DNA of 64,000 nt, taken from contig NBMH01000045.1 in assembly GCA_002084875.1 (NCBI GenBank), positions 1 through 64,000 on the forward strand, in the 5' to 3' direction. A program made the position numbers and the translations under genes. How positions within the stretch are numbered: the first letter of the stretch is position 1; each line of letters opens with the position of its first letter. Below, piece after piece: positions 1 to 64,000 of the stretch. The notes under the pieces were generated by a model that worked only from the letters and a program-made list of their open reading frames with translations, had not been told where the DNA came from and made no database searches. Source of the DNA: Anaerolineaceae bacterium 4572_78 (GTDB lineage Bacteria > Chloroflexota > Anaerolineae > 4572-78).

Positions 1-623
1 ATTCAGATGATTTTATAGTCATGGATTGGTTCGGAGGTGGGAAATCAAATCAGCCTCATGTCGCCAAAGCATTAGGAGAAGGGTTAGCAAAACAACATCA
101 TTATCTTGGTCAAACTTATGGTTTGGAAATTGACAACTTTTGCGGCTTGACTCCTCAAAAAAATACACCCAACGTCGATTGGGTCGCATTTTTTGGGACA
201 ATGAGACTTGGTTTTCAAATGGAATTGGCAGAGAAGCAAGGACGCATGCCAACTCATCGCCGCCGCAAATTAGAAAAATTAATAGCCAAACTCCCAGATT
301 TATTACCTGCAAATCCCTCCATTTCATTACTGCATGGCGATTTATGGGGCGGCAATTGGCTGACGACTGATGATGGACAACCAGCCTTGATTGACCCAGC
401 CGCTTACTACGGACATCGAGAATCCGACCTAGCTTTTACAGAAGTATTCGGCGGTTTTCCAAGTGGATTTTATGATGCGTACCAAGCAAGTTGGGCTTTA
501 GAATCAGGCTATCATCATGAACGGAAACATATTTATAATTTATATCATCTGCTCAATCATCTCAATCTATTTGGCGAAAGTTATGGACATGGCGTGGACT
601 CGATTTTAAAAAGATTTGGGTAA
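1..623 (+). CDS. Fructosamine kinase family protein, 5' truncated by window edge
   Basis: Frame stays open to the window start; SLLHGDLWGGNW...ALIDPAAYYGHRESDLAFTEVFGGF is characteristic of fructosamine/ketosamine-3-kinases. Confidence 0.88.
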   Translation, partial: SDDFIVMDWFGGGKSNQPHVAKALGEGLAKQHHYLGQTYGLEIDNFCGLTPQKNTPNVDWVAFFGTMRLGFQMELAEKQGRMPTHRRRKLEKLIAKLPDLLPANPSISLLHGDLWGGNWLTTDDGQPALIDPAAYYGHRESDLAFTEVFGGFPSGFYDAYQASWALESGYHHERKHIYNLYHLLNHLNLFGESYGHGVDSILKRFG

Positions 624-749
624 GAGTAAAGCTGTTCAATGCTATTTTTTGATAAGATAAATTGGAGGGTCAAAGCTTGCTTTGACATGAAAAAGCGAGC
701 TTTTGCACTCCATTATGCAACCACTACTTCTTCAGGACTGCCAAGAAAA

Positions 750-1415
750 CTAATAATTTTCTGCCCAACCGTATTCACCAATAAGTGGTACAAATGCAAC
801 GTGAGATAATGTTTCTTGATGAAAATCATCTTCTACAGCAGTATATTTTAACAAGTATTGCCTGCCATGTTCACCAATAGGAACAATTAATGAGGCATTA
901 GGTTTCAGTTGAGCCAATAGTGGGTTGGGGACTTCGGGGGCAGCCGCGGCTACCACAATCCCATCAAACGGGGCATGTTCATACCAGCCATAACTCCCAT
1001 CTCCCATTTTAATGGAAACGTTGAGATAGTTCAATTGATGCAAATTTTCCTTAGCATTTTCAGCTAAAATCTCAATACGTTCCACTGTATACACATGCTT
1101 AACAACGCGGCTTAATATAGCCGCTTGATAGCCAAAACCTGTCCCTATTTCCAATATAATTGCATTTTTAGGCTCTTGCAATTCAAGCGATTGTATCATA
1201 AAAGCGACGATATACGGTTGAGAAATTGTTTGGTTATGCCCGATAGGTAATGGTCTGTCATGGTAGGAAAAACGATGATAGCGTTCAGGCATGAAATGAT
1301 GGCGTGGAACATCTCGCATTGCCTGCAAAACATAAGGGTCATTAATTCCTCGTGGCTCTAATTGGTTTGTGACCATGTCCAAACGGGCTTGAGTAAATCT
1401 ATTCGGTGGTGTCAT
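750..1415 (-). CDS. pcm: Protein-L-isoaspartate O-methyltransferase
   Basis: ILEIGTGFGYQAAILSRVV and DGIVVAAAAPEVPNPLLAQL motifs; start placed at MTPPNRFTQARLDMV, overlapping the 3' end of the upstream gene. Confidence 0.9.
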   Translation of the reverse strand: MTPPNRFTQARLDMVTNQLEPRGINDPYVLQAMRDVPRHHFMPERYHRFSYHDRPLPIGHNQTISQPYIVAFMIQSLELQEPKNAIILEIGTGFGYQAAILSRVVKHVYTVERIEILAENAKENLHQLNYLNVSIKMGDGSYGWYEHAPFDGIVVAAAAPEVPNPLLAQLKPNASLIVPIGEHGRQYLLKYTAVEDDFHQETLSHVAFVPLIGEYGWAENY

Positions 1416-3129
1416 TATCTTCCTCAAGAATTGTTTTCTCTGTGTGATACTTTTCAAAAACTCCCAATGATTCCGAATATTTTACAGATGGAATTGTGTT
1501 ATCAACATCATCAGAGGGATGGAATTGTCCAGGGTCATAAGCATAAAGTTTTTTCAGCACACTTGCTTGCGGGTCATTCATCAACTTTTGACTGGTGGCT
1601 GCTCCCCAAAAAGCAACAAGTTTGGTGAATCTATCTAACTCCTTAAATTTTATCGAGCCAAGTAAATAAATACTTAAACAAGTATAATATTCGGCATAAT
1701 CATCAAAATTATGTAAGTGGTGCCTAGCCCAAATCCGAATTACTTTTAGTAAGTTAAAGGCTTTTTCAAACGATTTGGAAAATGCATCAAAATGTTTTTC
1801 ATGGCTAAATTTCGGAAAATTTGCCAACTCATCACCCGCATACTTTTTAAACATGGACGATAAAAATGCCTCAATCTGAAATGGCTTTTCAAGAACAATC
1901 TCTTGATGTAAACCCACGTAAACAATATAGATATTTTCTGGAGTGAGATTCATGTTTTTCAAAGCACTTGATAAAACTTTAGTTACAATACTTGTTTCTA
2001 AACGGAGCATGTCATGCAACACATGGTCTTGACGAGCATCGGCAAAGTCAATCAAATTAATACTTCGGGTTGATTTTTCAACCAATATATTCCTCAAGTT
2101 AAGGTCGCCATGAATGTGAGCTAATCGGACATCTAAATAACGCCGTAAGATAATTGGCAGTTCAATCAACGGATTAGGAAGTTCAATACTGTTATAATTT
2201 GATACAAGTGTTAATGTTTTCAGATTGAAATCAAGAGGTGTATCGCATGCTTCCTGCAAACATTTTTTTAGAAAGCTAATACGAGTTTCTGTTATCTGAC
2301 AAGAGATATGCTTTTGAATAACGCCGTCAGTCTCAAACTGTTCCATGTATTTTGCTTTGACCTGACACAATCGCACCCGCCGCGAAGCTGGTAATTTATC
2401 ATCCCTAGCGGGACAACTCAATGTTACATTATACGTACCGTCTTCATTTTCTTCTCGTTCATCTACCACAAATCCCTTAAGATAAACATTATCATTAATT
2501 TCCAGTTTTTTATAAAGAATATCATCAGGTGCAATCATCTTAGATGTGATATTGGGAAAAGGTTTTTGAAGTAGTACCGTGAAATTGACAGGCAACACAC
2601 GGTCATAACTTGCCCCTATGGGAAAAGCTGGCACAGTTATAACATAACTCCACATGGCATCCATTTGTTTTAATATCTGTTTCTTTAAAACGAATTGGGC
2701 ATCTTTGGGAGAATGTTCAAAGATATAATCATGGAAGGATATGTATTCAAAAGCACTTCCTCCTACAACATCATATTTTAAGCCGCCATATTGGTCATCC
2801 TTTGTAAAAACAGGTGAATGGTCTAGTGGCAAGATGGGCAATATTTTACGCAAGCGGCGATGAGCCTCCTCTTCTTTTTCAATAATATCCTTATGGGCAA
2901 TTTTCACCACATAAGGTGACTCATATTCAGGTGGGCATAATTTTCTAACAGGCTGCACTAATAACACATGGTCTGAAGCGAAGCCTCCACCAAATTTATC
3001 TTTAATGACTACCCGTTGATAATCCTTAAAAATACCGCATAAAATCTCTTGGACATATTCATCCTTTATGGGCAAACCTTCAATAAAAACTTTATCATCC
3101 TTATCCGTTTGAGAACTGTTTGAGGACAT
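1399..3129 (-). CDS. Kinase/phosphotransferase-fold protein resembling ternary-complex-associated domain 9 (TCAD9)
   Basis: Catalytic-loop-like HIHGDLNLRNILVEK followed by INLIDFADAR; N-terminal FGGGFASDHVLLV...PYVVKIAHKDIIEKEEEAH; start placed at MSSNSSQTDK (the longer ORF begins at a TTG inside a palindromic repeat). Confidence 0.6.
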   Translation of the reverse strand: MSSNSSQTDKDDKVFIEGLPIKDEYVQEILCGIFKDYQRVVIKDKFGGGFASDHVLLVQPVRKLCPPEYESPYVVKIAHKDIIEKEEEAHRRLRKILPILPLDHSPVFTKDDQYGGLKYDVVGGSAFEYISFHDYIFEHSPKDAQFVLKKQILKQMDAMWSYVITVPAFPIGASYDRVLPVNFTVLLQKPFPNITSKMIAPDDILYKKLEINDNVYLKGFVVDEREENEDGTYNVTLSCPARDDKLPASRRVRLCQVKAKYMEQFETDGVIQKHISCQITETRISFLKKCLQEACDTPLDFNLKTLTLVSNYNSIELPNPLIELPIILRRYLDVRLAHIHGDLNLRNILVEKSTRSINLIDFADARQDHVLHDMLRLETSIVTKVLSSALKNMNLTPENIYIVYVGLHQEIVLEKPFQIEAFLSSMFKKYAGDELANFPKFSHEKHFDAFSKSFEKAFNLLKVIRIWARHHLHNFDDYAEYYTCLSIYLLGSIKFKELDRFTKLVAFWGAATSQKLMNDPQASVLKKLYAYDPGQFHPSDDVDNTIPSVKYSESLGVFEKYHTEKTILEEDNDTTE

Positions 3130-3159
3130 TGAATTTTCAACCTTAATTTCTATATCTTT

Positions 3160-3193
3160 AAACAAGAAAGGTTTTCGAAAACCTTTCTTGTTT
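3160..3193. repeat. 34-nt palindrome, AGACAAGAAAGG family variant
   Basis: aaacaagaaaggttttcgaaaacctttcttgttt, perfect inverted repeat. Confidence 0.95.
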
Positions 3194-3249
3194 GTTTAAT
3201 ATAGCACAAGCACTAGCATTTTTGCAAATTTAATTTTTCTTTCTGTCAT

Positions 3250-4056
3250 TTATCGCCCCTTAAATTTTGCCTGACGTTTTGTCATAAATGCAGTCAAGGC
3301 TTCTCCCAAGTCTTCTGTAGTTATCAACTGACTTTGAGCCCAGCGTTCTATTGCCATTTGAGTATACTTATCTAATCCATCCCCTTGGTCAATAATCCGC
3401 TTGGTTAAGGCGACTGCTAACGGAGCATTTTTCATGATTTGCTCTGCTAAATCAATTGCTTCAGTGATAATATCATCATCGTTTGCCACACGATTGATTA
3501 ATCCCCATGACAAGGCTTCTTCTGTATCGATAGAGCGAGCTGTCATCAGCATGTCCTTTGCTCGACTTGAGCCAACTATGCGGGCTAAGCGGGTCGTTCC
3601 TCCCACATCCGCCACCAAGCCAAGTGCCGTTTCAGGCATGCGAAATTGGCACATTCGATTGGCAACACGGAAATCAAAGGTTAAGGCTAATTCCAATCCC
3701 AAACCAATGACATAGCCATGCAAGGCACCGATTATCGGCAATTCCGTTGATTCGATGGTGTGCATGGCATATTGCAATCTATCTGCCATACGACGTAACC
3801 ATCGAGCTGGGTTTTGATTACCAGCTTTGTTTTTTGCATCCATCAAGGACATCACATCAATCCCTGACGAAAACATTTTCCCCTCGCCATGTATGATGAT
3901 TGCCCGTACATCGGGGTATTTATCACTGGCATAAGCCGCTTCAGAAATACCCTCCAACATTTCTATGGTAAGAGCATTTCGTTTTTCAGGACGATTTAGG
4001 GTAATGAAATAAATATTATCTTCTATATGAGTTTGTATTAGTTTATTTGTGTTCAT
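3250..4056 (-). CDS. Enoyl-CoA hydratase/isomerase family protein
   Basis: Crotonase fold: ITLNRPEKRNALT, GEGKMFSSGIDVMSL, ALHGYVIGLGLELALTFDFRVA. Confidence 0.92.
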   Translation of the reverse strand: MNTNKLIQTHIEDNIYFITLNRPEKRNALTIEMLEGISEAAYASDKYPDVRAIIIHGEGKMFSSGIDVMSLMDAKNKAGNQNPARWLRRMADRLQYAMHTIESTELPIIGALHGYVIGLGLELALTFDFRVANRMCQFRMPETALGLVADVGGTTRLARIVGSSRAKDMLMTARSIDTEEALSWGLINRVANDDDIITEAIDLAEQIMKNAPLAVALTKRIIDQGDGLDKYTQMAIERWAQSQLITTEDLGEALTAFMTKRQAKFKGR

Positions 4057-4907
4057 TTGAATTCACCTTTTTCCAAAATATTAACTATTTGTGGCAAAAT
4101 AACACCACTTGTTTGTTGAATAAAATAGCCTCCAGCATGCAAAGCAAATTCGGAAAACGGGTTTGAGTTAATATTAACATCAATAATCAAGCTGTCGCAT
4201 TGGGCTGCCAGATGTGCGACTTGATTAGGTAATGAAGTGATTCCCGATGTGCCGACTATGATTAGCAAATCTGTTCGACATGCGACTTTAGTAGAACTAT
4301 CATAGTGATAATATTCCTCATTATAATATTCGTCAAACCACAACACATGAGGACGAGTCAAATGCCCACATTTTGGACAGGCTAATAATTTGCGGTTTGT
4401 ATCGGTCAGGGATTCACCTTTCGGTTTGGCAGGCATGGTTTCAGGGATGGAATAAATGTCGGAAGTACATGCCCGATAAAAACATCGCATGTAATCCACA
4501 TTGCCATGAATTTGATAGGTGCGTTCTAATGAATTTCCTGCTCGCAAATGTAAGCCATCCACGTTTTGGGTAATCAAAATAAACTTGTCACCAAAAAGTG
4601 ATTCCATGTCAACAATTGCCATGTGTCCTGGATTTGGTTCGGCTTGGCGACATACTCCTCGCCGATAAAGATACCATGCCCATACTTCTTCGGGTTGTTG
4701 ACTGAACATATGTAATGTTGCCATTTCTTGGGGATGGTATTCTTTGGACCCAACTGTCCAATAGCCATCACGCCCGCGAAAGGTGGGAATACCACTTTCA
4801 GCTGATATGCCTGCACCTGTTAAAACAGTCAGATACCCCAAACTATGGGCAAATTTCTGTAAATCTGATTTGAGTTTGTCAGTAATCATAAATTCTCCAT
4901 ATTGCAA
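4053..4907 (-). CDS. Sirtuin (SIR2 family NAD-dependent protein deacylase)
   Basis: LTGAGISAESGIPTFRG, ITQNVDGLHLRAG, IHGN, zinc cysteines including CPKCGH, GTSG; ATGA overlap with the downstream enoyl-CoA hydratase. Confidence 0.92.
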   Translation of the reverse strand: MQYGEFMITDKLKSDLQKFAHSLGYLTVLTGAGISAESGIPTFRGRDGYWTVGSKEYHPQEMATLHMFSQQPEEVWAWYLYRRGVCRQAEPNPGHMAIVDMESLFGDKFILITQNVDGLHLRAGNSLERTYQIHGNVDYMRCFYRACTSDIYSIPETMPAKPKGESLTDTNRKLLACPKCGHLTRPHVLWFDEYYNEEYYHYDSSTKVACRTDLLIIVGTSGITSLPNQVAHLAAQCDSLIIDVNINSNPFSEFALHAGGYFIQQTSGVILPQIVNILEKGEFK

Positions 4908-5235
4908 TTAAGAAGTCCAAAAAATTATTCCCTCTCGTTGTAAACGTTCATCCTCACCCCTAACCAATATGGAGAGGTGAGTAGGAGTGCTAAATCTTTT
5001 TCGGGTAGTCCTGCATAGAGAATGATTTAGGTGGCTAAAGAGGCATTGTAATGATGGACAAAATACCAACCAAAAATTAGTACAACACATCGCACACTGG
5101 CTATACACCGCTGGCAAAGCTTCCCAATCCCATCGCTCAGCAGGTAGCGTGTCTCACCCGCGGCACTTTAGCTATAGTAACACCAGGCAAATGCATATAG
5201 CTATGCACCTAACTTTTTTGAATCACTCCTGCTAA

Positions 5236-5412
5236 ACCACTAACCGTTGGTCTCAATCAAGCGATTCGCCACATCGAACATGTTAGTCTGTTCGGTCGTA
5301 TTGAGCAAGTTACCGTTATCATCAAAGGTGAACAATTACCCATCCACTTCCATGGTATAGCTGGCAAGGTTATATTGATAGCTGGTGGTGTAACCGTTGA
5401 TAATCTGCTATC
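5236..5412 (-). pseudogene. Rhs/YD-repeat fragment
   Basis: Reverse strand reads INGYTTSYQYNLASYTMEVDG*LFTFDDNGNLLNTTEQTNMFDVANRLIETNG*, with in-frame stops and typical Rhs repeat cadence (FDDNGNLL, DVANRLIE). Confidence 0.7.
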
Positions 5413-5507
5413 AATTGCCATCTCCAATAAATGAGATGAGACTCTAAAACAAAAAAATTGTCGAGTTTTAAGGTTTGTGGTATATTATCTAGTAAGGAGG
5501 TGTTATT

Positions 5508-6065
5508 ATGCTAAAATTTAATGAATGTACCTTACTAAAACTAGATAAAACATTTGCTCTCAGCCAAGTTGAAGAGAATCAGATATTGCAAGATTGGATT
5601 GGAAGTCATGCTGATATTTCGGACTTTGAACAACAAAGTCTGAACTTGTATCAAGGTATCTTAAAACGTCATGTGCATGACTGGAATGAGGTGGAATTAC
5701 GCCAACATTTTATTGGTCCCATACTCACTCTTGTTAATTTCTCTAACCCCAAATTTACAATGTTTGCCGAACGGAGTTTTAGTGGGGTAGTGGATGATAT
5801 CGAGCTGAGTGGAAAACCCGATGGTATGATTGCTAGTGGGTTTCGTGAGCCTGAAAAACCCTATTTTTGTTTTCAGGAGTATAACGCGTATCAACATGAA
5901 ATTTATGGTTGTTATGTTGTTGGTGATATTTGGCATTTCATGGTACTTCATGGAAAAACATATAGTATTAGTGGCTCTTATGCTGCCACCCGTGATGATA
6001 TTGTTGATATCTTCATAGTTTTAAAAAGATTAAAACAAATCATCATTGATTTAATCGAAAAATAA
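5508..6065 (+). CDS. PD-(D/E)XK-like tandem paralog A (internal deletion)
   Basis: Shares MLKFNECTL..LDKTF, HDWNEVEL, FIGP, GKPDGMIASGFREPEKPYFCFQEY with copies B-D; lacks the K..GDPAGQ.LAAMLVAQELNEH segment. Confidence 0.7.
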   Translation: MLKFNECTLLKLDKTFALSQVEENQILQDWIGSHADISDFEQQSLNLYQGILKRHVHDWNEVELRQHFIGPILTLVNFSNPKFTMFAERSFSGVVDDIELSGKPDGMIASGFREPEKPYFCFQEYNAYQHEIYGCYVVGDIWHFMVLHGKTYSISGSYAATRDDIVDIFIVLKRLKQIIIDLIEK

Positions 6066-6181
6066 TAATCGGAGGAAATTAACATGGCAAACAGATTCTG
6101 GTAAAATATCAATAATATTCTAACAAGAAAATTGCCGGGCTTTAAGGATTGTAGTATATTATCTAGTAAGGAGGTGTTATT

Positions 6182-6817
6182 ATGCTAAAATTTAATGAAT
6201 GTACACTTGATAACCTTGATGAAACATTTGACTTAATTCAGGTTGATGAAAGCAAAGAACTTCATAATTGGATTGATGATAATGCAGATATTTCAGATGT
6301 CGAACAACAAGTGTTAACTATGTATCAGCAAGCTTTGAGAATATATGGACATGATTGGAATGAAATTGAATTATTACAACATTTCATCGGTCCTATGTTT
6401 GCGTTGGTCAGTTTTTCCAGTAAACAGTTTGGTATATTTTCTGAAAGGAGCATGACTGGTACAGTAGAAGGTATTGAGATGGGAGGAAATCCTGATAGTG
6501 TAATTGCCAGTGGGCGGCGTTCTCCAAAAAAACCGTATTTTTGTTTTCATGAATTTAAAAGACAACATGAAACTAAAGGTGACCCTGCTGGGCAATGTCT
6601 TGCCGCCATGCTTGTTGCTCAAGAGTTGAACGAGCATAAACATCCGATTTATGGCTGTTATGTACAGGGGCTAGATTGGTTTTTTATGATATTGGAAGGA
6701 AAGGAGTATTGTATTAGCAACGGTTACATGGCTACCCGTGATGACATTTTCGACATCTTCCGCATTTTGAAAGCCTTAAAGCAAATCGTTATTCGCCTGG
6801 TGGCGATGGAAGAGTGA
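6182..6817 (+). CDS. PD-(D/E)XK-like tandem paralog B (full length)
   Basis: GNPDSVIASG...PYFCFHEFKRQHETKGDPAGQCLAAMLVAQELNEHKHPIYGCYV; paralogous to A, C, D. Confidence 0.75.
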   Translation: MLKFNECTLDNLDETFDLIQVDESKELHNWIDDNADISDVEQQVLTMYQQALRIYGHDWNEIELLQHFIGPMFALVSFSSKQFGIFSERSMTGTVEGIEMGGNPDSVIASGRRSPKKPYFCFHEFKRQHETKGDPAGQCLAAMLVAQELNEHKHPIYGCYVQGLDWFFMILEGKEYCISNGYMATRDDIFDIFRILKALKQIVIRLVAMEE

Positions 6818-6893
6818 GTATGTTTTAAGATTGTTTGATGAATTTGTGAGGTTTTAAGAATTGAGATATATTACCTAGTAAGGAGGTATGATT

Positions 6894-7451
6894 ATGCTAA
6901 AGTTTAGTGAATGTACACTAGCTAAACTAGACAAAATGTTTATCTTAAATCAAACTTATAAAAGTCAACCATTACAAGATTGGCTCAACGGAAATGTTGA
7001 AATTTCAGATACAGAAAACAACGTACTGGAAATGTATCGGCAAATATTAACGATTCAAGGACATGACTGGAATGAAGTTGAATTAAGGAAACATTTTATT
7101 GGACCCATGCTTACATTAGTCAACTTTTCGAGTAAAAAAATTGGCATGTTTGCCGAACGCAGTTTTAGTGGGATTGTTAATAGCATTGAAATGGGAGGGG
7201 TGCCTGACAGTATTATTGCTAGTGGTTTTCGCGAGCCTGAAAAGCCATATTTTTGTTTTCAGGAGTATAAAAAAGAACGTGACCCACTAGGTGACCCAGC
7301 AGGTCAGGCTTTGGCAGCCATGCTTGTTGCCCAAGAAATTAATGAGCATAACAAAGCCTACGTTGCTACAGATGATGCCATTTTCGACATCTTCCGCGTC
7401 CTGAAAGCCTTGAAGCAAATCATCATTCGTTTGGTGGCGATGGATGGGTAA
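6894..7451 (+). CDS. PD-(D/E)XK-like tandem paralog C (internal deletion)
   Basis: Start set by homology at MLKFSECTL; PYFCFQEYKKERDPLGDPAGQALAAMLVAQEINEHN then jumps to KAYVATDDAIFDIF, missing the HPIYGCYV...CIS block. Confidence 0.7.
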   Translation: MLKFSECTLAKLDKMFILNQTYKSQPLQDWLNGNVEISDTENNVLEMYRQILTIQGHDWNEVELRKHFIGPMLTLVNFSSKKIGMFAERSFSGIVNSIEMGGVPDSIIASGFREPEKPYFCFQEYKKERDPLGDPAGQALAAMLVAQEINEHNKAYVATDDAIFDIFRVLKALKQIIIRLVAMDG

Positions 7452-7577
7452 GTATGTTTTAAGATTGTTGTGTGAGTTTGCAGGGTTTTGAGGTTTTAGT
7501 AACCGTTCACCCCTAGCCCCTCCCCCATTATGGAGAGGGGTCGGGGGTGGAGTAAAATCTAGTAAGGAGTTGTTATT

Positions 7578-8213
7578 ATGCTAAAGTTTAGTGAATGTAC
7601 ATTACTCAAATTGGATAAGTTGTTCAGTTTAAAACAGATAAGAAAAAGTCCCATCCTAGATGACTGGCTCAATCAAGCTATAGAAATCGCCGATTGGGAA
7701 GAAAAAGTGTTACATCTGTTGCAAGAAACACTAATCTTAGGTGTTCATGATTGGAACGAATTTGAACTGTCCCAAAGATTTATTGCACCTATGTTTGCCA
7801 TAGTTCACTTTACGAGTGAATCGTTTAATCTTTTTGCCGAAAGGCTGTTTGGTGGTAGCGTTGAGGATGTTGAGATACAAGGTAAACCTGATGGTATAAT
7901 TGCTTCGGGGCTTCGTGAACCTGAAAAACCGTATTTTTGTTTTCACGAATTTAAAAGACAACATGAAACTAGAGGCGACCCTGCGGGACAATGCCTTGTT
8001 GCCATGCTTGTTGCCCAAGAATTAAACGAGCATAAACACCCAATTTATGGCTGTTATGTGGTTGGTGACACATGGCGTTTTATAGTATTGCAAGATAAGG
8101 AATATTGTATCAGCAATCCTTATATTGCTGTCCGTGATGACATTTTCGACATCTTCCGCGTCCTGAAAGCCTTGAAGCAAATCATCATTCGCTTGGTGGC
8201 GATGGATAAGTGA
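7578..8213 (+). CDS. PD-(D/E)XK-like tandem paralog D (full length)
   Basis: GKPDGIIASGLREPEKPYFCFHEFKRQHETRGDPAGQCLVAMLVAQELNEHKHPIYGCYVVGDTWRF. Confidence 0.75.
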   Translation: MLKFSECTLLKLDKLFSLKQIRKSPILDDWLNQAIEIADWEEKVLHLLQETLILGVHDWNEFELSQRFIAPMFAIVHFTSESFNLFAERLFGGSVEDVEIQGKPDGIIASGLREPEKPYFCFHEFKRQHETRGDPAGQCLVAMLVAQELNEHKHPIYGCYVVGDTWRFIVLQDKEYCISNPYIAVRDDIFDIFRVLKALKQIIIRLVAMDK

Positions 8214-8473
8214 GTATGTTGTAAAATAAATTGCGTAATTTTAAGATTTATATCATAATTAGTTAAAATCTTATAAAGATAAAGTAAATGACTGAACAAA
8301 CATCAGAATTAGATTTGATTTTTCAAGCAAAAAAGGTGAAATAACCAAATTTCACTATGTTTGCAGTTTTAGTTGAAGTGCATGGGAGAGCAGCAGTGTG
8401 AGTTGAAAAGGTAAACTTGACAAAGCATGGATAGTGATTTGCGAAAAAGAAATAATTAAGATATAATAAAAAC

Positions 8474-8551
8474 ATGGAAAATCAAAAATGTCAAAATAAA
8501 TGTCCAAGATGTCAAAGTGAAGAGGTTGTCAAAAAAGGTCATATCCTTTGA
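8474..8551 (+). mobile_element. Remnant of an IS transposase N-terminal zinc-ribbon (IS1/InsA-like)
   Basis: Short ORF MENQKCQNKCPRCQSEEVVKKGHIL* has the CPxC-x-S-x-x-VVKKG start typical of IS1-type zinc-finger transposase N-termini, then stops. Confidence 0.45.
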
Positions 8552-8599
8552 TTTTTCGTAGGTCTTTTTCAAATTGTTTCTCAAAACGAATATGCATGG

Positions 8600-10681
8600 T
8601 CAACCTTCTAAAATATCAAATATCACCGACTCATCGACAAAATCATTCGCAGAACTGGAACGAGTATAGTGAACGGTTACTCCATGATGATTACTCACAA
8701 CCAAAACTAAGATGGAATGAATTGCCTGCTCAATTGTAAATGGCGGCTCTGTACGAACATGCAATGGTTGAGGGGTGACGTTTTGAAATGGCGGTAAAGA
8801 AGAAACCAAAAATGCCTCATGGTCATTGATTTTGAAAAGAGTTCCTTTTGTAGTTTGTCCAACTTGATTTTGAGATTTAAGATACAAACGAGGTGAACCA
8901 CTTTTGAGCACTTCCACAAAATAAAATGTTGCCCCAATTTTTTCTGCCCAATCTTTGAGCGTTTTCCTTTCATCCCGCTGAAGGCGACCATCACGATGAA
9001 TAATTACCCGTTTTCCCTCAAATTGATTGACAGGAAACAAATTTTGTAAGGTACGAGCTGGAATCGTTTCTCCTTCTAATAGCATGTCTTCGATGGCATA
9101 ATGCATAAATTCGCCGCTGTTGACATAGATTCGAGCGACTGCGGCGGCATTTCTAGAACCTGCTAGATTTTTCTTTTTGTCACGAGCCACATCTAATCCT
9201 ACTACCATGTCAGTATATGGCAACGGTTCTGCTAAGGCAAAGGGGATATTGCCAATTTTTCCCAATATTCCCATGATGACATTGGCAACTGCCCATTCAT
9301 TACTCAAGGTCGATTCAAAAATAGCTTGACTTGGTATGCCGCGTCCTATGGTTATTGATTTGAATGAGGTATATCCCAAACCTTCTGATTCATCATCCAG
9401 ATTTTCATCTGGGAGCAAGGCTAATAAAATATGTGGTTCTTTCTCTTCAAGATGGTCAATTTCTTTTTCAAACTGTAAGCGTGATGGAGTCGGCAATTTT
9501 TCTGAACCAATTAATTCAATATTAAAGTTAAGCGTTTTCAATTCATGTCTCAACCGTTTATAAAAGATTGTCTTTTGTTGATTACGCCGCACATCAATAA
9601 AACCAATTTTAATCGGCTCCTTTTTGAAAGTATCTGCTTGTTTGTATAAGCCATGCTTCTTTAAGTAAGCCCATAATTTCTTTTCCTGCCATTCAAACAC
9701 TTGGTTGTTTCCTAGACGTATCTTGGGGTTAAAGTCAATATCATGCCCGCACAAAAATAATTCAGGATTATTTTCTGAATTATAAGATTTCATATCTTTC
9801 TTGATACTTTGAGAAATCTCATGCACAAGTTTATATCTATCATGGGGCGATAAACGTATTTGCTTAACAACTTGTTGCGAATCAAGCCCAAATCGAGATA
9901 GATACTCAAATTTTAACACGATTTTCAATGCACTGGCGACATAATCATATTCTTTTTGACCTGTTTTAATTTTAACAACTAATTCATCGTCAGCCGCTTG
10001 CTGAATTAGTCGTTGCATTTTAGGGTCGCGGGAGGAGTGAAGTAATCGTTCACTATGTTCTGCAACCGTACCAACGATTTTTATAATCTCACCTTTGAAA
10101 TGTTGTATTTTTACCTGCACCCACATGCCGATAATTTCGTCAGGCTGAGCAATAGTACAGACATGTTGATTCAAGTCTTTTTTATAAAGCATATTTGAGA
10201 AAACCGAAATCGAAACGGCAGGTTGCCCTTGCACCACCAAACCACGAATTGTGTAGTCCCGTTCAATAGATGCATTTGCAAGATTGACACTATTTTTTCT
10301 CAAAACTCGACGAATTTTTTCTGTTATCTTTGAATTACGAAGCATACCATTACTCACAAAATCAGCCATTGCCTTTGGTGTAGCTTGCCAATCTGTTATG
10401 GGGATAATCTCATGCAAATTCTGAAATGGGTCGGGTTTATTTTGCCAAAGGTTTTGTAAAAATTCATGCAACTGAATCTTATCTTGATACATGGTTGAAA
10501 CAATGATACCGCTTGTCCATGCCCACTGTTTACCAAAATAGCTTTTCAATCTGTAGGGTAATTTCCCACCAATTTTGTACAGTTCTTTGTCACTTGCTTG
10601 AAGTGAGTAGGCAAAAAGTTGCGGTAATATATCAGTTTTAATTGGAAAAATATCAGCAAAAATAATATCTTCTTGTGACAT
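8600..10681 (-). CDS. Long prokaryotic Argonaute (PAZ-MID-PIWI)
   Basis: PIWI: MVVGLDVARDKKKN (D), glutamate finger region SGEFMHYAIEDMLLEGETIP, RVIIHRDGRLQRDE (D); MID: YTSFKSITIGRGIPSQAIFESTL; PAZ-like PAVSISVFSNMLYKKDLNQH. Confidence 0.93.
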   Translation of the reverse strand: MSQEDIIFADIFPIKTDILPQLFAYSLQASDKELYKIGGKLPYRLKSYFGKQWAWTSGIIVSTMYQDKIQLHEFLQNLWQNKPDPFQNLHEIIPITDWQATPKAMADFVSNGMLRNSKITEKIRRVLRKNSVNLANASIERDYTIRGLVVQGQPAVSISVFSNMLYKKDLNQHVCTIAQPDEIIGMWVQVKIQHFKGEIIKIVGTVAEHSERLLHSSRDPKMQRLIQQAADDELVVKIKTGQKEYDYVASALKIVLKFEYLSRFGLDSQQVVKQIRLSPHDRYKLVHEISQSIKKDMKSYNSENNPELFLCGHDIDFNPKIRLGNNQVFEWQEKKLWAYLKKHGLYKQADTFKKEPIKIGFIDVRRNQQKTIFYKRLRHELKTLNFNIELIGSEKLPTPSRLQFEKEIDHLEEKEPHILLALLPDENLDDESEGLGYTSFKSITIGRGIPSQAIFESTLSNEWAVANVIMGILGKIGNIPFALAEPLPYTDMVVGLDVARDKKKNLAGSRNAAAVARIYVNSGEFMHYAIEDMLLEGETIPARTLQNLFPVNQFEGKRVIIHRDGRLQRDERKTLKDWAEKIGATFYFVEVLKSGSPRLYLKSQNQVGQTTKGTLFKINDHEAFLVSSLPPFQNVTPQPLHVRTEPPFTIEQAIHSILVLVVSNHHGVTVHYTRSSSANDFVDESVIFDILEG

Positions 10682-10710
10682 AATTTGATTTACCTCGTTA
10701 ATACATGGAC

Positions 10711-10744
10711 AGACAAGAAAGGTTTTCGAAAACCTTTCTTGTCT
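10711..10744. repeat. 34-nt palindrome, AGACAAGAAAGG family
   Basis: agacaagaaaggttttcgaaaacctttcttgtct, perfect inverted repeat. Confidence 0.95.
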
Positions 10745-10797
10745 TAGCTATAGAAGCTTTGCCAGTAGAATTTCTAACCTAGAAACTTTGCGATTAA

Positions 10798-11970
10798 CTA
10801 TAGTCCTAATTTCTTAAGTCTAGCCATAGCTTCTTTTATCTGTTCTACGGGAAGAACAAGCGATACCCGCATCCAGCCGCGTCCTTGTTCGCCATAGAAT
10901 GAGCCTGGCGAAATAGATACATGACCTTCGGACAAGGCTTTTTCATGAAATTCGACATCATCGCCGCCGTTTGGCACTTTAAACCAGATGTAAATTGCTC
11001 CCTTTGGTGATTCAACATTTATGCCTATGTCGCGTAAAGTATTGACTACCAAATCACGACGTTCTTGGTAAACCGCATTTCGTTCTACCAACCATGTTTG
11101 GTCACCCGTTAAAGCCGCAATTGCCATAGCTTGCACTGGTTTAGCGATGCCACTATCCATTTGAGTTTTGATGGTTGCTAATGCTTTGACTGCACCCGCA
11201 TGTCCAACTGCCATGCCAACCCGCCAACCCGCTAGATTGTAAGTCTTTGACATGGAGTTAAACTCAATCACGACCTCTTTTGCTCCATCGATTTGCAAAG
11301 GGCTAACCGCTTTATATCCATCGTAAGTTATATCAGCATAAGCATTATCATGACAGAATAAAATATCATGCTTACGACAAAAAGCAATGACATCCTCAAA
11401 AAACGCCAAATCGGCGATGGCACCAGAGGGATTATTGGGATAGTTCAACCACATCAGACGTGCTTTTTTTAATACATCATCAGATAAGGCTGAAAAATCG
11501 GGATACCAATTATTTTGGGGGTCAAGTGGAAATGAAACTGTACTTCCATTGGCAAGCAACGGCCCCATGGCATGGGTAATGTAGCAAGGGTCAGGAATTA
11601 TGGATATATCACCTGGATCTAACCATGCTAAATGCATATTTGCTAATCCTTCTTTTGAACCAATGAGCGGTAATAACTCATTATCCTCAAGGGTCACGCC
11701 AAAACGGTTTTTGTAATATGTGGCGATAGCTTTTTGCATGGCGGGCGTTCCAAAATAGCCGCCATAGCCATGCGTATTTTTTTGCTGAGCCGATTTGACT
11801 AAAGCCTCGATAATATGTGGGGCAGGTGGTAGATCGGGACTGCCCATGTCCAAACGGATAACATCTATCCCTTTCGCTTTCATACCTGTAATTTTTTTCC
11901 CAAGTACGGCAAGCGGATAATCGGGTATAGACGTGACTCTTTTTGATGGATTTGATACTAATTTCGACAT
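10798..11970 (-). CDS. Class I/II aminotransferase (LL-diaminopimelate/aspartate aminotransferase-like)
   Basis: VIRLDMGSPDLPPAPHI, LNYPNNPSGAIA, EFNSMSKTYNLAGWRVG (PLP lysine region). Confidence 0.92.
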   Translation of the reverse strand: MSKLVSNPSKRVTSIPDYPLAVLGKKITGMKAKGIDVIRLDMGSPDLPPAPHIIEALVKSAQQKNTHGYGGYFGTPAMQKAIATYYKNRFGVTLEDNELLPLIGSKEGLANMHLAWLDPGDISIIPDPCYITHAMGPLLANGSTVSFPLDPQNNWYPDFSALSDDVLKKARLMWLNYPNNPSGAIADLAFFEDVIAFCRKHDILFCHDNAYADITYDGYKAVSPLQIDGAKEVVIEFNSMSKTYNLAGWRVGMAVGHAGAVKALATIKTQMDSGIAKPVQAMAIAALTGDQTWLVERNAVYQERRDLVVNTLRDIGINVESPKGAIYIWFKVPNGGDDVEFHEKALSEGHVSISPGSFYGEQGRGWMRVSLVLPVEQIKEAMARLKKLGL

Positions 11971-11999
11971 TAAATACCTCTTTGTATTGTGTTAAATTC

Positions 12000-12055
12000 C
12001 TGGAGCGAAAAAGCTTGCTTTTTCATGTCAAAGCAAGCTTTGACCCTCCAGTCAA
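12000..12055. repeat. Mosaic intergenic repeat, AAGCTTGC module (double hairpin)
   Basis: tggagcgaaaaagcttgctttttcatgtcaaagcaagctttgaccctcca; near-identical copy at 57626-57676. Confidence 0.9.
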
Positions 12056-12117
12056 AACAAACTTTTCTGCTCCAAATCTACGAATATTATAATAATAATT
12101 TATGCAAAATAAGCAAA

Positions 12118-13053
12118 TTATCCACTCACTAATGACCGAGCAAGGAGTAAGGCATTAGCTGGACGTTCTGCTAAACGACGCATGAAATAGGGATACCAAG
12201 CGATTCCATAAGGTACATAAATTCGTACTTGATAACCCATGTCGGCTAAACGTTGTTGCTCATTTTGCCGTACGCCTTGCAGCATTTGAATCTCAAACGA
12301 CTCCTTATCAACGCCCATGCGGTCTGCTTCGGCTAACAACCATTCAATTAACACTGGGTCATGCGAGCCTAGTGCTAAGAAGCAACCTTTCTTGCGTACT
12401 TCCTCCGAGAGAAATGTGCGCATGTACATCATGCAAGCTTGGTTAACTGCATCATGGTTTTGTAGTGCAATCGCAGGTGATTCGTTATAAGCACCTTTAA
12501 CCAAACGGATGTTGCCACCTGCATGGATAAGTTTTTGAACATCTGCTTGAGTACGATGTAAATAGACTTGGATGGCGATGGCAATATGAATGCGGTCGCC
12601 GAATTTCTTAAGTAGACGATAATACACTGCTAGCGTCGTATCAACATCTTTACTTTCCTCCATGTCCATCTCTATTGGGATATCAAGGTCATAGGCAACT
12701 TGAACAAGACTAGCCATATTTTCGTAGAAAAACTCTTTTCCAAAACCTAAACCAAGAAAAGATGGCTTAATTGAAATACTTGCCCCTAGCTTATCTTCAG
12801 CTATACGGTAAGCAATCTTCTGAAATGATTGAGCCGCTTGTTGGGCTTCCTCACGAGTAGTAACATATTCTCCCACTTCATTCATGAGAACGCTAATGCC
12901 GCGGGCATTCAAATCTTTAACAACTGACACACATTCATCTATGGTTTCTCCTGAAATAAACTGACGTGATGTAATCCTAGCGGGTGGGAAACGCGTAACA
13001 AAGCGACGAGCCATATTACTTTGAGATAGGGCGATAAAAAACTGACGTAACAT
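12118..13053 (-). CDS. Proline dehydrogenase family protein
   Basis: IPIEMDMEESKDVDTTLAVYY, AIQVYLHRTQADV, NIRLVKGAYNES, FEIQMLQGVR, VRIYVPYG. Confidence 0.9.
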   Translation of the reverse strand: MLRQFFIALSQSNMARRFVTRFPPARITSRQFISGETIDECVSVVKDLNARGISVLMNEVGEYVTTREEAQQAAQSFQKIAYRIAEDKLGASISIKPSFLGLGFGKEFFYENMASLVQVAYDLDIPIEMDMEESKDVDTTLAVYYRLLKKFGDRIHIAIAIQVYLHRTQADVQKLIHAGGNIRLVKGAYNESPAIALQNHDAVNQACMMYMRTFLSEEVRKKGCFLALGSHDPVLIEWLLAEADRMGVDKESFEIQMLQGVRQNEQQRLADMGYQVRIYVPYGIAWYPYFMRRLAERPANALLLARSLVSG

Positions 13054-13110
13054 CTTCTTTGATACTCCGTATTTTGAAATTATAAACAATGTGCTAACTG
13101 AGGTTGGTCA

Positions 13111-13142
13111 AACAAGAAAGGTTTTTAAAAACCTTTCTTATT
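13111..13142. repeat. Palindrome, AGACAAGAAAGG family
   Basis: aacaagaaaggtttttaaaaacctttcttatt. Confidence 0.9.
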
Positions 13143-13500
13143 TCAACCATAACAATTTCCTTACTTGACACTACATGCCTAAGTAGTTACTAATAGTGTT
13201 GAGAATACATTATATCTACACCACCACAATCGTCAAATTATCATTAGGAGTATGGAGAAATGAGTGATAAAGCACGGCTTTGTCATAAGAGGTCATGATG
13301 ACATGCTTGCTACCTACCTCACAAAATACCTCATTAACTTTGCTGACAAACGACACTTGTGCTAGAATACCGTGTTGAACCTAACGGTTCACCAAGGGCT
13401 ATTCAATGCTATTTTTTGACAAGGTAAATTGGAGCATCAAACCTTGCTTTGACATAAAAAAGTAAGCTTTGTCATTCCAACATTATATTACGAGAATTTT

Positions 13501-14745
13501 ATGTCACCTAAAAATTATCACGAATACATTACAAAAGTTCTTTTAGACGAAAAACGTTTCATGAAGCTTCGTTTTAGTGGTAAATCAAAATTGCAATCAA
13601 CTCAATGGCAAGAGGTCATTTTACGTCCTATTTTCCTAAAAGAAAAGCGATATATTCAGTTTTCTTATTTTGACAAACAGAAGAATATAACTAAAAATTA
13701 CATAGGACACAGTGTGGAAATCAACTTAAATAAATTGTTTGACATGTCCTTCAAAAATATTCACATTTTCACCACCGATGAAAATATTCACATTCAACAA
13801 ACCAAAAAAGGGAAAATCATTATCCATCATCATCGTCATGACCTACCACTACCGTTACCGTCCTTTGCCCATGACCGTCCTAAAAACTTGATTTTGCCCG
13901 AAGGAAAGCCTGACCCATTTCTAAAAAAGATTGGTGTTATGACCAAAGCAGGTCATGTTAGGGCGACAATGCGGGATAAATTTCGGCAGATTAATGCCTT
14001 TCTTAATATTATTCAGGAAACCCATGCTATTGAAAAACTGACTAATTTTCCTTTGCATGTGATTGATTGTGGTTGCGGTAATGCTCATTTGACATTTGCA
14101 GTTTATCACTATCTAAATCATGTATTGCAACGCCCCACAAAAATTATTGGCATCGACCGCAAAGCAGATTTGCTTGAAAAACGCAATGAGCATGCCAAAC
14201 AATTAGGATGGACTGGTCTTACATTTGAGCAGGCTGATATTATTGAATATCAACCCATACAATCACCCGACATTGTATTAGCATTGCATGCTTGTGATAC
14301 TGCTACAGATGAGGCTCTAGCCCAAGCAATAAATTGGGATAGTCGTATGATTTTTAGTGTGCCATGTTGTCATCATCATCTCCAAGCACAATTCATACAT
14401 GATAACCGTCAGACAAAAAAGGTTTTTAAAAACCTTTCTTGTCTTGCTACTAAAGCTCTTTTGCGGCATGGCATTTTACGAGAACGGCTCGGCGATATTC
14501 TGACCGATACATTTCGCTCTTTAATCCTTCAAAAGCATGGCTACCAAACAAATGTGATTGAATTTATTTCGAGTGAACACACCGCTAAAAATATAATGAT
14601 TCGAGCCGTCAAAACATCACCTTCCCCAAATCCCCTTCGTTCACTGGGTGGACAAATGGGGGGTAACAGTAAACGTGGGGAAGAAGAATACGAAGCCTTA
14701 AAATCTATCTGGCAAGTGACTCCTTATTTGGAAGAACTTTTGTGA
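13501..14745 (+). CDS. Class I SAM-dependent methyltransferase (METTL25-like), carrying an internal palindromic element
   Basis: LHVIDCGCGNAHLTFAVYHYL, VLALHACDTATDEAL, VPCCHHHLQAQ, LLRHGILRERL; 34-nt palindrome at 14411-14444 is within the frame. Confidence 0.88.
   Translation: MSPKNYHEYITKVLLDEKRFMKLRFSGKSKLQSTQWQEVILRPIFLKEKRYIQFSYFDKQKNITKNYIGHSVEINLNKLFDMSFKNIHIFTTDENIHIQQTKKGKIIIHHHRHDLPLPLPSFAHDRPKNLILPEGKPDPFLKKIGVMTKAGHVRATMRDKFRQINAFLNIIQETHAIEKLTNFPLHVIDCGCGNAHLTFAVYHYLNHVLQRPTKIIGIDRKADLLEKRNEHAKQLGWTGLTFEQADIIEYQPIQSPDIVLALHACDTATDEALAQAINWDSRMIFSVPCCHHHLQAQFIHDNRQTKKVFKNLSCLATKALLRHGILRERLGDILTDTFRSLILQKHGYQTNVIEFISSEHTAKNIMIRAVKTSPSPNPLRSLGGQMGGNSKRGEEEYEALKSIWQVTPYLEELL
14411..14444. 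repeat. 34-nt palindrome inside CDS
   Basis: agacaaaaaaggtttttaaaaacctttcttgtct, same family as intergenic copies. Confidence 0.95.
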
Positions 14746-14755
14746 AGTATATCTG

Positions 14756-15562
14756 TTATCCACCCATGTTTTTCTGTAACCATTGATACATCAGCACTCC
14801 ACCAGCCACAGCTACATTCAAGCTTTCGGCTTGTCCGAGCAATGGCAAACGAACCCAGTTTGTTATACAACTGCGAACGTCATGGCTAAGACCACGAGCC
14901 TCGTTTCCCAAAACTAATGCGATTGAGCCATGTAAAATATTCTCATGCCAAGCTAATTTGCCATGTTGTCCATCGGCTCCCGTTATGGTGTAATTAGCCT
15001 TTTGCAATATTGTAAATAGAGAAACATGTTTAGTAGTGTGAATGAGAGGGATGGCAAAAAGTGACCCCATGCTACCGCGTACAGTTTTGAGGTCAAATGG
15101 GTCAACGCATGGCTCGATTAAAACAATGGCAGTGGCAGAAATGCTATCTGCGGTGCGGATAATCGTCCCTAAATTGCCAGGGTCTTGTAAGCGGTCTGCG
15201 ATAATAATCAGTGAAGGATGGTCGGTACTACTTAAAACTTTTGTGATTTTTTCGGAGAAAATAGGCAAGGTGACAATGATGCCTTGTGGAGATTCTCGTT
15301 CTGATAGTGCTTGCATGACATGTGGGCTGATAGCATGCAGTTGTCCACCTGCTTGGGCCAATTTGGAAAGCAGTTTCGGGGCAGTTTTACCCTTAAAATG
15401 CGATTCACTATAAAAAACATCTAATGGTTGATGCCTTTGTGCTAATGCCATGCTAATCAGTTGTAATCCTTCAATAGCAAAACGATTTTGTGCTTGACGG
15501 TGTTTACGTTGGCTTAATTTGCGGATGGCGATAATTTTAGGGTTTTTTGTGGAAGTAATCAT
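14756..15562 (-). CDS. TrmH/SpoU family RNA 2'-O-methyltransferase
   Basis: IIADRLQDPGNLGTIIRTADS, LVLGNEARGLS, RLPLLGQAESLNVAVAGGVLMYQ. Confidence 0.93.
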   Translation of the reverse strand: MITSTKNPKIIAIRKLSQRKHRQAQNRFAIEGLQLISMALAQRHQPLDVFYSESHFKGKTAPKLLSKLAQAGGQLHAISPHVMQALSERESPQGIIVTLPIFSEKITKVLSSTDHPSLIIIADRLQDPGNLGTIIRTADSISATAIVLIEPCVDPFDLKTVRGSMGSLFAIPLIHTTKHVSLFTILQKANYTITGADGQHGKLAWHENILHGSIALVLGNEARGLSHDVRSCITNWVRLPLLGQAESLNVAVAGGVLMYQWLQKNMGG

Positions 15563-15631
15563 ATAAATGATGATTTCAAAATCAATAAAGTAGAATCAGT
15601 AGTGCGAAGGATTTATCTTTTGAACTTCTTT

Positions 15632-16072
15632 TTATGCAACAGAAATAGTAATCCGTTCTCCTTTGTTATGGTCATAAACATCAACAATCTGCCCAAATTG
15701 TCCATCTTCAATGGCTGAAACGACTTGTTTCATGTTTAATCCATTTACTTCGGGGGCTAATGTAGCTCCCATTTTCATGGCAACATTTATCAAGCCGAGT
15801 GGTAGACGTATTGCCATTTTTTCCTTTCCGCTGGCATCATCAAGCACTTGAATAGATAACCAATGTGGTTGAGATTGTTCCTGTTCTCGCACATTTTTTT
15901 CATCGCTAGTTAGGGCAGATAGCAAAGTAGCGGCTTCATCGGCGGATATTTTGCCGTCTTCCACCATTTTCAAAATTTTTATCGAAACCGAAGTAAGAAA
16001 ACCCACTGATTCTGTAGGCTCGGTGGGATAAATTGCCACTGTACTTTTACTTTTAGGTATGAATTTTGCCAT
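15632..16072 (-). CDS. SHOCT-like domain-containing hypothetical protein
   Basis: KILKMVEDGKISADEAATLLSAL. Confidence 0.6.
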   Translation of the reverse strand: MAKFIPKSKSTVAIYPTEPTESVGFLTSVSIKILKMVEDGKISADEAATLLSALTSDEKNVREQEQSQPHWLSIQVLDDASGKEKMAIRLPLGLINVAMKMGATLAPEVNGLNMKQVVSAIEDGQFGQIVDVYDHNKGERITISVA

Positions 16073-16358
16073 AGAGCTACATCCTTTCTAATCCAATAAA
16101 TTTAACAGTACTCTTGTGTTTGATGAATTTGTAACTTTACACACATGGCACAATTTTACCATGATACATGCATTCTAGCAAATGTCCACATCTTTTTAGT
16201 GAAATAACTGTTTTTCATCTGTCATTATAATTTGATTTATACATTTGGATTCAGTCCTACAAGATATTAAAGGTTTTGCAGATTGCTTTAAGTGGATGAC
16301 ATTGTAGGTTTTTAACAACCATCAAAGTCTTTATAAAAAAATAGAGGAGATAATTTCT

Positions 16359-17909
16359 ATGACACATAAAATAGCAATTGATTTTGGCACGACTAACAGT
16401 GTAATTGCCCATTGGGATTCTAGCATAGATTCACCTGAAGTTATTCCAATATCAGGTTTGAGCACTAAAGATTTACCAACTAGATTGCCGCTTATTCCTT
16501 CCATCGTGTACGTTGAGGATGGGCAAGCAAAAAAAGTTATTATTGGACAAACGGTTCTTGATAGAGAGCTAGAGCGTAAAAGGGATAATCGTCTGTTCCG
16601 AAATTTCAAGCGAGGCATCGTTGCCTCTCCTTCACCGCCGCCTCGCAGAGTAGATGAAATATTATGGGATGATAAAAGAGCTGGGCGTAGCTTCCTTCGC
16701 AATTTAGTCCGAAGGTTGCCCTATCAACCTGATGAAATAGAGCAATTAGTCTTAACTACTCCTGTGGCATCATTTGAAAGTTACTTAGTTTGGTTAAATG
16801 AAACACTAGGTGATTTGGTCGGTGATAAGATTCGGATTGTCGACGAATCAACGGCGGCCGCACTCGGTTATGCAGTTACCGAACCTGAAGCTTTAGTGTT
16901 AGTATTTGATTTTGGTGGTGGTACCCTTGATTTATCACTTGTCCAATTGCCGAAAAGTCGCGAAAAAACAGGCGGCATGTTAACACGATTGTTGAAAGCA
17001 ATGAAAAAAGAGGGAAGTCATACTGCTCAAGTCATTGCTAAAGCGGGGCAAGTAATAGGTGGCAGTGATATTGACCAATGGTTATTGGCTGATGTGCTGA
17101 AACGAACCAATGTCACTGTACAAGAATTAGGGAATGATTATCCCATGTTGCTCGCTTTGTGTGAGAAAACAAAAATTATTCTTTCCACAGATGACAATAC
17201 TGATTTGACATTTGAAGTTAATGGTCGAGCACACACTGTAACCATTACCCGCCTCGAATTAGAATCATTGCTAGAACAAAATGGTTTTTTTGTTGCTCTG
17301 CGGCGGGTCGTTGACAAGGTGATGTATATCACACGTCAACATGGCATGTACCGTGAAGATATTAACTATGTATTGATGGTCGGTGGCACTTCTCTTATGC
17401 CATCGGTACAACGTGTTTTAAAGGAATACTTTTCGATTTTAGCAGTTCATTCTAATAAACCCTTCACAGCCATTGCCGAAGGAGCGTTACAGGTTGCACT
17501 TGGATTTGGTTTAGATGATTATCTGATTCATGCTTATGGTTTGCGTCACCTAAGTCCCATTACAGGCGAGCATGAGTACGATGAAATTATCCCTATGGGA
17601 AGTCCATATCCGAGCAAAAAACCAGTTGAGGTTTTGCTTAGTGCCGCACATGCAAATCAACAAACTATTGAATTTGTTATTGGTGAGATTGATACCGATA
17701 GTATTGCTAGAGTCGAAGTGAAATATGAGAATGGTCAAGCAGTCTTTGTGGCTCAAGCTGACCAAAGCACATACCAAGTTGTTCCACTAAACGACTCTGA
17801 ATCAGATACTATATTGGCAAATCTTTTACCGCCAGGCAAATTACGACAAGATAGACTCAAAGCAGAATTTATGGTTGATAAAAATCGCCATTTGCGACTG
17901 AAATGCTAA
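16359..17909 (+). CDS. Hsp70 family protein
   Basis: IAIDFGTTNSVIAHW, VDESTAAALGYAV, VFDFGGGTLDLSLV, VLMVGGTSLMPSVQRVLKEYF. Confidence 0.92.
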   Translation: MTHKIAIDFGTTNSVIAHWDSSIDSPEVIPISGLSTKDLPTRLPLIPSIVYVEDGQAKKVIIGQTVLDRELERKRDNRLFRNFKRGIVASPSPPPRRVDEILWDDKRAGRSFLRNLVRRLPYQPDEIEQLVLTTPVASFESYLVWLNETLGDLVGDKIRIVDESTAAALGYAVTEPEALVLVFDFGGGTLDLSLVQLPKSREKTGGMLTRLLKAMKKEGSHTAQVIAKAGQVIGGSDIDQWLLADVLKRTNVTVQELGNDYPMLLALCEKTKIILSTDDNTDLTFEVNGRAHTVTITRLELESLLEQNGFFVALRRVVDKVMYITRQHGMYREDINYVLMVGGTSLMPSVQRVLKEYFSILAVHSNKPFTAIAEGALQVALGFGLDDYLIHAYGLRHLSPITGEHEYDEIIPMGSPYPSKKPVEVLLSAAHANQQTIEFVIGEIDTDSIARVEVKYENGQAVFVAQADQSTYQVVPLNDSESDTILANLLPPGKLRQDRLKAEFMVDKNRHLRLKC

Positions 17910-18238
17910 AGAAGATATTGGATTTCGTACCTCAATCTCATCCATGGGGTATTGTTTTTAACAGAATATGTAGGGATTTATGGCATAAATCCTACACGAT
18001 GATAAAACATGTGTCCCATATTCCTACATGTTCTACCTGAAAAATAGCATTGTGAACAGCCCTGAATAGTAGGGGCGTACGCTGAACAACCCTGGTTCAC
18101 CCTCATCCTTGCCCTCCCCCACGGGGAGAGGGGAATCTACCCCACTCAATCCCCCCGCCTGCGAGGGGAAGTGACTGCTCCCCTCCTGTTCACGGGGAGG
18201 GGCGGGGATGGGGTCTACTTAACGAAAGGAAATAACAA

Positions 18239-18520
18239 ATGTCAGAAAAACAATGTGTGCGAGCATTAATTAGTGGACGTGTGCAAGGAGTCAGCATGCG
18301 TTACTATACACAATTGAAAGCAAATGAACTAGGCATATCAGGTTTTGTCCGCAACCTTAGAGACAAGCGGGTAGAAGCTGTTTTTGAAGGAACACCAACT
18401 GACATCAAAACCATGCTGAAATGGTGTGAAACTGGGGCACCACATGCCCGCATTGATAATGTTCAGATTGACTATGATGTTCATTCAAAAGGGTTTCATG
18501 GATTTAATATACGGTTTTGA
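18239..18520 (+). CDS. acyP: Acylphosphatase
   Basis: RALISGRVQGVSMRYYTQLKANELGISGFVRNLRDKRVEAVFEG. Confidence 0.93.
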   Translation: MSEKQCVRALISGRVQGVSMRYYTQLKANELGISGFVRNLRDKRVEAVFEGTPTDIKTMLKWCETGAPHARIDNVQIDYDVHSKGFHGFNIRF

Positions 18521-20037
18521 ATATGAATATTTTACCTGCAATTGAAGCGTATTGCCAACATCATGGGCTCATCAATCGAGGAGATAAAATTGTTGTTGCG
18601 GTTTCAGGGGGCATGGATTCGGTATGTTTATTGGCAATTCTGCGAAAGATGGCTACTAGGCATGATTTGCAATTGTATGTGGCTCATCTTAATCATGGCA
18701 TGCGAAATAAAGCTGCAGATGCCGATGCCGATTTTGTCAAAGATATTTCCCATCGCTGGAAGTTGCCAACTGTCATTAGCCGCATGGATGTGCCTGCTTA
18801 TGCCAAACAGCAAAAATGCGGTTTAGAGACAGCCGCTCGCCAAGTCCGATACAAATTTTTGGCAGATGTCGCTCAAAAAGTTGCGGCAAATAAAATTGCT
18901 GTTGGGCATCAAGCAAATGACCAAGCCGAAACAATTTTAATGAACTTTTTACGCGGGGCAGGTGTGACAGGGCTACAAGGCATGCAACCTATAACTACTT
19001 TAGACCTTAAAAATTTTAAAACCATTTCAGGTCTGAATAAGCCAAATATTTTTCTAATCCGCCCATTATTGAATACCACACGTAATGACATTAAAACATT
19101 TTGCCATGAAAATCATCTAGCTTATCGCTGTGACCTCACCAATCAAGACATCACTTTTTACCGAAATCGTATCCGCCATGAGTTGATTCCTCTGTTAGAA
19201 ACATACAATCCAAATATTGTCAAGACATTGTTGCGAACAGGCAATATCATGACGGCTGATAACGTGGTATTACAGGAGCAAATTCGACAAAATTGGCAAA
19301 CGGTCTTGATTACGGAAACAGATGATATACTCACATTTGATTTGGAGAAATGGCAACGATTACCGTTAGCTATTCAACGTGGTTTATTACGCCATGCCAT
19401 TCATGTCTTGCATCATTCATTGGTCAATGTTGGATTTATCCACATTGACCAAGCTATTACATTATTAAATTATGGACAAACAGGACGGAAATTCGTTTTT
19501 CCAACACAGCTTATCTTGACAATCTTGTATAATAGATTTATACTCAAACTCCCCGACAGGAGCGACAAAGCTCACTTTGTCAAAGCAAGCTTTGACGCTC
19601 CAATCAGGTTTGATGCTCCAGTCAACTTAATCATTCATGGTGTAATACCATTGCCTGATACAAATTGGATTGTTGAAACTTGCATGATTCTGTCGAAAGG
19701 TTTTCATCCCATGTCAAATGAACAGAAGGCATATTTCGATGCGGATTGTCTTGGTGAAAAACCTTACTTGCGAACTCGGCAGGCAGGCGACAAATTCTAT
19801 CCTTATGGGCTTGAGGGACATAGTCAAACTCTAAAGAAATTTATGATTAACCACAAAATTCCTGCTTCACATCGTGATAATATCCCTTTGTTAGTTGCAG
19901 AAGACGGAAAAATTTGTTGGGTCATTGGTTGGAGAACGGGGCATTGGTGTCAAGTCACGAAAAAAACGAAACGCATTTTGCAAATAGAGATTAAGAAAAA
20001 GGTAAATACGATAACACATGACCGAAAAGAAAAATAA
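18517..20037 (+). CDS. tilS: tRNA(Ile)-lysidine synthase, with repeat-derived insert
   Basis: VVAVSGGMDSVCLLAIL, VAHLNHGMR, VGHQANDQAETILMNFLRGAG, FYRNRIRHELIPLL; C-terminal RTRQAGDKFYPYG. Confidence 0.95.
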   Translation: MNMNILPAIEAYCQHHGLINRGDKIVVAVSGGMDSVCLLAILRKMATRHDLQLYVAHLNHGMRNKAADADADFVKDISHRWKLPTVISRMDVPAYAKQQKCGLETAARQVRYKFLADVAQKVAANKIAVGHQANDQAETILMNFLRGAGVTGLQGMQPITTLDLKNFKTISGLNKPNIFLIRPLLNTTRNDIKTFCHENHLAYRCDLTNQDITFYRNRIRHELIPLLETYNPNIVKTLLRTGNIMTADNVVLQEQIRQNWQTVLITETDDILTFDLEKWQRLPLAIQRGLLRHAIHVLHHSLVNVGFIHIDQAITLLNYGQTGRKFVFPTQLILTILYNRFILKLPDRSDKAHFVKASFDAPIRFDAPVNLIIHGVIPLPDTNWIVETCMILSKGFHPMSNEQKAYFDADCLGEKPYLRTRQAGDKFYPYGLEGHSQTLKKFMINHKIPASHRDNIPLLVAEDGKICWVIGWRTGHWCQVTKKTKRILQIEIKKKVNTITHDRKEK

Positions 20038-21628
20038 CTACATTTTACTGACAGTGTTTATCTCAGGAATGACCACGCTTGGAGTGGAATTGAGTGCTAT
20101 CCGATTGATTGCTCCATTTTTTGGTACGTCGGATATTATTTGGGCAAATCTGATTGGCTTAGTTCTCATCTATCTGAGTATCGGATATTTTGTTGGCGGG
20201 CGATGGGCAGACACAGACCCACGTCATAGCACCTTTTATCAGATTATTGCTTGGGGAGCATTTTTAACAGGGTTAATTCCCTTTGTGGCTATGCCAATTT
20301 TGCGTTGGAGTGTTGAGGGATTTGCTACTTTCAATGCTGGGATTTTAATCGGCTCATTCGTGGCAGTATTAATCTTGTTCAGCATACCCATGACTTTATT
20401 AGGCATGGCATCTCCCTTTGCTATTCGTCTAGCTGTAACCAATGTGGGTGGAACGGGGAAAATAGCAGGTTCTATTTATGCCCTAAGCACGCTTGGCTCA
20501 ATTTTAGGGACATTTTTACCTGGCTTAATTTTAATTCCCAACATCGGCACACGATACACTTTTTTATTTTTCTCGATAGTTTTGCTGATAGTGGCAATCG
20601 GAGGTTTGCTATCACAAAGTAAATCATACGGAGTGATATACTTATGCTTGATGGTAATATTGATAATACTAGCCATTTATTTCCCCAATCGTCCCATAAA
20701 GATAAATGAGCGAGCTGTGTACGAAACAGAAAGCCGTTACAACTATATACAAGTAATTAAAGCGAATGATGAATATCTGCTTTACTTGAATGAAGGAACT
20801 GGTATTCATTCCATCTATCGCCCGCATGCTATTTTGGCTTATGGTATATGGGATTACTTTTTGATTGTCCCATTTTTTAACGACCCACCTCACACCACTG
20901 AGCATGTTAATAGCTTGTTGGTGATTGGTTCAGCAGCTGGGACAATTTCAAAACAATATACTGCCGTCTATGGCAAAATTCCAATTGATGGGGTGGAAAT
21001 TGACCCTGAGATTAGTCGTGTAGGCTACGATTGGTTTGCCATGAATGAGCCAAATGTTACTACGATTAATGAAGATGGTCGTTTTTATTTGGCAAATATC
21101 GACCGTAAGTATGATGTCATTAGTGTGGATGCTTATCGTCCCCCTTACATTCCATTTCAGCTCACTAGTCAAGAATTTTTCCAAGAAATTTATGACCATC
21201 TGAATGATGATGGTATCGTAGCCATTAATGCTGGACGTTCAGCACATGATTATTCATTGGTTATTGCTTTAGGAAGCACCATGAAATCTGTTTTTCCAAA
21301 TGTATATGTTCTTGATGCCCCTAGCTTTGAGAGTGATTTGGGGAACAGTTTAGTTATTGCCAGCAAACAACCCACGAAATTACTGAATGTGGTAAACAAT
21401 GCGGCATTAGTTGAAAATCCACATTTGCATGATGTTTTTAATCGAGTGATTAACTTTAGTCGCGTTTGGGAAATAACCTGCCAAGCAAATCATCCTTTTG
21501 TGCCAGGCTTTGGCGGAGATTTACTCGATGTGTTGCCTTCAGCATGCATCCCTCCATTTACCGATGATAAAGCCCCTATTGAGCAAGTGGTGCATGGTCT
21601 GATATTTCGCTATATTCTGAATCAATGA
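20018..21628 (+). CDS. Fused MFS/spermidine synthase-like membrane protein
   Basis: N-terminal multi-TM with ELSAIRLIAPFFGTSDIIWAN; C-terminal synthase-like VIGSAAGTISKQYTAVYG...IDGVEIDPEI...DVISVDAYRPPYIPFQLTSQEFF. Confidence 0.9.
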   Translation: MTEKKNNYILLTVFISGMTTLGVELSAIRLIAPFFGTSDIIWANLIGLVLIYLSIGYFVGGRWADTDPRHSTFYQIIAWGAFLTGLIPFVAMPILRWSVEGFATFNAGILIGSFVAVLILFSIPMTLLGMASPFAIRLAVTNVGGTGKIAGSIYALSTLGSILGTFLPGLILIPNIGTRYTFLFFSIVLLIVAIGGLLSQSKSYGVIYLCLMVILIILAIYFPNRPIKINERAVYETESRYNYIQVIKANDEYLLYLNEGTGIHSIYRPHAILAYGIWDYFLIVPFFNDPPHTTEHVNSLLVIGSAAGTISKQYTAVYGKIPIDGVEIDPEISRVGYDWFAMNEPNVTTINEDGRFYLANIDRKYDVISVDAYRPPYIPFQLTSQEFFQEIYDHLNDDGIVAINAGRSAHDYSLVIALGSTMKSVFPNVYVLDAPSFESDLGNSLVIASKQPTKLLNVVNNAALVENPHLHDVFNRVINFSRVWEITCQANHPFVPGFGGDLLDVLPSACIPPFTDDKAPIEQVVHGLIFRYILNQ

Positions 21629-22018
21629 GATTGGCTTAAACATTCAGGGTAGTAGACCCCACCCCCACAAGAGATGGTAGTAAGATTCCTATCTTCCACA
21701 TGTTGTGTGAACGGTTGCTCAAGTTATTAATTGTAACCGTTCACCACCATCCCTAATCCCTCCCCCACAGGGAGAGGGTAATCTTACTCCCCTTCTCCTC
21801 GTAGGGGAAGGGGCTGGGGGTTTGGGTCTACTAACAAGAAGGGGAGTGAATAATTACTATTAATTGTCCTAAACTTGTTAAGAAATTTTGGCAAAATTAC
21901 AATACTTGTGCTAATATAACGATGTTCACATGGTATGGATATCTTGTCCGTACACAACCCACATGTAAGATACCATGTGATATATGATAATTTTACTTAT
22001 GCAAAATGGAGCATTATA

Positions 22019-22975
22019 ATGTATATTAAATTTTGGGGAACACGTGGTTCTCTGCCGACAGCCTTAACCTGCGATGATGTAGAACGAAAAATAAGACGAG
22101 CTTTAGAGGGAGCTGTTGGTTTAGACCTTTCCGATTCAGATGTTATTGACCATTACATTGAACGTTTACCCATTATCACAAAAGGCACAATGGGCGGCGA
22201 AACCACATGCATGGAACTTCAATCGGGAGAGCAAACGATTGTGATTGACATGGGTTCTGGGATAAGAAAATTAGGTTTGGACATGCTTTTCAATCGTAGT
22301 TATGGCAAAGGACATAAACAGATTGATATTCTAGTTACTCATACGCATTGGGATCATGTTCAGGGCTTCCCATTTTTCATCCCAGCTTATATTCCGCATA
22401 ACATTCTCAACTTTCATAGTCCCATTGAGGATTTAGAAAGCCGCATAAACCAACAACAGGAGCCTCGTTTTTTCCCTGTTTCTACCAAATATATGAATTC
22501 TACCTTTAATTTTATTACTATCAAACCTAATAGTTGGCATCAAATCGGCAATATTCGGGTATATCCATTCCGTCTTTCGCATCCTGGCTTTACTTATGGC
22601 TATCGGATAGAAGATGGTAATTCGGTATTTGTGTGTGCCACTGATTCGGAATACAAACGTGTTGACCCTGAAAGCACCAAACGTTATGTTGAGCTGTTTA
22701 ACGAGGCTGATATGCTGATTTTTGATGCCCAATACACTTGGTCGGAAGCCTTAGATAAAATTGATTGGGGACATAGTAGTGCTATCATGGGGTCGGAAAT
22801 GGCTTATCGGGCAAAGGCGAAACGTTTGGTGCTGTTTCACCATGACCCGACCAGCACTGATGAAAAGATTTGGGCGGCAAAGGCACTGGCAGAAGCATAT
22901 TTAGAAAATCGCATTTCAGATGATTTTGAGTGTGAAGTGTTTATTGGCTATGATGGGTTTGGTATTAACTTTTAG
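22019..22975 (+). CDS. MBL-fold metallo-hydrolase
   Basis: FWGTRGSLPT, THTHWDHVQGFPFFIPAY; start placed at MYIKFWGTRG. Confidence 0.9.
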   Translation: MYIKFWGTRGSLPTALTCDDVERKIRRALEGAVGLDLSDSDVIDHYIERLPIITKGTMGGETTCMELQSGEQTIVIDMGSGIRKLGLDMLFNRSYGKGHKQIDILVTHTHWDHVQGFPFFIPAYIPHNILNFHSPIEDLESRINQQQEPRFFPVSTKYMNSTFNFITIKPNSWHQIGNIRVYPFRLSHPGFTYGYRIEDGNSVFVCATDSEYKRVDPESTKRYVELFNEADMLIFDAQYTWSEALDKIDWGHSSAIMGSEMAYRAKAKRLVLFHHDPTSTDEKIWAAKALAEAYLENRISDDFECEVFIGYDGFGINF

Positions 22976-23007
22976 TAACTGTTCTTCCCAAACTGTAGGA
23001 GACTTCG

Positions 23008-24733
23008 GTGACAATCGCTATCAAAAACACCCAATATGTTCAAGAAAAACGTCAAACTAATTTACTACGTGCCTTAAATCATACTTCTTTAATTTTGAGT
23101 AGTACACTCGATTTAGAGACGATTTTGCAAATAGGATTAGAACAATCTCAAATAATTTTTCGAGCAGATGGCAGTGCAATTGAATTGGTTAATGATGAAC
23201 AAAAAACCGACTATTTAGCCATTCATCTCAACCCAAATCTTCCAGGAACATCTCTCCTTGCCACCCAACAAGACATGGCAAAGAAAACATTATCAGATTT
23301 GATTTTTAGTCATCGTTATGATGAAGTTTTCATTGTGGATGAAAATAATCCTGCTTTATTTCCTGTTCAACAAACTTTATTAGAAACAGGCATAGAGGCT
23401 TTAGCACTTGCCCCCTTAATTTTGGGCAGTGATGTTAAAGGAGGGGTGGTCGTTCTATTTAAAAAGTCCCATGCCTACACCAGCGAAGAGATTGACTTGC
23501 TTTTAAGCATCACCCATATCGTCAGTCTTGCCATTCAAAACGCAATGAAGCGGTGCCCTAACGGGTAGTTTAGATTTAGCCCATGTATTAAGATTGGTCA
23601 TTGATGGTGTAAATATTTTATTAGAAACGGAACGAACATCAGTTTTTTTAATTGACGATGCCAACAATGAATTAGTATTACGTTATAGCAATGAAGGGGA
23701 TGCAGATATTCGTTTACCTGCTCCATGGCAAGGAATAGCGGGCTGGGTAGCTAGACATGACCAACCTGCATTGGTTAATGATACCTTAAAAGATATTCGT
23801 CACTTACGCCAAGTTGCCCGCGAAACAGGTTATGAGACCCATTCGATTTTATGCGTGCCTCTCAAAGTAGAGGGGCGGGTCATCGGCGTGGTGCAGGTGT
23901 TAAATAAAACAGAGGGACGACAATTTACTCATCACCACCAATCCATGCTCCTAGATTTTACCAAGTGGGCTTCGATTGCCTTGCATAATGCACAACTGTA
24001 TCATGAACGGGTGCAGGCGTATCAAAAATTAGCCGCTGAACAAGACCGCCGTCTTACTGCCGAAAGACGAGGTAACATGGCTGCTATCATTTTGGATATG
24101 GCTCACACCATGAATAATGTTCTGGGGGCTATTCGAGTTTGGGCTAGCAATTTAGAACGGATGATGAATAAAAAGCCTCATTGTCCTATCATCACCTTTG
24201 ACCATCAGATACAACATATTCGCAAAAATTCAGAAGAGGCAATTAAACTCATCGGCAACATTACCAGCCCCATTGAATACGTCGAAGTGGCTCCAGTAGA
24301 TGTCCATGTGGCACTCACTTATGCCGTTGATAATTCATGGTGGCCCGATAACATCACCTATCAAAAAGATTACGGGGTTGATGTGCCTTTGGTTATGGCT
24401 GATACTAAACGGCTTGAGACAACATTTCATAATTTGTTATCTAATGCTATTCAGGCAATGACAAAACATGGCGGACGTGTCGTTCTCCAAACGAGGCGTG
24501 CAGATGATGAATGGGTACAAATTACGATTAGTGATACCGGTCCTGGTATTTCCCATGAACTGCAAAAACATATTTTTGACCCTGGTGTGTCAGGTAGAGA
24601 TGGAGGACTCGGCGTAGGCTTATGGCTGGTTGAAACGTTTATTCATCAATTTGGAGGACATATTATTTTGGAAGATTCTACAAAAGATGGAACTACATTT
24701 GTTTTAACTTTACTGTCTGCTAGGGCTGTTTAA
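23008..24733 (+). pseudogene. GAF-GAF histidine kinase split by a frameshift (ORFs 23008-23568 and 23594-24733)
   Basis: First ORF ends VSLAIQNAMKRCPNG*; the other frame across the junction reads ALTGSLDLAHVLRLVIDGVNILLETERTSVFLID, a normal second-GAF start; HATPase motifs SDTGPGIS, GLGVGLWLVETFI. Confidence 0.8.
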
Positions 24734-24819
24734 AGCTTGCTTTGACATAAAAAAGCGAGCTTTTTCGCTCCATGTTTTTTGTTTTAGCATTGAACAACTC
24801 TCCACCCCTAGCTCCTCGT

Positions 24820-25647
24820 CTACAATTCATTTAAGTTCACTGTTTCTAGTTGCCTAAAGTTAGCATAACGCATTTCATACATCGGAACCATGTCTGCCAA
24901 ACGTGTAACCTGATAAAAGCCATGTTGGGGTAGATTACGGGCATTAATCAAAGTTTGCAAAAGTCGTAAACCTGCTTTTGCTTTCGATAGCCGCTTGAGC
25001 CTAAATTCAGTTTTTGCTTGATATTTAGGGAATATGATTGATTTTAAGGGTGCAAAGTTAGGCTGATAAATTTGCCCAAATTTGCTTGGGGGAATTAAAG
25101 AAGATATTGAGGTACTTAAAATATCAGCTTTATGTTTCTCAAAATCAAACAGGGTACTTAAAACAGGTTTGGCATGGGTTTTAACATTTAAGGGGCGAGT
25201 AAATCCATACGCCATAGAACTATCTAGGGGAATGAAAACCGCTTCATCCGTTAGATAGTCAAACCCTTGCCTTAGTAGCCAAATAGCCAACGTTGTTTTC
25301 CCTGCCCCACTACTACCAGGAAAAATGATGCTTTTGCCTTGTTTGACCACTCCTCCTGCATGGAGAAATAATCCTGCATGACATTCGTATGCTAGTTGAT
25401 AAAGTGCATCACCCAATAGCATGTTGCATAATTGGGCTTTGGAATTACCTTGATAAAGCAATTCCTCGTCTCGATAGGTAGTATATTCATTGTTTTGACA
25501 TGTCATGTGATAAGTCACATGGGGAACAATTGCTAAATCGGTGGGGATATACTGGTATAAAAAATAAAGTAATTCCTTTACCTGCGGAGTGTCATATTCA
25601 AATGCAAGGCTATTATTACCGAATGAAATACACATCTGCTCAGACAA
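24820..25647 (-). CDS. HprK-related kinase (HPr-rel-A type)
   Basis: Walker A IIFPGSSGAGKTTLAIWLLRQG, FDYLTDEAVFIPLD. Confidence 0.8.
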   Translation of the reverse strand: MSEQMCISFGNNSLAFEYDTPQVKELLYFLYQYIPTDLAIVPHVTYHMTCQNNEYTTYRDEELLYQGNSKAQLCNMLLGDALYQLAYECHAGLFLHAGGVVKQGKSIIFPGSSGAGKTTLAIWLLRQGFDYLTDEAVFIPLDSSMAYGFTRPLNVKTHAKPVLSTLFDFEKHKADILSTSISSLIPPSKFGQIYQPNFAPLKSIIFPKYQAKTEFRLKRLSKAKAGLRLLQTLINARNLPQHGFYQVTRLADMVPMYEMRYANFRQLETVNLNEL

Positions 25648-25912
25648 ATTGAATGGCTCCCTGTTTTTGGAATTGTTCTAACAAACTTTTCGTTTGCTCG
25701 ATGATTGAATCAGTTGATTCTGGATAAGTATTGCTTAGCACTGTGATGATGTCTTGAACGGTACGCTTTCCGTCGCATAATTGCCAAATAATTGAGGCGG
25801 TCTGATTGCAATATAGAATGTTACGTCGGGATAGGTGAAACAATAAAATTTCACCGTCCATGACTTCAAGGTAGTAGTCGGGTTGTTTTTTTGGAATTTG
25901 GGTTATGTTCAT
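25640..25912 (-). CDS. PqqD family protein
   Basis: 90 aa; GEILLFHLSRRNILYCNQTASIIWQLCDGKRTVQDIITVLSNTYP. Confidence 0.85.
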   Translation of the reverse strand: MNITQIPKKQPDYYLEVMDGEILLFHLSRRNILYCNQTASIIWQLCDGKRTVQDIITVLSNTYPESTDSIIEQTKSLLEQFQKQGAIQFV

Positions 25913-25915
25913 AGA

Positions 25916-27115
25916 TTATTTAACCGATTGCTTTAATCGTCCCACTAATTTTAATGGATGTATCTGCCAGCGATACCATAATTTAGCAAAAACAGACCGC
26001 CAACTAGCTATAGCAAAAATATAAAGAGGATGTTTAATCAAACGATATAAAAAAAGATATTGGGTCGTATCTAAACCGTAGTGTAATCGTAGCCACCATT
26101 CGGAAGGAAATAAGGTCGCTCGTAAAATTGGTTTATAGCCTTTATTTTCTTGGGGCTTAAAGGGAACACGGGGCCAGCCCGAAAATTCTTCGCCGATGCC
26201 CTGTGGTTTCGGACCAACTTTTATCGGGGCGGCTGATAATAATTGTGCTGACAATGGTGTAAAGCAATGAAATAAAGATAACATATTTAATATCAAGGGA
26301 TATTCCTTAGTGATATGTGTCCAATCAATATCCAAAGCAAATTTTTCAGCGATGCCGACAATATCAGCAACCCATATCAAACGAATAGGCTCCCACACAT
26401 TAGCATGGTAGGCAACATGTTGACATAAATGCCATAGCATATCTTCATAGCCCAGTGTATAAGCCGTCGTACCATCGATTGGAAATGATATTTGTGGGAC
26501 AGTTAAATCATCAAACGTCATGGAAATTGGATAGTAGGCATCAAACAAATTATGATGAATTTCTACCGACACAGTCATCCCTTGCGACTGTCTGTCGGCG
26601 ATGGGAAGATGTTTATCGGAATATAATTCGTTATTGGGTAATGGAGCATCAAATCCTAAATTGGCAAGTATTTGTTGTGCTTGCTTTGCTTCTGATTTTT
26701 TTACCAAAATATCCATATCTCGTTTTGGACGTAGATTTGGTTCGGGGTACAACAAATAGGATAACGCCATTCCTTTCAATAAAATTGCTCGAATGCCCGC
26801 TTGCTGAAAGGCGGAAAGAATTTCATGCAAAGATTCCGTTAAAATACGGTTTGCATGTTTATGCCGAAGATATAAAGCCTGTAACTCACGCCTAACATTA
26901 TTGGGATGTTCTATTTTACCATCCTTCAAATAACGACAAACCAGTGGAGCCAAGCCTTGTTGTTCTGCAAGCAACGGGATGTCATCCCAAATTTCAACCT
27001 GTTTAGAAAATTCAAGCAATTGTTGATAATTTTCTTCTGTAAAATTTATTCGGCTACAAAGTGTTAGTAATTGAGTTGACATACAAAGATATTTTCCATA
27101 GAAACTAAAATTCAA
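25916..27115 (-). CDS. Nucleotidyltransferase family protein (NTP_transf_5-like)
   Basis: IRAILLKGMALSYLLYPEPNLRPKRDMDILVKKSEAKQAQQILANLGF. Confidence 0.85.
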   Translation of the reverse strand: MNFSFYGKYLCMSTQLLTLCSRINFTEENYQQLLEFSKQVEIWDDIPLLAEQQGLAPLVCRYLKDGKIEHPNNVRRELQALYLRHKHANRILTESLHEILSAFQQAGIRAILLKGMALSYLLYPEPNLRPKRDMDILVKKSEAKQAQQILANLGFDAPLPNNELYSDKHLPIADRQSQGMTVSVEIHHNLFDAYYPISMTFDDLTVPQISFPIDGTTAYTLGYEDMLWHLCQHVAYHANVWEPIRLIWVADIVGIAEKFALDIDWTHITKEYPLILNMLSLFHCFTPLSAQLLSAAPIKVGPKPQGIGEEFSGWPRVPFKPQENKGYKPILRATLFPSEWWLRLHYGLDTTQYLFLYRLIKHPLYIFAIASWRSVFAKLWYRWQIHPLKLVGRLKQSVK

Positions 27116-27274
27116 GGCGTTTCTTGAAAATTACCATAAAAATATGCGAATGTAAAATCGCAAGGAATAATTATTCATAATAACGGTTATTTTATTGAGG
27201 TTTGCCTGTTTCATGGTCATGTGGTAAAATGCCTAAAATGATTATATATTTCTCTTTTCAGATGAGGAGATAGC

Positions 27275-27850
27275 ATGACATTCAAAAAAATAACCGCTTT
27301 AATTCTCATAGTTATAGTTATGTCAAGCATAACGGCATGTTCCGATTATTTGCCTGAATTTTTAACGGATAATGTGGATGTAGAAAATGTGGAATACAGT
27401 CTTGAATATCAGCCTCCTTTCTCACCTGTTACATTTGTGATAGAGGATGGAGACATAAAAATAGTGAGTGGCTTGTCCCTTGTTACCCCAATTGGTCGAT
27501 TCGGTTTGCAAGCAGATTATCCTATAGCTGAAACAAATCAAGTAACGTTGGTGATTCAAGACCGTACAAAGCAGACCAGCGATGTTTATCATGTTTCGGT
27601 GGAGGATGATGTACGACTTTTAATCAGTGGTACATCAGAAATTATATTTCGGCATGGATCGTTAGTGATTGATGTTACTGGCGGGCAGGTTGAGGCGATT
27701 CGTTTTACCAATGACCCTACTGATAATCTTGCCGACTTACGAACTGATCAAGTAGCAGGTGTTTCGCAATCAAGGACTGCCAAATCCAAGCAAGTTTCCG
27801 TTTTTCAGATTGATGTAGATGAGGAAGGTAAAGTTGACATCCAAAAATAA
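27275..27850 (+). CDS. Putative lipoprotein, unknown function
   Basis: Lipobox-like VMSSITACS; no recognised domain. Confidence 0.6.
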   Translation: MTFKKITALILIVIVMSSITACSDYLPEFLTDNVDVENVEYSLEYQPPFSPVTFVIEDGDIKIVSGLSLVTPIGRFGLQADYPIAETNQVTLVIQDRTKQTSDVYHVSVEDDVRLLISGTSEIIFRHGSLVIDVTGGQVEAIRFTNDPTDNLADLRTDQVAGVSQSRTAKSKQVSVFQIDVDEEGKVDIQK

Positions 27851-28652
27851 TTTCTCGATTTTTGTCAAACTATGTGCCATATTGCTATTTATCATTGTGA
27901 TACTTAGCATATCACATGAGAAACATGCCATAGCCTCACCGTCTTTTCAAGGAGATTCTTTGACCATTATCTCCTATCCTAATGATGGTGAAGTGGTGCG
28001 AGGTATTGTTTCAGTGCGCGGCAGTGCAGTTCATCCCGCATTTAATCGCTATGAAATTCATTACACCAAAGAGCCTGTTGAACGAAATGACCAGTGGATT
28101 CTTAACGTTACCGCTACTCAACCGATAATGAACGGTGAACTGGCAATTTGGGATACGACAAATTTGCCTGATGGATATTATCGCTTAAGGTTGCGTGTTA
28201 TATACGCCAATGGTAGCTATGGTGAAGAAGAACGAGAAAACATCGTTGTGGCAAACACCCTTGTGGCTGATACGCCAACATCTATACCGATAGTAACTGA
28301 AACACCAACACCTGACATTATCGGTGTACTCCAAACTGCAACCCCTGTTCAACAACAAGGAACATCTACCCCAATTCCAGCTACCTCTACCATTATTATC
28401 GAAATGCCTGTCATGCCGCATGGCACAGCAACTTTGCGTCTCTTAACAATGACCTTTACATTGCCAACCCCTCGCCCCACGAATGAAGGGCTTCCAATTC
28501 CAGAAATAGTTATAGACACCGACCCGTTACGGTCGGGGTGCTTGTTGGGAGCAGGAGGGATGTTTGCTATTTTCATCTTGTTTGGGGTGCTTGCGGCTAT
28601 TCGCATCCTTTTCATAGGATTTATCCAACAATGGAGATACTGGAGAAGGTAG
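27819..28652 (+). CDS. Secreted/anchored Ig-like protein with Pro/Thr-rich linker and C-terminal TM
   Basis: Signal-like N-terminus; ITIISYPNDGEVVRGIVSVRGSAVHPAFNRYEIHYT; TP-rich stretch, then hydrophobic C-terminal segment. Confidence 0.65.
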   Translation: MRKVKLTSKNNFSIFVKLCAILLFIIVILSISHEKHAIASPSFQGDSLTIISYPNDGEVVRGIVSVRGSAVHPAFNRYEIHYTKEPVERNDQWILNVTATQPIMNGELAIWDTTNLPDGYYRLRLRVIYANGSYGEEERENIVVANTLVADTPTSIPIVTETPTPDIIGVLQTATPVQQQGTSTPIPATSTIIIEMPVMPHGTATLRLLTMTFTLPTPRPTNEGLPIPEIVIDTDPLRSGCLLGAGGMFAIFILFGVLAAIRILFIGFIQQWRYWRR

Positions 28653-28653
28653 T

Positions 28654-29115
28654 ATGCCAATTTCATTCAAGTGGTTCGGTCGCTCTAAAGCCGTGGCACC
28701 TGTTGAATGGTTATTTGTTGGGTTAGGTAATCCAGGCAAAAAATATGCCCAAACACGCCATAACGCAGGTTTCCATGTGGTGAATAGATTTGTCCAATCA
28801 GAAAACCTGTCATTTGATGAACATCGAAGTGATGGCTTATTAGCACGCGGTATCGTCGCTGATGTGCCGATTGGTATACTTAAACCACTAACGTACATGA
28901 ATCTAAGTGGTAAATCTGTGGCACCAGTTGCTCGATTTTATAAAGTCCCAATAGATAAAATCGTGGTGATTTTGTCACCCACAGCTCATGTGTTACAAGA
29001 ATTTTCAAAAGCAGAATGGGAATTAATGACACATACTTATGATAAAGCACAACAGACTATTCTGGCTATCATTCAACATGGGATTGAGTATGCCATGAAT
29101 AATTTTAATTGTTAA
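28654..29115 (+). CDS. pth: Peptidyl-tRNA hydrolase homolog with central deletion
   Basis: LFVGLGNPGKKYAQTRHNAGF, GILKPLTYMNLSGKSVAPVARFYKVP, then directly PTAHVLQEFSKAEWELM; HDDLD and GGHNG region absent. Confidence 0.82.
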   Translation: MPISFKWFGRSKAVAPVEWLFVGLGNPGKKYAQTRHNAGFHVVNRFVQSENLSFDEHRSDGLLARGIVADVPIGILKPLTYMNLSGKSVAPVARFYKVPIDKIVVILSPTAHVLQEFSKAEWELMTHTYDKAQQTILAIIQHGIEYAMNNFNC

Positions 29116-29131
29116 ACAACAGTAGGAAAAC

Positions 29132-29551
29132 ATGAAAAAAATATTAAAAAAAGCATGTGGTGCCGTTATTTTTCGGCGAGAAAATAATCAAATTCTTTAC
29201 TTAACTGTTTTGTACAAAAGTGGACTTGACTATTGGGGTTTAGTCAAGGGACATGTTGAATCTGGTGAAACAGAACACGAAACAGCCAAACGTGAAATTG
29301 CCGAAGAAGTTGGGCTGACCAATCTTACATTTTACGACGGCTTTCGCATAGAAGGCAAATATAATCCAACCCCTAATATTAAGAAATTAGTTGTCTTTTT
29401 CTTGGCAGAAGCACATACTGCTAAAATCACTTTACAATTATCGGAGCAAGTAGACTACCGCTGGTTGCCTTTTGAAGACATGATGAAACAACTAAAATAT
29501 AAGCAAAATCGGAAGTTTGTTCGAAAGGCGGATGCGTTTCTGAAAGAATAA
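29132..29551 (+). CDS. NUDIX hydrolase
   Basis: GHVESGETEHETAKREIAEEVGL (Nudix box). Confidence 0.92.
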   Translation: MKKILKKACGAVIFRRENNQILYLTVLYKSGLDYWGLVKGHVESGETEHETAKREIAEEVGLTNLTFYDGFRIEGKYNPTPNIKKLVVFFLAEAHTAKITLQLSEQVDYRWLPFEDMMKQLKYKQNRKFVRKADAFLKE

Positions 29552-29599
29552 AAAAAATAGGTGGCAGGGGGGAGGGCACCCCCCGGAGGGGGCGGGCTC

Positions 29600-30242
29600 C
29601 ATGTGAGGCAGTTTTAGTAAGCCACTCAATTTGCAAGTCAATGGTTTCGTCAGACGTTAAATGCCAATCAATATCAGAATTTCTAAGCCGATGGGTCAGA
29701 TGAAATAAACAAATAGCGGCACAGACGGAAATATTCAAGCTCTGCGTAAAACCCCACATGGGAATCGTTAGCCATACGTCTGCCATAGCATGCACTTCTT
29801 CACTCAGACCAGGCTTTTCCCCACCAAAACATAGGGCAATTTTTTGTCTAAGGTCAAGTTCATGGATAGAAATACTGTCATCGCGAAGCGTTGTAGCTAC
29901 AATTTGATAACCATCGTTTTTTAAGTCCGTTAAACACGTAGCTACATTGTTCTCATCGGTATGACAATACTTTTTAAGATTAATCCATTTGGATGCACCC
30001 AAAACAATATCAGGGTTGACACGGTAAGCATGCTCCTTTTCGATGATGTGAATATCTTGAATCCCAAAACATTCGCATGAACGAATAACCGCACTAGCAT
30101 TATGCGGTTGGTATATGTTTTCTAACACAGTGCATACATGACGAGTCCGTTCCATCAGAGTCTGGTCAATCAGACTCCGTTTGCGTTCAGTGACAAAATT
30201 AGAAAGGTAATCAATTAGTTTTAGTTTTAGTTCGGTTTTCAT
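29600..30242 (-). CDS. tRNA (guanosine-2'-O-)-methyltransferase TrmH-like; native C-terminus apparently replaced (ORF runs to 29427)
   Basis: VLENIYQPHNASAVIRSCECFGI, CFGGEKPGLSEEV, IPMWGFTQSLNISVCAAICLF; tail after IEWLTKT is read-through of GC-rich DNA and antisense to the NUDIX gene. Confidence 0.85.
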
Positions 30243-30369
30243 ATTTATATTTGCTAAGGGTAAGAATTGTAATTTTAAACCCTACACGATGATAAGACAT
30301 GTGTCCCATATTCCTACATGTTCTACCTGAAAAAAATAGCATTGAACAGCCCTGAATTGTAGGGGCGTA

Positions 30370-32112
30370 CTATTCAACAGCCCTGAGAATTGTAGGGGCG
30401 TGTTTTTGTAAAGGCTGTCCTGCTGATAACTGACTTGGTTGCCATTTTCCAATAACATCACTGGCATCATAACTAAGAATCACATGAGAACTGTTTGCTT
30501 CTGCAACTGTTTCTTTATGCAATGTGCCAAATAATTGTCCTTCGTAACCGAGTAACTCATGCAGTGTTTGGCATGTAAACGGTAGGAATGGAGCCAAAAG
30601 TATCTTCAAACTATCAATAACTTTTAAGGCAACATAAATTGTCGTACCAGATAAATCTTTATCGGTCTTAAACGTTTTCCAAGGAGCCTTGTGGTCAAAA
30701 TAAACATTAGTTGCTCTGGCAAGGGCAAAGGCGGCTTCTTGAGCGGCTCTTAATTTTGTTGATTCGATTAGCTGTCCAACTGCGACAAAGGCGGCTTCTG
30801 CTTTTGCGAGGATTTCTTTATCCATTTCATCAAATTTAGCAGGCAAAGGTACTTGTTTATCAAATCGCTTGTAAGCAAAACCCAAAACACGATTAACCAG
30901 ATTTCCCCATGTGGCGACCAATTCGTTATTATTTCGACGCACAAACTCGGCAAAACTAAAATCCGTATCGCGGCTTTCAGGTGCGATAGCGTTTAAGCAA
31001 TAACGTATTGGGTCGGGGTCATAACGCTCTAACATGTCATGTGTCCATACAGCATAATTGCGACTAGTACTTAACTGAGTGCCTTCCATTGTCAAGTATT
31101 CGTTAGAAACGACATTAAATGGTAAATTTAACCGTTTATTTTTGGAATCATCCTCAAGATACAATTGTCTATCGAGTGAGATAAGTTCGGCGGGCCAGAT
31201 AACCGAATGAAAAGGAATATTATCTTTGCCCATGAAGTAAAACGTTTTTGCTTTGGGATGATACCACCAGTCATGCCATGCTTTGGGTGTTCCTTGATTT
31301 TCTGCCCATTCAATGCAAGCGGTTAAATAGCCCATGACAGCCTCAGCCCAGACATAAAGTCTCTTATTTTCGTAGCCTTTGACAGGGATATGTACCCCCC
31401 ATTTAATATCACGTGTGATAGGACGACCTTTTAAGCCTTGCTCGACATAACTTCGACTGAAATTAATCACATTTGGTCGCCAAAATTCTTTATCATCATT
31501 AAGATAAGCGGCGATGTCATTTTCAAGTTTTGCCAGGTCAAGAAAGTAATGTTCTGTCTCGCGTAATTCTAAAGTAGAGTCATCGTTTGTAGCATGCGGC
31601 TCAATCAAATCTATGGGGTCAAGTAGAGTGCCGCAATTATCGCATTGGTCGCCACGTGCCGATTCATAATCACATTTGGGGCATGTCCCCTCAATATATC
31701 TATCAGGTAAAAACCGTTGTTGACCAAGCGAGTAATATTGTTGTTGTACTTCTTTGTACAAATAACCATTTTCAAGCCATCTCTTAAACATGTCTTGAGC
31801 AATCATATGATGACTTTCGGTATCGGTATGGGTGAACATGTCATAGCTAATGCCAATATTGATGAAGGTATCCAAAAATCGAAGGTGATACCGTTCAAAA
31901 ACATCTTTGGGACTGATACCTTCCGCATCTGCTTTGACAGTAATCGGTGTGCCATGTGTATCTGAGCCTGAAACCATCAGCACTTTATTTCCTTTCAGGC
32001 GGTGATAGCGGGCAAAAATATCGGCGGGGATAAAATTCCCTGCCATGTGACCGAGATGTTGGTCACCATTAGCATAAGGCCATGCTGTGCAAACTAGAAT
32101 ATGTTCTGACAT
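30370..32112 (-). CDS. metG: Methionyl-tRNA synthetase, C-terminal residues repeat-derived
   Basis: CTAWPYANGDQHLGHMAGNFIPADIFARY, GKDNIPFHSVIWPAEL, NEYLTMEGTQLSTSRN, WQPSQLSAGQPLQK. Confidence 0.95.
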   Translation of the reverse strand: MSEHILVCTAWPYANGDQHLGHMAGNFIPADIFARYHRLKGNKVLMVSGSDTHGTPITVKADAEGISPKDVFERYHLRFLDTFINIGISYDMFTHTDTESHHMIAQDMFKRWLENGYLYKEVQQQYYSLGQQRFLPDRYIEGTCPKCDYESARGDQCDNCGTLLDPIDLIEPHATNDDSTLELRETEHYFLDLAKLENDIAAYLNDDKEFWRPNVINFSRSYVEQGLKGRPITRDIKWGVHIPVKGYENKRLYVWAEAVMGYLTACIEWAENQGTPKAWHDWWYHPKAKTFYFMGKDNIPFHSVIWPAELISLDRQLYLEDDSKNKRLNLPFNVVSNEYLTMEGTQLSTSRNYAVWTHDMLERYDPDPIRYCLNAIAPESRDTDFSFAEFVRRNNNELVATWGNLVNRVLGFAYKRFDKQVPLPAKFDEMDKEILAKAEAAFVAVGQLIESTKLRAAQEAAFALARATNVYFDHKAPWKTFKTDKDLSGTTIYVALKVIDSLKILLAPFLPFTCQTLHELLGYEGQLFGTLHKETVAEANSSHVILSYDASDVIGKWQPSQLSAGQPLQKHAPTILRAVE

Positions 32113-32297
32113 TGTCAGACCCCCAACTGTAAAAGTCTCATAAACCTGTCAGGTCTGGATCCAGGTAGCAGGTGTTTCAGAACCTTGATTGCAAAACTAT
32201 GACAATGATTCTCTACAACCTAAATCACAATTTGTTTAGGGCTACCAACTTTTGCTTGGGTCTTAGCTGTTGGAAACTCCCGATTTCTAGTCGCGTG

Positions 32298-33314
32298 TTA
32301 CTGACTCGTACGCTGAATGCCAAATTCAAGTTTTGGTGGTATAGCTAAATTAAATCGAGTCAGCATGTATTGAAGCGTGACCGCTTCCGTACTTTGCTCC
32401 GCATTTTCATCCCCAGCCGCCCGTAAGGCAAGTTCCATGTGGGCTTTAGTTTCCTTAGCCCACAGTAACACCAGTGCTTCTTGTGGCAATACCGCTAATG
32501 AAGTCACCTTAGGAACATCAGGTGTTGGTGTGGGAGGAGGTTGTCCTTCTTCAACTGGTTCAGGTTCAGGTTCAGGCATTTCTAGCCATGGTCCGACACG
32601 AATGACCTTCGCTCTTTGAACAGTAATTTGGGTGGCACGACGAGCCCGTTGACGTTCGGAAGGATAAACAATACTTGGAAAGTCCTCATCCTCAATAATG
32701 AGTCGTCCTTCTTCTGTGTACAGTGTTGTTTGTATAGTTCCGTCAACATCTTCTGAAAGAAACGAACTTAAGTTAGGTAAAATGGTTTGAAATTCAGGGT
32801 CAATATCCACAAACGAAATGCTAATTAAAACATCAACCACATCACCAGGTTTAATAGCATAAGCTACACTACTTGTCATGTTAATAGGAAAAGCAACCAT
32901 AACATGACCAGGTGGAATCAGAAAGGCGGCATCTTCTTCAAGGGTTCCCCTACCCCCAAGATAACTCTCATAGATGACAGCACCTTGTGGTATTTCAACT
33001 ATTGCGATTTTATTCACGGTCTCATTCTTACGAGTCAACACATCTGTATCATCAGGAAATTGCCGAGCATCTCTCTCTTCGGTTTGGAGAGCATCGAAAG
33101 GAAGGGAACTTCCCCGTGGAATTGGTTGACGAGCAACAAGTACTTCTCTCATTGGTATTTCTTCGTCTTCGGATGGTAATTCTACTGGTATTTCCTCTGG
33201 TTGAGACATGTAATAATAAATCCCTCCCGCTATACCTATTACTACTAAAAGTAAGACTATTCCACCAACTATAAATAATCGTTGCCGTTGTTGTCTTTGT
33301 CTTGGTTCTTGCAT
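32298..33314 (-). CDS. SAF-domain / CpaB-like protein
   Basis: Single TM; VLVARQPIPRGSSLPFDALQTEERDARQFPDD; GHVMVAFPINMTSSVAYAIKPGDVVDVLIS. Confidence 0.75.
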   Translation of the reverse strand: MQEPRQRQQRQRLFIVGGIVLLLVVIGIAGGIYYYMSQPEEIPVELPSEDEEIPMREVLVARQPIPRGSSLPFDALQTEERDARQFPDDTDVLTRKNETVNKIAIVEIPQGAVIYESYLGGRGTLEEDAAFLIPPGHVMVAFPINMTSSVAYAIKPGDVVDVLISISFVDIDPEFQTILPNLSSFLSEDVDGTIQTTLYTEEGRLIIEDEDFPSIVYPSERQRARRATQITVQRAKVIRVGPWLEMPEPEPEPVEEGQPPPTPTPDVPKVTSLAVLPQEALVLLWAKETKAHMELALRAAGDENAEQSTEAVTLQYMLTRFNLAIPPKLEFGIQRTSQ

Positions 33315-33666
33315 ATTTTTCCTCTAATTTAAAATAGCGTGTAACAAAAAATTAAAGTCGTTTTGAAAACAGAGTCGTAAACAAAAGTGATAAATCTTAT
33401 TCTGGCGGCTGAAGCTAATCAACCTGTGCTTGCTCACGCAATCGCTCTCTCGATGCCGTTAGACTCGGTGGGCAGTTGACAGTTACTTTAGTTTGATTCT
33501 CCTAGTTCGTTTGATTCTCCTAGTTCACAACTCATTCACCATTATTATAACACAAACAAAAATTTTACGCAACCAAACAACTTATTTTATCGTATTTACT
33601 GTATAACTTATTATTGGAATCGCAAAGTTAGTTTTGTCATTCTAATTTTTCATGGGAGTAAAATTT

Positions 33667-34242
33667 ATGGACAAACAAGAAAAATCAAGTTCCATTGTCA
33701 GGTCACATGTTATTTATTCAATGGGAGCTGGGCTTGTCCCCATCCCATTTGCCGATATCGCCGCTGTAACAGCAATTCAAATAGATATGCTTACCCAATT
33801 AGCAACTCACTACGATGTGAAATTATCAGTTATTGATTTACCTACAATTATATCAGCTTTAACAGGTAGTAGCCTTGCCAAAATTGGCTCATCATTTGTG
33901 AAAGCTATACCAGGTATTGGCCCTGTTGTGGGTGGATTATCTATGTCTATTTTATCAGGTGCATCCACTTATGCTGTTGCTCAAGTAGCCATTAATCAAT
34001 TTGCAGTCGGTAAAGATTTTTCCGATATGGATATGGGCTCTGCTAAGCGAATGTATAACGATGCGTTTGAGCAAGGTAAACAATATGCTTTCAATCTTGA
34101 ACATGAGAACAAAGACCAAGAAAAACCAAAAAAAGAAGACATATTTGCCAAACTAGAAAAGTTAGGTGAGTTGCGTGACAAAGAGTTAATTACCGATGAC
34201 GAATTTAAGCTACAAAAACAGAAACTATTAGAACGGTTGTAG
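33667..34242 (+). CDS. DUF697-like protein with C-terminal SHOCT domain
   Basis: SMGAGLVPIPFADIAAVTAIQIDMLTQLA; EDIFAKLEKLGELRDKELITDDEFKLQKQKLLERL. Confidence 0.8.
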   Translation: MDKQEKSSSIVRSHVIYSMGAGLVPIPFADIAAVTAIQIDMLTQLATHYDVKLSVIDLPTIISALTGSSLAKIGSSFVKAIPGIGPVVGGLSMSILSGASTYAVAQVAINQFAVGKDFSDMDMGSAKRMYNDAFEQGKQYAFNLEHENKDQEKPKKEDIFAKLEKLGELRDKELITDDEFKLQKQKLLERL

Positions 34243-34627
34243 TAAGCACCTAAGCATAAGTTTTTGTGCTTTTTTGTAGCAAGGTAGGTAAAGTCACAAT
34301 TTCATAAAGATATCTTACTTGGTAGCTTTGACGCTCCAATAGTAGGGGCGTATGGCCATACGCCCCTACTACTAGCATTGAACAACAACCCTACCCTAAC
34401 GGATGATGAGATTAAGATTGTTATGAGCTAAGTAACCACAATTTCCAATTGCGAGGAGCCACTTATTGAAAATCATGGCTACTGAAACTTAACATAAGAT
34501 TCGCAAAGTAATCTGTTTTGTGGTATAGTTGAGAAGTATTGTTTAGATATTACGAAGTTCGCATCTCAATTCGGACAGTTCCGATTGAAATAGGGACTCC
34601 AAAATACACAACTTATAATATAAGACA

Positions 34628-36427
34628 ATGGAAAAAATCAAAGGTATTCGACAAGATAACACCATATTTAAAAATCACCACAAAGTTGCAGATTTAATTT
34701 ATATTGATGAACCTATACTGTCGCACTTCAAAGATGAGAAAAACAACAGCTATATTTACTATTGGTGTGATATTGATGAAGAGCATGACCGTTGGCTTGT
34801 TGTGCGGATTGATGATAACTATCTTGCACTTTATTTGAACGGTAATATTTCCTTGCGGCAGGTCATTCTCATGCCGATGGACAAATTTCTTTATTATGTT
34901 GATGTTGATGAAGATGGAAATCATGAGCATGTCTATCGTATTAACACCAACATAATCCCCGAATCGTATCTACCTGAAACCGATTCTTGTTATGATGATG
35001 ACGTTATTGTAGCTGGTATTGAGATTCCAATGGACAAACCAGTGCCCGCCTCCACTGATAATGACATGTCCTCTGAACTTGTGGGCATGATTGAGGAAAC
35101 ACTACCTGATGAATCTGAAAAAATCGTTGTTGATAAAACAGAGGATGACATCAAGCCCGAGCCTGATGACGAATCAGCTTTTGCTGATTTCGACATTAAC
35201 CTGCCCGATACTTACATGCAACGAGATAAACATCCTGTCTTTCAGGCATTAACGGGATTGATGGTGGGCAAGTCCGAAGATAGGGCTTTGAAGCTTCTCA
35301 TCTTAGATACAATTACAAGCAAAACACATATATTAAGTCAAACAGGTTCCCCCGAATGGCCTACCATTGACGATTTAAATAAATCATTGCAAAATAATCA
35401 TATCAAAGAATTACCACGATTAGTTGGCAAATTGCATCAAACTGGGCTGTTGGAAGCGTATGGCAAACCGTATCGTTATGGATTGACTCCAGCCGCCTCA
35501 ACAGTATTAGCGTTTTTGAATTTGACATTTGATTTTCAAGATGATAGTGGTTTGGCTTCGGCAATTGTGGCAAATATGAATTTGATACAGCTCCGTAAAA
35601 AAACGAAAGCTCCTCTTACGGCTTTGTTGCAAGTTTTCAGAAATATTTTATACGAAATTAACCGTCTTAATTTGCGTTTGCAGGATGCTCTTCGACATCG
35701 TATTCGCGTTGATTTAGAACGAGTTAATGCCGATTTGGAAATCGTCCAAGCTTATGTCGAGCCATTAAGAGAATTGACCGATGAATTTAGCCAACAGGCT
35801 CATGCACAATTGACGAATCCAGGTCGAGTCGTTGCATGGTTGAGTCAAGGTCGAGCCATGCTCAATCAATTTGAAACACTTGCTGGTGGCATGACAAATT
35901 ATTATCTTGGTCGAGCAAATCGTGATGCGGATGGTCGTTTAGCGATTGATAATATCGAAGCCATGTTAGCTGAATATGCTCAAACTGAAGAAGGCTGGCA
36001 AAAAATTGTTAGTTGGGGTGATAAACTTGATACATTTACAGGATTGTGGAATATACCAATTGGGTCACTGATTGAATCATACAAAACTTATGGCGAACCG
36101 ATGGAGAAAAAACGAGCTAAGGTTGCCCCAATAGTGGCTGTGAATAGTAATCAAAACAGCATGTACAAATGGATAGAGGATGATGACGCAGAAGTGGAAG
36201 TACTGGCAGATTTACTTCAACAGAGAGGCGTTACCAACACATCAAATCTAGCGAGTCCCGACGATTGGTCAATTACAGTGGGGCGAGTGTGTGCCTTAGA
36301 TGATGCCATCGAATTGATAAAAGACCGTACCGATGAGGAATGGCATATTTTGAACGAATCAGGTTACACCGTGTTTTCCGATGAGGCAGAAGTTAAACGA
36401 ATTACCCATGTAGAAATAGGTACGTAA
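34628..36427 (+). CDS. Unknown multidomain protein: N-terminal DUF6575-like module, acidic linker, wHTH-like and coiled-coil helical region
   Basis: YIDEPILSHFKDEKNNSYIYYWCDIDEEHDRWLVVRI...YLNGNISL; central LPRLVGKLHQTGLLEAYGKPYRYGLTPAAS wHTH-like; long helical region. Confidence 0.55.
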   Translation: MEKIKGIRQDNTIFKNHHKVADLIYIDEPILSHFKDEKNNSYIYYWCDIDEEHDRWLVVRIDDNYLALYLNGNISLRQVILMPMDKFLYYVDVDEDGNHEHVYRINTNIIPESYLPETDSCYDDDVIVAGIEIPMDKPVPASTDNDMSSELVGMIEETLPDESEKIVVDKTEDDIKPEPDDESAFADFDINLPDTYMQRDKHPVFQALTGLMVGKSEDRALKLLILDTITSKTHILSQTGSPEWPTIDDLNKSLQNNHIKELPRLVGKLHQTGLLEAYGKPYRYGLTPAASTVLAFLNLTFDFQDDSGLASAIVANMNLIQLRKKTKAPLTALLQVFRNILYEINRLNLRLQDALRHRIRVDLERVNADLEIVQAYVEPLRELTDEFSQQAHAQLTNPGRVVAWLSQGRAMLNQFETLAGGMTNYYLGRANRDADGRLAIDNIEAMLAEYAQTEEGWQKIVSWGDKLDTFTGLWNIPIGSLIESYKTYGEPMEKKRAKVAPIVAVNSNQNSMYKWIEDDDAEVEVLADLLQQRGVTNTSNLASPDDWSITVGRVCALDDAIELIKDRTDEEWHILNESGYTVFSDEAEVKRITHVEIGT

Positions 36428-36903
36428 CGTTTATAGAAGTTACTTTTTTGGTGCCAACACGTAAAATAAGACAAAATTGCTACACTTTTCCTACATTTTA
36501 TCCCTACACTTTTCCTACGTTTCGCATTATTATACTAGGTCATTTTACGTATAATGAAAATTTTAGATTGGTGATATAGCTGTATCTTTAATAATAACAA
36601 ATCTGATAACATAGAAAATTTGCCTCAAAGTAAGACAATTATACCCAAATTACCACATTACATGCCTAATAATCAAAAAGATATCACCTAAAGCAAACAT
36701 TCATTTCATAAAAATTTTGAGGATAACAGCCGTAAGGTAACTTGCCAAAACAAATTCAGTTATGTTATAATCGCGAGTGAGGTGAGGTGTATTTTTTAGA
36801 TAATAATTTGCACTGGTGTAATTTGAGTTTCTACTAAAGTTGTCATGTCACATTTTTGTAGCAGAATTTAAATTACGATGCAGTAGTGCAAAAAAGGAGC
36901 GTG

Positions 36904-38490
36904 ATGACCGTACAAACACGAAGACCACAGTCGCAACCAACGATGCCTGTCTATATAGATGAATTTTATTATGAAGATGAATTAGAAGAGTTTGTTCGCT
37001 TTGGAGTAAAATTTGCCATTGCATTTTTGATAGCCTCATTTTTACTTTGTGGCTTGTATTTGGGATACTTATTCCGTGGTTCCGTCAAACAAACCATAGT
37101 AAACTTTGGAGTAGGTGACCCCGTTTATGCAGACTCTACTACATCCGAAGTGGGAAACACGAATAGTATTCTCCAAAATATTATGATGATAAGTCCTCAA
37201 CGTGGTGGAGAAATTCCTGCGGCTGGCATTACAGGCGTGACGTTACCCGACTATGAAAATAAAGAACGAGTGAACATCTTGTTGTTGGGGATTGATAAGC
37301 GTCCGGGTGAAAAATATGCTCGTAGTGATACAATTATTGTAATTACGATTGACCCTGAAAACAAAACTGCAGGCATGGTTTCCATTCCGCGTGACTTGTA
37401 TCTTCAAATTCCTGATTATGTGCAAACACGTATTAACAAAGCTCATTACTACGGTGAAAAAGATGGTTACCCAGGTGGGGGACCTGCTTTGGCAATGCGA
37501 ACCATTCAGGAAAATTTTGGCATTCCCATTCATTTCTATATCAAAGTTGATTTTAACGGCTTTCGAGAAATTGTAGATACGATTGGTGGGATTGATGTTG
37601 ATGTTCCCCATGCCATCGATGACCCTACGTTTCCCGACAATGATTATGGTTATGACCCATTTTATATCAGTGCTGGTCAGCATCATCTTGATGGCAGCAC
37701 AGCACTCAAATATGCCCGAACTCGCAAAACACCGCGTTCCGATTTTGGGCGGGCAGAACGTCAACAACAAGTGTTAGTGGCAATTAAAGATAAATCTCTA
37801 CAATTTGATATTATCCCCAAAATACCTGAACTATGGACGACGGCAGGCAATGTTGTTGAGACTGACCTGCAACTGGTTGATGTTGTTGAATTGGCAGAAT
37901 TAGCAAATACTATCCAACATGAAAATATTGAAATGGTAGTGTTGGATGAATCCTACACCAACAATTACACCACAGATGCGGGGGCAATGGTGCTTGTGCC
38001 TGCATGGGATAAAATTGATGTTGTTATTGAGCAGATATTTGCCCAAGTTCAACCCGCCAAACTGAATTCAACACAACGTATAGCTACCCAAGTTGCCCAA
38101 TCAAATCGTGAAGAACAACGTCGCATACAAGCGGAACAACGAAATCAATCGCAAAATCAATTAGCTTTAGAGCGTGCCGCAATTATTGTCCAAAATGGTA
38201 CCAAGCAACCTGGCTTAGAAGTAACCATTGCTGATTTCTTCAAAAAACAAGGCTTTAATATTATCTATTTTGGACCGGCTGACCTGCAAGATTACCCCAA
38301 AACCGTTATCGTTGATTATAGCGGTAAAGCGTACACACTTGGCATATTAACCAATTTCTTCGATGCCACCCCTGAAAATGTACGTCAAAGCCCCGTTAGA
38401 GATGGGAATGTTGACATCCGCGTGATTATCGGTGAAGACTTTCAATTTTCCGAAGGACCCATAGATTTTGACGCAGTGCGTAAAAAATAA
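36904..38490 (+). CDS. LCP (LytR-CpsA-Psr) family protein with LytR_C-like C-terminus
   Basis: VNILLLGIDKRPGEKYARSDTIIVITIDPENKTAGMVSIPRDLYLQIP, INKAHYYG, ALKYARTRK.RSDFGRAERQQQVL. Confidence 0.92.
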   Translation: MTVQTRRPQSQPTMPVYIDEFYYEDELEEFVRFGVKFAIAFLIASFLLCGLYLGYLFRGSVKQTIVNFGVGDPVYADSTTSEVGNTNSILQNIMMISPQRGGEIPAAGITGVTLPDYENKERVNILLLGIDKRPGEKYARSDTIIVITIDPENKTAGMVSIPRDLYLQIPDYVQTRINKAHYYGEKDGYPGGGPALAMRTIQENFGIPIHFYIKVDFNGFREIVDTIGGIDVDVPHAIDDPTFPDNDYGYDPFYISAGQHHLDGSTALKYARTRKTPRSDFGRAERQQQVLVAIKDKSLQFDIIPKIPELWTTAGNVVETDLQLVDVVELAELANTIQHENIEMVVLDESYTNNYTTDAGAMVLVPAWDKIDVVIEQIFAQVQPAKLNSTQRIATQVAQSNREEQRRIQAEQRNQSQNQLALERAAIIVQNGTKQPGLEVTIADFFKKQGFNIIYFGPADLQDYPKTVIVDYSGKAYTLGILTNFFDATPENVRQSPVRDGNVDIRVIIGEDFQFSEGPIDFDAVRKK

Positions 38491-38499
38491 AAACAAAAT

Positions 38500-38527
38500 T
38501 TGACTTTTTGACGCAGTGCGGTATAAT
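38500..38527 (+). promoter_or_regulatory. Putative sigma-70-type promoter upstream of acpS
   Basis: TTGACT, 16-nt spacer, TATAAT. Confidence 0.5.
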
Positions 38528-38653
38528 TTAATATGAATGAGTTATATTTTAGAAACCAAGTTGACGAAAACTTGGTTTCTTGAGTCTTTCAAAAATAGTA
38601 CTGAGTGCTGAGGCATTGCCAAATTATGCGTTGGCACTCCTATATAATTACAC

Positions 38654-39016
38654 ATGACAAACGCAATTGGTGTAGATATCATCGAAAATCATCGTATTGA
38701 GTTGGCTATTCAAAAACATGGTAGCCGCTTTCTCAATCGAGTTTTTACCTCACAAGAACTTCAATACTGTAAAGGACGTATTCCTTCCCTAGCTGTCCGT
38801 TGGGCGGCGAAAGAGTCTGTTGGAAAGGCATTCGGTACGGGAATTAGTGGAATTAGTTTTACAGATATTGAAGTTGTCTGCGATGAACATGGTAAACCTT
38901 TTATCGTTTTGCATGGCAATGCCAAACGATTAGCTTCTGAAAAAGGATTCAACACTGTTCATGTCAGCCTATCGCACACACGAGAAACTTCCATTGCTTT
39001 TGTTGTGATTGATTAA
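38654..39016 (+). CDS. acpS: Holo-[acyl-carrier-protein] synthase
   Basis: IGVDIIENHRIE, RFLNRVFTSQELQYC, LAVRWAAKESVGKAFGTG, VSLSHTRETSIAFVV. Confidence 0.95.
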   Translation: MTNAIGVDIIENHRIELAIQKHGSRFLNRVFTSQELQYCKGRIPSLAVRWAAKESVGKAFGTGISGISFTDIEVVCDEHGKPFIVLHGNAKRLASEKGFNTVHVSLSHTRETSIAFVVID

Positions 39017-39030
39017 ATAAAGGGGTTTTT

Positions 39031-40122
39031 ATGATTTCATTTGATTTCACTGAAGAACAACAAATGTTAGTAGACTCCGTTCGGCGTTATGCTGAACGTG
39101 AAATGCGTAAATCAATCCATGACATGGATGAAGCTCGCCAGCTTCCCGATGGATTGATTGATAAAGGTTGGGAATTAGGCTTGATTCCAAGTAGCATTCC
39201 CGAAGAATACGATGGCTTTGGCGAACATTCAGCTATTACAGGTGTATTGTATGCTGAAGAACTTGCTTGGGGTGATGTCAGTGCCACATTAGCATTACTA
39301 GCCCCAAATTTGGTTTCAATTCCTGTCTTAGAATATGGCACCGCCGAACAAAAGGAATCACTTTTGCCTAAATTCTGCGATGACGAGTTTTTCTGTGCCA
39401 CTTCTGCATTGGTTGAACCAAGTATCACTTTCGACCCATACAACTTAAAAACGAAAGCTATCAATGAGGATGGGCATTATATTCTCAATGGTAATAAAGT
39501 GTATGTGCCATTAGCAGATACCGCTAATTATGTGTTGGTCTATGCAAATGAAGATGGTAAAACACAAGGATTCCTTGTAGAAAAAGATACCACAGGATTG
39601 CAGATTGTTGCTAGAGAACATAACATGGGGTTAGGTGCATTGCCAACTTACAAAGTTAATCTCGAAAATTGCAAGCTTCCCGCTACGGCTAAAATTGGTG
39701 GCGAAGAAGGGCTTAACTTTGAGCGGTTGCATGCCTATAGCAATGTTGCACTAGCGGCAATGGCTGTCGGACAGGCAAAGGCAAGTTATGAATATGCTGT
39801 AGAATATGCTAAAGACCGCCAAGCATTCGGCGAAGCGATTGCTCAACGGCAATCAATCGCATTTATGCTGGCAGACATGGCGACCGAAATTGATGGCACA
39901 CGTCTGATGGTCTGGGAAACTGCTTGGAAACTTGACCAAGGTGAAAATGCCAGCCAAGAAGCAACCCTCGTTAGACGATATGCAAGTGACATGGTATTGA
40001 CCGTAACCGACGGTAGTGTTCAAACATTAGGCGGTCATGGTTATATCCGCGACCATCCCGTTGAAATGTGGCTTCGAAATGGTCGTGGTTTTGCAATTTT
40101 TGACGGAATAGCTATAGTTTAG
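39031..40122 (+). CDS. Acyl-CoA dehydrogenase family protein
   Basis: FTEEQQMLVDSVRRYAEREM, DRQAFGEAIAQRQSIAFMLADMATEI, QTLGGHGYIRDHPVEMWLRNGRG. Confidence 0.92.
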   Translation: MISFDFTEEQQMLVDSVRRYAEREMRKSIHDMDEARQLPDGLIDKGWELGLIPSSIPEEYDGFGEHSAITGVLYAEELAWGDVSATLALLAPNLVSIPVLEYGTAEQKESLLPKFCDDEFFCATSALVEPSITFDPYNLKTKAINEDGHYILNGNKVYVPLADTANYVLVYANEDGKTQGFLVEKDTTGLQIVAREHNMGLGALPTYKVNLENCKLPATAKIGGEEGLNFERLHAYSNVALAAMAVGQAKASYEYAVEYAKDRQAFGEAIAQRQSIAFMLADMATEIDGTRLMVWETAWKLDQGENASQEATLVRRYASDMVLTVTDGSVQTLGGHGYIRDHPVEMWLRNGRGFAIFDGIAIV

Positions 40123-40135
40123 TAAGGAGAAAATA

Positions 40136-41401
40136 ATGATAGACTTTTCATTACCTGATAACATTAAAGAACAAAATCAACGTTTGTTTATGGTGGCAAG
40201 TCACTTCATGAGACCGATTGCCCGCGAGATGGATGATAAGGAACATACCAAGCCATGGGATTTTATTAACATGACTTGGCAAGTTACATCTTCTCAAATG
40301 AAACGACGTGTTAAACGTTTGGAAAAAGAGTTAGCAGGCGAGGAAGTTGATAAATCTGGTGGCAATAGCTTTGGCACAAGAGGCTACATGCCCTTGATAT
40401 ACATGATTGAAATGCTTTCATGGGGCGATGCTGGGATTTATCTGTGCTTACCAACAGCTGCTTTAGCAGGTTCTGCCATTGATGCCGTCGGCACACTTGA
40501 GCAGAAAAACCGTTTTTTACCTCGATTTAGCAAAGGTAAGCCAAAGTGGGGAGCAATGGCAATTACAGAACCACATGCTGGTTCTGATACATCTGCTATT
40601 CGTACCACTGCTACACTTGACCATGAAACAAATGAATGGATATTAAATGGAGAAAAATCATTTGTTACCAGTGGCTTAATGGCTGCCAAAGATTCAGATG
40701 GTATTTTGGTCGTTTGGGCGACTATTGACGCTAGTGCAGGGCGGCGAGGCATAAAAAGTTTTGTTATTGAAGCAAATACGCCTGGCATGGAAGTGCTTAA
40801 GCTGGAGAAAAAGCATGGTATTCGAGTCAGCGATACGGCTACGATTAAACTTGAAAATTGTCGTATTCCTTATGAGAATATCTTAGGTAATCCCGAAGTC
40901 CAAGACAAGAAAGAGAAAAAAGGTTTTCAAGGTGCCATGCGTACCTTTGATGCTTCTCGACCATTAGTGGCGGCTAGTGCCATTGGAATCGGGCGGGCGG
41001 CTTTGGAATTTACCAAAGAAGCTCTTGAAAAAGAAGGTATTACCATTCGTTATAATGCTCCCAAACATGTCCTGACAAGTATTGAAAGAGATTTCATGGA
41101 CATGGAGGCAAATCTTAAGGCGGCATGGTTACTTACATTAAAAGCTACTTGGATGATGGACCAACGGCTACCAAATACGATTGAATCGAGCATGGCAAAA
41201 GTGAAAGCGGGTAAAGCTGTCACGCTTGTTACTCAAAAAGCAGTAGAACTTTTAGGACCACTAGGCTATTCATGCGATGACTTAATTGAAAAATGGATGC
41301 GCGATGGCAAGATTAATGACCTGTACGAAGGAACGGGTCAAATCAATACCCTCGTTGTTGCCCGTCGAATTTTGGGCTATGACCGAAATCAGTTGAAATA
41401 A
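40136..41401 (+). CDS. Acyl-CoA dehydrogenase family protein
   Basis: WGAMAITEPHAGSDTSAIRTTATLD, LNGEKSFVTSG, LLGPLGYSCDDLIEKWMRDGKINDLYEGTGQIN. Confidence 0.93.
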   Translation: MIDFSLPDNIKEQNQRLFMVASHFMRPIAREMDDKEHTKPWDFINMTWQVTSSQMKRRVKRLEKELAGEEVDKSGGNSFGTRGYMPLIYMIEMLSWGDAGIYLCLPTAALAGSAIDAVGTLEQKNRFLPRFSKGKPKWGAMAITEPHAGSDTSAIRTTATLDHETNEWILNGEKSFVTSGLMAAKDSDGILVVWATIDASAGRRGIKSFVIEANTPGMEVLKLEKKHGIRVSDTATIKLENCRIPYENILGNPEVQDKKEKKGFQGAMRTFDASRPLVAASAIGIGRAALEFTKEALEKEGITIRYNAPKHVLTSIERDFMDMEANLKAAWLLTLKATWMMDQRLPNTIESSMAKVKAGKAVTLVTQKAVELLGPLGYSCDDLIEKWMRDGKINDLYEGTGQINTLVVARRILGYDRNQLK

Positions 41402-41690
41402 GCAACTAAAGTAACTTAAACAACCCGACGGATTCAGTCGTCGTGCTTACTTTTCGTAGCACGACGGCTTTAGCCTCACGCTTATGTGCAAAAAACGCAC
41501 CGTCAATGAAGCTACCCTATGAGCTCAACACACTAGAAATCCAATTTTTCCAAAAAATTGAATGTCTAAACTGTGTTGAGTTTTTTTGTGTCTAAAGTCC
41601 AAAATTATTGCAGGTGATTTGCACGGGTAAGAAATTCATGTTACGATACAGAGATTATTTTTAGATTACACAATTCAAGAGGAGTTTTCT

Positions 41691-43319
41691 ATGAAACAAC
41701 TATTTATTACTTTTACCCTTTTTATCATCATGGCATCCATGGCAGTAGGTTGTAATAATGCAACCCCTGAATCGAAAGAACCGCCGCAAGATGAATCCCA
41801 TGAGGAAAGTTCAGTAGAGAAACCTGCTGAAACTGAAGATGAATCTCCTGCCGATGATGCCGCCGATTTAGATAAAGAGAAGGTATTACGCATTGCTTTA
41901 ACCTCACAACTTAATTCTTTTGATTTGCCGTATACCCTAGAACGCACATTGAGAAATGTAACATGGGCTATTTATGACTCATTGGTTTGGGTTGATGAAC
42001 AAGGGAATGTAGTTCCTGCTTTGGCGAAAGATTGGGAAATATCAGAAGATGGAATAACCTATACTTTCCATTTACGTGACGATATTACCTTTCACAATGG
42101 TGAGCTATTTAACGCCGATTCAGTGCTATTAACATGGCAACGTGGTCTTAATGAGGAAGCAGGCAATAAGAAAAGTTTTCAACTTGTTACCGATATAGAA
42201 AAGGTGGACGATTACACCGTCAATATTACAACTGATGGACCTTCACCCTTACTTTTGGATACAATGAGTACTTATTGGGGCATGGTGCCACCCAAATATA
42301 TTGCCGAAGTTGGCGATGAAGAATTTGGAAGAAAACCGATCGGTACGGGTCCTTTCATGTACGAAGAATGGGTAACGGGAGAACGTATCGTTTTGATGAA
42401 AAATCCTAACTATTTTCGTGAAGGATACCCCAAGCTGGATAAAGTGATTTTCCGTACTATTTCAGAATCAGCTACACGTGTTGCTGCCATTCAAACAGGT
42501 GAAATGGATATTGTTACTCGTCTTAGTGCTGATGAGGCTGATAGCTTACGCGATAAAGATGGCGTTGAAGTTATGAAATATTCGATTGACCGTGTTTACT
42601 ATATCACGTTCAATAACTTGACAAGTGGCAAGGGATTGCCAACAGAGAATGTAAACGTTCGGCTTGCCATGAACTATGCCGTAGATATGGATACAATCAT
42701 TGAAAGACTTTTTAACGGACATGCCATTCCTGCCACAGGATTTATAACTGCAAACAACTTTGGACATGATGCCAGTATTAAACCTTATGGTTATGACCCT
42801 GATAAAGCTCGTGAACTTCTAACCGAAGCAGGCTATCCCGATGGTTTTGACATTGGCATGGCATGTCCCATTGGAGCATATACGAGCTTTGATGATGTTT
42901 GCCAAGCCATTCAAGGTTACTTGGGTGAGGTAGGTATTAATGCCGACCTCGAACTCATGGAAACGGGTAAATATTGGGACTTAGAATCCAAAAAAGAATT
43001 ACCACCTCTTTTTGGTGAGAGTTGGTCAAATTCAGCATCCGAATCATTAATCCGTTTAGAGGGACTTTTGCGAGCCGATGCTACATATTCAACATGGACG
43101 GAACCGACCATTGATGATTTGCTCGACAAAATAACCATGACAGCGAAGCCCGAAGACCGTGCCGAGTTGTATAAAGAATTGCAACAGTACATGCATGATA
43201 ATCCACCATTTATCTATCTGTATGTACCATCTACATTTGAGGCGATTCGCAACAATGTTAAGGATTATACACCGCGTGCCGCTGAAAACTATTTCTTGTA
43301 TGAAACAATTGTAGAATAA
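41691..43319 (+). CDS. Peptide ABC transporter substrate-binding lipoprotein (SBP_bac_5)
   Basis: Lipobox AVGCNN; LAKDWEISEDGITYTFHLRDDITFHNGELFNADSV; GTGPFMYEEWVTGERIVLMKNPNYF. Confidence 0.92.
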   Translation: MKQLFITFTLFIIMASMAVGCNNATPESKEPPQDESHEESSVEKPAETEDESPADDAADLDKEKVLRIALTSQLNSFDLPYTLERTLRNVTWAIYDSLVWVDEQGNVVPALAKDWEISEDGITYTFHLRDDITFHNGELFNADSVLLTWQRGLNEEAGNKKSFQLVTDIEKVDDYTVNITTDGPSPLLLDTMSTYWGMVPPKYIAEVGDEEFGRKPIGTGPFMYEEWVTGERIVLMKNPNYFREGYPKLDKVIFRTISESATRVAAIQTGEMDIVTRLSADEADSLRDKDGVEVMKYSIDRVYYITFNNLTSGKGLPTENVNVRLAMNYAVDMDTIIERLFNGHAIPATGFITANNFGHDASIKPYGYDPDKARELLTEAGYPDGFDIGMACPIGAYTSFDDVCQAIQGYLGEVGINADLELMETGKYWDLESKKELPPLFGESWSNSASESLIRLEGLLRADATYSTWTEPTIDDLLDKITMTAKPEDRAELYKELQQYMHDNPPFIYLYVPSTFEAIRNNVKDYTPRAAENYFLYETIVE

Positions 43320-43370
43320 TATCTGATATTATGCAAAGACCTGAAAGGTTTTTAAAACCTATTATGGTTA

Positions 43371-43403
43371 AAACAAGAAAGGTTTTTAAAACCTTTCTTG
43401 TTT
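43371..43403. repeat. Palindrome, AGACAAGAAAGG family
   Basis: aaacaagaaaggtttttaaaacctttcttgttt; a second partial copy lies just upstream at about 43337-43360. Confidence 0.9.
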
Positions 43404-43513
43404 GACTATTACCTTGTGTGAGGGGTCTACTAGCACTAAGTTCTCCCAGCACCATGATTTTCTTAGAAAAACTATCACACAATTATTAGAAGAATTTAGG
43501 AGGTAAAAGTTTT

Positions 43514-44353
43514 ATGCAACGATATTTTCTTTCAAGGATAGGGCAATCCATAGCCATTATTATCGGCGTATTATTTCTAGTTTTTTTCATGGTGCGTGTA
43601 ACAGGAGACCCAGCCGCACTCATGATGTCACGCAATGCCACCCAAGAAGATGTAGAGGCATTTCGTGAAAAAATGGGATTTAATCGCCCTATTTATGTGC
43701 AGTTTGCCGATTTTATTACGCATGCAATTCGAGGCGATTTTGGAAATTCGCTACGCTATCGCATGCCCGCCATGCAGTTGGTGCTAGAACGCATCCCTGC
43801 CACCGTCGAATTGGCAAGCGTTCTAGCACGAGCATTGGGTTTAATCGGGCAATCCGTACCGAACTTTTGGCTGGCACTAATTCTCATTATTATTTTTGCC
43901 GTCAACTTACAATGGTTTCCATCATTTGGGCGAGATGACTGGAAATCGGTCGTTTTACCTGCCGTCTCACTAGCACTTTTTCCCATGGGGCAGTTTGTGC
44001 GTCTAACGAGAGCAACCGTGTTAGATGTGCGTTCTCAAAATTATGTGCGTACCGCTTATTCTAAAGGATTGAGTAAACGCACCGTTTATTTTCAACACAT
44101 TTTACGAAATGTCGCATTGTCGCTTATTAGCATTATCGGGATTCAATTCGGCTACTTGTTGAGCGGTTCGATTTATATCGAATTTATTTTTTCATGGCCT
44201 GGCATTGGGCAGATGATTGCAGAATCGGTGGCAGGGCGTGATTTTCCACTTATCCAAGCAATTGCTATTTTTACCAGTGTGGTGATAGTACTAATCAATT
44301 TACTAACCGACATGGCTTATGTTATTATAGACCCACGAATTAAATACGGATGA
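43514..44353 (+). CDS. Peptide ABC transporter permease (DppB-like) with internal deletion
   Basis: GDFGNSLRYRMPAMQLVLERIPATVELAS joined directly to VLARALGLIGQSVPNFWLALILI; EAA-like loop KGLSKRTVYFQHILRNV. Confidence 0.85.
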   Translation: MQRYFLSRIGQSIAIIIGVLFLVFFMVRVTGDPAALMMSRNATQEDVEAFREKMGFNRPIYVQFADFITHAIRGDFGNSLRYRMPAMQLVLERIPATVELASVLARALGLIGQSVPNFWLALILIIIFAVNLQWFPSFGRDDWKSVVLPAVSLALFPMGQFVRLTRATVLDVRSQNYVRTAYSKGLSKRTVYFQHILRNVALSLISIIGIQFGYLLSGSIYIEFIFSWPGIGQMIAESVAGRDFPLIQAIAIFTSVVIVLINLLTDMAYVIIDPRIKYG

Positions 44354-44360
44354 AAAATTA

Positions 44361-45266
44361 ATGCAAACAACAACAGCAATAAATCTACGCTACGAAGAAA
44401 GGCGTGGTTATATCTATCATATCAATCGAATCATACGTTCACTTCGCAACGATTTAGGTGGTGTGATTGGGCTTTTTTTATTTTTCAGCATTTCCATCAC
44501 GGCAATATTTGCTCCAAGCATTGCCCCTTATGACCCATTACAACAAAATTTGCGTGATAGTAAATTATCCCCCGCATTCATGGAAGGTGGCACATGGAAA
44601 CACCTCTTTGGCACAGACAAATTGGGACGTGATTTATTCAGCCGTATCGTTTTTGGAACGCGAGTTTCATTACTGGTTGGATTTTTTGGTGTTCTAATAG
44701 CGGCATCAATAGGCATGTTCTTTGGCTTAATTGCGGGCTACATGGGCGGACATGTTGACAACGTTATCATGGGATTAACAAATCTCATCCTTGCCCTACC
44801 ATATCTATTATTTGTCGTTTTTATCGCTTCTATTTTAGGACGTAGCCTGCTCAATGTTATCCTCATTTTCGGTTTGACCGATGCCCCATTATTCATCAGG
44901 CTGACACGTGGCGAAGTTTTACGCTTAAGAGAATCGGTTTATATCCATGCTGCCCTAAGTTTGGGAGCAAAAATGCCACGCATCTTATTTCGCCACATTT
45001 TGCTAAACCTTGTTGGTGCATTGATCACAATCGCCACTTTCGAAATGTCAGGCATGATTTTCTATGAGGCAGGTTTAGGATTTCTCGGTTTGAGCGTTCC
45101 GCCAAGTGTGCCGAGTTGGGGCAATATGCTATCGCAAGGGCGCGATACATTGACAACTTATCCATGGATAGCCACCTTTCCTGGTCTGGCAATCATGGTT
45201 ACATCCCTTGCCATGAATTTGCTTGGCGATTGGTTGCGTGATTTCTTCGACCCACATCGCCATTAA
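44361..45266 (+). CDS. Peptide ABC transporter permease (DppC-like)
   Basis: HLFGTDKLGRDLFSRIVFGTRVSLLVGF; AALSLGAKMPRILFRHILLNL; GLGFLGLSVPPSVPSWGNML. Confidence 0.92.
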   Translation: MQTTTAINLRYEERRGYIYHINRIIRSLRNDLGGVIGLFLFFSISITAIFAPSIAPYDPLQQNLRDSKLSPAFMEGGTWKHLFGTDKLGRDLFSRIVFGTRVSLLVGFFGVLIAASIGMFFGLIAGYMGGHVDNVIMGLTNLILALPYLLFVVFIASILGRSLLNVILIFGLTDAPLFIRLTRGEVLRLRESVYIHAALSLGAKMPRILFRHILLNLVGALITIATFEMSGMIFYEAGLGFLGLSVPPSVPSWGNMLSQGRDTLTTYPWIATFPGLAIMVTSLAMNLLGDWLRDFFDPHRH

Positions 45267-45328
45267 TTGTGCCAGGCACGGGCAGATACAAGGTAATGTC
45301 CTTACATTACTCAATTTGAAAATCAAAA

Positions 45329-46139
45329 TTGATTATGCAAGACCACCAAATTATGAAAAATGAAACGACATCTGTATCACAAAAAATGATTTTGTGGCTG
45401 TTTTTATCTTTAGCATTTTTTCTCATGGTTGAGGATATTCATCGTTTGACTAATCGTAAAACATTGGAAGAACGCATAGGTTTACATCAAGTTATTGTCT
45501 CTGGTGAATCCGCCCCCCCTTATCGTTATCGCATTTTAGTACATTACGGCGGTGAATGGTTTATACAACGCCTTACTACACAACTGCCTTATGCAACTGC
45601 ATTTTGGATAACTTACGCCATGTATTATTTTTTAGTGATTTACCTCATGTTTAATGTATCTTTCATGTACTTCACAATATGGCTAGATGATACCGTTGCT
45701 TTAATCGGTGTATTGTATATCGGCATAACCTTAGCAGTTGGGTTTCGTCATCAATTTTATCCCTATTCCTTTTTAGAAGTAGTATTGTTTACTTTATTTT
45801 ATCGGCAGCCTTAATCGTGAGACCGCCATTTTTTATGTCTTGGCATGTGCATTGAACGGCGATTGGACACAGCGAAAACATTGGTTACGTGTTTTTGCTT
45901 ACGGTTTAATATGGTTCATGGTCTATGCAGGTATCCGCTATGTATTGGGACAAGAACCTCATGTCTTCACCCTAACTGAAATTTGGTACCGCAATACTGA
46001 AACGTATTCTCTCTATGATACCTTTTTTAATGTAACTGCATTTTTCGGTCCTTTTTTAGTATGGAGTGTCAAAGAATACAAACATGCCCCCTCATTTTTT
46101 GTATCCTTTATTTTTACCAATTGGTTTGTTACAATTTAA
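45329..46139 (+). pseudogene. Multi-TM membrane protein split by frameshift (ORFs 45329-45814 and 45840-46139)
   Basis: First ORF ends VVLFTLFYRQP*; the other frame through the junction reads SLNRETAIFYVLACALNGDW, a contiguous membrane-protein motif. Confidence 0.75.
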
Positions 46140-46330
46140 TCAACGTACTTAACCTCATGTTTTTATATTTGTGAATATCACAAAGTAATATTTTTGCGTG
46201 AGTGCGAGATATTTTTTGCACTCACACAAAAAATTGCGAACTCCACGTTTTCATTGTACATGTAGGATTACCAATTTTTACAACCGCCTTAAAAATTCTG
46301 CGTATATGGAATATGCAGGGAGAAAAGAAT

Positions 46331-46969
46331 ATGCAATTAAAACTTAAGCAAGAAACAGAGCAAACATCAACCAAATTTTTTAATCCCGATGAAGCGGCTT
46401 GGGTTGTCCAAGCACAGCAAGGGGACTCAGCTTCTTTCACAAATATTGTATGGGCATATCAAAATCCTATCTACAATTTATGTTATCGTATGTTGGGAAA
46501 TTCAGCTGAGGCAGAAGATGCAACACAGGAGGTGTTTATTCGAGCATATTTTAAGCTCCATTCCTATGATTCGAATCGTAAATTTTCATCGTGGCTTTTT
46601 TCAATTGCCTCACACTACTGTATAGATACCCTGCGAAAAAGACGGATTAAATCAATTTCGTGGGAAGACTTACCGCCATGGCGTTGGCTACCTGCTGACA
46701 GTGAAGCTCAACCCGAGTCTGTTTTGCTAACTGACGAAGCAAACAGAGAAGTACATGCACTTCTTAATACCTTGCCCCCTGATTATCGGGCGGCGATTAT
46801 CTTACGTTATTGGCATAACATGCCGTATGAGGAAATTGCAAAAAGTTTGGATACCACCGTTAGTGCCATTAAAAGTCGGTTGTTCCGTGCTAGAAAAATG
46901 TTGGCAAATTCTGCCCGCAAGAACCATTCACAAGTATCGCTGATGAATAATATGGCATTTGCTAAATGA
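46331..46969 (+). CDS. ECF-type RNA polymerase sigma factor
   Basis: YRMLGNSAEAEDATQEVFIRAYFKLHSYDSNRKFSSWLFSIASHYCIDTLRKRR; LPPDYRAAIILRYWHNMPYEEIAKSLDTTVSAIKSRLFRARKML. Confidence 0.93.
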   Translation: MQLKLKQETEQTSTKFFNPDEAAWVVQAQQGDSASFTNIVWAYQNPIYNLCYRMLGNSAEAEDATQEVFIRAYFKLHSYDSNRKFSSWLFSIASHYCIDTLRKRRIKSISWEDLPPWRWLPADSEAQPESVLLTDEANREVHALLNTLPPDYRAAIILRYWHNMPYEEIAKSLDTTVSAIKSRLFRARKMLANSARKNHSQVSLMNNMAFAK

Positions 46970-47042
46970 TAACAATACAAGAAAATATCAGACAAGGCAG
47001 ATTTCAAAACTGTTCTTGTCTTAACTAAAGAGGACTGGAGAA

Positions 47043-47531
47043 ATGAGTAAATTTCATCGAGAGACATTTACAAACGAAGAATTAGTAGCACTGCAATACA
47101 TGGAACAATTGTTTGCTAGTATGCCGTGTGCTAAGCCACATCCAAATTTTGTCGCCATGTTTGAGGTTCGTTTGGCTCAAAGAATAAAGCAACGACAAAC
47201 AAACAAAGGCGTGATAGTTATCAGCATGATTGTTGTGTTGGCAGCTGGGCTGTTGGCATGGGCGGTTGCTGAACCAAGTTTGCAATTGTTGGCATGGCTC
47301 AATCAACAAAGTATCGTTATTGATTTCATTACGATTATTGAAAACACGTTAGCTACCGTACCGATTTTGTTCAAATCTATTTTACTTTTGGCTGAATCAA
47401 TGATGATTCTTATACAATACCCTATCGCATGGGCATACATAGCTGTTACCATTGGACTGGTAGCCTTATGGACACAAACCCTGAAATGGATGAGTACATC
47501 CACAACAGGAAATAATGTCAGCTTCACATAG
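47043..47531 (+). CDS. Membrane protein downstream of ECF sigma factor; candidate anti-sigma factor
   Basis: Position directly after the sigma gene, cytosolic N-terminus plus TM segments; no zinc motif seen. Confidence 0.5.
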   Translation: MSKFHRETFTNEELVALQYMEQLFASMPCAKPHPNFVAMFEVRLAQRIKQRQTNKGVIVISMIVVLAAGLLAWAVAEPSLQLLAWLNQQSIVIDFITIIENTLATVPILFKSILLLAESMMILIQYPIAWAYIAVTIGLVALWTQTLKWMSTSTTGNNVSFT

Positions 47532-47698
47532 GATGGGTATCTTGCCCGTCCATGTATCACAGGTATTCTGCTTGTGGACAGTTTATTTTTTGTATGTCAG
47601 GTTTCCTATACCTGACAACCATGTGCGGTAATAAAATCGCACTACAAGTTACTATGGACAAACTAAAAGCCTGTCCTACATGTTTAAGGAAATAAACA

Positions 47699-48895
47699 AT
47701 GAAAAAAATCATATTAACAATTAGTCTAATTATGATATTTGTGTTATCAGCCTTACCCGTAACTGCTGATGACCCTAGCATAGGTGGTAGTGTTGAAGTC
47801 TTAGGAGAAAACTACACCTTAGCAAAGAATCATGTTGTTGAAGATGTAGTTGTCTTCGGCGGCAAGTTTAAGATGGAAGAGAACAGTCGTGTAGATGGTG
47901 ATGTTGCTATTCAAGGTGGCGAATTTCAGATGGATGAAAATTGTCATGTAGATGGTGATGTGGTCATGGTTGGCGGACTGTTCAAAATGGATGATGATAG
48001 TACAGTTAATGGCGATGTCATTGTTTTTGGTGGCAATGCGAAAATTCAAGGATACGTCGACGGTGATGTAGTTGCGATTGGTGGTAAAGTAAAAATCAGC
48101 GACGAAGGTGTAGTTACTGGCGATGTAAAAACTTTGGGCGGTACTATTGAAACCGATGAATCGGCTCTTATTCTTGGAGAACGATTAGATAATCCTTTCC
48201 TTTGGTCTGACTTTCCCACACTTTCCGATGAAGACTTTGAGTTTGAACACCATGGTACATACGACTCAGGTGAAGAAACAGAAGATGAAGTATCTGAATC
48301 AGAAAGTCGTGGGGGACCAAGAAAATGGAAAGAACATGGTGAGTGGCGACACTACGACCATCAAGAATCGGGCTTTTTCTTTGGCAGTATTAAAAAAATT
48401 ATCATGAGTATATTGGTTGCTTTCTTAGCGGCTTTGATGGTTGCCTTATTCCCTAGACATATCAGTACTATTGAAGATACCATGAGAAATGCGAGCCTAA
48501 AAAGTTTCTTTGTCGGCTTGATTACTCCGATTACTGCAGTTGTCTTAATGGTAGCATTGTCACTCTTTTTCTGGCTCATTATTCCTGCTATTGCTGCCAT
48601 TGCAATTCCATTTATACTAATTGGAGCTGTTTTTGTCGGCAAGATTGTAGTAGGTAAATTGTTAGGACATAAAATATTTAGTGCCTTTCATATTACTGAA
48701 CATGCTGACGTTTCGGCAACATTGCTTGGTGTGTTAGTACTAGACTTATTTGTCATGATGCCATTCATTGGTTACATCCCAATTGTCGGTCATTTCTTAA
48801 ATGCTATCAGTATTATAATTGGTTTGGTTTTGCTGTTAGTCGGTTTAGGGGCAGTAGTACTATCCCGATTTGGAACACGAGCATACAATTCGTAA
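47699..48895 (+). CDS. Secreted bactofilin-like/polymer-forming protein with C-terminal TM region
   Basis: Signal peptide; repeated VDGDVxxxGGxFxMDxxxxVxGDV beta-helix pattern; hydrophobic C-terminal half. Confidence 0.75.
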   Translation: MKKIILTISLIMIFVLSALPVTADDPSIGGSVEVLGENYTLAKNHVVEDVVVFGGKFKMEENSRVDGDVAIQGGEFQMDENCHVDGDVVMVGGLFKMDDDSTVNGDVIVFGGNAKIQGYVDGDVVAIGGKVKISDEGVVTGDVKTLGGTIETDESALILGERLDNPFLWSDFPTLSDEDFEFEHHGTYDSGEETEDEVSESESRGGPRKWKEHGEWRHYDHQESGFFFGSIKKIIMSILVAFLAALMVALFPRHISTIEDTMRNASLKSFFVGLITPITAVVLMVALSLFFWLIIPAIAAIAIPFILIGAVFVGKIVVGKLLGHKIFSAFHITEHADVSATLLGVLVLDLFVMMPFIGYIPIVGHFLNAISIIIGLVLLLVGLGAVVLSRFGTRAYNS

Positions 48896-49054
48896 ACTAC
48901 CCACCGATGCTGTTAGGCTCGGTGGGATCCCAGGTTGATTAGCTTCAGCCACCAATCTATAGGGCTGTTTAATGCTAAAACAAAAATATGGCTTGGGATG
49001 TTTTTCGACATGATTTTCAATCATGTGGTCGCACAATGGAATGATATTTTAAGT

Positions 49055-49168
49055 GTCCTCAAAGTCCAAAAAAATTTATTGGACATGAAATATGTTAAAT
49101 ATTGGGCATCAGAACTTGGAGTTACTGATTTATTGAAACAAGTACTATCCGACGCAGGAATAAGTTAA
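49055..49168 (+). pseudogene. C-terminal fragment resembling a nucleotidyltransferase tail
   Basis: LLDMKYVKYWASELGVTDLLKQVLSDAGIS; upstream part of the ORF lies in repeat DNA. Confidence 0.3.
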
Positions 49169-49173
49169 ACTAA

Positions 49174-49265
49174 GCAAATAACAAGGCGTGGCTGGCGAGG
49201 GCAGGAGCTGGCTTCTATTTCAATTTAGCTGGTCAACCTGCCCCCGCCAGCACTTGGTGTTATGC
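49174..49265. other. attC-like recombination site
   Basis: AATAACAAGGCGTGGCTGGCGAGGGCAGG...CCTGCCCCCGCCAGCACTTGGTGTTATGC: imperfect long hairpin bounded by TAACAAG and GTTATGC. Confidence 0.55.
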
Positions 49266-49340
49266 TCTTTAATAAACAGTAATCGGATGAGGCAAGTATG
49301 AGTATATTAACCAAAATCACTAAAGAGGAGAGATTATAAT

Positions 49341-49962
49341 ATGATGATAGAACTAGCAATTCGTATGCGTAACAAAAATATAGATGAGTCCACATTCCTG
49401 ATGGCAAAAACTAAAGCTGTTCAGGCACTTGTGAGTATCGGTCCTGAGCGTGAATTTGAGCCGTTTTTAAACAGCCCAAATCAACCTGATAAGGTCTATA
49501 TTGGTTTGACAAAATATAGCGGTTATTGGGGCGATGCTCTTTTCTATGTTTAATATCAAACTTTGGATGAATTTGCCTAAATTCATCCAAATGCAAAATA
49601 TTATTACAGGTGTTTTTCTAAAATCAGAAGACACGAACTTTGACTATGTGAATTTCGGAAAGGGAGATAATATCACGGAATTCGCCGTAATACGTCCCAA
49701 TGGAATCACTGAAAATGAGCTTCGACAAGAGCGGGCAACGTATCTGATGAGACTTGAAAATGAGCAGGGCGTTGTCGGTGTTCATTCATTCAAATCGTTG
49801 TGGGGACTGAAAAATGCAGATGTGTTAGTTCACTGCATAATCTATCAGGATCGTGAAGCATACAACGAATTTAAGAAGAGAGAAGTCGATCTTTCTTATG
49901 TTGCTGACTTTACTAAAAAAACTGCTCCTTTAGTTATTAGTTCTTGTACAAATATAAAGTAA
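49341..49962 (+). pseudogene. Unknown-family protein split by frameshift; possible gene cassette
   Basis: ORF 49341-49553 (...VYIGLTKYSGYWGDALFYV*) and ORF 49534-49962 (NLPKFIQMQNIITGVFLKSEDTNFDYVNFG...) are consecutive parts of one protein in two frames. Confidence 0.6.
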
Positions 49963-49990
49963 ACCAATAACTCCTTGAGATGAAACAAAA

Positions 49991-50016
49991 GCATAACAAG
50001 GTGCTGCACCAGACTG
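49991..50016. other. Half attC-like site
   Basis: GCATAACAAGGTGCTGCACCAGACTG resembles the 5' arm of many attC sites (RYYYAAC then AAGG.GCTGCACC); no matching 3' arm downstream. Confidence 0.4.
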
Positions 50017-50221
50017 CAAAGGTTGGAATCTAAATCTAACATGTGATTTCACAATGAACGCTCAAGAAAACAAAAACCTTTCTTGTTTTACCCCCCCCAA
50101 CTACCTCTTGACATGCTACGAAAAAAAACGCATCTAAATTGATAATTAGGTGTGATATGAAAATAATTCGTCAATTTCTTACTTTATGTCAACCTATATT
50201 TATATGCGTTTTACTTGCAAT

Positions 50222-53206
50222 CTATGGGCAAGTTAGACTGAACCAACTTTCTGCACTAGGTTTACTCTCCTCTAAATTACCTGTTTGGACATCAAGATAA
50301 ACTGCTACAACAAAATATGCCTTATTGCAAGCGGGATTTGATTCTGTATCAAGCCAGCTTCTAGCACTTTTGCCTAATTCATCTTCGCGGGCGGCTCGTG
50401 AGAAACTGTTTTCTGGTACATCAGCACGATATACACGGAAACCAACAATATATTCTTCATCACCCGAAAAATCCCAATCGATAGTATTTTGTGTCCCATT
50501 ACTATTTGTAGTACCATGCACATTTTCAGGTGGCGGTGGAATACGCGGTTTCACGGTGATATTGATTTCGGCTGAAACTATTTCGCTATTTCCTTCCCTT
50601 TGGGCATTTAAGGTAAATGTCTTATTTTCTTTAATAAGCACTTCTACATTATCACTTTGTCCGAACTGTCCATAATCTGTCAATTCAACTTTATCTGCAT
50701 CTTTTACTTCCCATGTAAAATGCACTGCTGAACCCGCTAATACTTCATAACGACGTACTCCTGCTGAGCTACCAATTTGAACTATATCATCAGCATCACC
50801 TTCAGCACTTTCTGCCCTAAAGTAGAAAATGTTAGGTGCGGATGGAGTAGGCGGAAAAGGTGTAGCACTTGGTTCAGGTGTAATTGTGGGTGGAACTGTT
50901 GCTGTAGCGGTTGCTTCGGAAACTTTTATTTGTATAGAGGCACTTGCTTGAGATTCACCATTGGAAGCAGTTAGCAAAAATGATGTTGTTTCACCAGGTG
51001 AAACCGTTAAGTTACCCTGTGCCTTCAAGCCTGGAATTGTGCCATAACCAGGTGAACCGACTAAAACAATACTGGTTGTTTTGCCCTTGACAGACCATGA
51101 CAAAGTGATATCATCAGAGCCACCTTCTAATATGAGTTCCGTTGTCGAAGAATCAAAAAAGTCAATAACAGGTGGAGCAGGAGTTCCTGTAGGTGTAGCG
51201 GTTGGTGTTTGTGTAGGAGGAGGGGTGACTCCTACTCTAGCAACCTCACTTACTTGGGACCCATTTTTACCGAAACCTGCTAAGAAATATGTGGTATCTT
51301 GCTGTGGTGAAAATTGAATATTTCCTTGTGCGGGATAATCATCTCCGTTTAAGGTAGCATTATCTACATTGATAACTTCCCATTGAAGACGAACTTCTTG
51401 ACCAGCTGTAATAACTCTTGGATTCACACTAAAATATAAAATACCAGGCGTTGGGACAGGTGTTGGAGTCGGCTCTAAGACAGTTATGTGGAAATTTTGT
51501 TCTTGTTCGCCATATTTATTTATGGCAATAATTTTATAGTCCGCATCTTGTATAGGGGCAACACTCCGAATAGCTTGCTTAAAACTTGGCTCCTCAAGAG
51601 GTTGATTTCCGTCAGGTCCAATAAACGTAACTTGGTCGGCATCGGCAACATCAATAAATATTCGTGCAGATTGCCCCATTACCAGTTCTGTCTGTTCAGG
51701 TCTAAACGTGTTAATAGAAGGCAAAATGGGTGTAACAAAAACTTGGGCATTTCGGACAGCATCATCTTTGGTTAGAGATGGCATAAGACGAGTCAGCCAA
51801 TTAACCGCCCGTAATTCATACATGGTCGTTTCATCGGGTTGGAATGTTTTTGAGCCATGTGTTTCTTCAAGAGGGTCATCGTTCAAACGCAGATTGACAA
51901 GTGGTGAAGCTTGCCATGCTAAAGTTACATCTCCCCCTGAACTAATTGTTTTACGGTCTGCATCAAACATATCAATACTTGGCCAAAAGAGCCATACAAT
52001 AAAAATAATGAGTGATAATGCCATTAAAAATATGGGTAATTTGCCGATAAATGGTTTGTCAGTTAATTCACCAAACGAAGAAGATGGCGTTTGTTGGGCA
52101 TCAACCACATTGGCATTGATGGTGTAATTATATCGTTTGTTCACAAAGCCAATAAATTTACGATTAAAAGGCGTAATATAAATTTGGCTAGTTACCGTTC
52201 CTTCAGGGTCAACAAAAAATTCAGTTTGTCTAGCAAAACGCCCTTCGCCAGGAATATCAAATTCAAAATTACAGCCGCGTTCTTCGTCTGAAGCGTCTAC
52301 GCGGATGGCAGTGGAGCTGTTTCCCAAATTAGTTAGTGAAATCTCAGCCATGCCAAATTCTTTAAACCATGAGATGGTTTGGCGGCGCGGGGCTATCTGT
52401 CCCATGCTAAAGCGATAGTATGGATTGATGTTTAAGGTTGCTCCGCGTACAGTTTCACGTTTATACGTTCGGGAATAAACAGCAATCCTGAAATGATGTG
52501 CTCCTGCTCGACTGTTAGGTTCTCTTGGAGGTTCAATTGTAACTGTAGCCGAAGACCTATCCCCGACATTGAGTTCAATATCTGTCGGATAAATTGTAAC
52601 CCATTCGGGCGGTAATCCATCCAGCCGAATATTAAATCCAGCAATCAAATCACCGCCATTGATAATTTCCAGCATGATAGTGACAGTATCACGAACGTTA
52701 ACCGTCCATTCTATTTCAGAAATGGTGAAAATAACCCGCTCATCTTCCACATCAGGCGGTCGTCCAGCAAAACGTTGTTGACCATTGATAGTTTGAGTAG
52801 GTATCGTAGGCGAAGCTGATTCGGGGCGAGTAATTGGTACTGGCATGTTAGCAGGCATGCTCGGCGGCGGCGGGGTGGATGATTCAGATTCGAGCAGAAT
52901 AACAGTATACCCTAACACTTCAATAGCATCCCCACTTTGCAAATTGCGAGCAAGATTAGGAGAAACAGAACGCCCAGCCAACATGGTCTGACCATCACGG
53001 GTAAGCACAATCAAAGTATACGGTTTTTTTCGATAATCAATGACCGCATGAAAAAGAGCAATACCATGCCCTGTTAAAATAATATCATTATCAGGGTGCC
53101 GCCCAATATTGCAGATACCTTTATCTTCTGCTAGGTCGTAAAATCCTATTTCACCAGTGGGACTAATAATTTCGAGTTGGTCTTTAACAGTCAATGCCCG
53201 CTCCAT
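50222..53206 (-). CDS. FHA-domain protein with TM segment and repeated Ig/FN3-like extracellular domains
   Basis: NIGRHPDNDIILTGHGIALFHAVI (FHA); TPTPTP linkers; FN3-like C-terminus PPPPENVHGTTNSNGTQNTIDWDFSGDEEYIVGFRVYRA. Confidence 0.85.
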   Translation of the reverse strand: MERALTVKDQLEIISPTGEIGFYDLAEDKGICNIGRHPDNDIILTGHGIALFHAVIDYRKKPYTLIVLTRDGQTMLAGRSVSPNLARNLQSGDAIEVLGYTVILLESESSTPPPPSMPANMPVPITRPESASPTIPTQTINGQQRFAGRPPDVEDERVIFTISEIEWTVNVRDTVTIMLEIINGGDLIAGFNIRLDGLPPEWVTIYPTDIELNVGDRSSATVTIEPPREPNSRAGAHHFRIAVYSRTYKRETVRGATLNINPYYRFSMGQIAPRRQTISWFKEFGMAEISLTNLGNSSTAIRVDASDEERGCNFEFDIPGEGRFARQTEFFVDPEGTVTSQIYITPFNRKFIGFVNKRYNYTINANVVDAQQTPSSSFGELTDKPFIGKLPIFLMALSLIIFIVWLFWPSIDMFDADRKTISSGGDVTLAWQASPLVNLRLNDDPLEETHGSKTFQPDETTMYELRAVNWLTRLMPSLTKDDAVRNAQVFVTPILPSINTFRPEQTELVMGQSARIFIDVADADQVTFIGPDGNQPLEEPSFKQAIRSVAPIQDADYKIIAINKYGEQEQNFHITVLEPTPTPVPTPGILYFSVNPRVITAGQEVRLQWEVINVDNATLNGDDYPAQGNIQFSPQQDTTYFLAGFGKNGSQVSEVARVGVTPPPTQTPTATPTGTPAPPVIDFFDSSTTELILEGGSDDITLSWSVKGKTTSIVLVGSPGYGTIPGLKAQGNLTVSPGETTSFLLTASNGESQASASIQIKVSEATATATVPPTITPEPSATPFPPTPSAPNIFYFRAESAEGDADDIVQIGSSAGVRRYEVLAGSAVHFTWEVKDADKVELTDYGQFGQSDNVEVLIKENKTFTLNAQREGNSEIVSAEINITVKPRIPPPPENVHGTTNSNGTQNTIDWDFSGDEEYIVGFRVYRADVPENSFSRAAREDELGKSARSWLDTESNPACNKAYFVVAVYLDVQTGNLEESKPSAESWFSLTCP

Positions 53207-53218
53207 TTATGTTTTCTA

Positions 53219-53252
53219 AACCAAGAAAGGTTTTTAAAAATCTTTCTTGGTT
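53219..53252. repeat. Palindrome, AGACAAGAAAGG family variant
   Basis: aaccaagaaaggtttttaaaaatctttcttggtt. Confidence 0.9.
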
Positions 53253-53270
53253 AAACTATAAAGGATATTA

Positions 53271-55928
53271 TCATCCAAAAACTTGAATACCCATCGCTAA
53301 GGTAGCACATGCCATTAGCACTAAAAAGAAAAACGTAAAAATAATCATGTGAGATAAATAAAACTGAAACTTCAATAAACCAGGAATCGTTATTTGAGCT
53401 TCCTCGAAAATGAGGGGAGCATCCTCCTTTTCAACCGATGTTGAAGTTATCCTGAAATCATATTTTTTAGATAGCCAGGGAGCTTTAATCGGTTTGACTA
53501 ATAAACGTACTGCTAACCGTTCACCTGAATCAATATGTGGTGTCCATGTCCAGTTTTGTTCAATCGTATCCCCAATTGCTCCATCAGGACCAGCCTGCAA
53601 GCCATGTGGCGGGGTATCAGGTACGCGCGGCAGATAACTAGGTTTAGTATGTCCTTGTACTTGTTGTGTTGTATGTGTTTGAATATCAGTTTGGACAATT
53701 GCAGGCGATGTCTTATTACTATCAGATACGGAAGCCTGACCCGTGCTGTCATCATTCGATTCATTACTCCCCTGAAACTGCTCCATTTCTCTGCCAACTC
53801 GTTTTTGTACTTGCTCAACACGTCGCATGCTAGAATACATACGCCTCATGGACATAGCAGTTTTTCTTACGGGTGTGCCAATCGAAGTTGGTAAGAAATA
53901 GCCAATTGCCATCAGAATTTCCGCTAAAACGCTTGCCATACGAGCAAATGCACTTACTTGAGCTATTCTTTCACCACAGCCTTTGCGTTCTCCCTGCGGT
54001 TGTGATTCTGTAACACCCTCTCTCCCCACGTCAACGGGGTGATGCAAGGGGGGGGCTTCTGCCGAATATTGAATCATGTCAGGGGTGGCTCGATGACCAC
54101 TAGGTGCTATACCACTGTAAACTGGTTGACGTTGTAATTCTAATGGTATTCCTTTGAGGGTGAAAATAAATTTAAGTGCTTTCAAAGGGTCATCTGCCCA
54201 CAACTCAAACCGACTAGCTACATTCCCTTGATTATGGATTTCCATGTGACAACTAGCACTGACATCCTTACTCCGTCGCCCGACGAGAAATAATAATAGC
54301 ATGAACAGGGCAAGTGCCCATATCAAACCCCATACAGCAAACCAAATCGCCGTAGTTTTTAGCGATGTCCATAAATTTCTGACTCGTGTTGGTTGAGAAA
54401 GGAGAACAGGCGGTTCGATAAATTCGATTGAAAGGGTGTCTTGTCCTATTCGATTTAATATGTCTGTGGCTCGCACACTGAGTTTTTGTAAGCCCGCTTG
54501 ATAATTACTGGTATCTAAAGAAAATTCATACGGCGGACGGCTATCGCTGCCGACAGGTTCACCATTTATCAGCAATTCAACATTTTCTAATTTTACTAGA
54601 GCTTCGATACGAGCATCAACAAGAAGCTCCTTCCCAATTATCACCTGTTTTTGAGGGGATGATATTGTAACCTGCATGGGTGGAACAATCTTCAATCGTA
54701 TATCAAACTTGCCAGTATTTCCTGCCTTGTCTATGGCAATCACCTGCAGGGCATGGGGGCCTGGGTCAACCATAGTGCTATCCCATTGATAATCAAAAGG
54801 ACTTTTCAAAACATGTTCTATTTGATTTTCATCCACAAGATAACGTACTGAATTGATTGACAAATCAGATATGATTTCAGGAGTAAAATGAACGTTCCCG
54901 CCCACAACAATATCATTTTCAAAACCAGGTAAATTAACATGGACATTACGAACAGTCGGTGTAAATGAACGGCTATCTTGACCTGCTATTTGTTGGGTAT
55001 TTGGAGAAATTATTTGAACGACTACTTTTTTCTCCAATATGTCAGGAGTGGAATCCCGACCTGTTGAGTTTGTTATCGTAGGTGATTCGTAGGTTATTTT
55101 ATATCCTTGTTGCAATAAATCTGCTAAATCAACTAGCGTACCTTCAATACCGCTAACCGTGTTAAGTGGAGCAAATTGTCCTCCCGAACTTGTAGCAATT
55201 TGTTGTAAGGTATCAGCTTTGCCTTGTGTTCGCAGACCAACACCTACGATATAGTAGGGGACATGCACATCATTTATTGCGGCTAATGCTTCTTCATCGG
55301 TATTTCGTCCTACATTATCTCGCGTATTGGTTACGATAAGAACGGCACGCTGAACTCCTGAAAGTGGTTTAATAACATTTGCTGATTCGATGATTGCTTC
55401 ATTCAGGGTGGTGAAATTTCCTTCGGGTTGCAAGGAATCGATGATATTTTTTAGAGTGGTTTTATCACTCGTAAATTGTTGAGCATGTCGTAAACCATCG
55501 GATAATATCAACATTGCCATCTCGTCATCTGTACGGAGATAGTCAATAAAATTGCTCACGGATATTTTCCCAACCTCTAACGGCTCGGCAGGCATGCTAT
55601 TATCCATAACCAATACCATTTTTAATTTTGGAGAGGCAGCTGGCTCAACCCGAAGTAAATCGGGTGATATGGCAACGCCATCATCTAACACGACAAAATC
55701 TTCTTCAGTCAAACCCAATATAGGTTTGCCTTCCTCATCAACCACGGTTACATAAACAATTACTTCAGGATAGGTATCACTCTTAATTTGATTAAGATAA
55801 ACAATCACCTGTGGCTCTTGTGCATGCAAAACCAGAGAAGTCCCAAACCCAAAATTATACTTTGGAATGATATTAAACGTCACCAACAGTACAGTTAATA
55901 TAGCAATGATACCCTTTATAATATGCAT
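53271..55928 (-). CDS. VWA-domain protein with Ig-like domains and TM segments
   Basis: LKMVLVMDNSMPAEPLEVGKISVSNFIDYLR (MIDAS-like DxS), AVLIVTNTRDN, Ig-like DKAGNTGKFDI. Confidence 0.85.
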   Translation of the reverse strand: MHIIKGIIAILTVLLVTFNIIPKYNFGFGTSLVLHAQEPQVIVYLNQIKSDTYPEVIVYVTVVDEEGKPILGLTEEDFVVLDDGVAISPDLLRVEPAASPKLKMVLVMDNSMPAEPLEVGKISVSNFIDYLRTDDEMAMLILSDGLRHAQQFTSDKTTLKNIIDSLQPEGNFTTLNEAIIESANVIKPLSGVQRAVLIVTNTRDNVGRNTDEEALAAINDVHVPYYIVGVGLRTQGKADTLQQIATSSGGQFAPLNTVSGIEGTLVDLADLLQQGYKITYESPTITNSTGRDSTPDILEKKVVVQIISPNTQQIAGQDSRSFTPTVRNVHVNLPGFENDIVVGGNVHFTPEIISDLSINSVRYLVDENQIEHVLKSPFDYQWDSTMVDPGPHALQVIAIDKAGNTGKFDIRLKIVPPMQVTISSPQKQVIIGKELLVDARIEALVKLENVELLINGEPVGSDSRPPYEFSLDTSNYQAGLQKLSVRATDILNRIGQDTLSIEFIEPPVLLSQPTRVRNLWTSLKTTAIWFAVWGLIWALALFMLLLFLVGRRSKDVSASCHMEIHNQGNVASRFELWADDPLKALKFIFTLKGIPLELQRQPVYSGIAPSGHRATPDMIQYSAEAPPLHHPVDVGREGVTESQPQGERKGCGERIAQVSAFARMASVLAEILMAIGYFLPTSIGTPVRKTAMSMRRMYSSMRRVEQVQKRVGREMEQFQGSNESNDDSTGQASVSDSNKTSPAIVQTDIQTHTTQQVQGHTKPSYLPRVPDTPPHGLQAGPDGAIGDTIEQNWTWTPHIDSGERLAVRLLVKPIKAPWLSKKYDFRITSTSVEKEDAPLIFEEAQITIPGLLKFQFYLSHMIIFTFFFLVLMACATLAMGIQVFG

Positions 55929-55932
55929 GATT

Positions 55933-56709
55933 CTATATCTCGACTAATAAACGCATTTTATGATGATAATAAGGTAAAATTTCTATCACTTCCGCGACAG
56001 TTACACTATTTCCTGGATACTCTTCAGGAGCACTAACTCGAACACTAAAACGATGCTCACCAGCAAGAGGCCAATATTTTTTAGGATGCTTAATAATAAG
56101 CGGCACCGACTTTTCTGCTTGTGGGAATAAAATCGGACCCGCACCCAATTCATAGCAATGTGATTCTAGCCCTGACATTTCCATAGTAAACTGCACGCCA
56201 GGTGCCTTACCTAAATTTCGCACCGTAACCGAACCTGTGATAGGTTCATCTACAGAAAGCATGGTGTGTGATAAGGTAAGTGTAACCCCTATAGCACTTG
56301 ATATGGCTGTTCGTTCCGTACCTTGAATACTTGATGTCATTTCCGCAGAAAACTGAATATCTTGTAATTCATCTGATTTACCACCACCGTAGAAAATCAA
56401 ACTAAAATCAGATATCCGAATACGGTCGCCATGCGTTAGGTTCAGAGTAGAACGAGGCAAAACGGGTTGTTTACCACCCGTTACACCTTCTATAGATACA
56501 TTAACATCAGCCAAATTTACCAGCCGATAGCCACTTCCACCACCTGCGGAAATAAGTTGAACATGGCGAGGAGCAATTTCCTGGTTATTCTCTCCTTCAA
56601 GATGAATGTCATTACCAGGATTGCTCCCGATATGGATAATCGTTTTATCAAGCGGGTATTCCCGCCGCCAACCACGCGGGTCGAGTACTTCTAATAGATA
56701 ATAGCCCAT
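55933..56709 (-). CDS. FHA-domain protein
   Basis: IIHIGSNPGNDIHLEGENNQEIAPRHVQLI. Confidence 0.8.
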   Translation of the reverse strand: MGYYLLEVLDPRGWRREYPLDKTIIHIGSNPGNDIHLEGENNQEIAPRHVQLISAGGGSGYRLVNLADVNVSIEGVTGGKQPVLPRSTLNLTHGDRIRISDFSLIFYGGGKSDELQDIQFSAEMTSSIQGTERTAISSAIGVTLTLSHTMLSVDEPITGSVTVRNLGKAPGVQFTMEMSGLESHCYELGAGPILFPQAEKSVPLIIKHPKKYWPLAGEHRFSVRVSAPEEYPGNSVTVAEVIEILPYYHHKMRLLVEI

Positions 56710-56786
56710 TTTACATGTGTTCCTTTATTACACTAACCTCTCTTGTCTTGACTGTCAAAGCAAGCTTTGATGCTCCAGTTATGTAC

Positions 56787-57560
56787 TTATATCTCTTGGG
56801 ATACAAATAATTGTCGCATAGCAAATAATTTATACCCAAGATTACTAAACAAAGAGTATCCCATGGCTCTAGCATAAACCAAACTTAAGTCATATCCTTT
56901 TTGTTTGGCATCTACCAAAATATGATTTAACAAAATCATGGCACATTTTTTACGGCGGAAATTATCAAGGGTGCTTGTATTCCAAATACTAATCACGTTA
57001 TTACTATAAACTGCTGTAGCGGCTACTACAGGAATGTTACCATCAACAAAACCAACAAAATGGCTAATCTGTTCTGAACTGAGTTGGTTGGTGGGATAAA
57101 ATTTGTATAGGTCTTGTTCAAAAAAATCATAGACTGATTTTAACACCATGTAAAATGCAGTTAAGCCTGGTACGGTAGAAACCTTTTTAATTGTTAATGT
57201 TGTTTGTTCGATAAATTCATTTGGGAGGTTGTTCGAAGCAAGGATTGGTTCAGGGGGTAAAGACTGATAGCGTCTTCGAGTCAAGTATTCTCCACCATCT
57301 GAAATACGGTGTTCTTCCAAACTTATGGCATACGATACGCCTTGCGATGTAAAAAAAGCGGATGCATCTGCTAAGGTATCATCAGTCAAACCGAATAGAT
57401 TCAAGGGAATAAGCAAATTATAAAAATATGAATTTATCCCTGAAAAACCAAGTATGTAGTTGTCATAATGTATTACTTCTCCATGTTTGGCATTTTCAAT
57501 TAGAATAACTTGTGATTGAATTGCATGAGCATTCAAACGACTACGTTCTTCTTCATTCAT
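56787..57560 (-). CDS. GNAT-family N-acetyltransferase
   Basis: ISIWNTSTLDNFRRKKCAMILLNHILVDAKQKGYDLSLVYARAMGYSLFSNLGYKLF. Confidence 0.75.
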   Translation of the reverse strand: MNEEERSRLNAHAIQSQVILIENAKHGEVIHYDNYILGFSGINSYFYNLLIPLNLFGLTDDTLADASAFFTSQGVSYAISLEEHRISDGGEYLTRRRYQSLPPEPILASNNLPNEFIEQTTLTIKKVSTVPGLTAFYMVLKSVYDFFEQDLYKFYPTNQLSSEQISHFVGFVDGNIPVVAATAVYSNNVISIWNTSTLDNFRRKKCAMILLNHILVDAKQKGYDLSLVYARAMGYSLFSNLGYKLFAMRQLFVSQEI

Positions 57561-57865
57561 TTTTGGATTTTTGACCTCCCGTGTATTGGAATGGCAAAGC
57601 AAACAACATGACCTCATGCTCGCACATGGAGCGAAAAAGCTTGCTTTTTCATGTCAAAGCAAGCTTTGACCCTCCAGTTTATTTTGTCAAAAAATAGCAT
57701 TGAACAGCCCTAGGTCTGCTATAGAAGCTTTGCCGTTCCGTATTTTCATGAAAATCCAGTTTACCATGATTATTGTTGATAGGCAACATGGTATGGTTTG
57801 CATGCGATTTGGAACATCCAAGCAAGCTTGGAGCATCAAGGTTTTTGTGATTAACCACTACCGCA

Positions 57866-59419
57866 TTACTCTTTAACTTGCCAGACCACATCAATCACAG
57901 TGCCATCCACCCACTTAATCGCTGCCACAACTCGGTCTTCAAATTCGATAGGTTGTGGTTTACCGCAAATTCTTTCAGCTTCTTCTTTCAGTTCATGGAT
58001 AGTTTTAATCGGCAGGTCGGAATCCTTAACGGCTTCTAGCAAGTCAGTTCGACGGGGATTAATGGCTATGCCTCTTTCGGTAACAATGACATCAATCAAC
58101 TCGCCAGGGCCGGTTATGGTAGTCACTTCATCACGAATAACAGGAATCCTGTCCCTGAATAACGGAATCGGCATAACGACAGTTTTACTGAAAAGACAGT
58201 TTTGCCAGCCACCAATGCCATGCAATAAATAGCCATCGGAATGAGTTACAACATTCCCATTAAAATTGACATCAACTTCGGTCGCCCCCAAAATAACCAC
58301 ATCCACCATGCCCGCAAAGTTGCCCTTGCCATGATAGTTGTAGCTAGTGAAGGGACTGGTATCAACATGATTCGGATTCTCACGCATGGAACGAATACCT
58401 TCTAAGTCAAAAGTCTGCCCATCCAAGATATATTCAACCAATCCTTCCTCGAACATTTTCACCAAATATTGGTTACTGCCTGCACGAGCAAATCGAGCTT
58501 TAATGCCCCTCTCACGCATGATGTCGCCAAAATAGTTGCCGATTGATAGAGATGTACCACCTGCACCTGCTTGGAATGAAAAACCATCGCGGATAATCCC
58601 CGCCTCGTCACAGAACTTTGCTGTCAATTCGGCGAGGTACAAACGGTCAGGGCTTTTTGTGATTTGGGTCGTGCCTGAAATAATCCGTTCGGGGATACCG
58701 ATTTTGTCCATCTCAACCACATAATCTACATAATTTCCTTGAATTTGCCAAGGGATGCATGGGAAAGGAATTAAGTTATCGGTTACAACAATGACCTTAT
58801 CGGCATATTGCGAATCGGCTAGAGCAAATCCCAACAAGCCACATGCCGATGAGCCTGTTACACCGTTGGCATTGCCGAATGGGTCAGCCGTTGGAGCAGC
58901 GATGACTGCAATATCAATCTGTACTTCTCCGTCTTGGACTGCCTGATATCGTCCGCCATGTGAACGAAGCACAGCCGTACCTTTCATTTTTCCTTGCGTG
59001 GTAAATCGACCTAACGGTCCATTCATACTCCCTTCGATGCGGTTTAATGTACCATCTTCAAGATAAGCTGTCAAACGTTCTTGACATTGGAATGAAGCCG
59101 ACGGATACCACACCAAATCTTTTATGCCCAATTCAGCCGCAATATCAAAAATTTGATTAGCTACTAAATCCCCATTCCGAAAATGGTGATGGGTTGAAAT
59201 GGTCATGCCATCCTTAAGCCCTGCTTTAATCAGAGCTGTTTTCAAATCAGGTATCAGCTTATTGCCGTCAAGTGGATAGTCCGCACATGAGGCGATGCGG
59301 GGGGCATGTTTTCTACCTGTCGGTTTGTATTTGCCCACCCCCATGAATAGCACAACTGGTTTGCCATTGATTTCGGTCGGAATATTTCTACCTACTGCAT
59401 TTTTTTTAAATTTAACCAT
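57866..59419 (-). CDS. citF: Citrate lyase alpha subunit
   Basis: VLFMGVGKYKPTGRKHAPRIASC, MTISTHHHFRNGD, VIVTERGIAINPRRTDL, IKTIHELKEEAERICG. Confidence 0.92.
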   Translation of the reverse strand: MVKFKKNAVGRNIPTEINGKPVVLFMGVGKYKPTGRKHAPRIASCADYPLDGNKLIPDLKTALIKAGLKDGMTISTHHHFRNGDLVANQIFDIAAELGIKDLVWYPSASFQCQERLTAYLEDGTLNRIEGSMNGPLGRFTTQGKMKGTAVLRSHGGRYQAVQDGEVQIDIAVIAAPTADPFGNANGVTGSSACGLLGFALADSQYADKVIVVTDNLIPFPCIPWQIQGNYVDYVVEMDKIGIPERIISGTTQITKSPDRLYLAELTAKFCDEAGIIRDGFSFQAGAGGTSLSIGNYFGDIMRERGIKARFARAGSNQYLVKMFEEGLVEYILDGQTFDLEGIRSMRENPNHVDTSPFTSYNYHGKGNFAGMVDVVILGATEVDVNFNGNVVTHSDGYLLHGIGGWQNCLFSKTVVMPIPLFRDRIPVIRDEVTTITGPGELIDVIVTERGIAINPRRTDLLEAVKDSDLPIKTIHELKEEAERICGKPQPIEFEDRVVAAIKWVDGTVIDVVWQVKE

Positions 59420-60656
59420 TTTCTTTCTCCTTCCAATCCTTTGCTAATTTGCCAATGTCAATCGCCATTTCGACGGTTCGTTGAGCCCGTTTGACGACAG
59501 GAGGGTCAATCATCTTTGAGCCAAGTGAGACAACGCCTAATCCTTTTTTTGTTGCCTCGTCAAATGCCCACACAATTCTTTTTGCCTTTTCGATTTCGGT
59601 TTTATTTGGGGCATAATATTCGTGAATGACCCCGATTTGGCGAGGATGAATACAACCCATGCCATCAAAGCCAAGTGACTTTGATTCTAGCACTACATCC
59701 CGCAAAGCATCCATGTCAGATACATCTGAGAAAACCGAATCAATCGGCTGAATCTTAGCAGCACGAGCTGCGTTCACAACTTGGCTTCGGGCAAAGAACG
59801 TTTCATGCCCTTTGCTAGTGCGTTGAGTTCCCAAATCAGCCGTATAATCTTCTAAACCAATGGCAAGTGCCACCATGTTATCGGCGGCTGTAGCAATCTG
59901 ATAAGCATTGACTACACCCAATGCACTTTCAATAATTGGCATAAGATAAATCGGATAGTTTTTGTCTTCTGATTCCAAAATTTGAGTAATCTTATCGTTG
60001 ATTTGTCTTATATCATCCGCCGACTCACATTTTGGAATGAGGATAAGATTCACATGGTTGGGAACGATATAATTCAAATCATCTAATCCTTTTGGGAGTT
60101 GATTGATTCGTACCATGCGTTCTGCCCCATAAAAATTAACTTGACGTAGAGCATTTCGTACTAAAAATTTTGCCTCATATTTCTTGTCATGGGCAACAGA
60201 GTCTTCTAAATCCAAGATAATTCCATCAGAATGATGTATCCCAGCATTAAGCATAAACTTGGGGCTGTTGCCTGGCAAGTAAAGCCGAGACCGCCGATAA
60301 CGGTCTTTCTTGGTATGATTCTGGTTTTCAGGGAGAATATCCAACAAATACTCTTTATCGATTTCGATGTTTTGCTGGAGCGTCAGAGCTTGTTTTGACA
60401 TCTTGATAGCCGCCTCAAAACGAGCTGCTAATACAAACGGTAATGCACCGCTATCTTCTATTTTTATGTTGGCATTCTTAATATCGAAAAATGCAAATAC
60501 ATCTCGACATAATTCTAGAATCGAATCGCCAAATAATTTTCCAACTTTGCTTTGTAGTTCTATGTTAATGCCGCCCTTATTTGTTAATTCAAGGGTAACA
60601 AAACAATCTGAACGAACTGTTTTTCCTTTATTTCCTGTGGTTACAATTTTGTCCAC
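59412..60656 (-). CDS. Citrate lyase gamma (acyl-carrier, CitD-like) fused to beta subunit (CitE-like)
   Basis: N-terminal CitD-like SKVGKLFGDSILEL...IKIEDSGALPFVLAARFEAAI; C-terminal CitE-like RRSRLYLPGNSPKFMLNAGIHHSDGIILDLEDSVAHDKK...GFDGMGCIHPRQIGVIHEYYAP. Confidence 0.9.
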   Translation of the reverse strand: MDKIVTTGNKGKTVRSDCFVTLELTNKGGINIELQSKVGKLFGDSILELCRDVFAFFDIKNANIKIEDSGALPFVLAARFEAAIKMSKQALTLQQNIEIDKEYLLDILPENQNHTKKDRYRRSRLYLPGNSPKFMLNAGIHHSDGIILDLEDSVAHDKKYEAKFLVRNALRQVNFYGAERMVRINQLPKGLDDLNYIVPNHVNLILIPKCESADDIRQINDKITQILESEDKNYPIYLMPIIESALGVVNAYQIATAADNMVALAIGLEDYTADLGTQRTSKGHETFFARSQVVNAARAAKIQPIDSVFSDVSDMDALRDVVLESKSLGFDGMGCIHPRQIGVIHEYYAPNKTEIEKAKRIVWAFDEATKKGLGVVSLGSKMIDPPVVKRAQRTVEMAIDIGKLAKDWKEKENG

Positions 60657-60764
60657 AATTTCCTCCTATTAAGAAAATATCAGGAAAGTATACTTTGATT
60701 TGAATATTTGGGCAAGTAATGTGAGATATACTTTAGAAACCGTTCACCCCAACCCCTAGGGCTA

Positions 60765-60900
60765 CTCAATGCTAGTTGTAGGGGTGTATGGCCATACGCC
60801 CTTACTATTAGGGATGTTCAAAGCTTGCTTTGACATGAAAAAGCGAGCGATTTGATGCTCCATTGTGCGACTACATGATTGGAAATCATGTCGAAGTTCT
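60765..60900. repeat. Mosaic repeat block
   Basis: gggctactcaatgctagttgtaggggtgtatggccatacgccc...caaagcttgctttgacatgaaaaagcgagc...tccattgtgcgactacatgattggaaatcatgtcgaa; modules shared with 34340, 57630, 63425. Confidence 0.85.
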
Positions 60901-60947
60901 TGCCAAACGTTCAATTGCATGGTACAATTTCACTATCTTACATGCCA

Positions 60948-60981
60948 AGACCTGACAGGTTTCTAAAAACCTGTCAGGTCT
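60948..60981. repeat. 34-nt palindrome, CCTGACAGG subfamily
   Basis: agacctgacaggtttctaaaaacctgtcaggtct: same length and AGAC/GTCT ends, different stem. Confidence 0.9.
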
Positions 60982-61138
60982 AACAATAGAGATTAAGATT
61001 TTTATTTGATTCATAAACAACAAGGAGGTAAACGGCTCAAAAATCTATTGAGCCGTACTATTTATACTAAAAATGGGCACAAAGTAACATTTTCATGAAG
61101 ATATCTTACTGGAGCGTCAAAGCTTGCTTTGACAGTCA

Positions 61139-61172
61139 AGACAAGAAAGGTTTTTGAAAACCTTTCTTGTCT
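61139..61172. repeat. 34-nt palindrome, AGACAAGAAAGG family
   Basis: agacaagaaaggtttttgaaaacctttcttgtct. Confidence 0.95.
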
Positions 61173-61433
61173 AACTATAAACCCAATAGTACTGTCATGA
61201 CAACTCACAACAGTGGTGATGAAAATAGTAATGCAACCATTACTTGGTCACCAAATTATGTTGGCGTTGAAACGGCAAAATCATACGCAAAAGCGGTTGT
61301 CATTGCTACACAAATAGGTCGCTTAGCAGAGGGCTTACCAGATACAGATGCGAAAATCATCAATCAAGTCATAGCCACATTTGATGGCGTGACACAGATT
61401 AAAATCGCAGAAACCGACCCTCGTATGCAATAA
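61167..61433 (+). CDS. Hypothetical small protein
   Basis: 88-aa ORF with no recognised family; true start may be an internal ATG. Confidence 0.4.
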   Translation: MSNYKPNSTVMTTHNSGDENSNATITWSPNYVGVETAKSYAKAVVIATQIGRLAEGLPDTDAKIINQVIATFDGVTQIKIAETDPRMQ

Positions 61434-61521
61434 CATTATCACATCATCAACCGTAGCCGCAATTTCCAATTGCAAAACTACGTGATTTGGAAATCACGAC
61501 TACGGATTTGACCATACTTTC

Positions 61522-63405
61522 ATGCACAACTATCATCGTTACATTCCTTATATCCTCATCATAATTGCCACATCATTATACATCTTCACTTTGGATACAG
61601 GGCTACGGACAGATGAATTGATGGGTGGTGATTTAATCACCCATCAATATGCCCAAGTGCAAGGGCGACCAAGCAATGCACCTGGCTATCCACTGTATAC
61701 CATGCTCGGTTGGGTATGGTTTCGTGTGGGGCGTTTATTTCTTAGCTGGCTTTTCAACCCGATTCAAATCCTCTCATTTTATTCCACGCTATGGGGATTA
61801 GCTTCATTGTGGATATTGTATCATCTCCTCATGCGTCCTGAAGTAACCAACAAAAATTGGGGCATCGCTATCTTACTGACCAGCTTTTATGGGGTGACTT
61901 ATTTTTTTTGGTATTATAGCGTCACCACCGAACAATACACTTCTGCCATTTTCCAAACCCTGCTCATTGTATGGCTTGCCTTTGAATGGGAACAAAACCC
62001 CTCAAATAAAATCCTGCTCATGATGGCTTTCATGTGTGGCACCATGCTTGCCAACATGATTACGACATTGTTTATTTTACCTCCCTTGTTTTACCTGATA
62101 TTTAGCAAGCGACCTCGCATTTTAACCGACATAAAATTAGTCATGCAAGCAATTATCTTCGGTTTATTTCCCACCATCAGTTATGCTTATATTTACATTC
62201 GAGGACTACAGCATCCTGAATGGCGAGGTGAAGGAGAATGGACAAATGTCACCGAATGGTTTTTCCAATTCATTACCATTCAACAGGGACAAGATGAATT
62301 AACACTAGGCTTGACGCTAGAAAATATAATCACTCACGAATTTCCATCTATCATGGCACATGAATTAACTTTGCCAGTTTTGTTAGGTGGCATTATTGGT
62401 TTAGGCATGTTCGGCAGACGAAAGGCAATTTTCTTTTATGGAACATTATTTATCTACATGGCATTTGTGGTTGCGTATCGTTTTGGCAACTGGTTTCAAG
62501 TTATTTTGCCCATGTATCCTTTAATCGTGCTTGGGTTCGGCAAAAGCATAACGTACTACAAACATTTTACATGTGATTCTTGGCTTATGTCCACCAGACA
62601 AGAAAGGTTTTTGAAAACCTTTCTTGTCTTAACCATGAAAACGTTGTCTCTTCTATTGATCATGTTAGTCAGTTACCGATTTATCATCAGCTTACCACAA
62701 GCAAATCAGCACTATCTTCCACAAGATACAGCACTTGAACCAGGCTGGGCAATAATAACCGACATTTCAAAAGCAGGCATGGGCAATGAAACTATCACTA
62801 TCTCTCCAGAATTTCAAGAATGGTTGGCATTGCAATACTTGCTTGAGATTTGGGATGTGGATATTTTGCTCGAACTGCATGAACCAAATACTCCCGCCGA
62901 ATTTATAACTCGTCAAGCAATTATTGCACAAACCCATCAGATTAATTTAGAATCAATTCATCCTCAAGCAATTGGCAGAGAGGTTATTCATCTCAAGCAT
63001 GAACGAAACATAATTGCCTCTGAACTTGCAATTTTATCGGGAAATATGCTAAATTTTGGTGGGATGATTTATCTAATTGATTACGAAGTTTATGATGGGG
63101 GCGAATTAATTACTATGTCATGGCTGGCACCAAATTTAATCCTCACCGATTACACCATGTCAGTTCGCTTGTGGCAACATGGGCAACCAATCGAAGCATG
63201 GTCAGGTCTATTAATCCAAGACCATCGTCCAGTTTGGAACATGTATCCAACAAATTACTGGCATGCCAATGAAATTGTTAAAGACAGTTACACCTTTACA
63301 CTACCACCACATGCCCAACCTGACCAAATTCAAATAGTGATTTATCACGTAACAGAAGATGGTTTTGAAAATTTAGATGCTCATTTTTTAAACATAGACT
63401 TTTAG
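61522..63405 (+). CDS. DUF2723-like multi-TM protein carrying an internal palindromic element
   Basis: Multiple TM; GGDLITHQYAQVQGRPSNAPGYPLYTMLGW; palindrome at 62596-62629 in frame. Confidence 0.75.
   Translation: MHNYHRYIPYILIIIATSLYIFTLDTGLRTDELMGGDLITHQYAQVQGRPSNAPGYPLYTMLGWVWFRVGRLFLSWLFNPIQILSFYSTLWGLASLWILYHLLMRPEVTNKNWGIAILLTSFYGVTYFFWYYSVTTEQYTSAIFQTLLIVWLAFEWEQNPSNKILLMMAFMCGTMLANMITTLFILPPLFYLIFSKRPRILTDIKLVMQAIIFGLFPTISYAYIYIRGLQHPEWRGEGEWTNVTEWFFQFITIQQGQDELTLGLTLENIITHEFPSIMAHELTLPVLLGGIIGLGMFGRRKAIFFYGTLFIYMAFVVAYRFGNWFQVILPMYPLIVLGFGKSITYYKHFTCDSWLMSTRQERFLKTFLVLTMKTLSLLLIMLVSYRFIISLPQANQHYLPQDTALEPGWAIITDISKAGMGNETITISPEFQEWLALQYLLEIWDVDILLELHEPNTPAEFITRQAIIAQTHQINLESIHPQAIGREVIHLKHERNIIASELAILSGNMLNFGGMIYLIDYEVYDGGELITMSWLAPNLILTDYTMSVRLWQHGQPIEAWSGLLIQDHRPVWNMYPTNYWHANEIVKDSYTFTLPPHAQPDQIQIVIYHVTEDGFENLDAHFLNIDF
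62596..62629. repeat. 34-nt palindrome inside CDS
   Basis: agacaagaaaggtttttgaaaacctttcttgtct, identical to the copy at 61139-61172. Confidence 0.95.
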
Positions 63406-63424
63406 GATAACACCACCCCTAACC

Positions 63425-63597
63425 AACAGGGCTGTTCAATGCTAGTTGTAGTGGCGGCCGTACGCCACTACTATTCATGGCTTGTTCAATGCTATTTTTT
63501 GACAAGATAAATTGGAGGGTCAAAGCTTACTTTGACATGAAAAAGCAAGCTTTTTCGCTCCGTTGTGCGACCACGTGATTGAAAATCATGTCGAATT
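63425..63597. repeat. Mosaic repeat block
   Basis: gggctgttcaatgct...ggagggtcaaagcttactttgacatgaaaaagcaagctttttcgctcc...gtgcgaccacgtgattgaaaatcatgtcgaa. Confidence 0.85.
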
Positions 63598-63600
63598 AGA

Positions 63601-64000
63601 TTATTTCCGAGTCGCCTGTTTAGCAAAACGCTTGGCAGCTGAGGCAGTAGTCCTCACTGCTTGATAGACATCAGCTGTGTCATCGCCTTGTTGACCACTT
63701 GGCATATGTCCATCACTACGGGTACTTTGCACAATATCGGGTAAAGCCTTAGCTAAAATGAGCGTAGATAATGCCGACTCGCCACCTGATTGATTGACCA
63801 AAATAGGACGTGGTACCGTTTTGACCAATTTTTCAGCGACATCTAGTCGTCTCATTTCCAATTCATACTGCAAAACAGCACGATTATCTTGGTATGACTT
63901 ACCTAAGCTGGTTAATGCTCGGGCTTCATTTTCAGCCGATGTTAGTTCGGCTTGACCATCAGCCTCGATATCTAAGCGAATCTTTTCAGCCTTTGCCTCC
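63601..64000 (-). CDS. C-terminal part of an SPFH/band-7-like protein, truncated by window edge
   Basis: Frame open to window end; EAKAEKIRLDIEADGQAELTSAENEARAL...VLQYELEMRRLDVAEKLVKTVPRPILVNQ. Confidence 0.6.
   Translation of the reverse strand, partial: EAKAEKIRLDIEADGQAELTSAENEARALTSLGKSYQDNRAVLQYELEMRRLDVAEKLVKTVPRPILVNQSGGESALSTLILAKALPDIVQSTRSDGHMPSGQQGDDTADVYQAVRTTASAAKRFAKQATRK

What the first reader, a model, noticed from the sequence alone, without database searches (positions are those of the whole stretch)
14411..14444. 34-nt palindromic element inside a methyltransferase gene, encoding an in-frame insert
The same near-perfect palindrome (AGAC[AAGAAAGG]TTTTTRAAAA[CCTTTCTT]GTCT) occurs between genes at 3160, 10711, 13111, 43371, 53219 and 61139. 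Here it lies inside the CDS and is read as QTKKVFKNLSCL, between ...CCHHHLQAQ and LLRHGILRERL. This parallels Rickettsia palindromic elements (RPEs), which insert in genes in frame. I know of no description for this family or host type.
Basis: partly seen in the sequence, partly recalled or inferred. Interest (0 to 1): 0.75.

Follow-up and report, generated by a model that had tools for sequence, protein, structure and literature searches.

The report
Widespread 33-bp palindrome invading protein genes
A tiny self-complementary DNA repeat is scattered through this bacterium, many of its relatives and some phages, and sometimes lands inside protein genes and adds about eleven amino acids without breaking them, which gives a natural record of how bare palindromes spread and stay perfect.

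Summary
The 34-nt palindrome at 14411-14444 lies in an intact methyltransferase gene, and the genome holds at least 106 copies. It is one arm-variant of a family not found in the searched literature: AGAC-N5-AGGTTT-N3/4-AAACCT-N5'-GTCT, 33 or 34 nt. The family occurs in 87 of 299 genomes of the class and on phage contigs; the reversed control is zero everywhere. N5 differs between copies (26 perfectly paired types) but its partner changes with it: 214 of 240 copies are perfectly complementary, against 45 when shuffled.

Copies avoid genes (10 of 74 inside, against 72.5% at random) and lie nearer gene 3' ends. Those inside genes sit in loops or linkers and use all three reading frames. Three sites fit clean 33-nt insertion. 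Sister species carry different palindromes 5 nt apart in one loop, best read as independent insertions.

The parallel to Rickettsia palindromic elements holds as behaviour, not as membership: length, CGTC tag and host differ. Nor is it a standard REP: no GTAG tag, and no Y1 transposase found in this 82%-complete genome. I read it as a new REP-like, palindrome-only repeat, probably selfish, with arms kept perfect by template switching. The mobiliser is unknown.

The parts
13501..14745 (+). Host gene: SAM-dependent methyltransferase (Methyltransf_32), 414 aa, intact reading frame
   Evidence: orthologs aligned
14411..14444 (.). In-gene copy of the palindrome, 34 nt, arm type AAGAA with one mismatch; read as QTKKVFKNLSCL; lies in a low-confidence loop (residues 300-313, pLDDT below 50) of an otherwise confident model
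14390..14410 (+). Degenerate 5' tag of this genome's copies (consensus CACACGRGRTAATGGTYA; here ATTCATACATGATAACCGTC)
3160..3193 (.). Copy, 34 nt, AAAC..GTTT form, intergenic
10711..10744 (.). Copy, 34 nt, intergenic
13110..13143 (.). Copy, 34 nt, intergenic between 12118-13089(-) and 13501-14745(+)
43371..43403 (.). Copy, 33-nt form AAACAAGAAAGGTTTTTAAAACCTTTCTTGTTT, perfect palindrome
53219..53252 (.). Degenerate copy (AACCAAG..CTTGGTT)
60948..60981 (.). Sister arm type AGACCTGACAGG...CCTGTCAGGTCT, the type commonest in other genomes of the class
61139..61172 (.). Copy in a longer mosaic repeat (TCAAAGCTTGCTTTGACAGTCAAG + palindrome + CTAACTATA)
62596..62629 (.). Second in-gene copy of the window, read STRQERFLKTFLVLTMK in a TMEM260-like membrane protein
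61831..63405 (+). Host gene of the 62596 copy (TMEM260-like, PF11028)

Best explanation
The palindrome is a copy of a REP-like, non-autonomous, palindrome-only repeat of 33-34 bp (AGAC-N5-AGGTTT-N3/4-AAACCT-N5'-GTCT). (1) Shown: copies are dispersed in genomes of this class and in phages, without shared flanks except in this genome, where most carry a one- or two-sided TAATGGTYA tag. (2) Shown at one site and supported at two more: insertion is clean, +33 nt, without target duplication or loss. (3) Shown: copies persist mostly between genes; inside genes they remain in loops and linkers, in any of the three frames that is open. This is what DNA-level insertion followed by purifying selection gives, not a function of the encoded peptide. 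(4) Inferred: the arms are kept perfectly complementary by hairpin template switching during replication, which copies one arm onto the other and flips the centre, so that new arm types arise and then expand lineage by lineage. (5) Inferred: spread is by single-strand (hairpin) insertion by a host or IS-encoded enzyme supplied in trans, with phages as one likely vehicle. The enzyme was not found. The methyltransferase copy is a tolerated passenger in a flexible loop.
For: Copy number: 106 at up to 3 mismatches with 0 reversed controls; family in 87 of 299 class genomes, up to 210 copies, 0 reversed controls. Arm covariation: 214/240 N5 pairs perfect against a shuffled mean of 45 (maximum 64); without the two commonest types 87/113 against 8.3 (maximum 20). 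On 38 distinct sequences, 98.1% of cells paired against 85.3% shuffled, 0/500 shuffles as high. Clean insertion: in a type-ISP restriction enzyme G022 has 18 residual nt, the same as most uninserted homologs, plus 33; in an ATPase G021 and G022 both have 13 residual nt plus 33 at positions 5 nt apart. Unrelated flanks elsewhere. Tag in 53/74 copies of this genome against 9/251 elsewhere. Depletion in genes: 10/74 against 72.5%, P 4e-26; median distance 62 nt to gene 3' ends against 199 nt to 5' ends. In-gene copies: MurG linker, membrane loops, methyltransferase loop; model pLDDT below 50 at residues 300-313. Centre inversion at two neighbouring hairpins between sister genomes with 96.7% identical flanks, the signature described for template switching (PMC8604942). 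Phage contigs carrying terminase, portal and head genes hold copies, one arm type per contig in the four inspected.
Against: No transposase of the REP kind was found in this genome (PF01797 absent), though the assembly is only 82% complete, and mobility was not observed directly. In this genome copies are 34 nt with conserved flanks, so the inserted unit here may be longer than the palindrome. The methyltransferase net gain is 8-10 codons against class relatives, not a clean 11 or 12. The bias towards gene 3' ends, and the phage contig with a palindrome between successive head genes (L315), would also fit a selected RNA hairpin.
Confidence: 0.68

Rival explanations
1. The palindromes are functional RNA hairpins (terminators, RNase processing or mRNA-stabilising sites) kept by selection; compensatory arm changes reflect selection for the stem.
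For: Nearer gene 3' ends than 5' ends, median 62 against 199 nt. In phage contig L315 copies lie 6-15 nt after stop codons of successive structural genes. Compensatory pairs are abundant.
Against: Copies also stay perfect inside coding loops, where a transcript hairpin has no evident role. The outer and inner arm blocks are invariant in sequence, which a stem alone does not need. Intergenic orientation classes did not differ clearly from expectation. No Rfam family matches.
Confidence: 0.15
2. Classical REP/RAYT elements: ssDNA transposition by a Y1 (TnpA-REP) enzyme that has been lost from, or is unassembled in, this genome.
For: Size, stem plus 3-4-nt loop, intergenic and 3' bias, occasional in-gene copies and clean insertion without duplication all fit. 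In this genome there is a 5' tag next to the palindrome.
Against: No GTAG or CGTC tag, no tag at all in other genomes, and no PF01797 hit in the 82%-complete genome.
Confidence: 0.3
3. Palindromes are created in place by template switching or snap-back synthesis at prone sites, not by transposition.
For: Spacer inversions, arm homogenisation, and the same loop holding different palindromes in sister species.
Against: AGAC, AGGTTT, AAACCT and GTCT are shared word for word by unrelated flanks in dozens of genera; one arm type dominates a genome; whole 33-nt units appear cleanly.
Confidence: 0.08
4. Rickettsia-type palindromic element acquired by this host.
For: Same behaviour: palindromic, intergenic and in-frame intragenic copies.
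Against: Length 33-34 nt against 105-146 bp (PMC2229807); no CGTC tag; not found exactly in other genomes of the genome-contig collection.
Confidence: 0.03

Closest known systems
REP sequences (GTAG and CGTC super-families; PMC3733652, PMC8266576)
   Same: 20-40 nt palindromes with short loops, many copies per genome, mostly intergenic with 3' bias, complementary stem variants, some inside ORFs
   Different: No GTAG/CGTC tag; invariant AGAC, AGGTTT, AAACCT, GTCT blocks with a variable N5; no associated Y1 transposase found; also on phage contigs
Rickettsia palindromic elements (RPE) and Wolbachia coding palindromes (reviewed in PMC2229807)
   Same: Palindromic repeats that lie between genes and in frame inside conserved protein genes at tolerant sites
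   Different: About a third to a quarter of the length, no CGTC tag, unrelated sequence, free-living class-wide distribution
Small dispersed repeats of cyanobacteria (very small mobile repeats; known to me from memory and from citations in PMC3116915)
   Same: Very short mobile palindromes without coding capacity
   Different: Sequence relation not tested here; primary paper not held
Template-switch hairpins (PMC8604942, PMC8794818)
   Same: Arm homogenisation and spacer inversion
   Different: Those studies concern local mutations in place, not a dispersed family
Bacterial MITEs (Correia, ERIC, RUP)
   Same: Short, non-coding, dispersed, sometimes fused in frame
   Different: MITEs are 70-300 bp with terminal inverted repeats and usually a target duplication; none seen at the sites resolved here

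Membership tests
Rickettsia palindromic element (RPE) | Palindromic repeat found in frame inside protein genes as well as between genes | tested here: met
Rickettsia palindromic element (RPE) | Length about 105-146 bp (PMC2229807) | tested here: not met
   33-34 nt, sharp end of conservation; unrelated flanks in other genomes
Rickettsia palindromic element (RPE) | CGTC tag at one end (R. conorii repeats, PMC3733652) | tested here: not met
   tag here is TAATGGTYA; none elsewhere
REP (GTAG super-family) | Short palindrome, many copies, mainly intergenic and near gene 3' ends | tested here: met
REP (GTAG super-family) | GTAG tetranucleotide next to the stem | tested here: not met
REP (GTAG super-family) | Associated RAYT / Y1 transposase gene | tested here: inconclusive
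   PF01797 absent from this genome, which is 82% complete; not tested in other genomes
MITE | 70-300 bp with terminal inverted repeats and target site duplication | tested here: not met
   33-34 nt; clean insertion without duplication at G022 type-ISP and G021/G022 ATPase sites
Cyanobacterial small dispersed repeats | 21-27 nt mobile palindromes in heterocystous cyanobacteria (from memory) | not tested
   primary paper not held; no sequence comparison made
Palindrome family AGAC-N5-AGGTTT-N3/4-AAACCT-N5'-GTCT (defined here) | Invariant blocks and complementary N5 arms | tested here: met
   window copies 10711, 60948, 61139 and 62596 fit exactly; 14411 has one arm mismatch

The most novel reading that the evidence does not exclude
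A previously undescribed super-family of palindrome-only mobile DNA shared by bacteria and phages. The only unit that moves is a 33-nt hairpin, its arms are renewed by copying one arm from the other, and it acts as a recurrent source of clean 11-codon insertions in loops of conserved proteins, by a mobilising enzyme that is not the known REP transposase.
Probability: 0.35. Interest if true: 0.8.

Novelty: new variant of a known kind. Interest (0 to 1): 0.6.

Why it matters
It is a natural experiment on three questions: how a bare palindrome can spread, how palindromes stay perfect, and how short in-frame insertions enter protein loops. Because arm type, centre orientation and reading frame can all be read from sequence, insertion, arm renewal and centre flipping can be dated on trees. 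The 33-nt length equals 11 codons, so a clean insertion keeps the frame, which may explain why copies survive in genes. Presence on phage contigs suggests a route between hosts. For annotation, the translated peptides (DLTGFxNLSGL, RPDRFxKPVRS, QTxEVxxTxxV, TRKVFxNLSCL, RQERFxKTFLVL) are insert signatures and not protein domains.

Tried and rejected
A scan of genome contigs for the 30-nt core found nothing outside the own genome, and the viral scan for it found none; only the general pattern revealed the family. Naming the host through methyltransferase relatives failed: the named hits are distant Bacillota, Bacteroidota and others.

I tested and dropped the idea that 33-nt copies are clearly commoner in genes than 34-nt copies (33 of 157 against 12 of 90; difference not convincing). 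I tested whether the three palindromes in the type-ISP loop have independent origins by a tree without the loop: one origin is not ruled out, so independence is claimed only for the ATPase loop, where insertion points differ by 5 nt. Known RNA families: none in the window. Paper searches by sequence string and by encoded peptide found nothing relevant. Searches for palindromes in Beggiatoa-type genomes gave MITEs but not this family. Palindrome queries against plasmids gave only two partial, non-significant matches, and against named phages none. A second in-frame extra piece in the methyltransferase (14618-14690) has no other copy in the 855 kb looked at.

Full report
Observation. The genome (4.10 Mb in 252 contigs, 82% complete) holds 106 copies of the core at up to 3 mismatches and none of the reversed control. 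None of 398 other genomes drawn from the phylum has this arm type at up to 2 mismatches, and no other genome in the genome-contig collection has it exactly. The phylum is probably Chloroflexota and the class Anaerolineae; that is my inference from the spread of genome sizes, not a tool result.

Anatomy in this genome. I took 52 stretches plus the window, 855 kb at 39.9% GC, and found 87 copies at up to 6 mismatches. Conservation ends sharply after 34 nt, and the second base from each end (R/Y) changes on both arms together (identity 0.89 observed, 0.57 shuffled). Outside it lies an asymmetric tag, CACACGRGRTAATGGTYA, or a mosaic partner such as TTGACTGTCAAAGCAAGCTTTGACGCTCCA. A tag-like flank is present on at least one side in 53 of 74 copies, against 2.2% expected per side and 9 of 251 copies elsewhere. 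So this genome carries a tagged derivative.

The wider family. A sister palindrome at 60948 (AGACCTGACAGG...) led to a general pattern, AGAC-N5-AGGTTT-N3/4-AAACCT-N5-GTCT, which does not demand that the two N5 match. It hits 87 of 299 genomes of the class, up to 210 copies in one, with no reversed-control hit in any, and 65 stretches of viral contigs. Four carrier contigs tested have phage terminase, portal, head or tape-measure proteins. In the contigs inspected, each carries one arm type, mostly between genes: L315 has four copies between successive head-region genes. In L180 a copy lies in the portal gene.

Arms co-vary. Of 240 copies with distinct flanks, 214 have perfectly complementary N5 arms; shuffling gives 45 on average and 64 at most. 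Without the two commonest types it is 87 of 113 against 8.3 (maximum 20). There are 26 perfectly paired arm types. On 38 distinct 33-nt sequences all five variable pairs show changes on both sides, 98.1% of cells pair (85.3% shuffled, 0 of 500 as high), and sliding the partner destroys it. Something keeps the palindrome perfect even where it is read as protein.

Centre inversion. One orthologous locus in two species of one genus (L231 in G011, L246 in G017; 96.7% identity over 306 bp of flank) has two neighbouring hairpins. In each the only change in the hairpin is an exact inversion of the spacer, CTA to TAG and TGG to CCA. Arm homogenisation with spacer inversion is the reported signature of template switching between inverted repeats (PMC8604942; see also PMC8794818). 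That this mechanism acts here is inferred.

Insertion in genes. In this genome 10 of 74 copies lie wholly inside called genes, against 72.5% of random 34-mers (P 4e-26). They are in MurG (two, in the linker between intact N and C domains), two adjacent membrane-protein genes (two each), a type II restriction-modification enzyme, a TMEM260-like protein, a PKD protein, a Wzy/EAL fusion and others. One copy extends the C terminus of the DNA polymerase III beta clamp. Orthologs lack them and have short loops of variable length at the same points, some filled by unrelated repeats. The methyltransferase insert falls in a segment of pLDDT below 50 (residues 300-313) in an otherwise confident model (mean 82.0). 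All three reading frames occur (RQERF, TRKVF, DKKGF here; RPDRF, DLTGF, QTxEV elsewhere), so the peptide as such is not what is conserved.

Borders. In a type-ISP restriction enzyme most homologs have 18 nt between two conserved codons. G022 has 18 nt plus a 33-nt palindrome, with neither duplication nor loss. In an ATPase, G021 and G022 (same genus) both have 13 nt plus a 33-nt palindrome, but of different arm types and at points 5 nt apart. Removing the palindrome on paper leaves FHAFELAQEDDAELRRRF and FHAFELVLFDSAELRRRF, of equal length. Two independent insertions in one loop is the simplest reading. In the type-ISP loop three species have a palindrome in three different frames, while others hold unrelated repeats; a tree cannot exclude a single origin for those three.

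Position between genes. Copies lie nearer to gene 3' ends (median 62 nt, 32 of 65 within 60 nt) than to 5' ends (median 199, 13 of 55). The gene caller was a simple codon-usage script that misses some genes, so these figures are approximate. This is the REP pattern (PMC3733652), and could be avoidance of promoters or an RNA role.

Comparison with known kinds. REPs share size, shape, placement and occasional in-gene copies, but carry a GTAG or CGTC tag and are tied to Y1 transposases (PMC3733652, PMC8266576). Here there is no such tag, and PF01797 is absent from the assembled 82% of this genome. RPEs share the in-frame behaviour but are 105-146 bp (PMC2229807) and CGTC-tagged. MITEs are longer and usually duplicate the target. 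No paper in the library holds the sequence or the encoded peptides in a relevant context; most subscription papers are not in it, so prior description cannot be excluded.

Verdict. Real, larger than reported, and best read as a new REP-like palindrome family, probably selfish, with template switching keeping it perfect. Shown: family, distribution, covariation, depletion in genes, clean 33-nt borders at the sites that could be resolved, spacer inversion at one locus. Inferred: mobility mechanism, phage transport, neutrality of in-gene copies.

Noticed in passing
window 663, 12001, 13430, 24723, 57627, 60809, 63513: Another dispersed repeat family of paired hairpins (TGGAGCGTCAAAGCTTGCTTTGACATGAAAAAGCGAGCTTTTTCGCTCCA), often fused to the palindrome studied here.
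   Followed up: partly
window 14618-14690: A second in-frame extra piece in the same methyltransferase (SPNPLRSLGGQMGGNSKRGEE), absent from orthologs, single copy in the 855 kb examined, also a low-confidence segment of the model (375-387).
   Followed up: partly
L437 (G011, type-ISP restriction enzyme): A 33-nt perfect palindrome of the same 15+3+15 geometry but different sequence (AGAGTTCGGAAGTCTCGAAGACTTCCGAACTCT) in the same loop, suggesting further families of this shape.
   Followed up: no
L421, L422, L436, L443, L445, L204, L190, L195: The same loops of orthologous proteins in other species are filled by unrelated repeats (for example FTIYDLRFT, SVVSGQWSVVSGQ, CTCTCCC repeats), so some loops are general landing sites.
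   Followed up: partly
L315, L333: Overlapping phage contigs with identical CTCCG palindromes between nearly every pair of successive structural genes, 6-15 nt after stop codons.
   Followed up: partly
L318:294: A hybrid with the CTGAC arm on the left and the CCTAA arm on the right, a possible recombinant of two arm types.
   Followed up: no
window 5455-8241: Tandem family of diverged direct repeats of about 700 bp (4 copies, 62-69% identity), each starting with a near-identical leader AGTAAGGAGGTGTTATTATGCTAAAATTTAATGAATGTAC.
   Followed up: no
window 34338 and 60766: Inverted repeat family GTAGGGGCGTATGGCCATACGCCCCTAC, also seen next to palindromes in L132 and L140.
   Followed up: no
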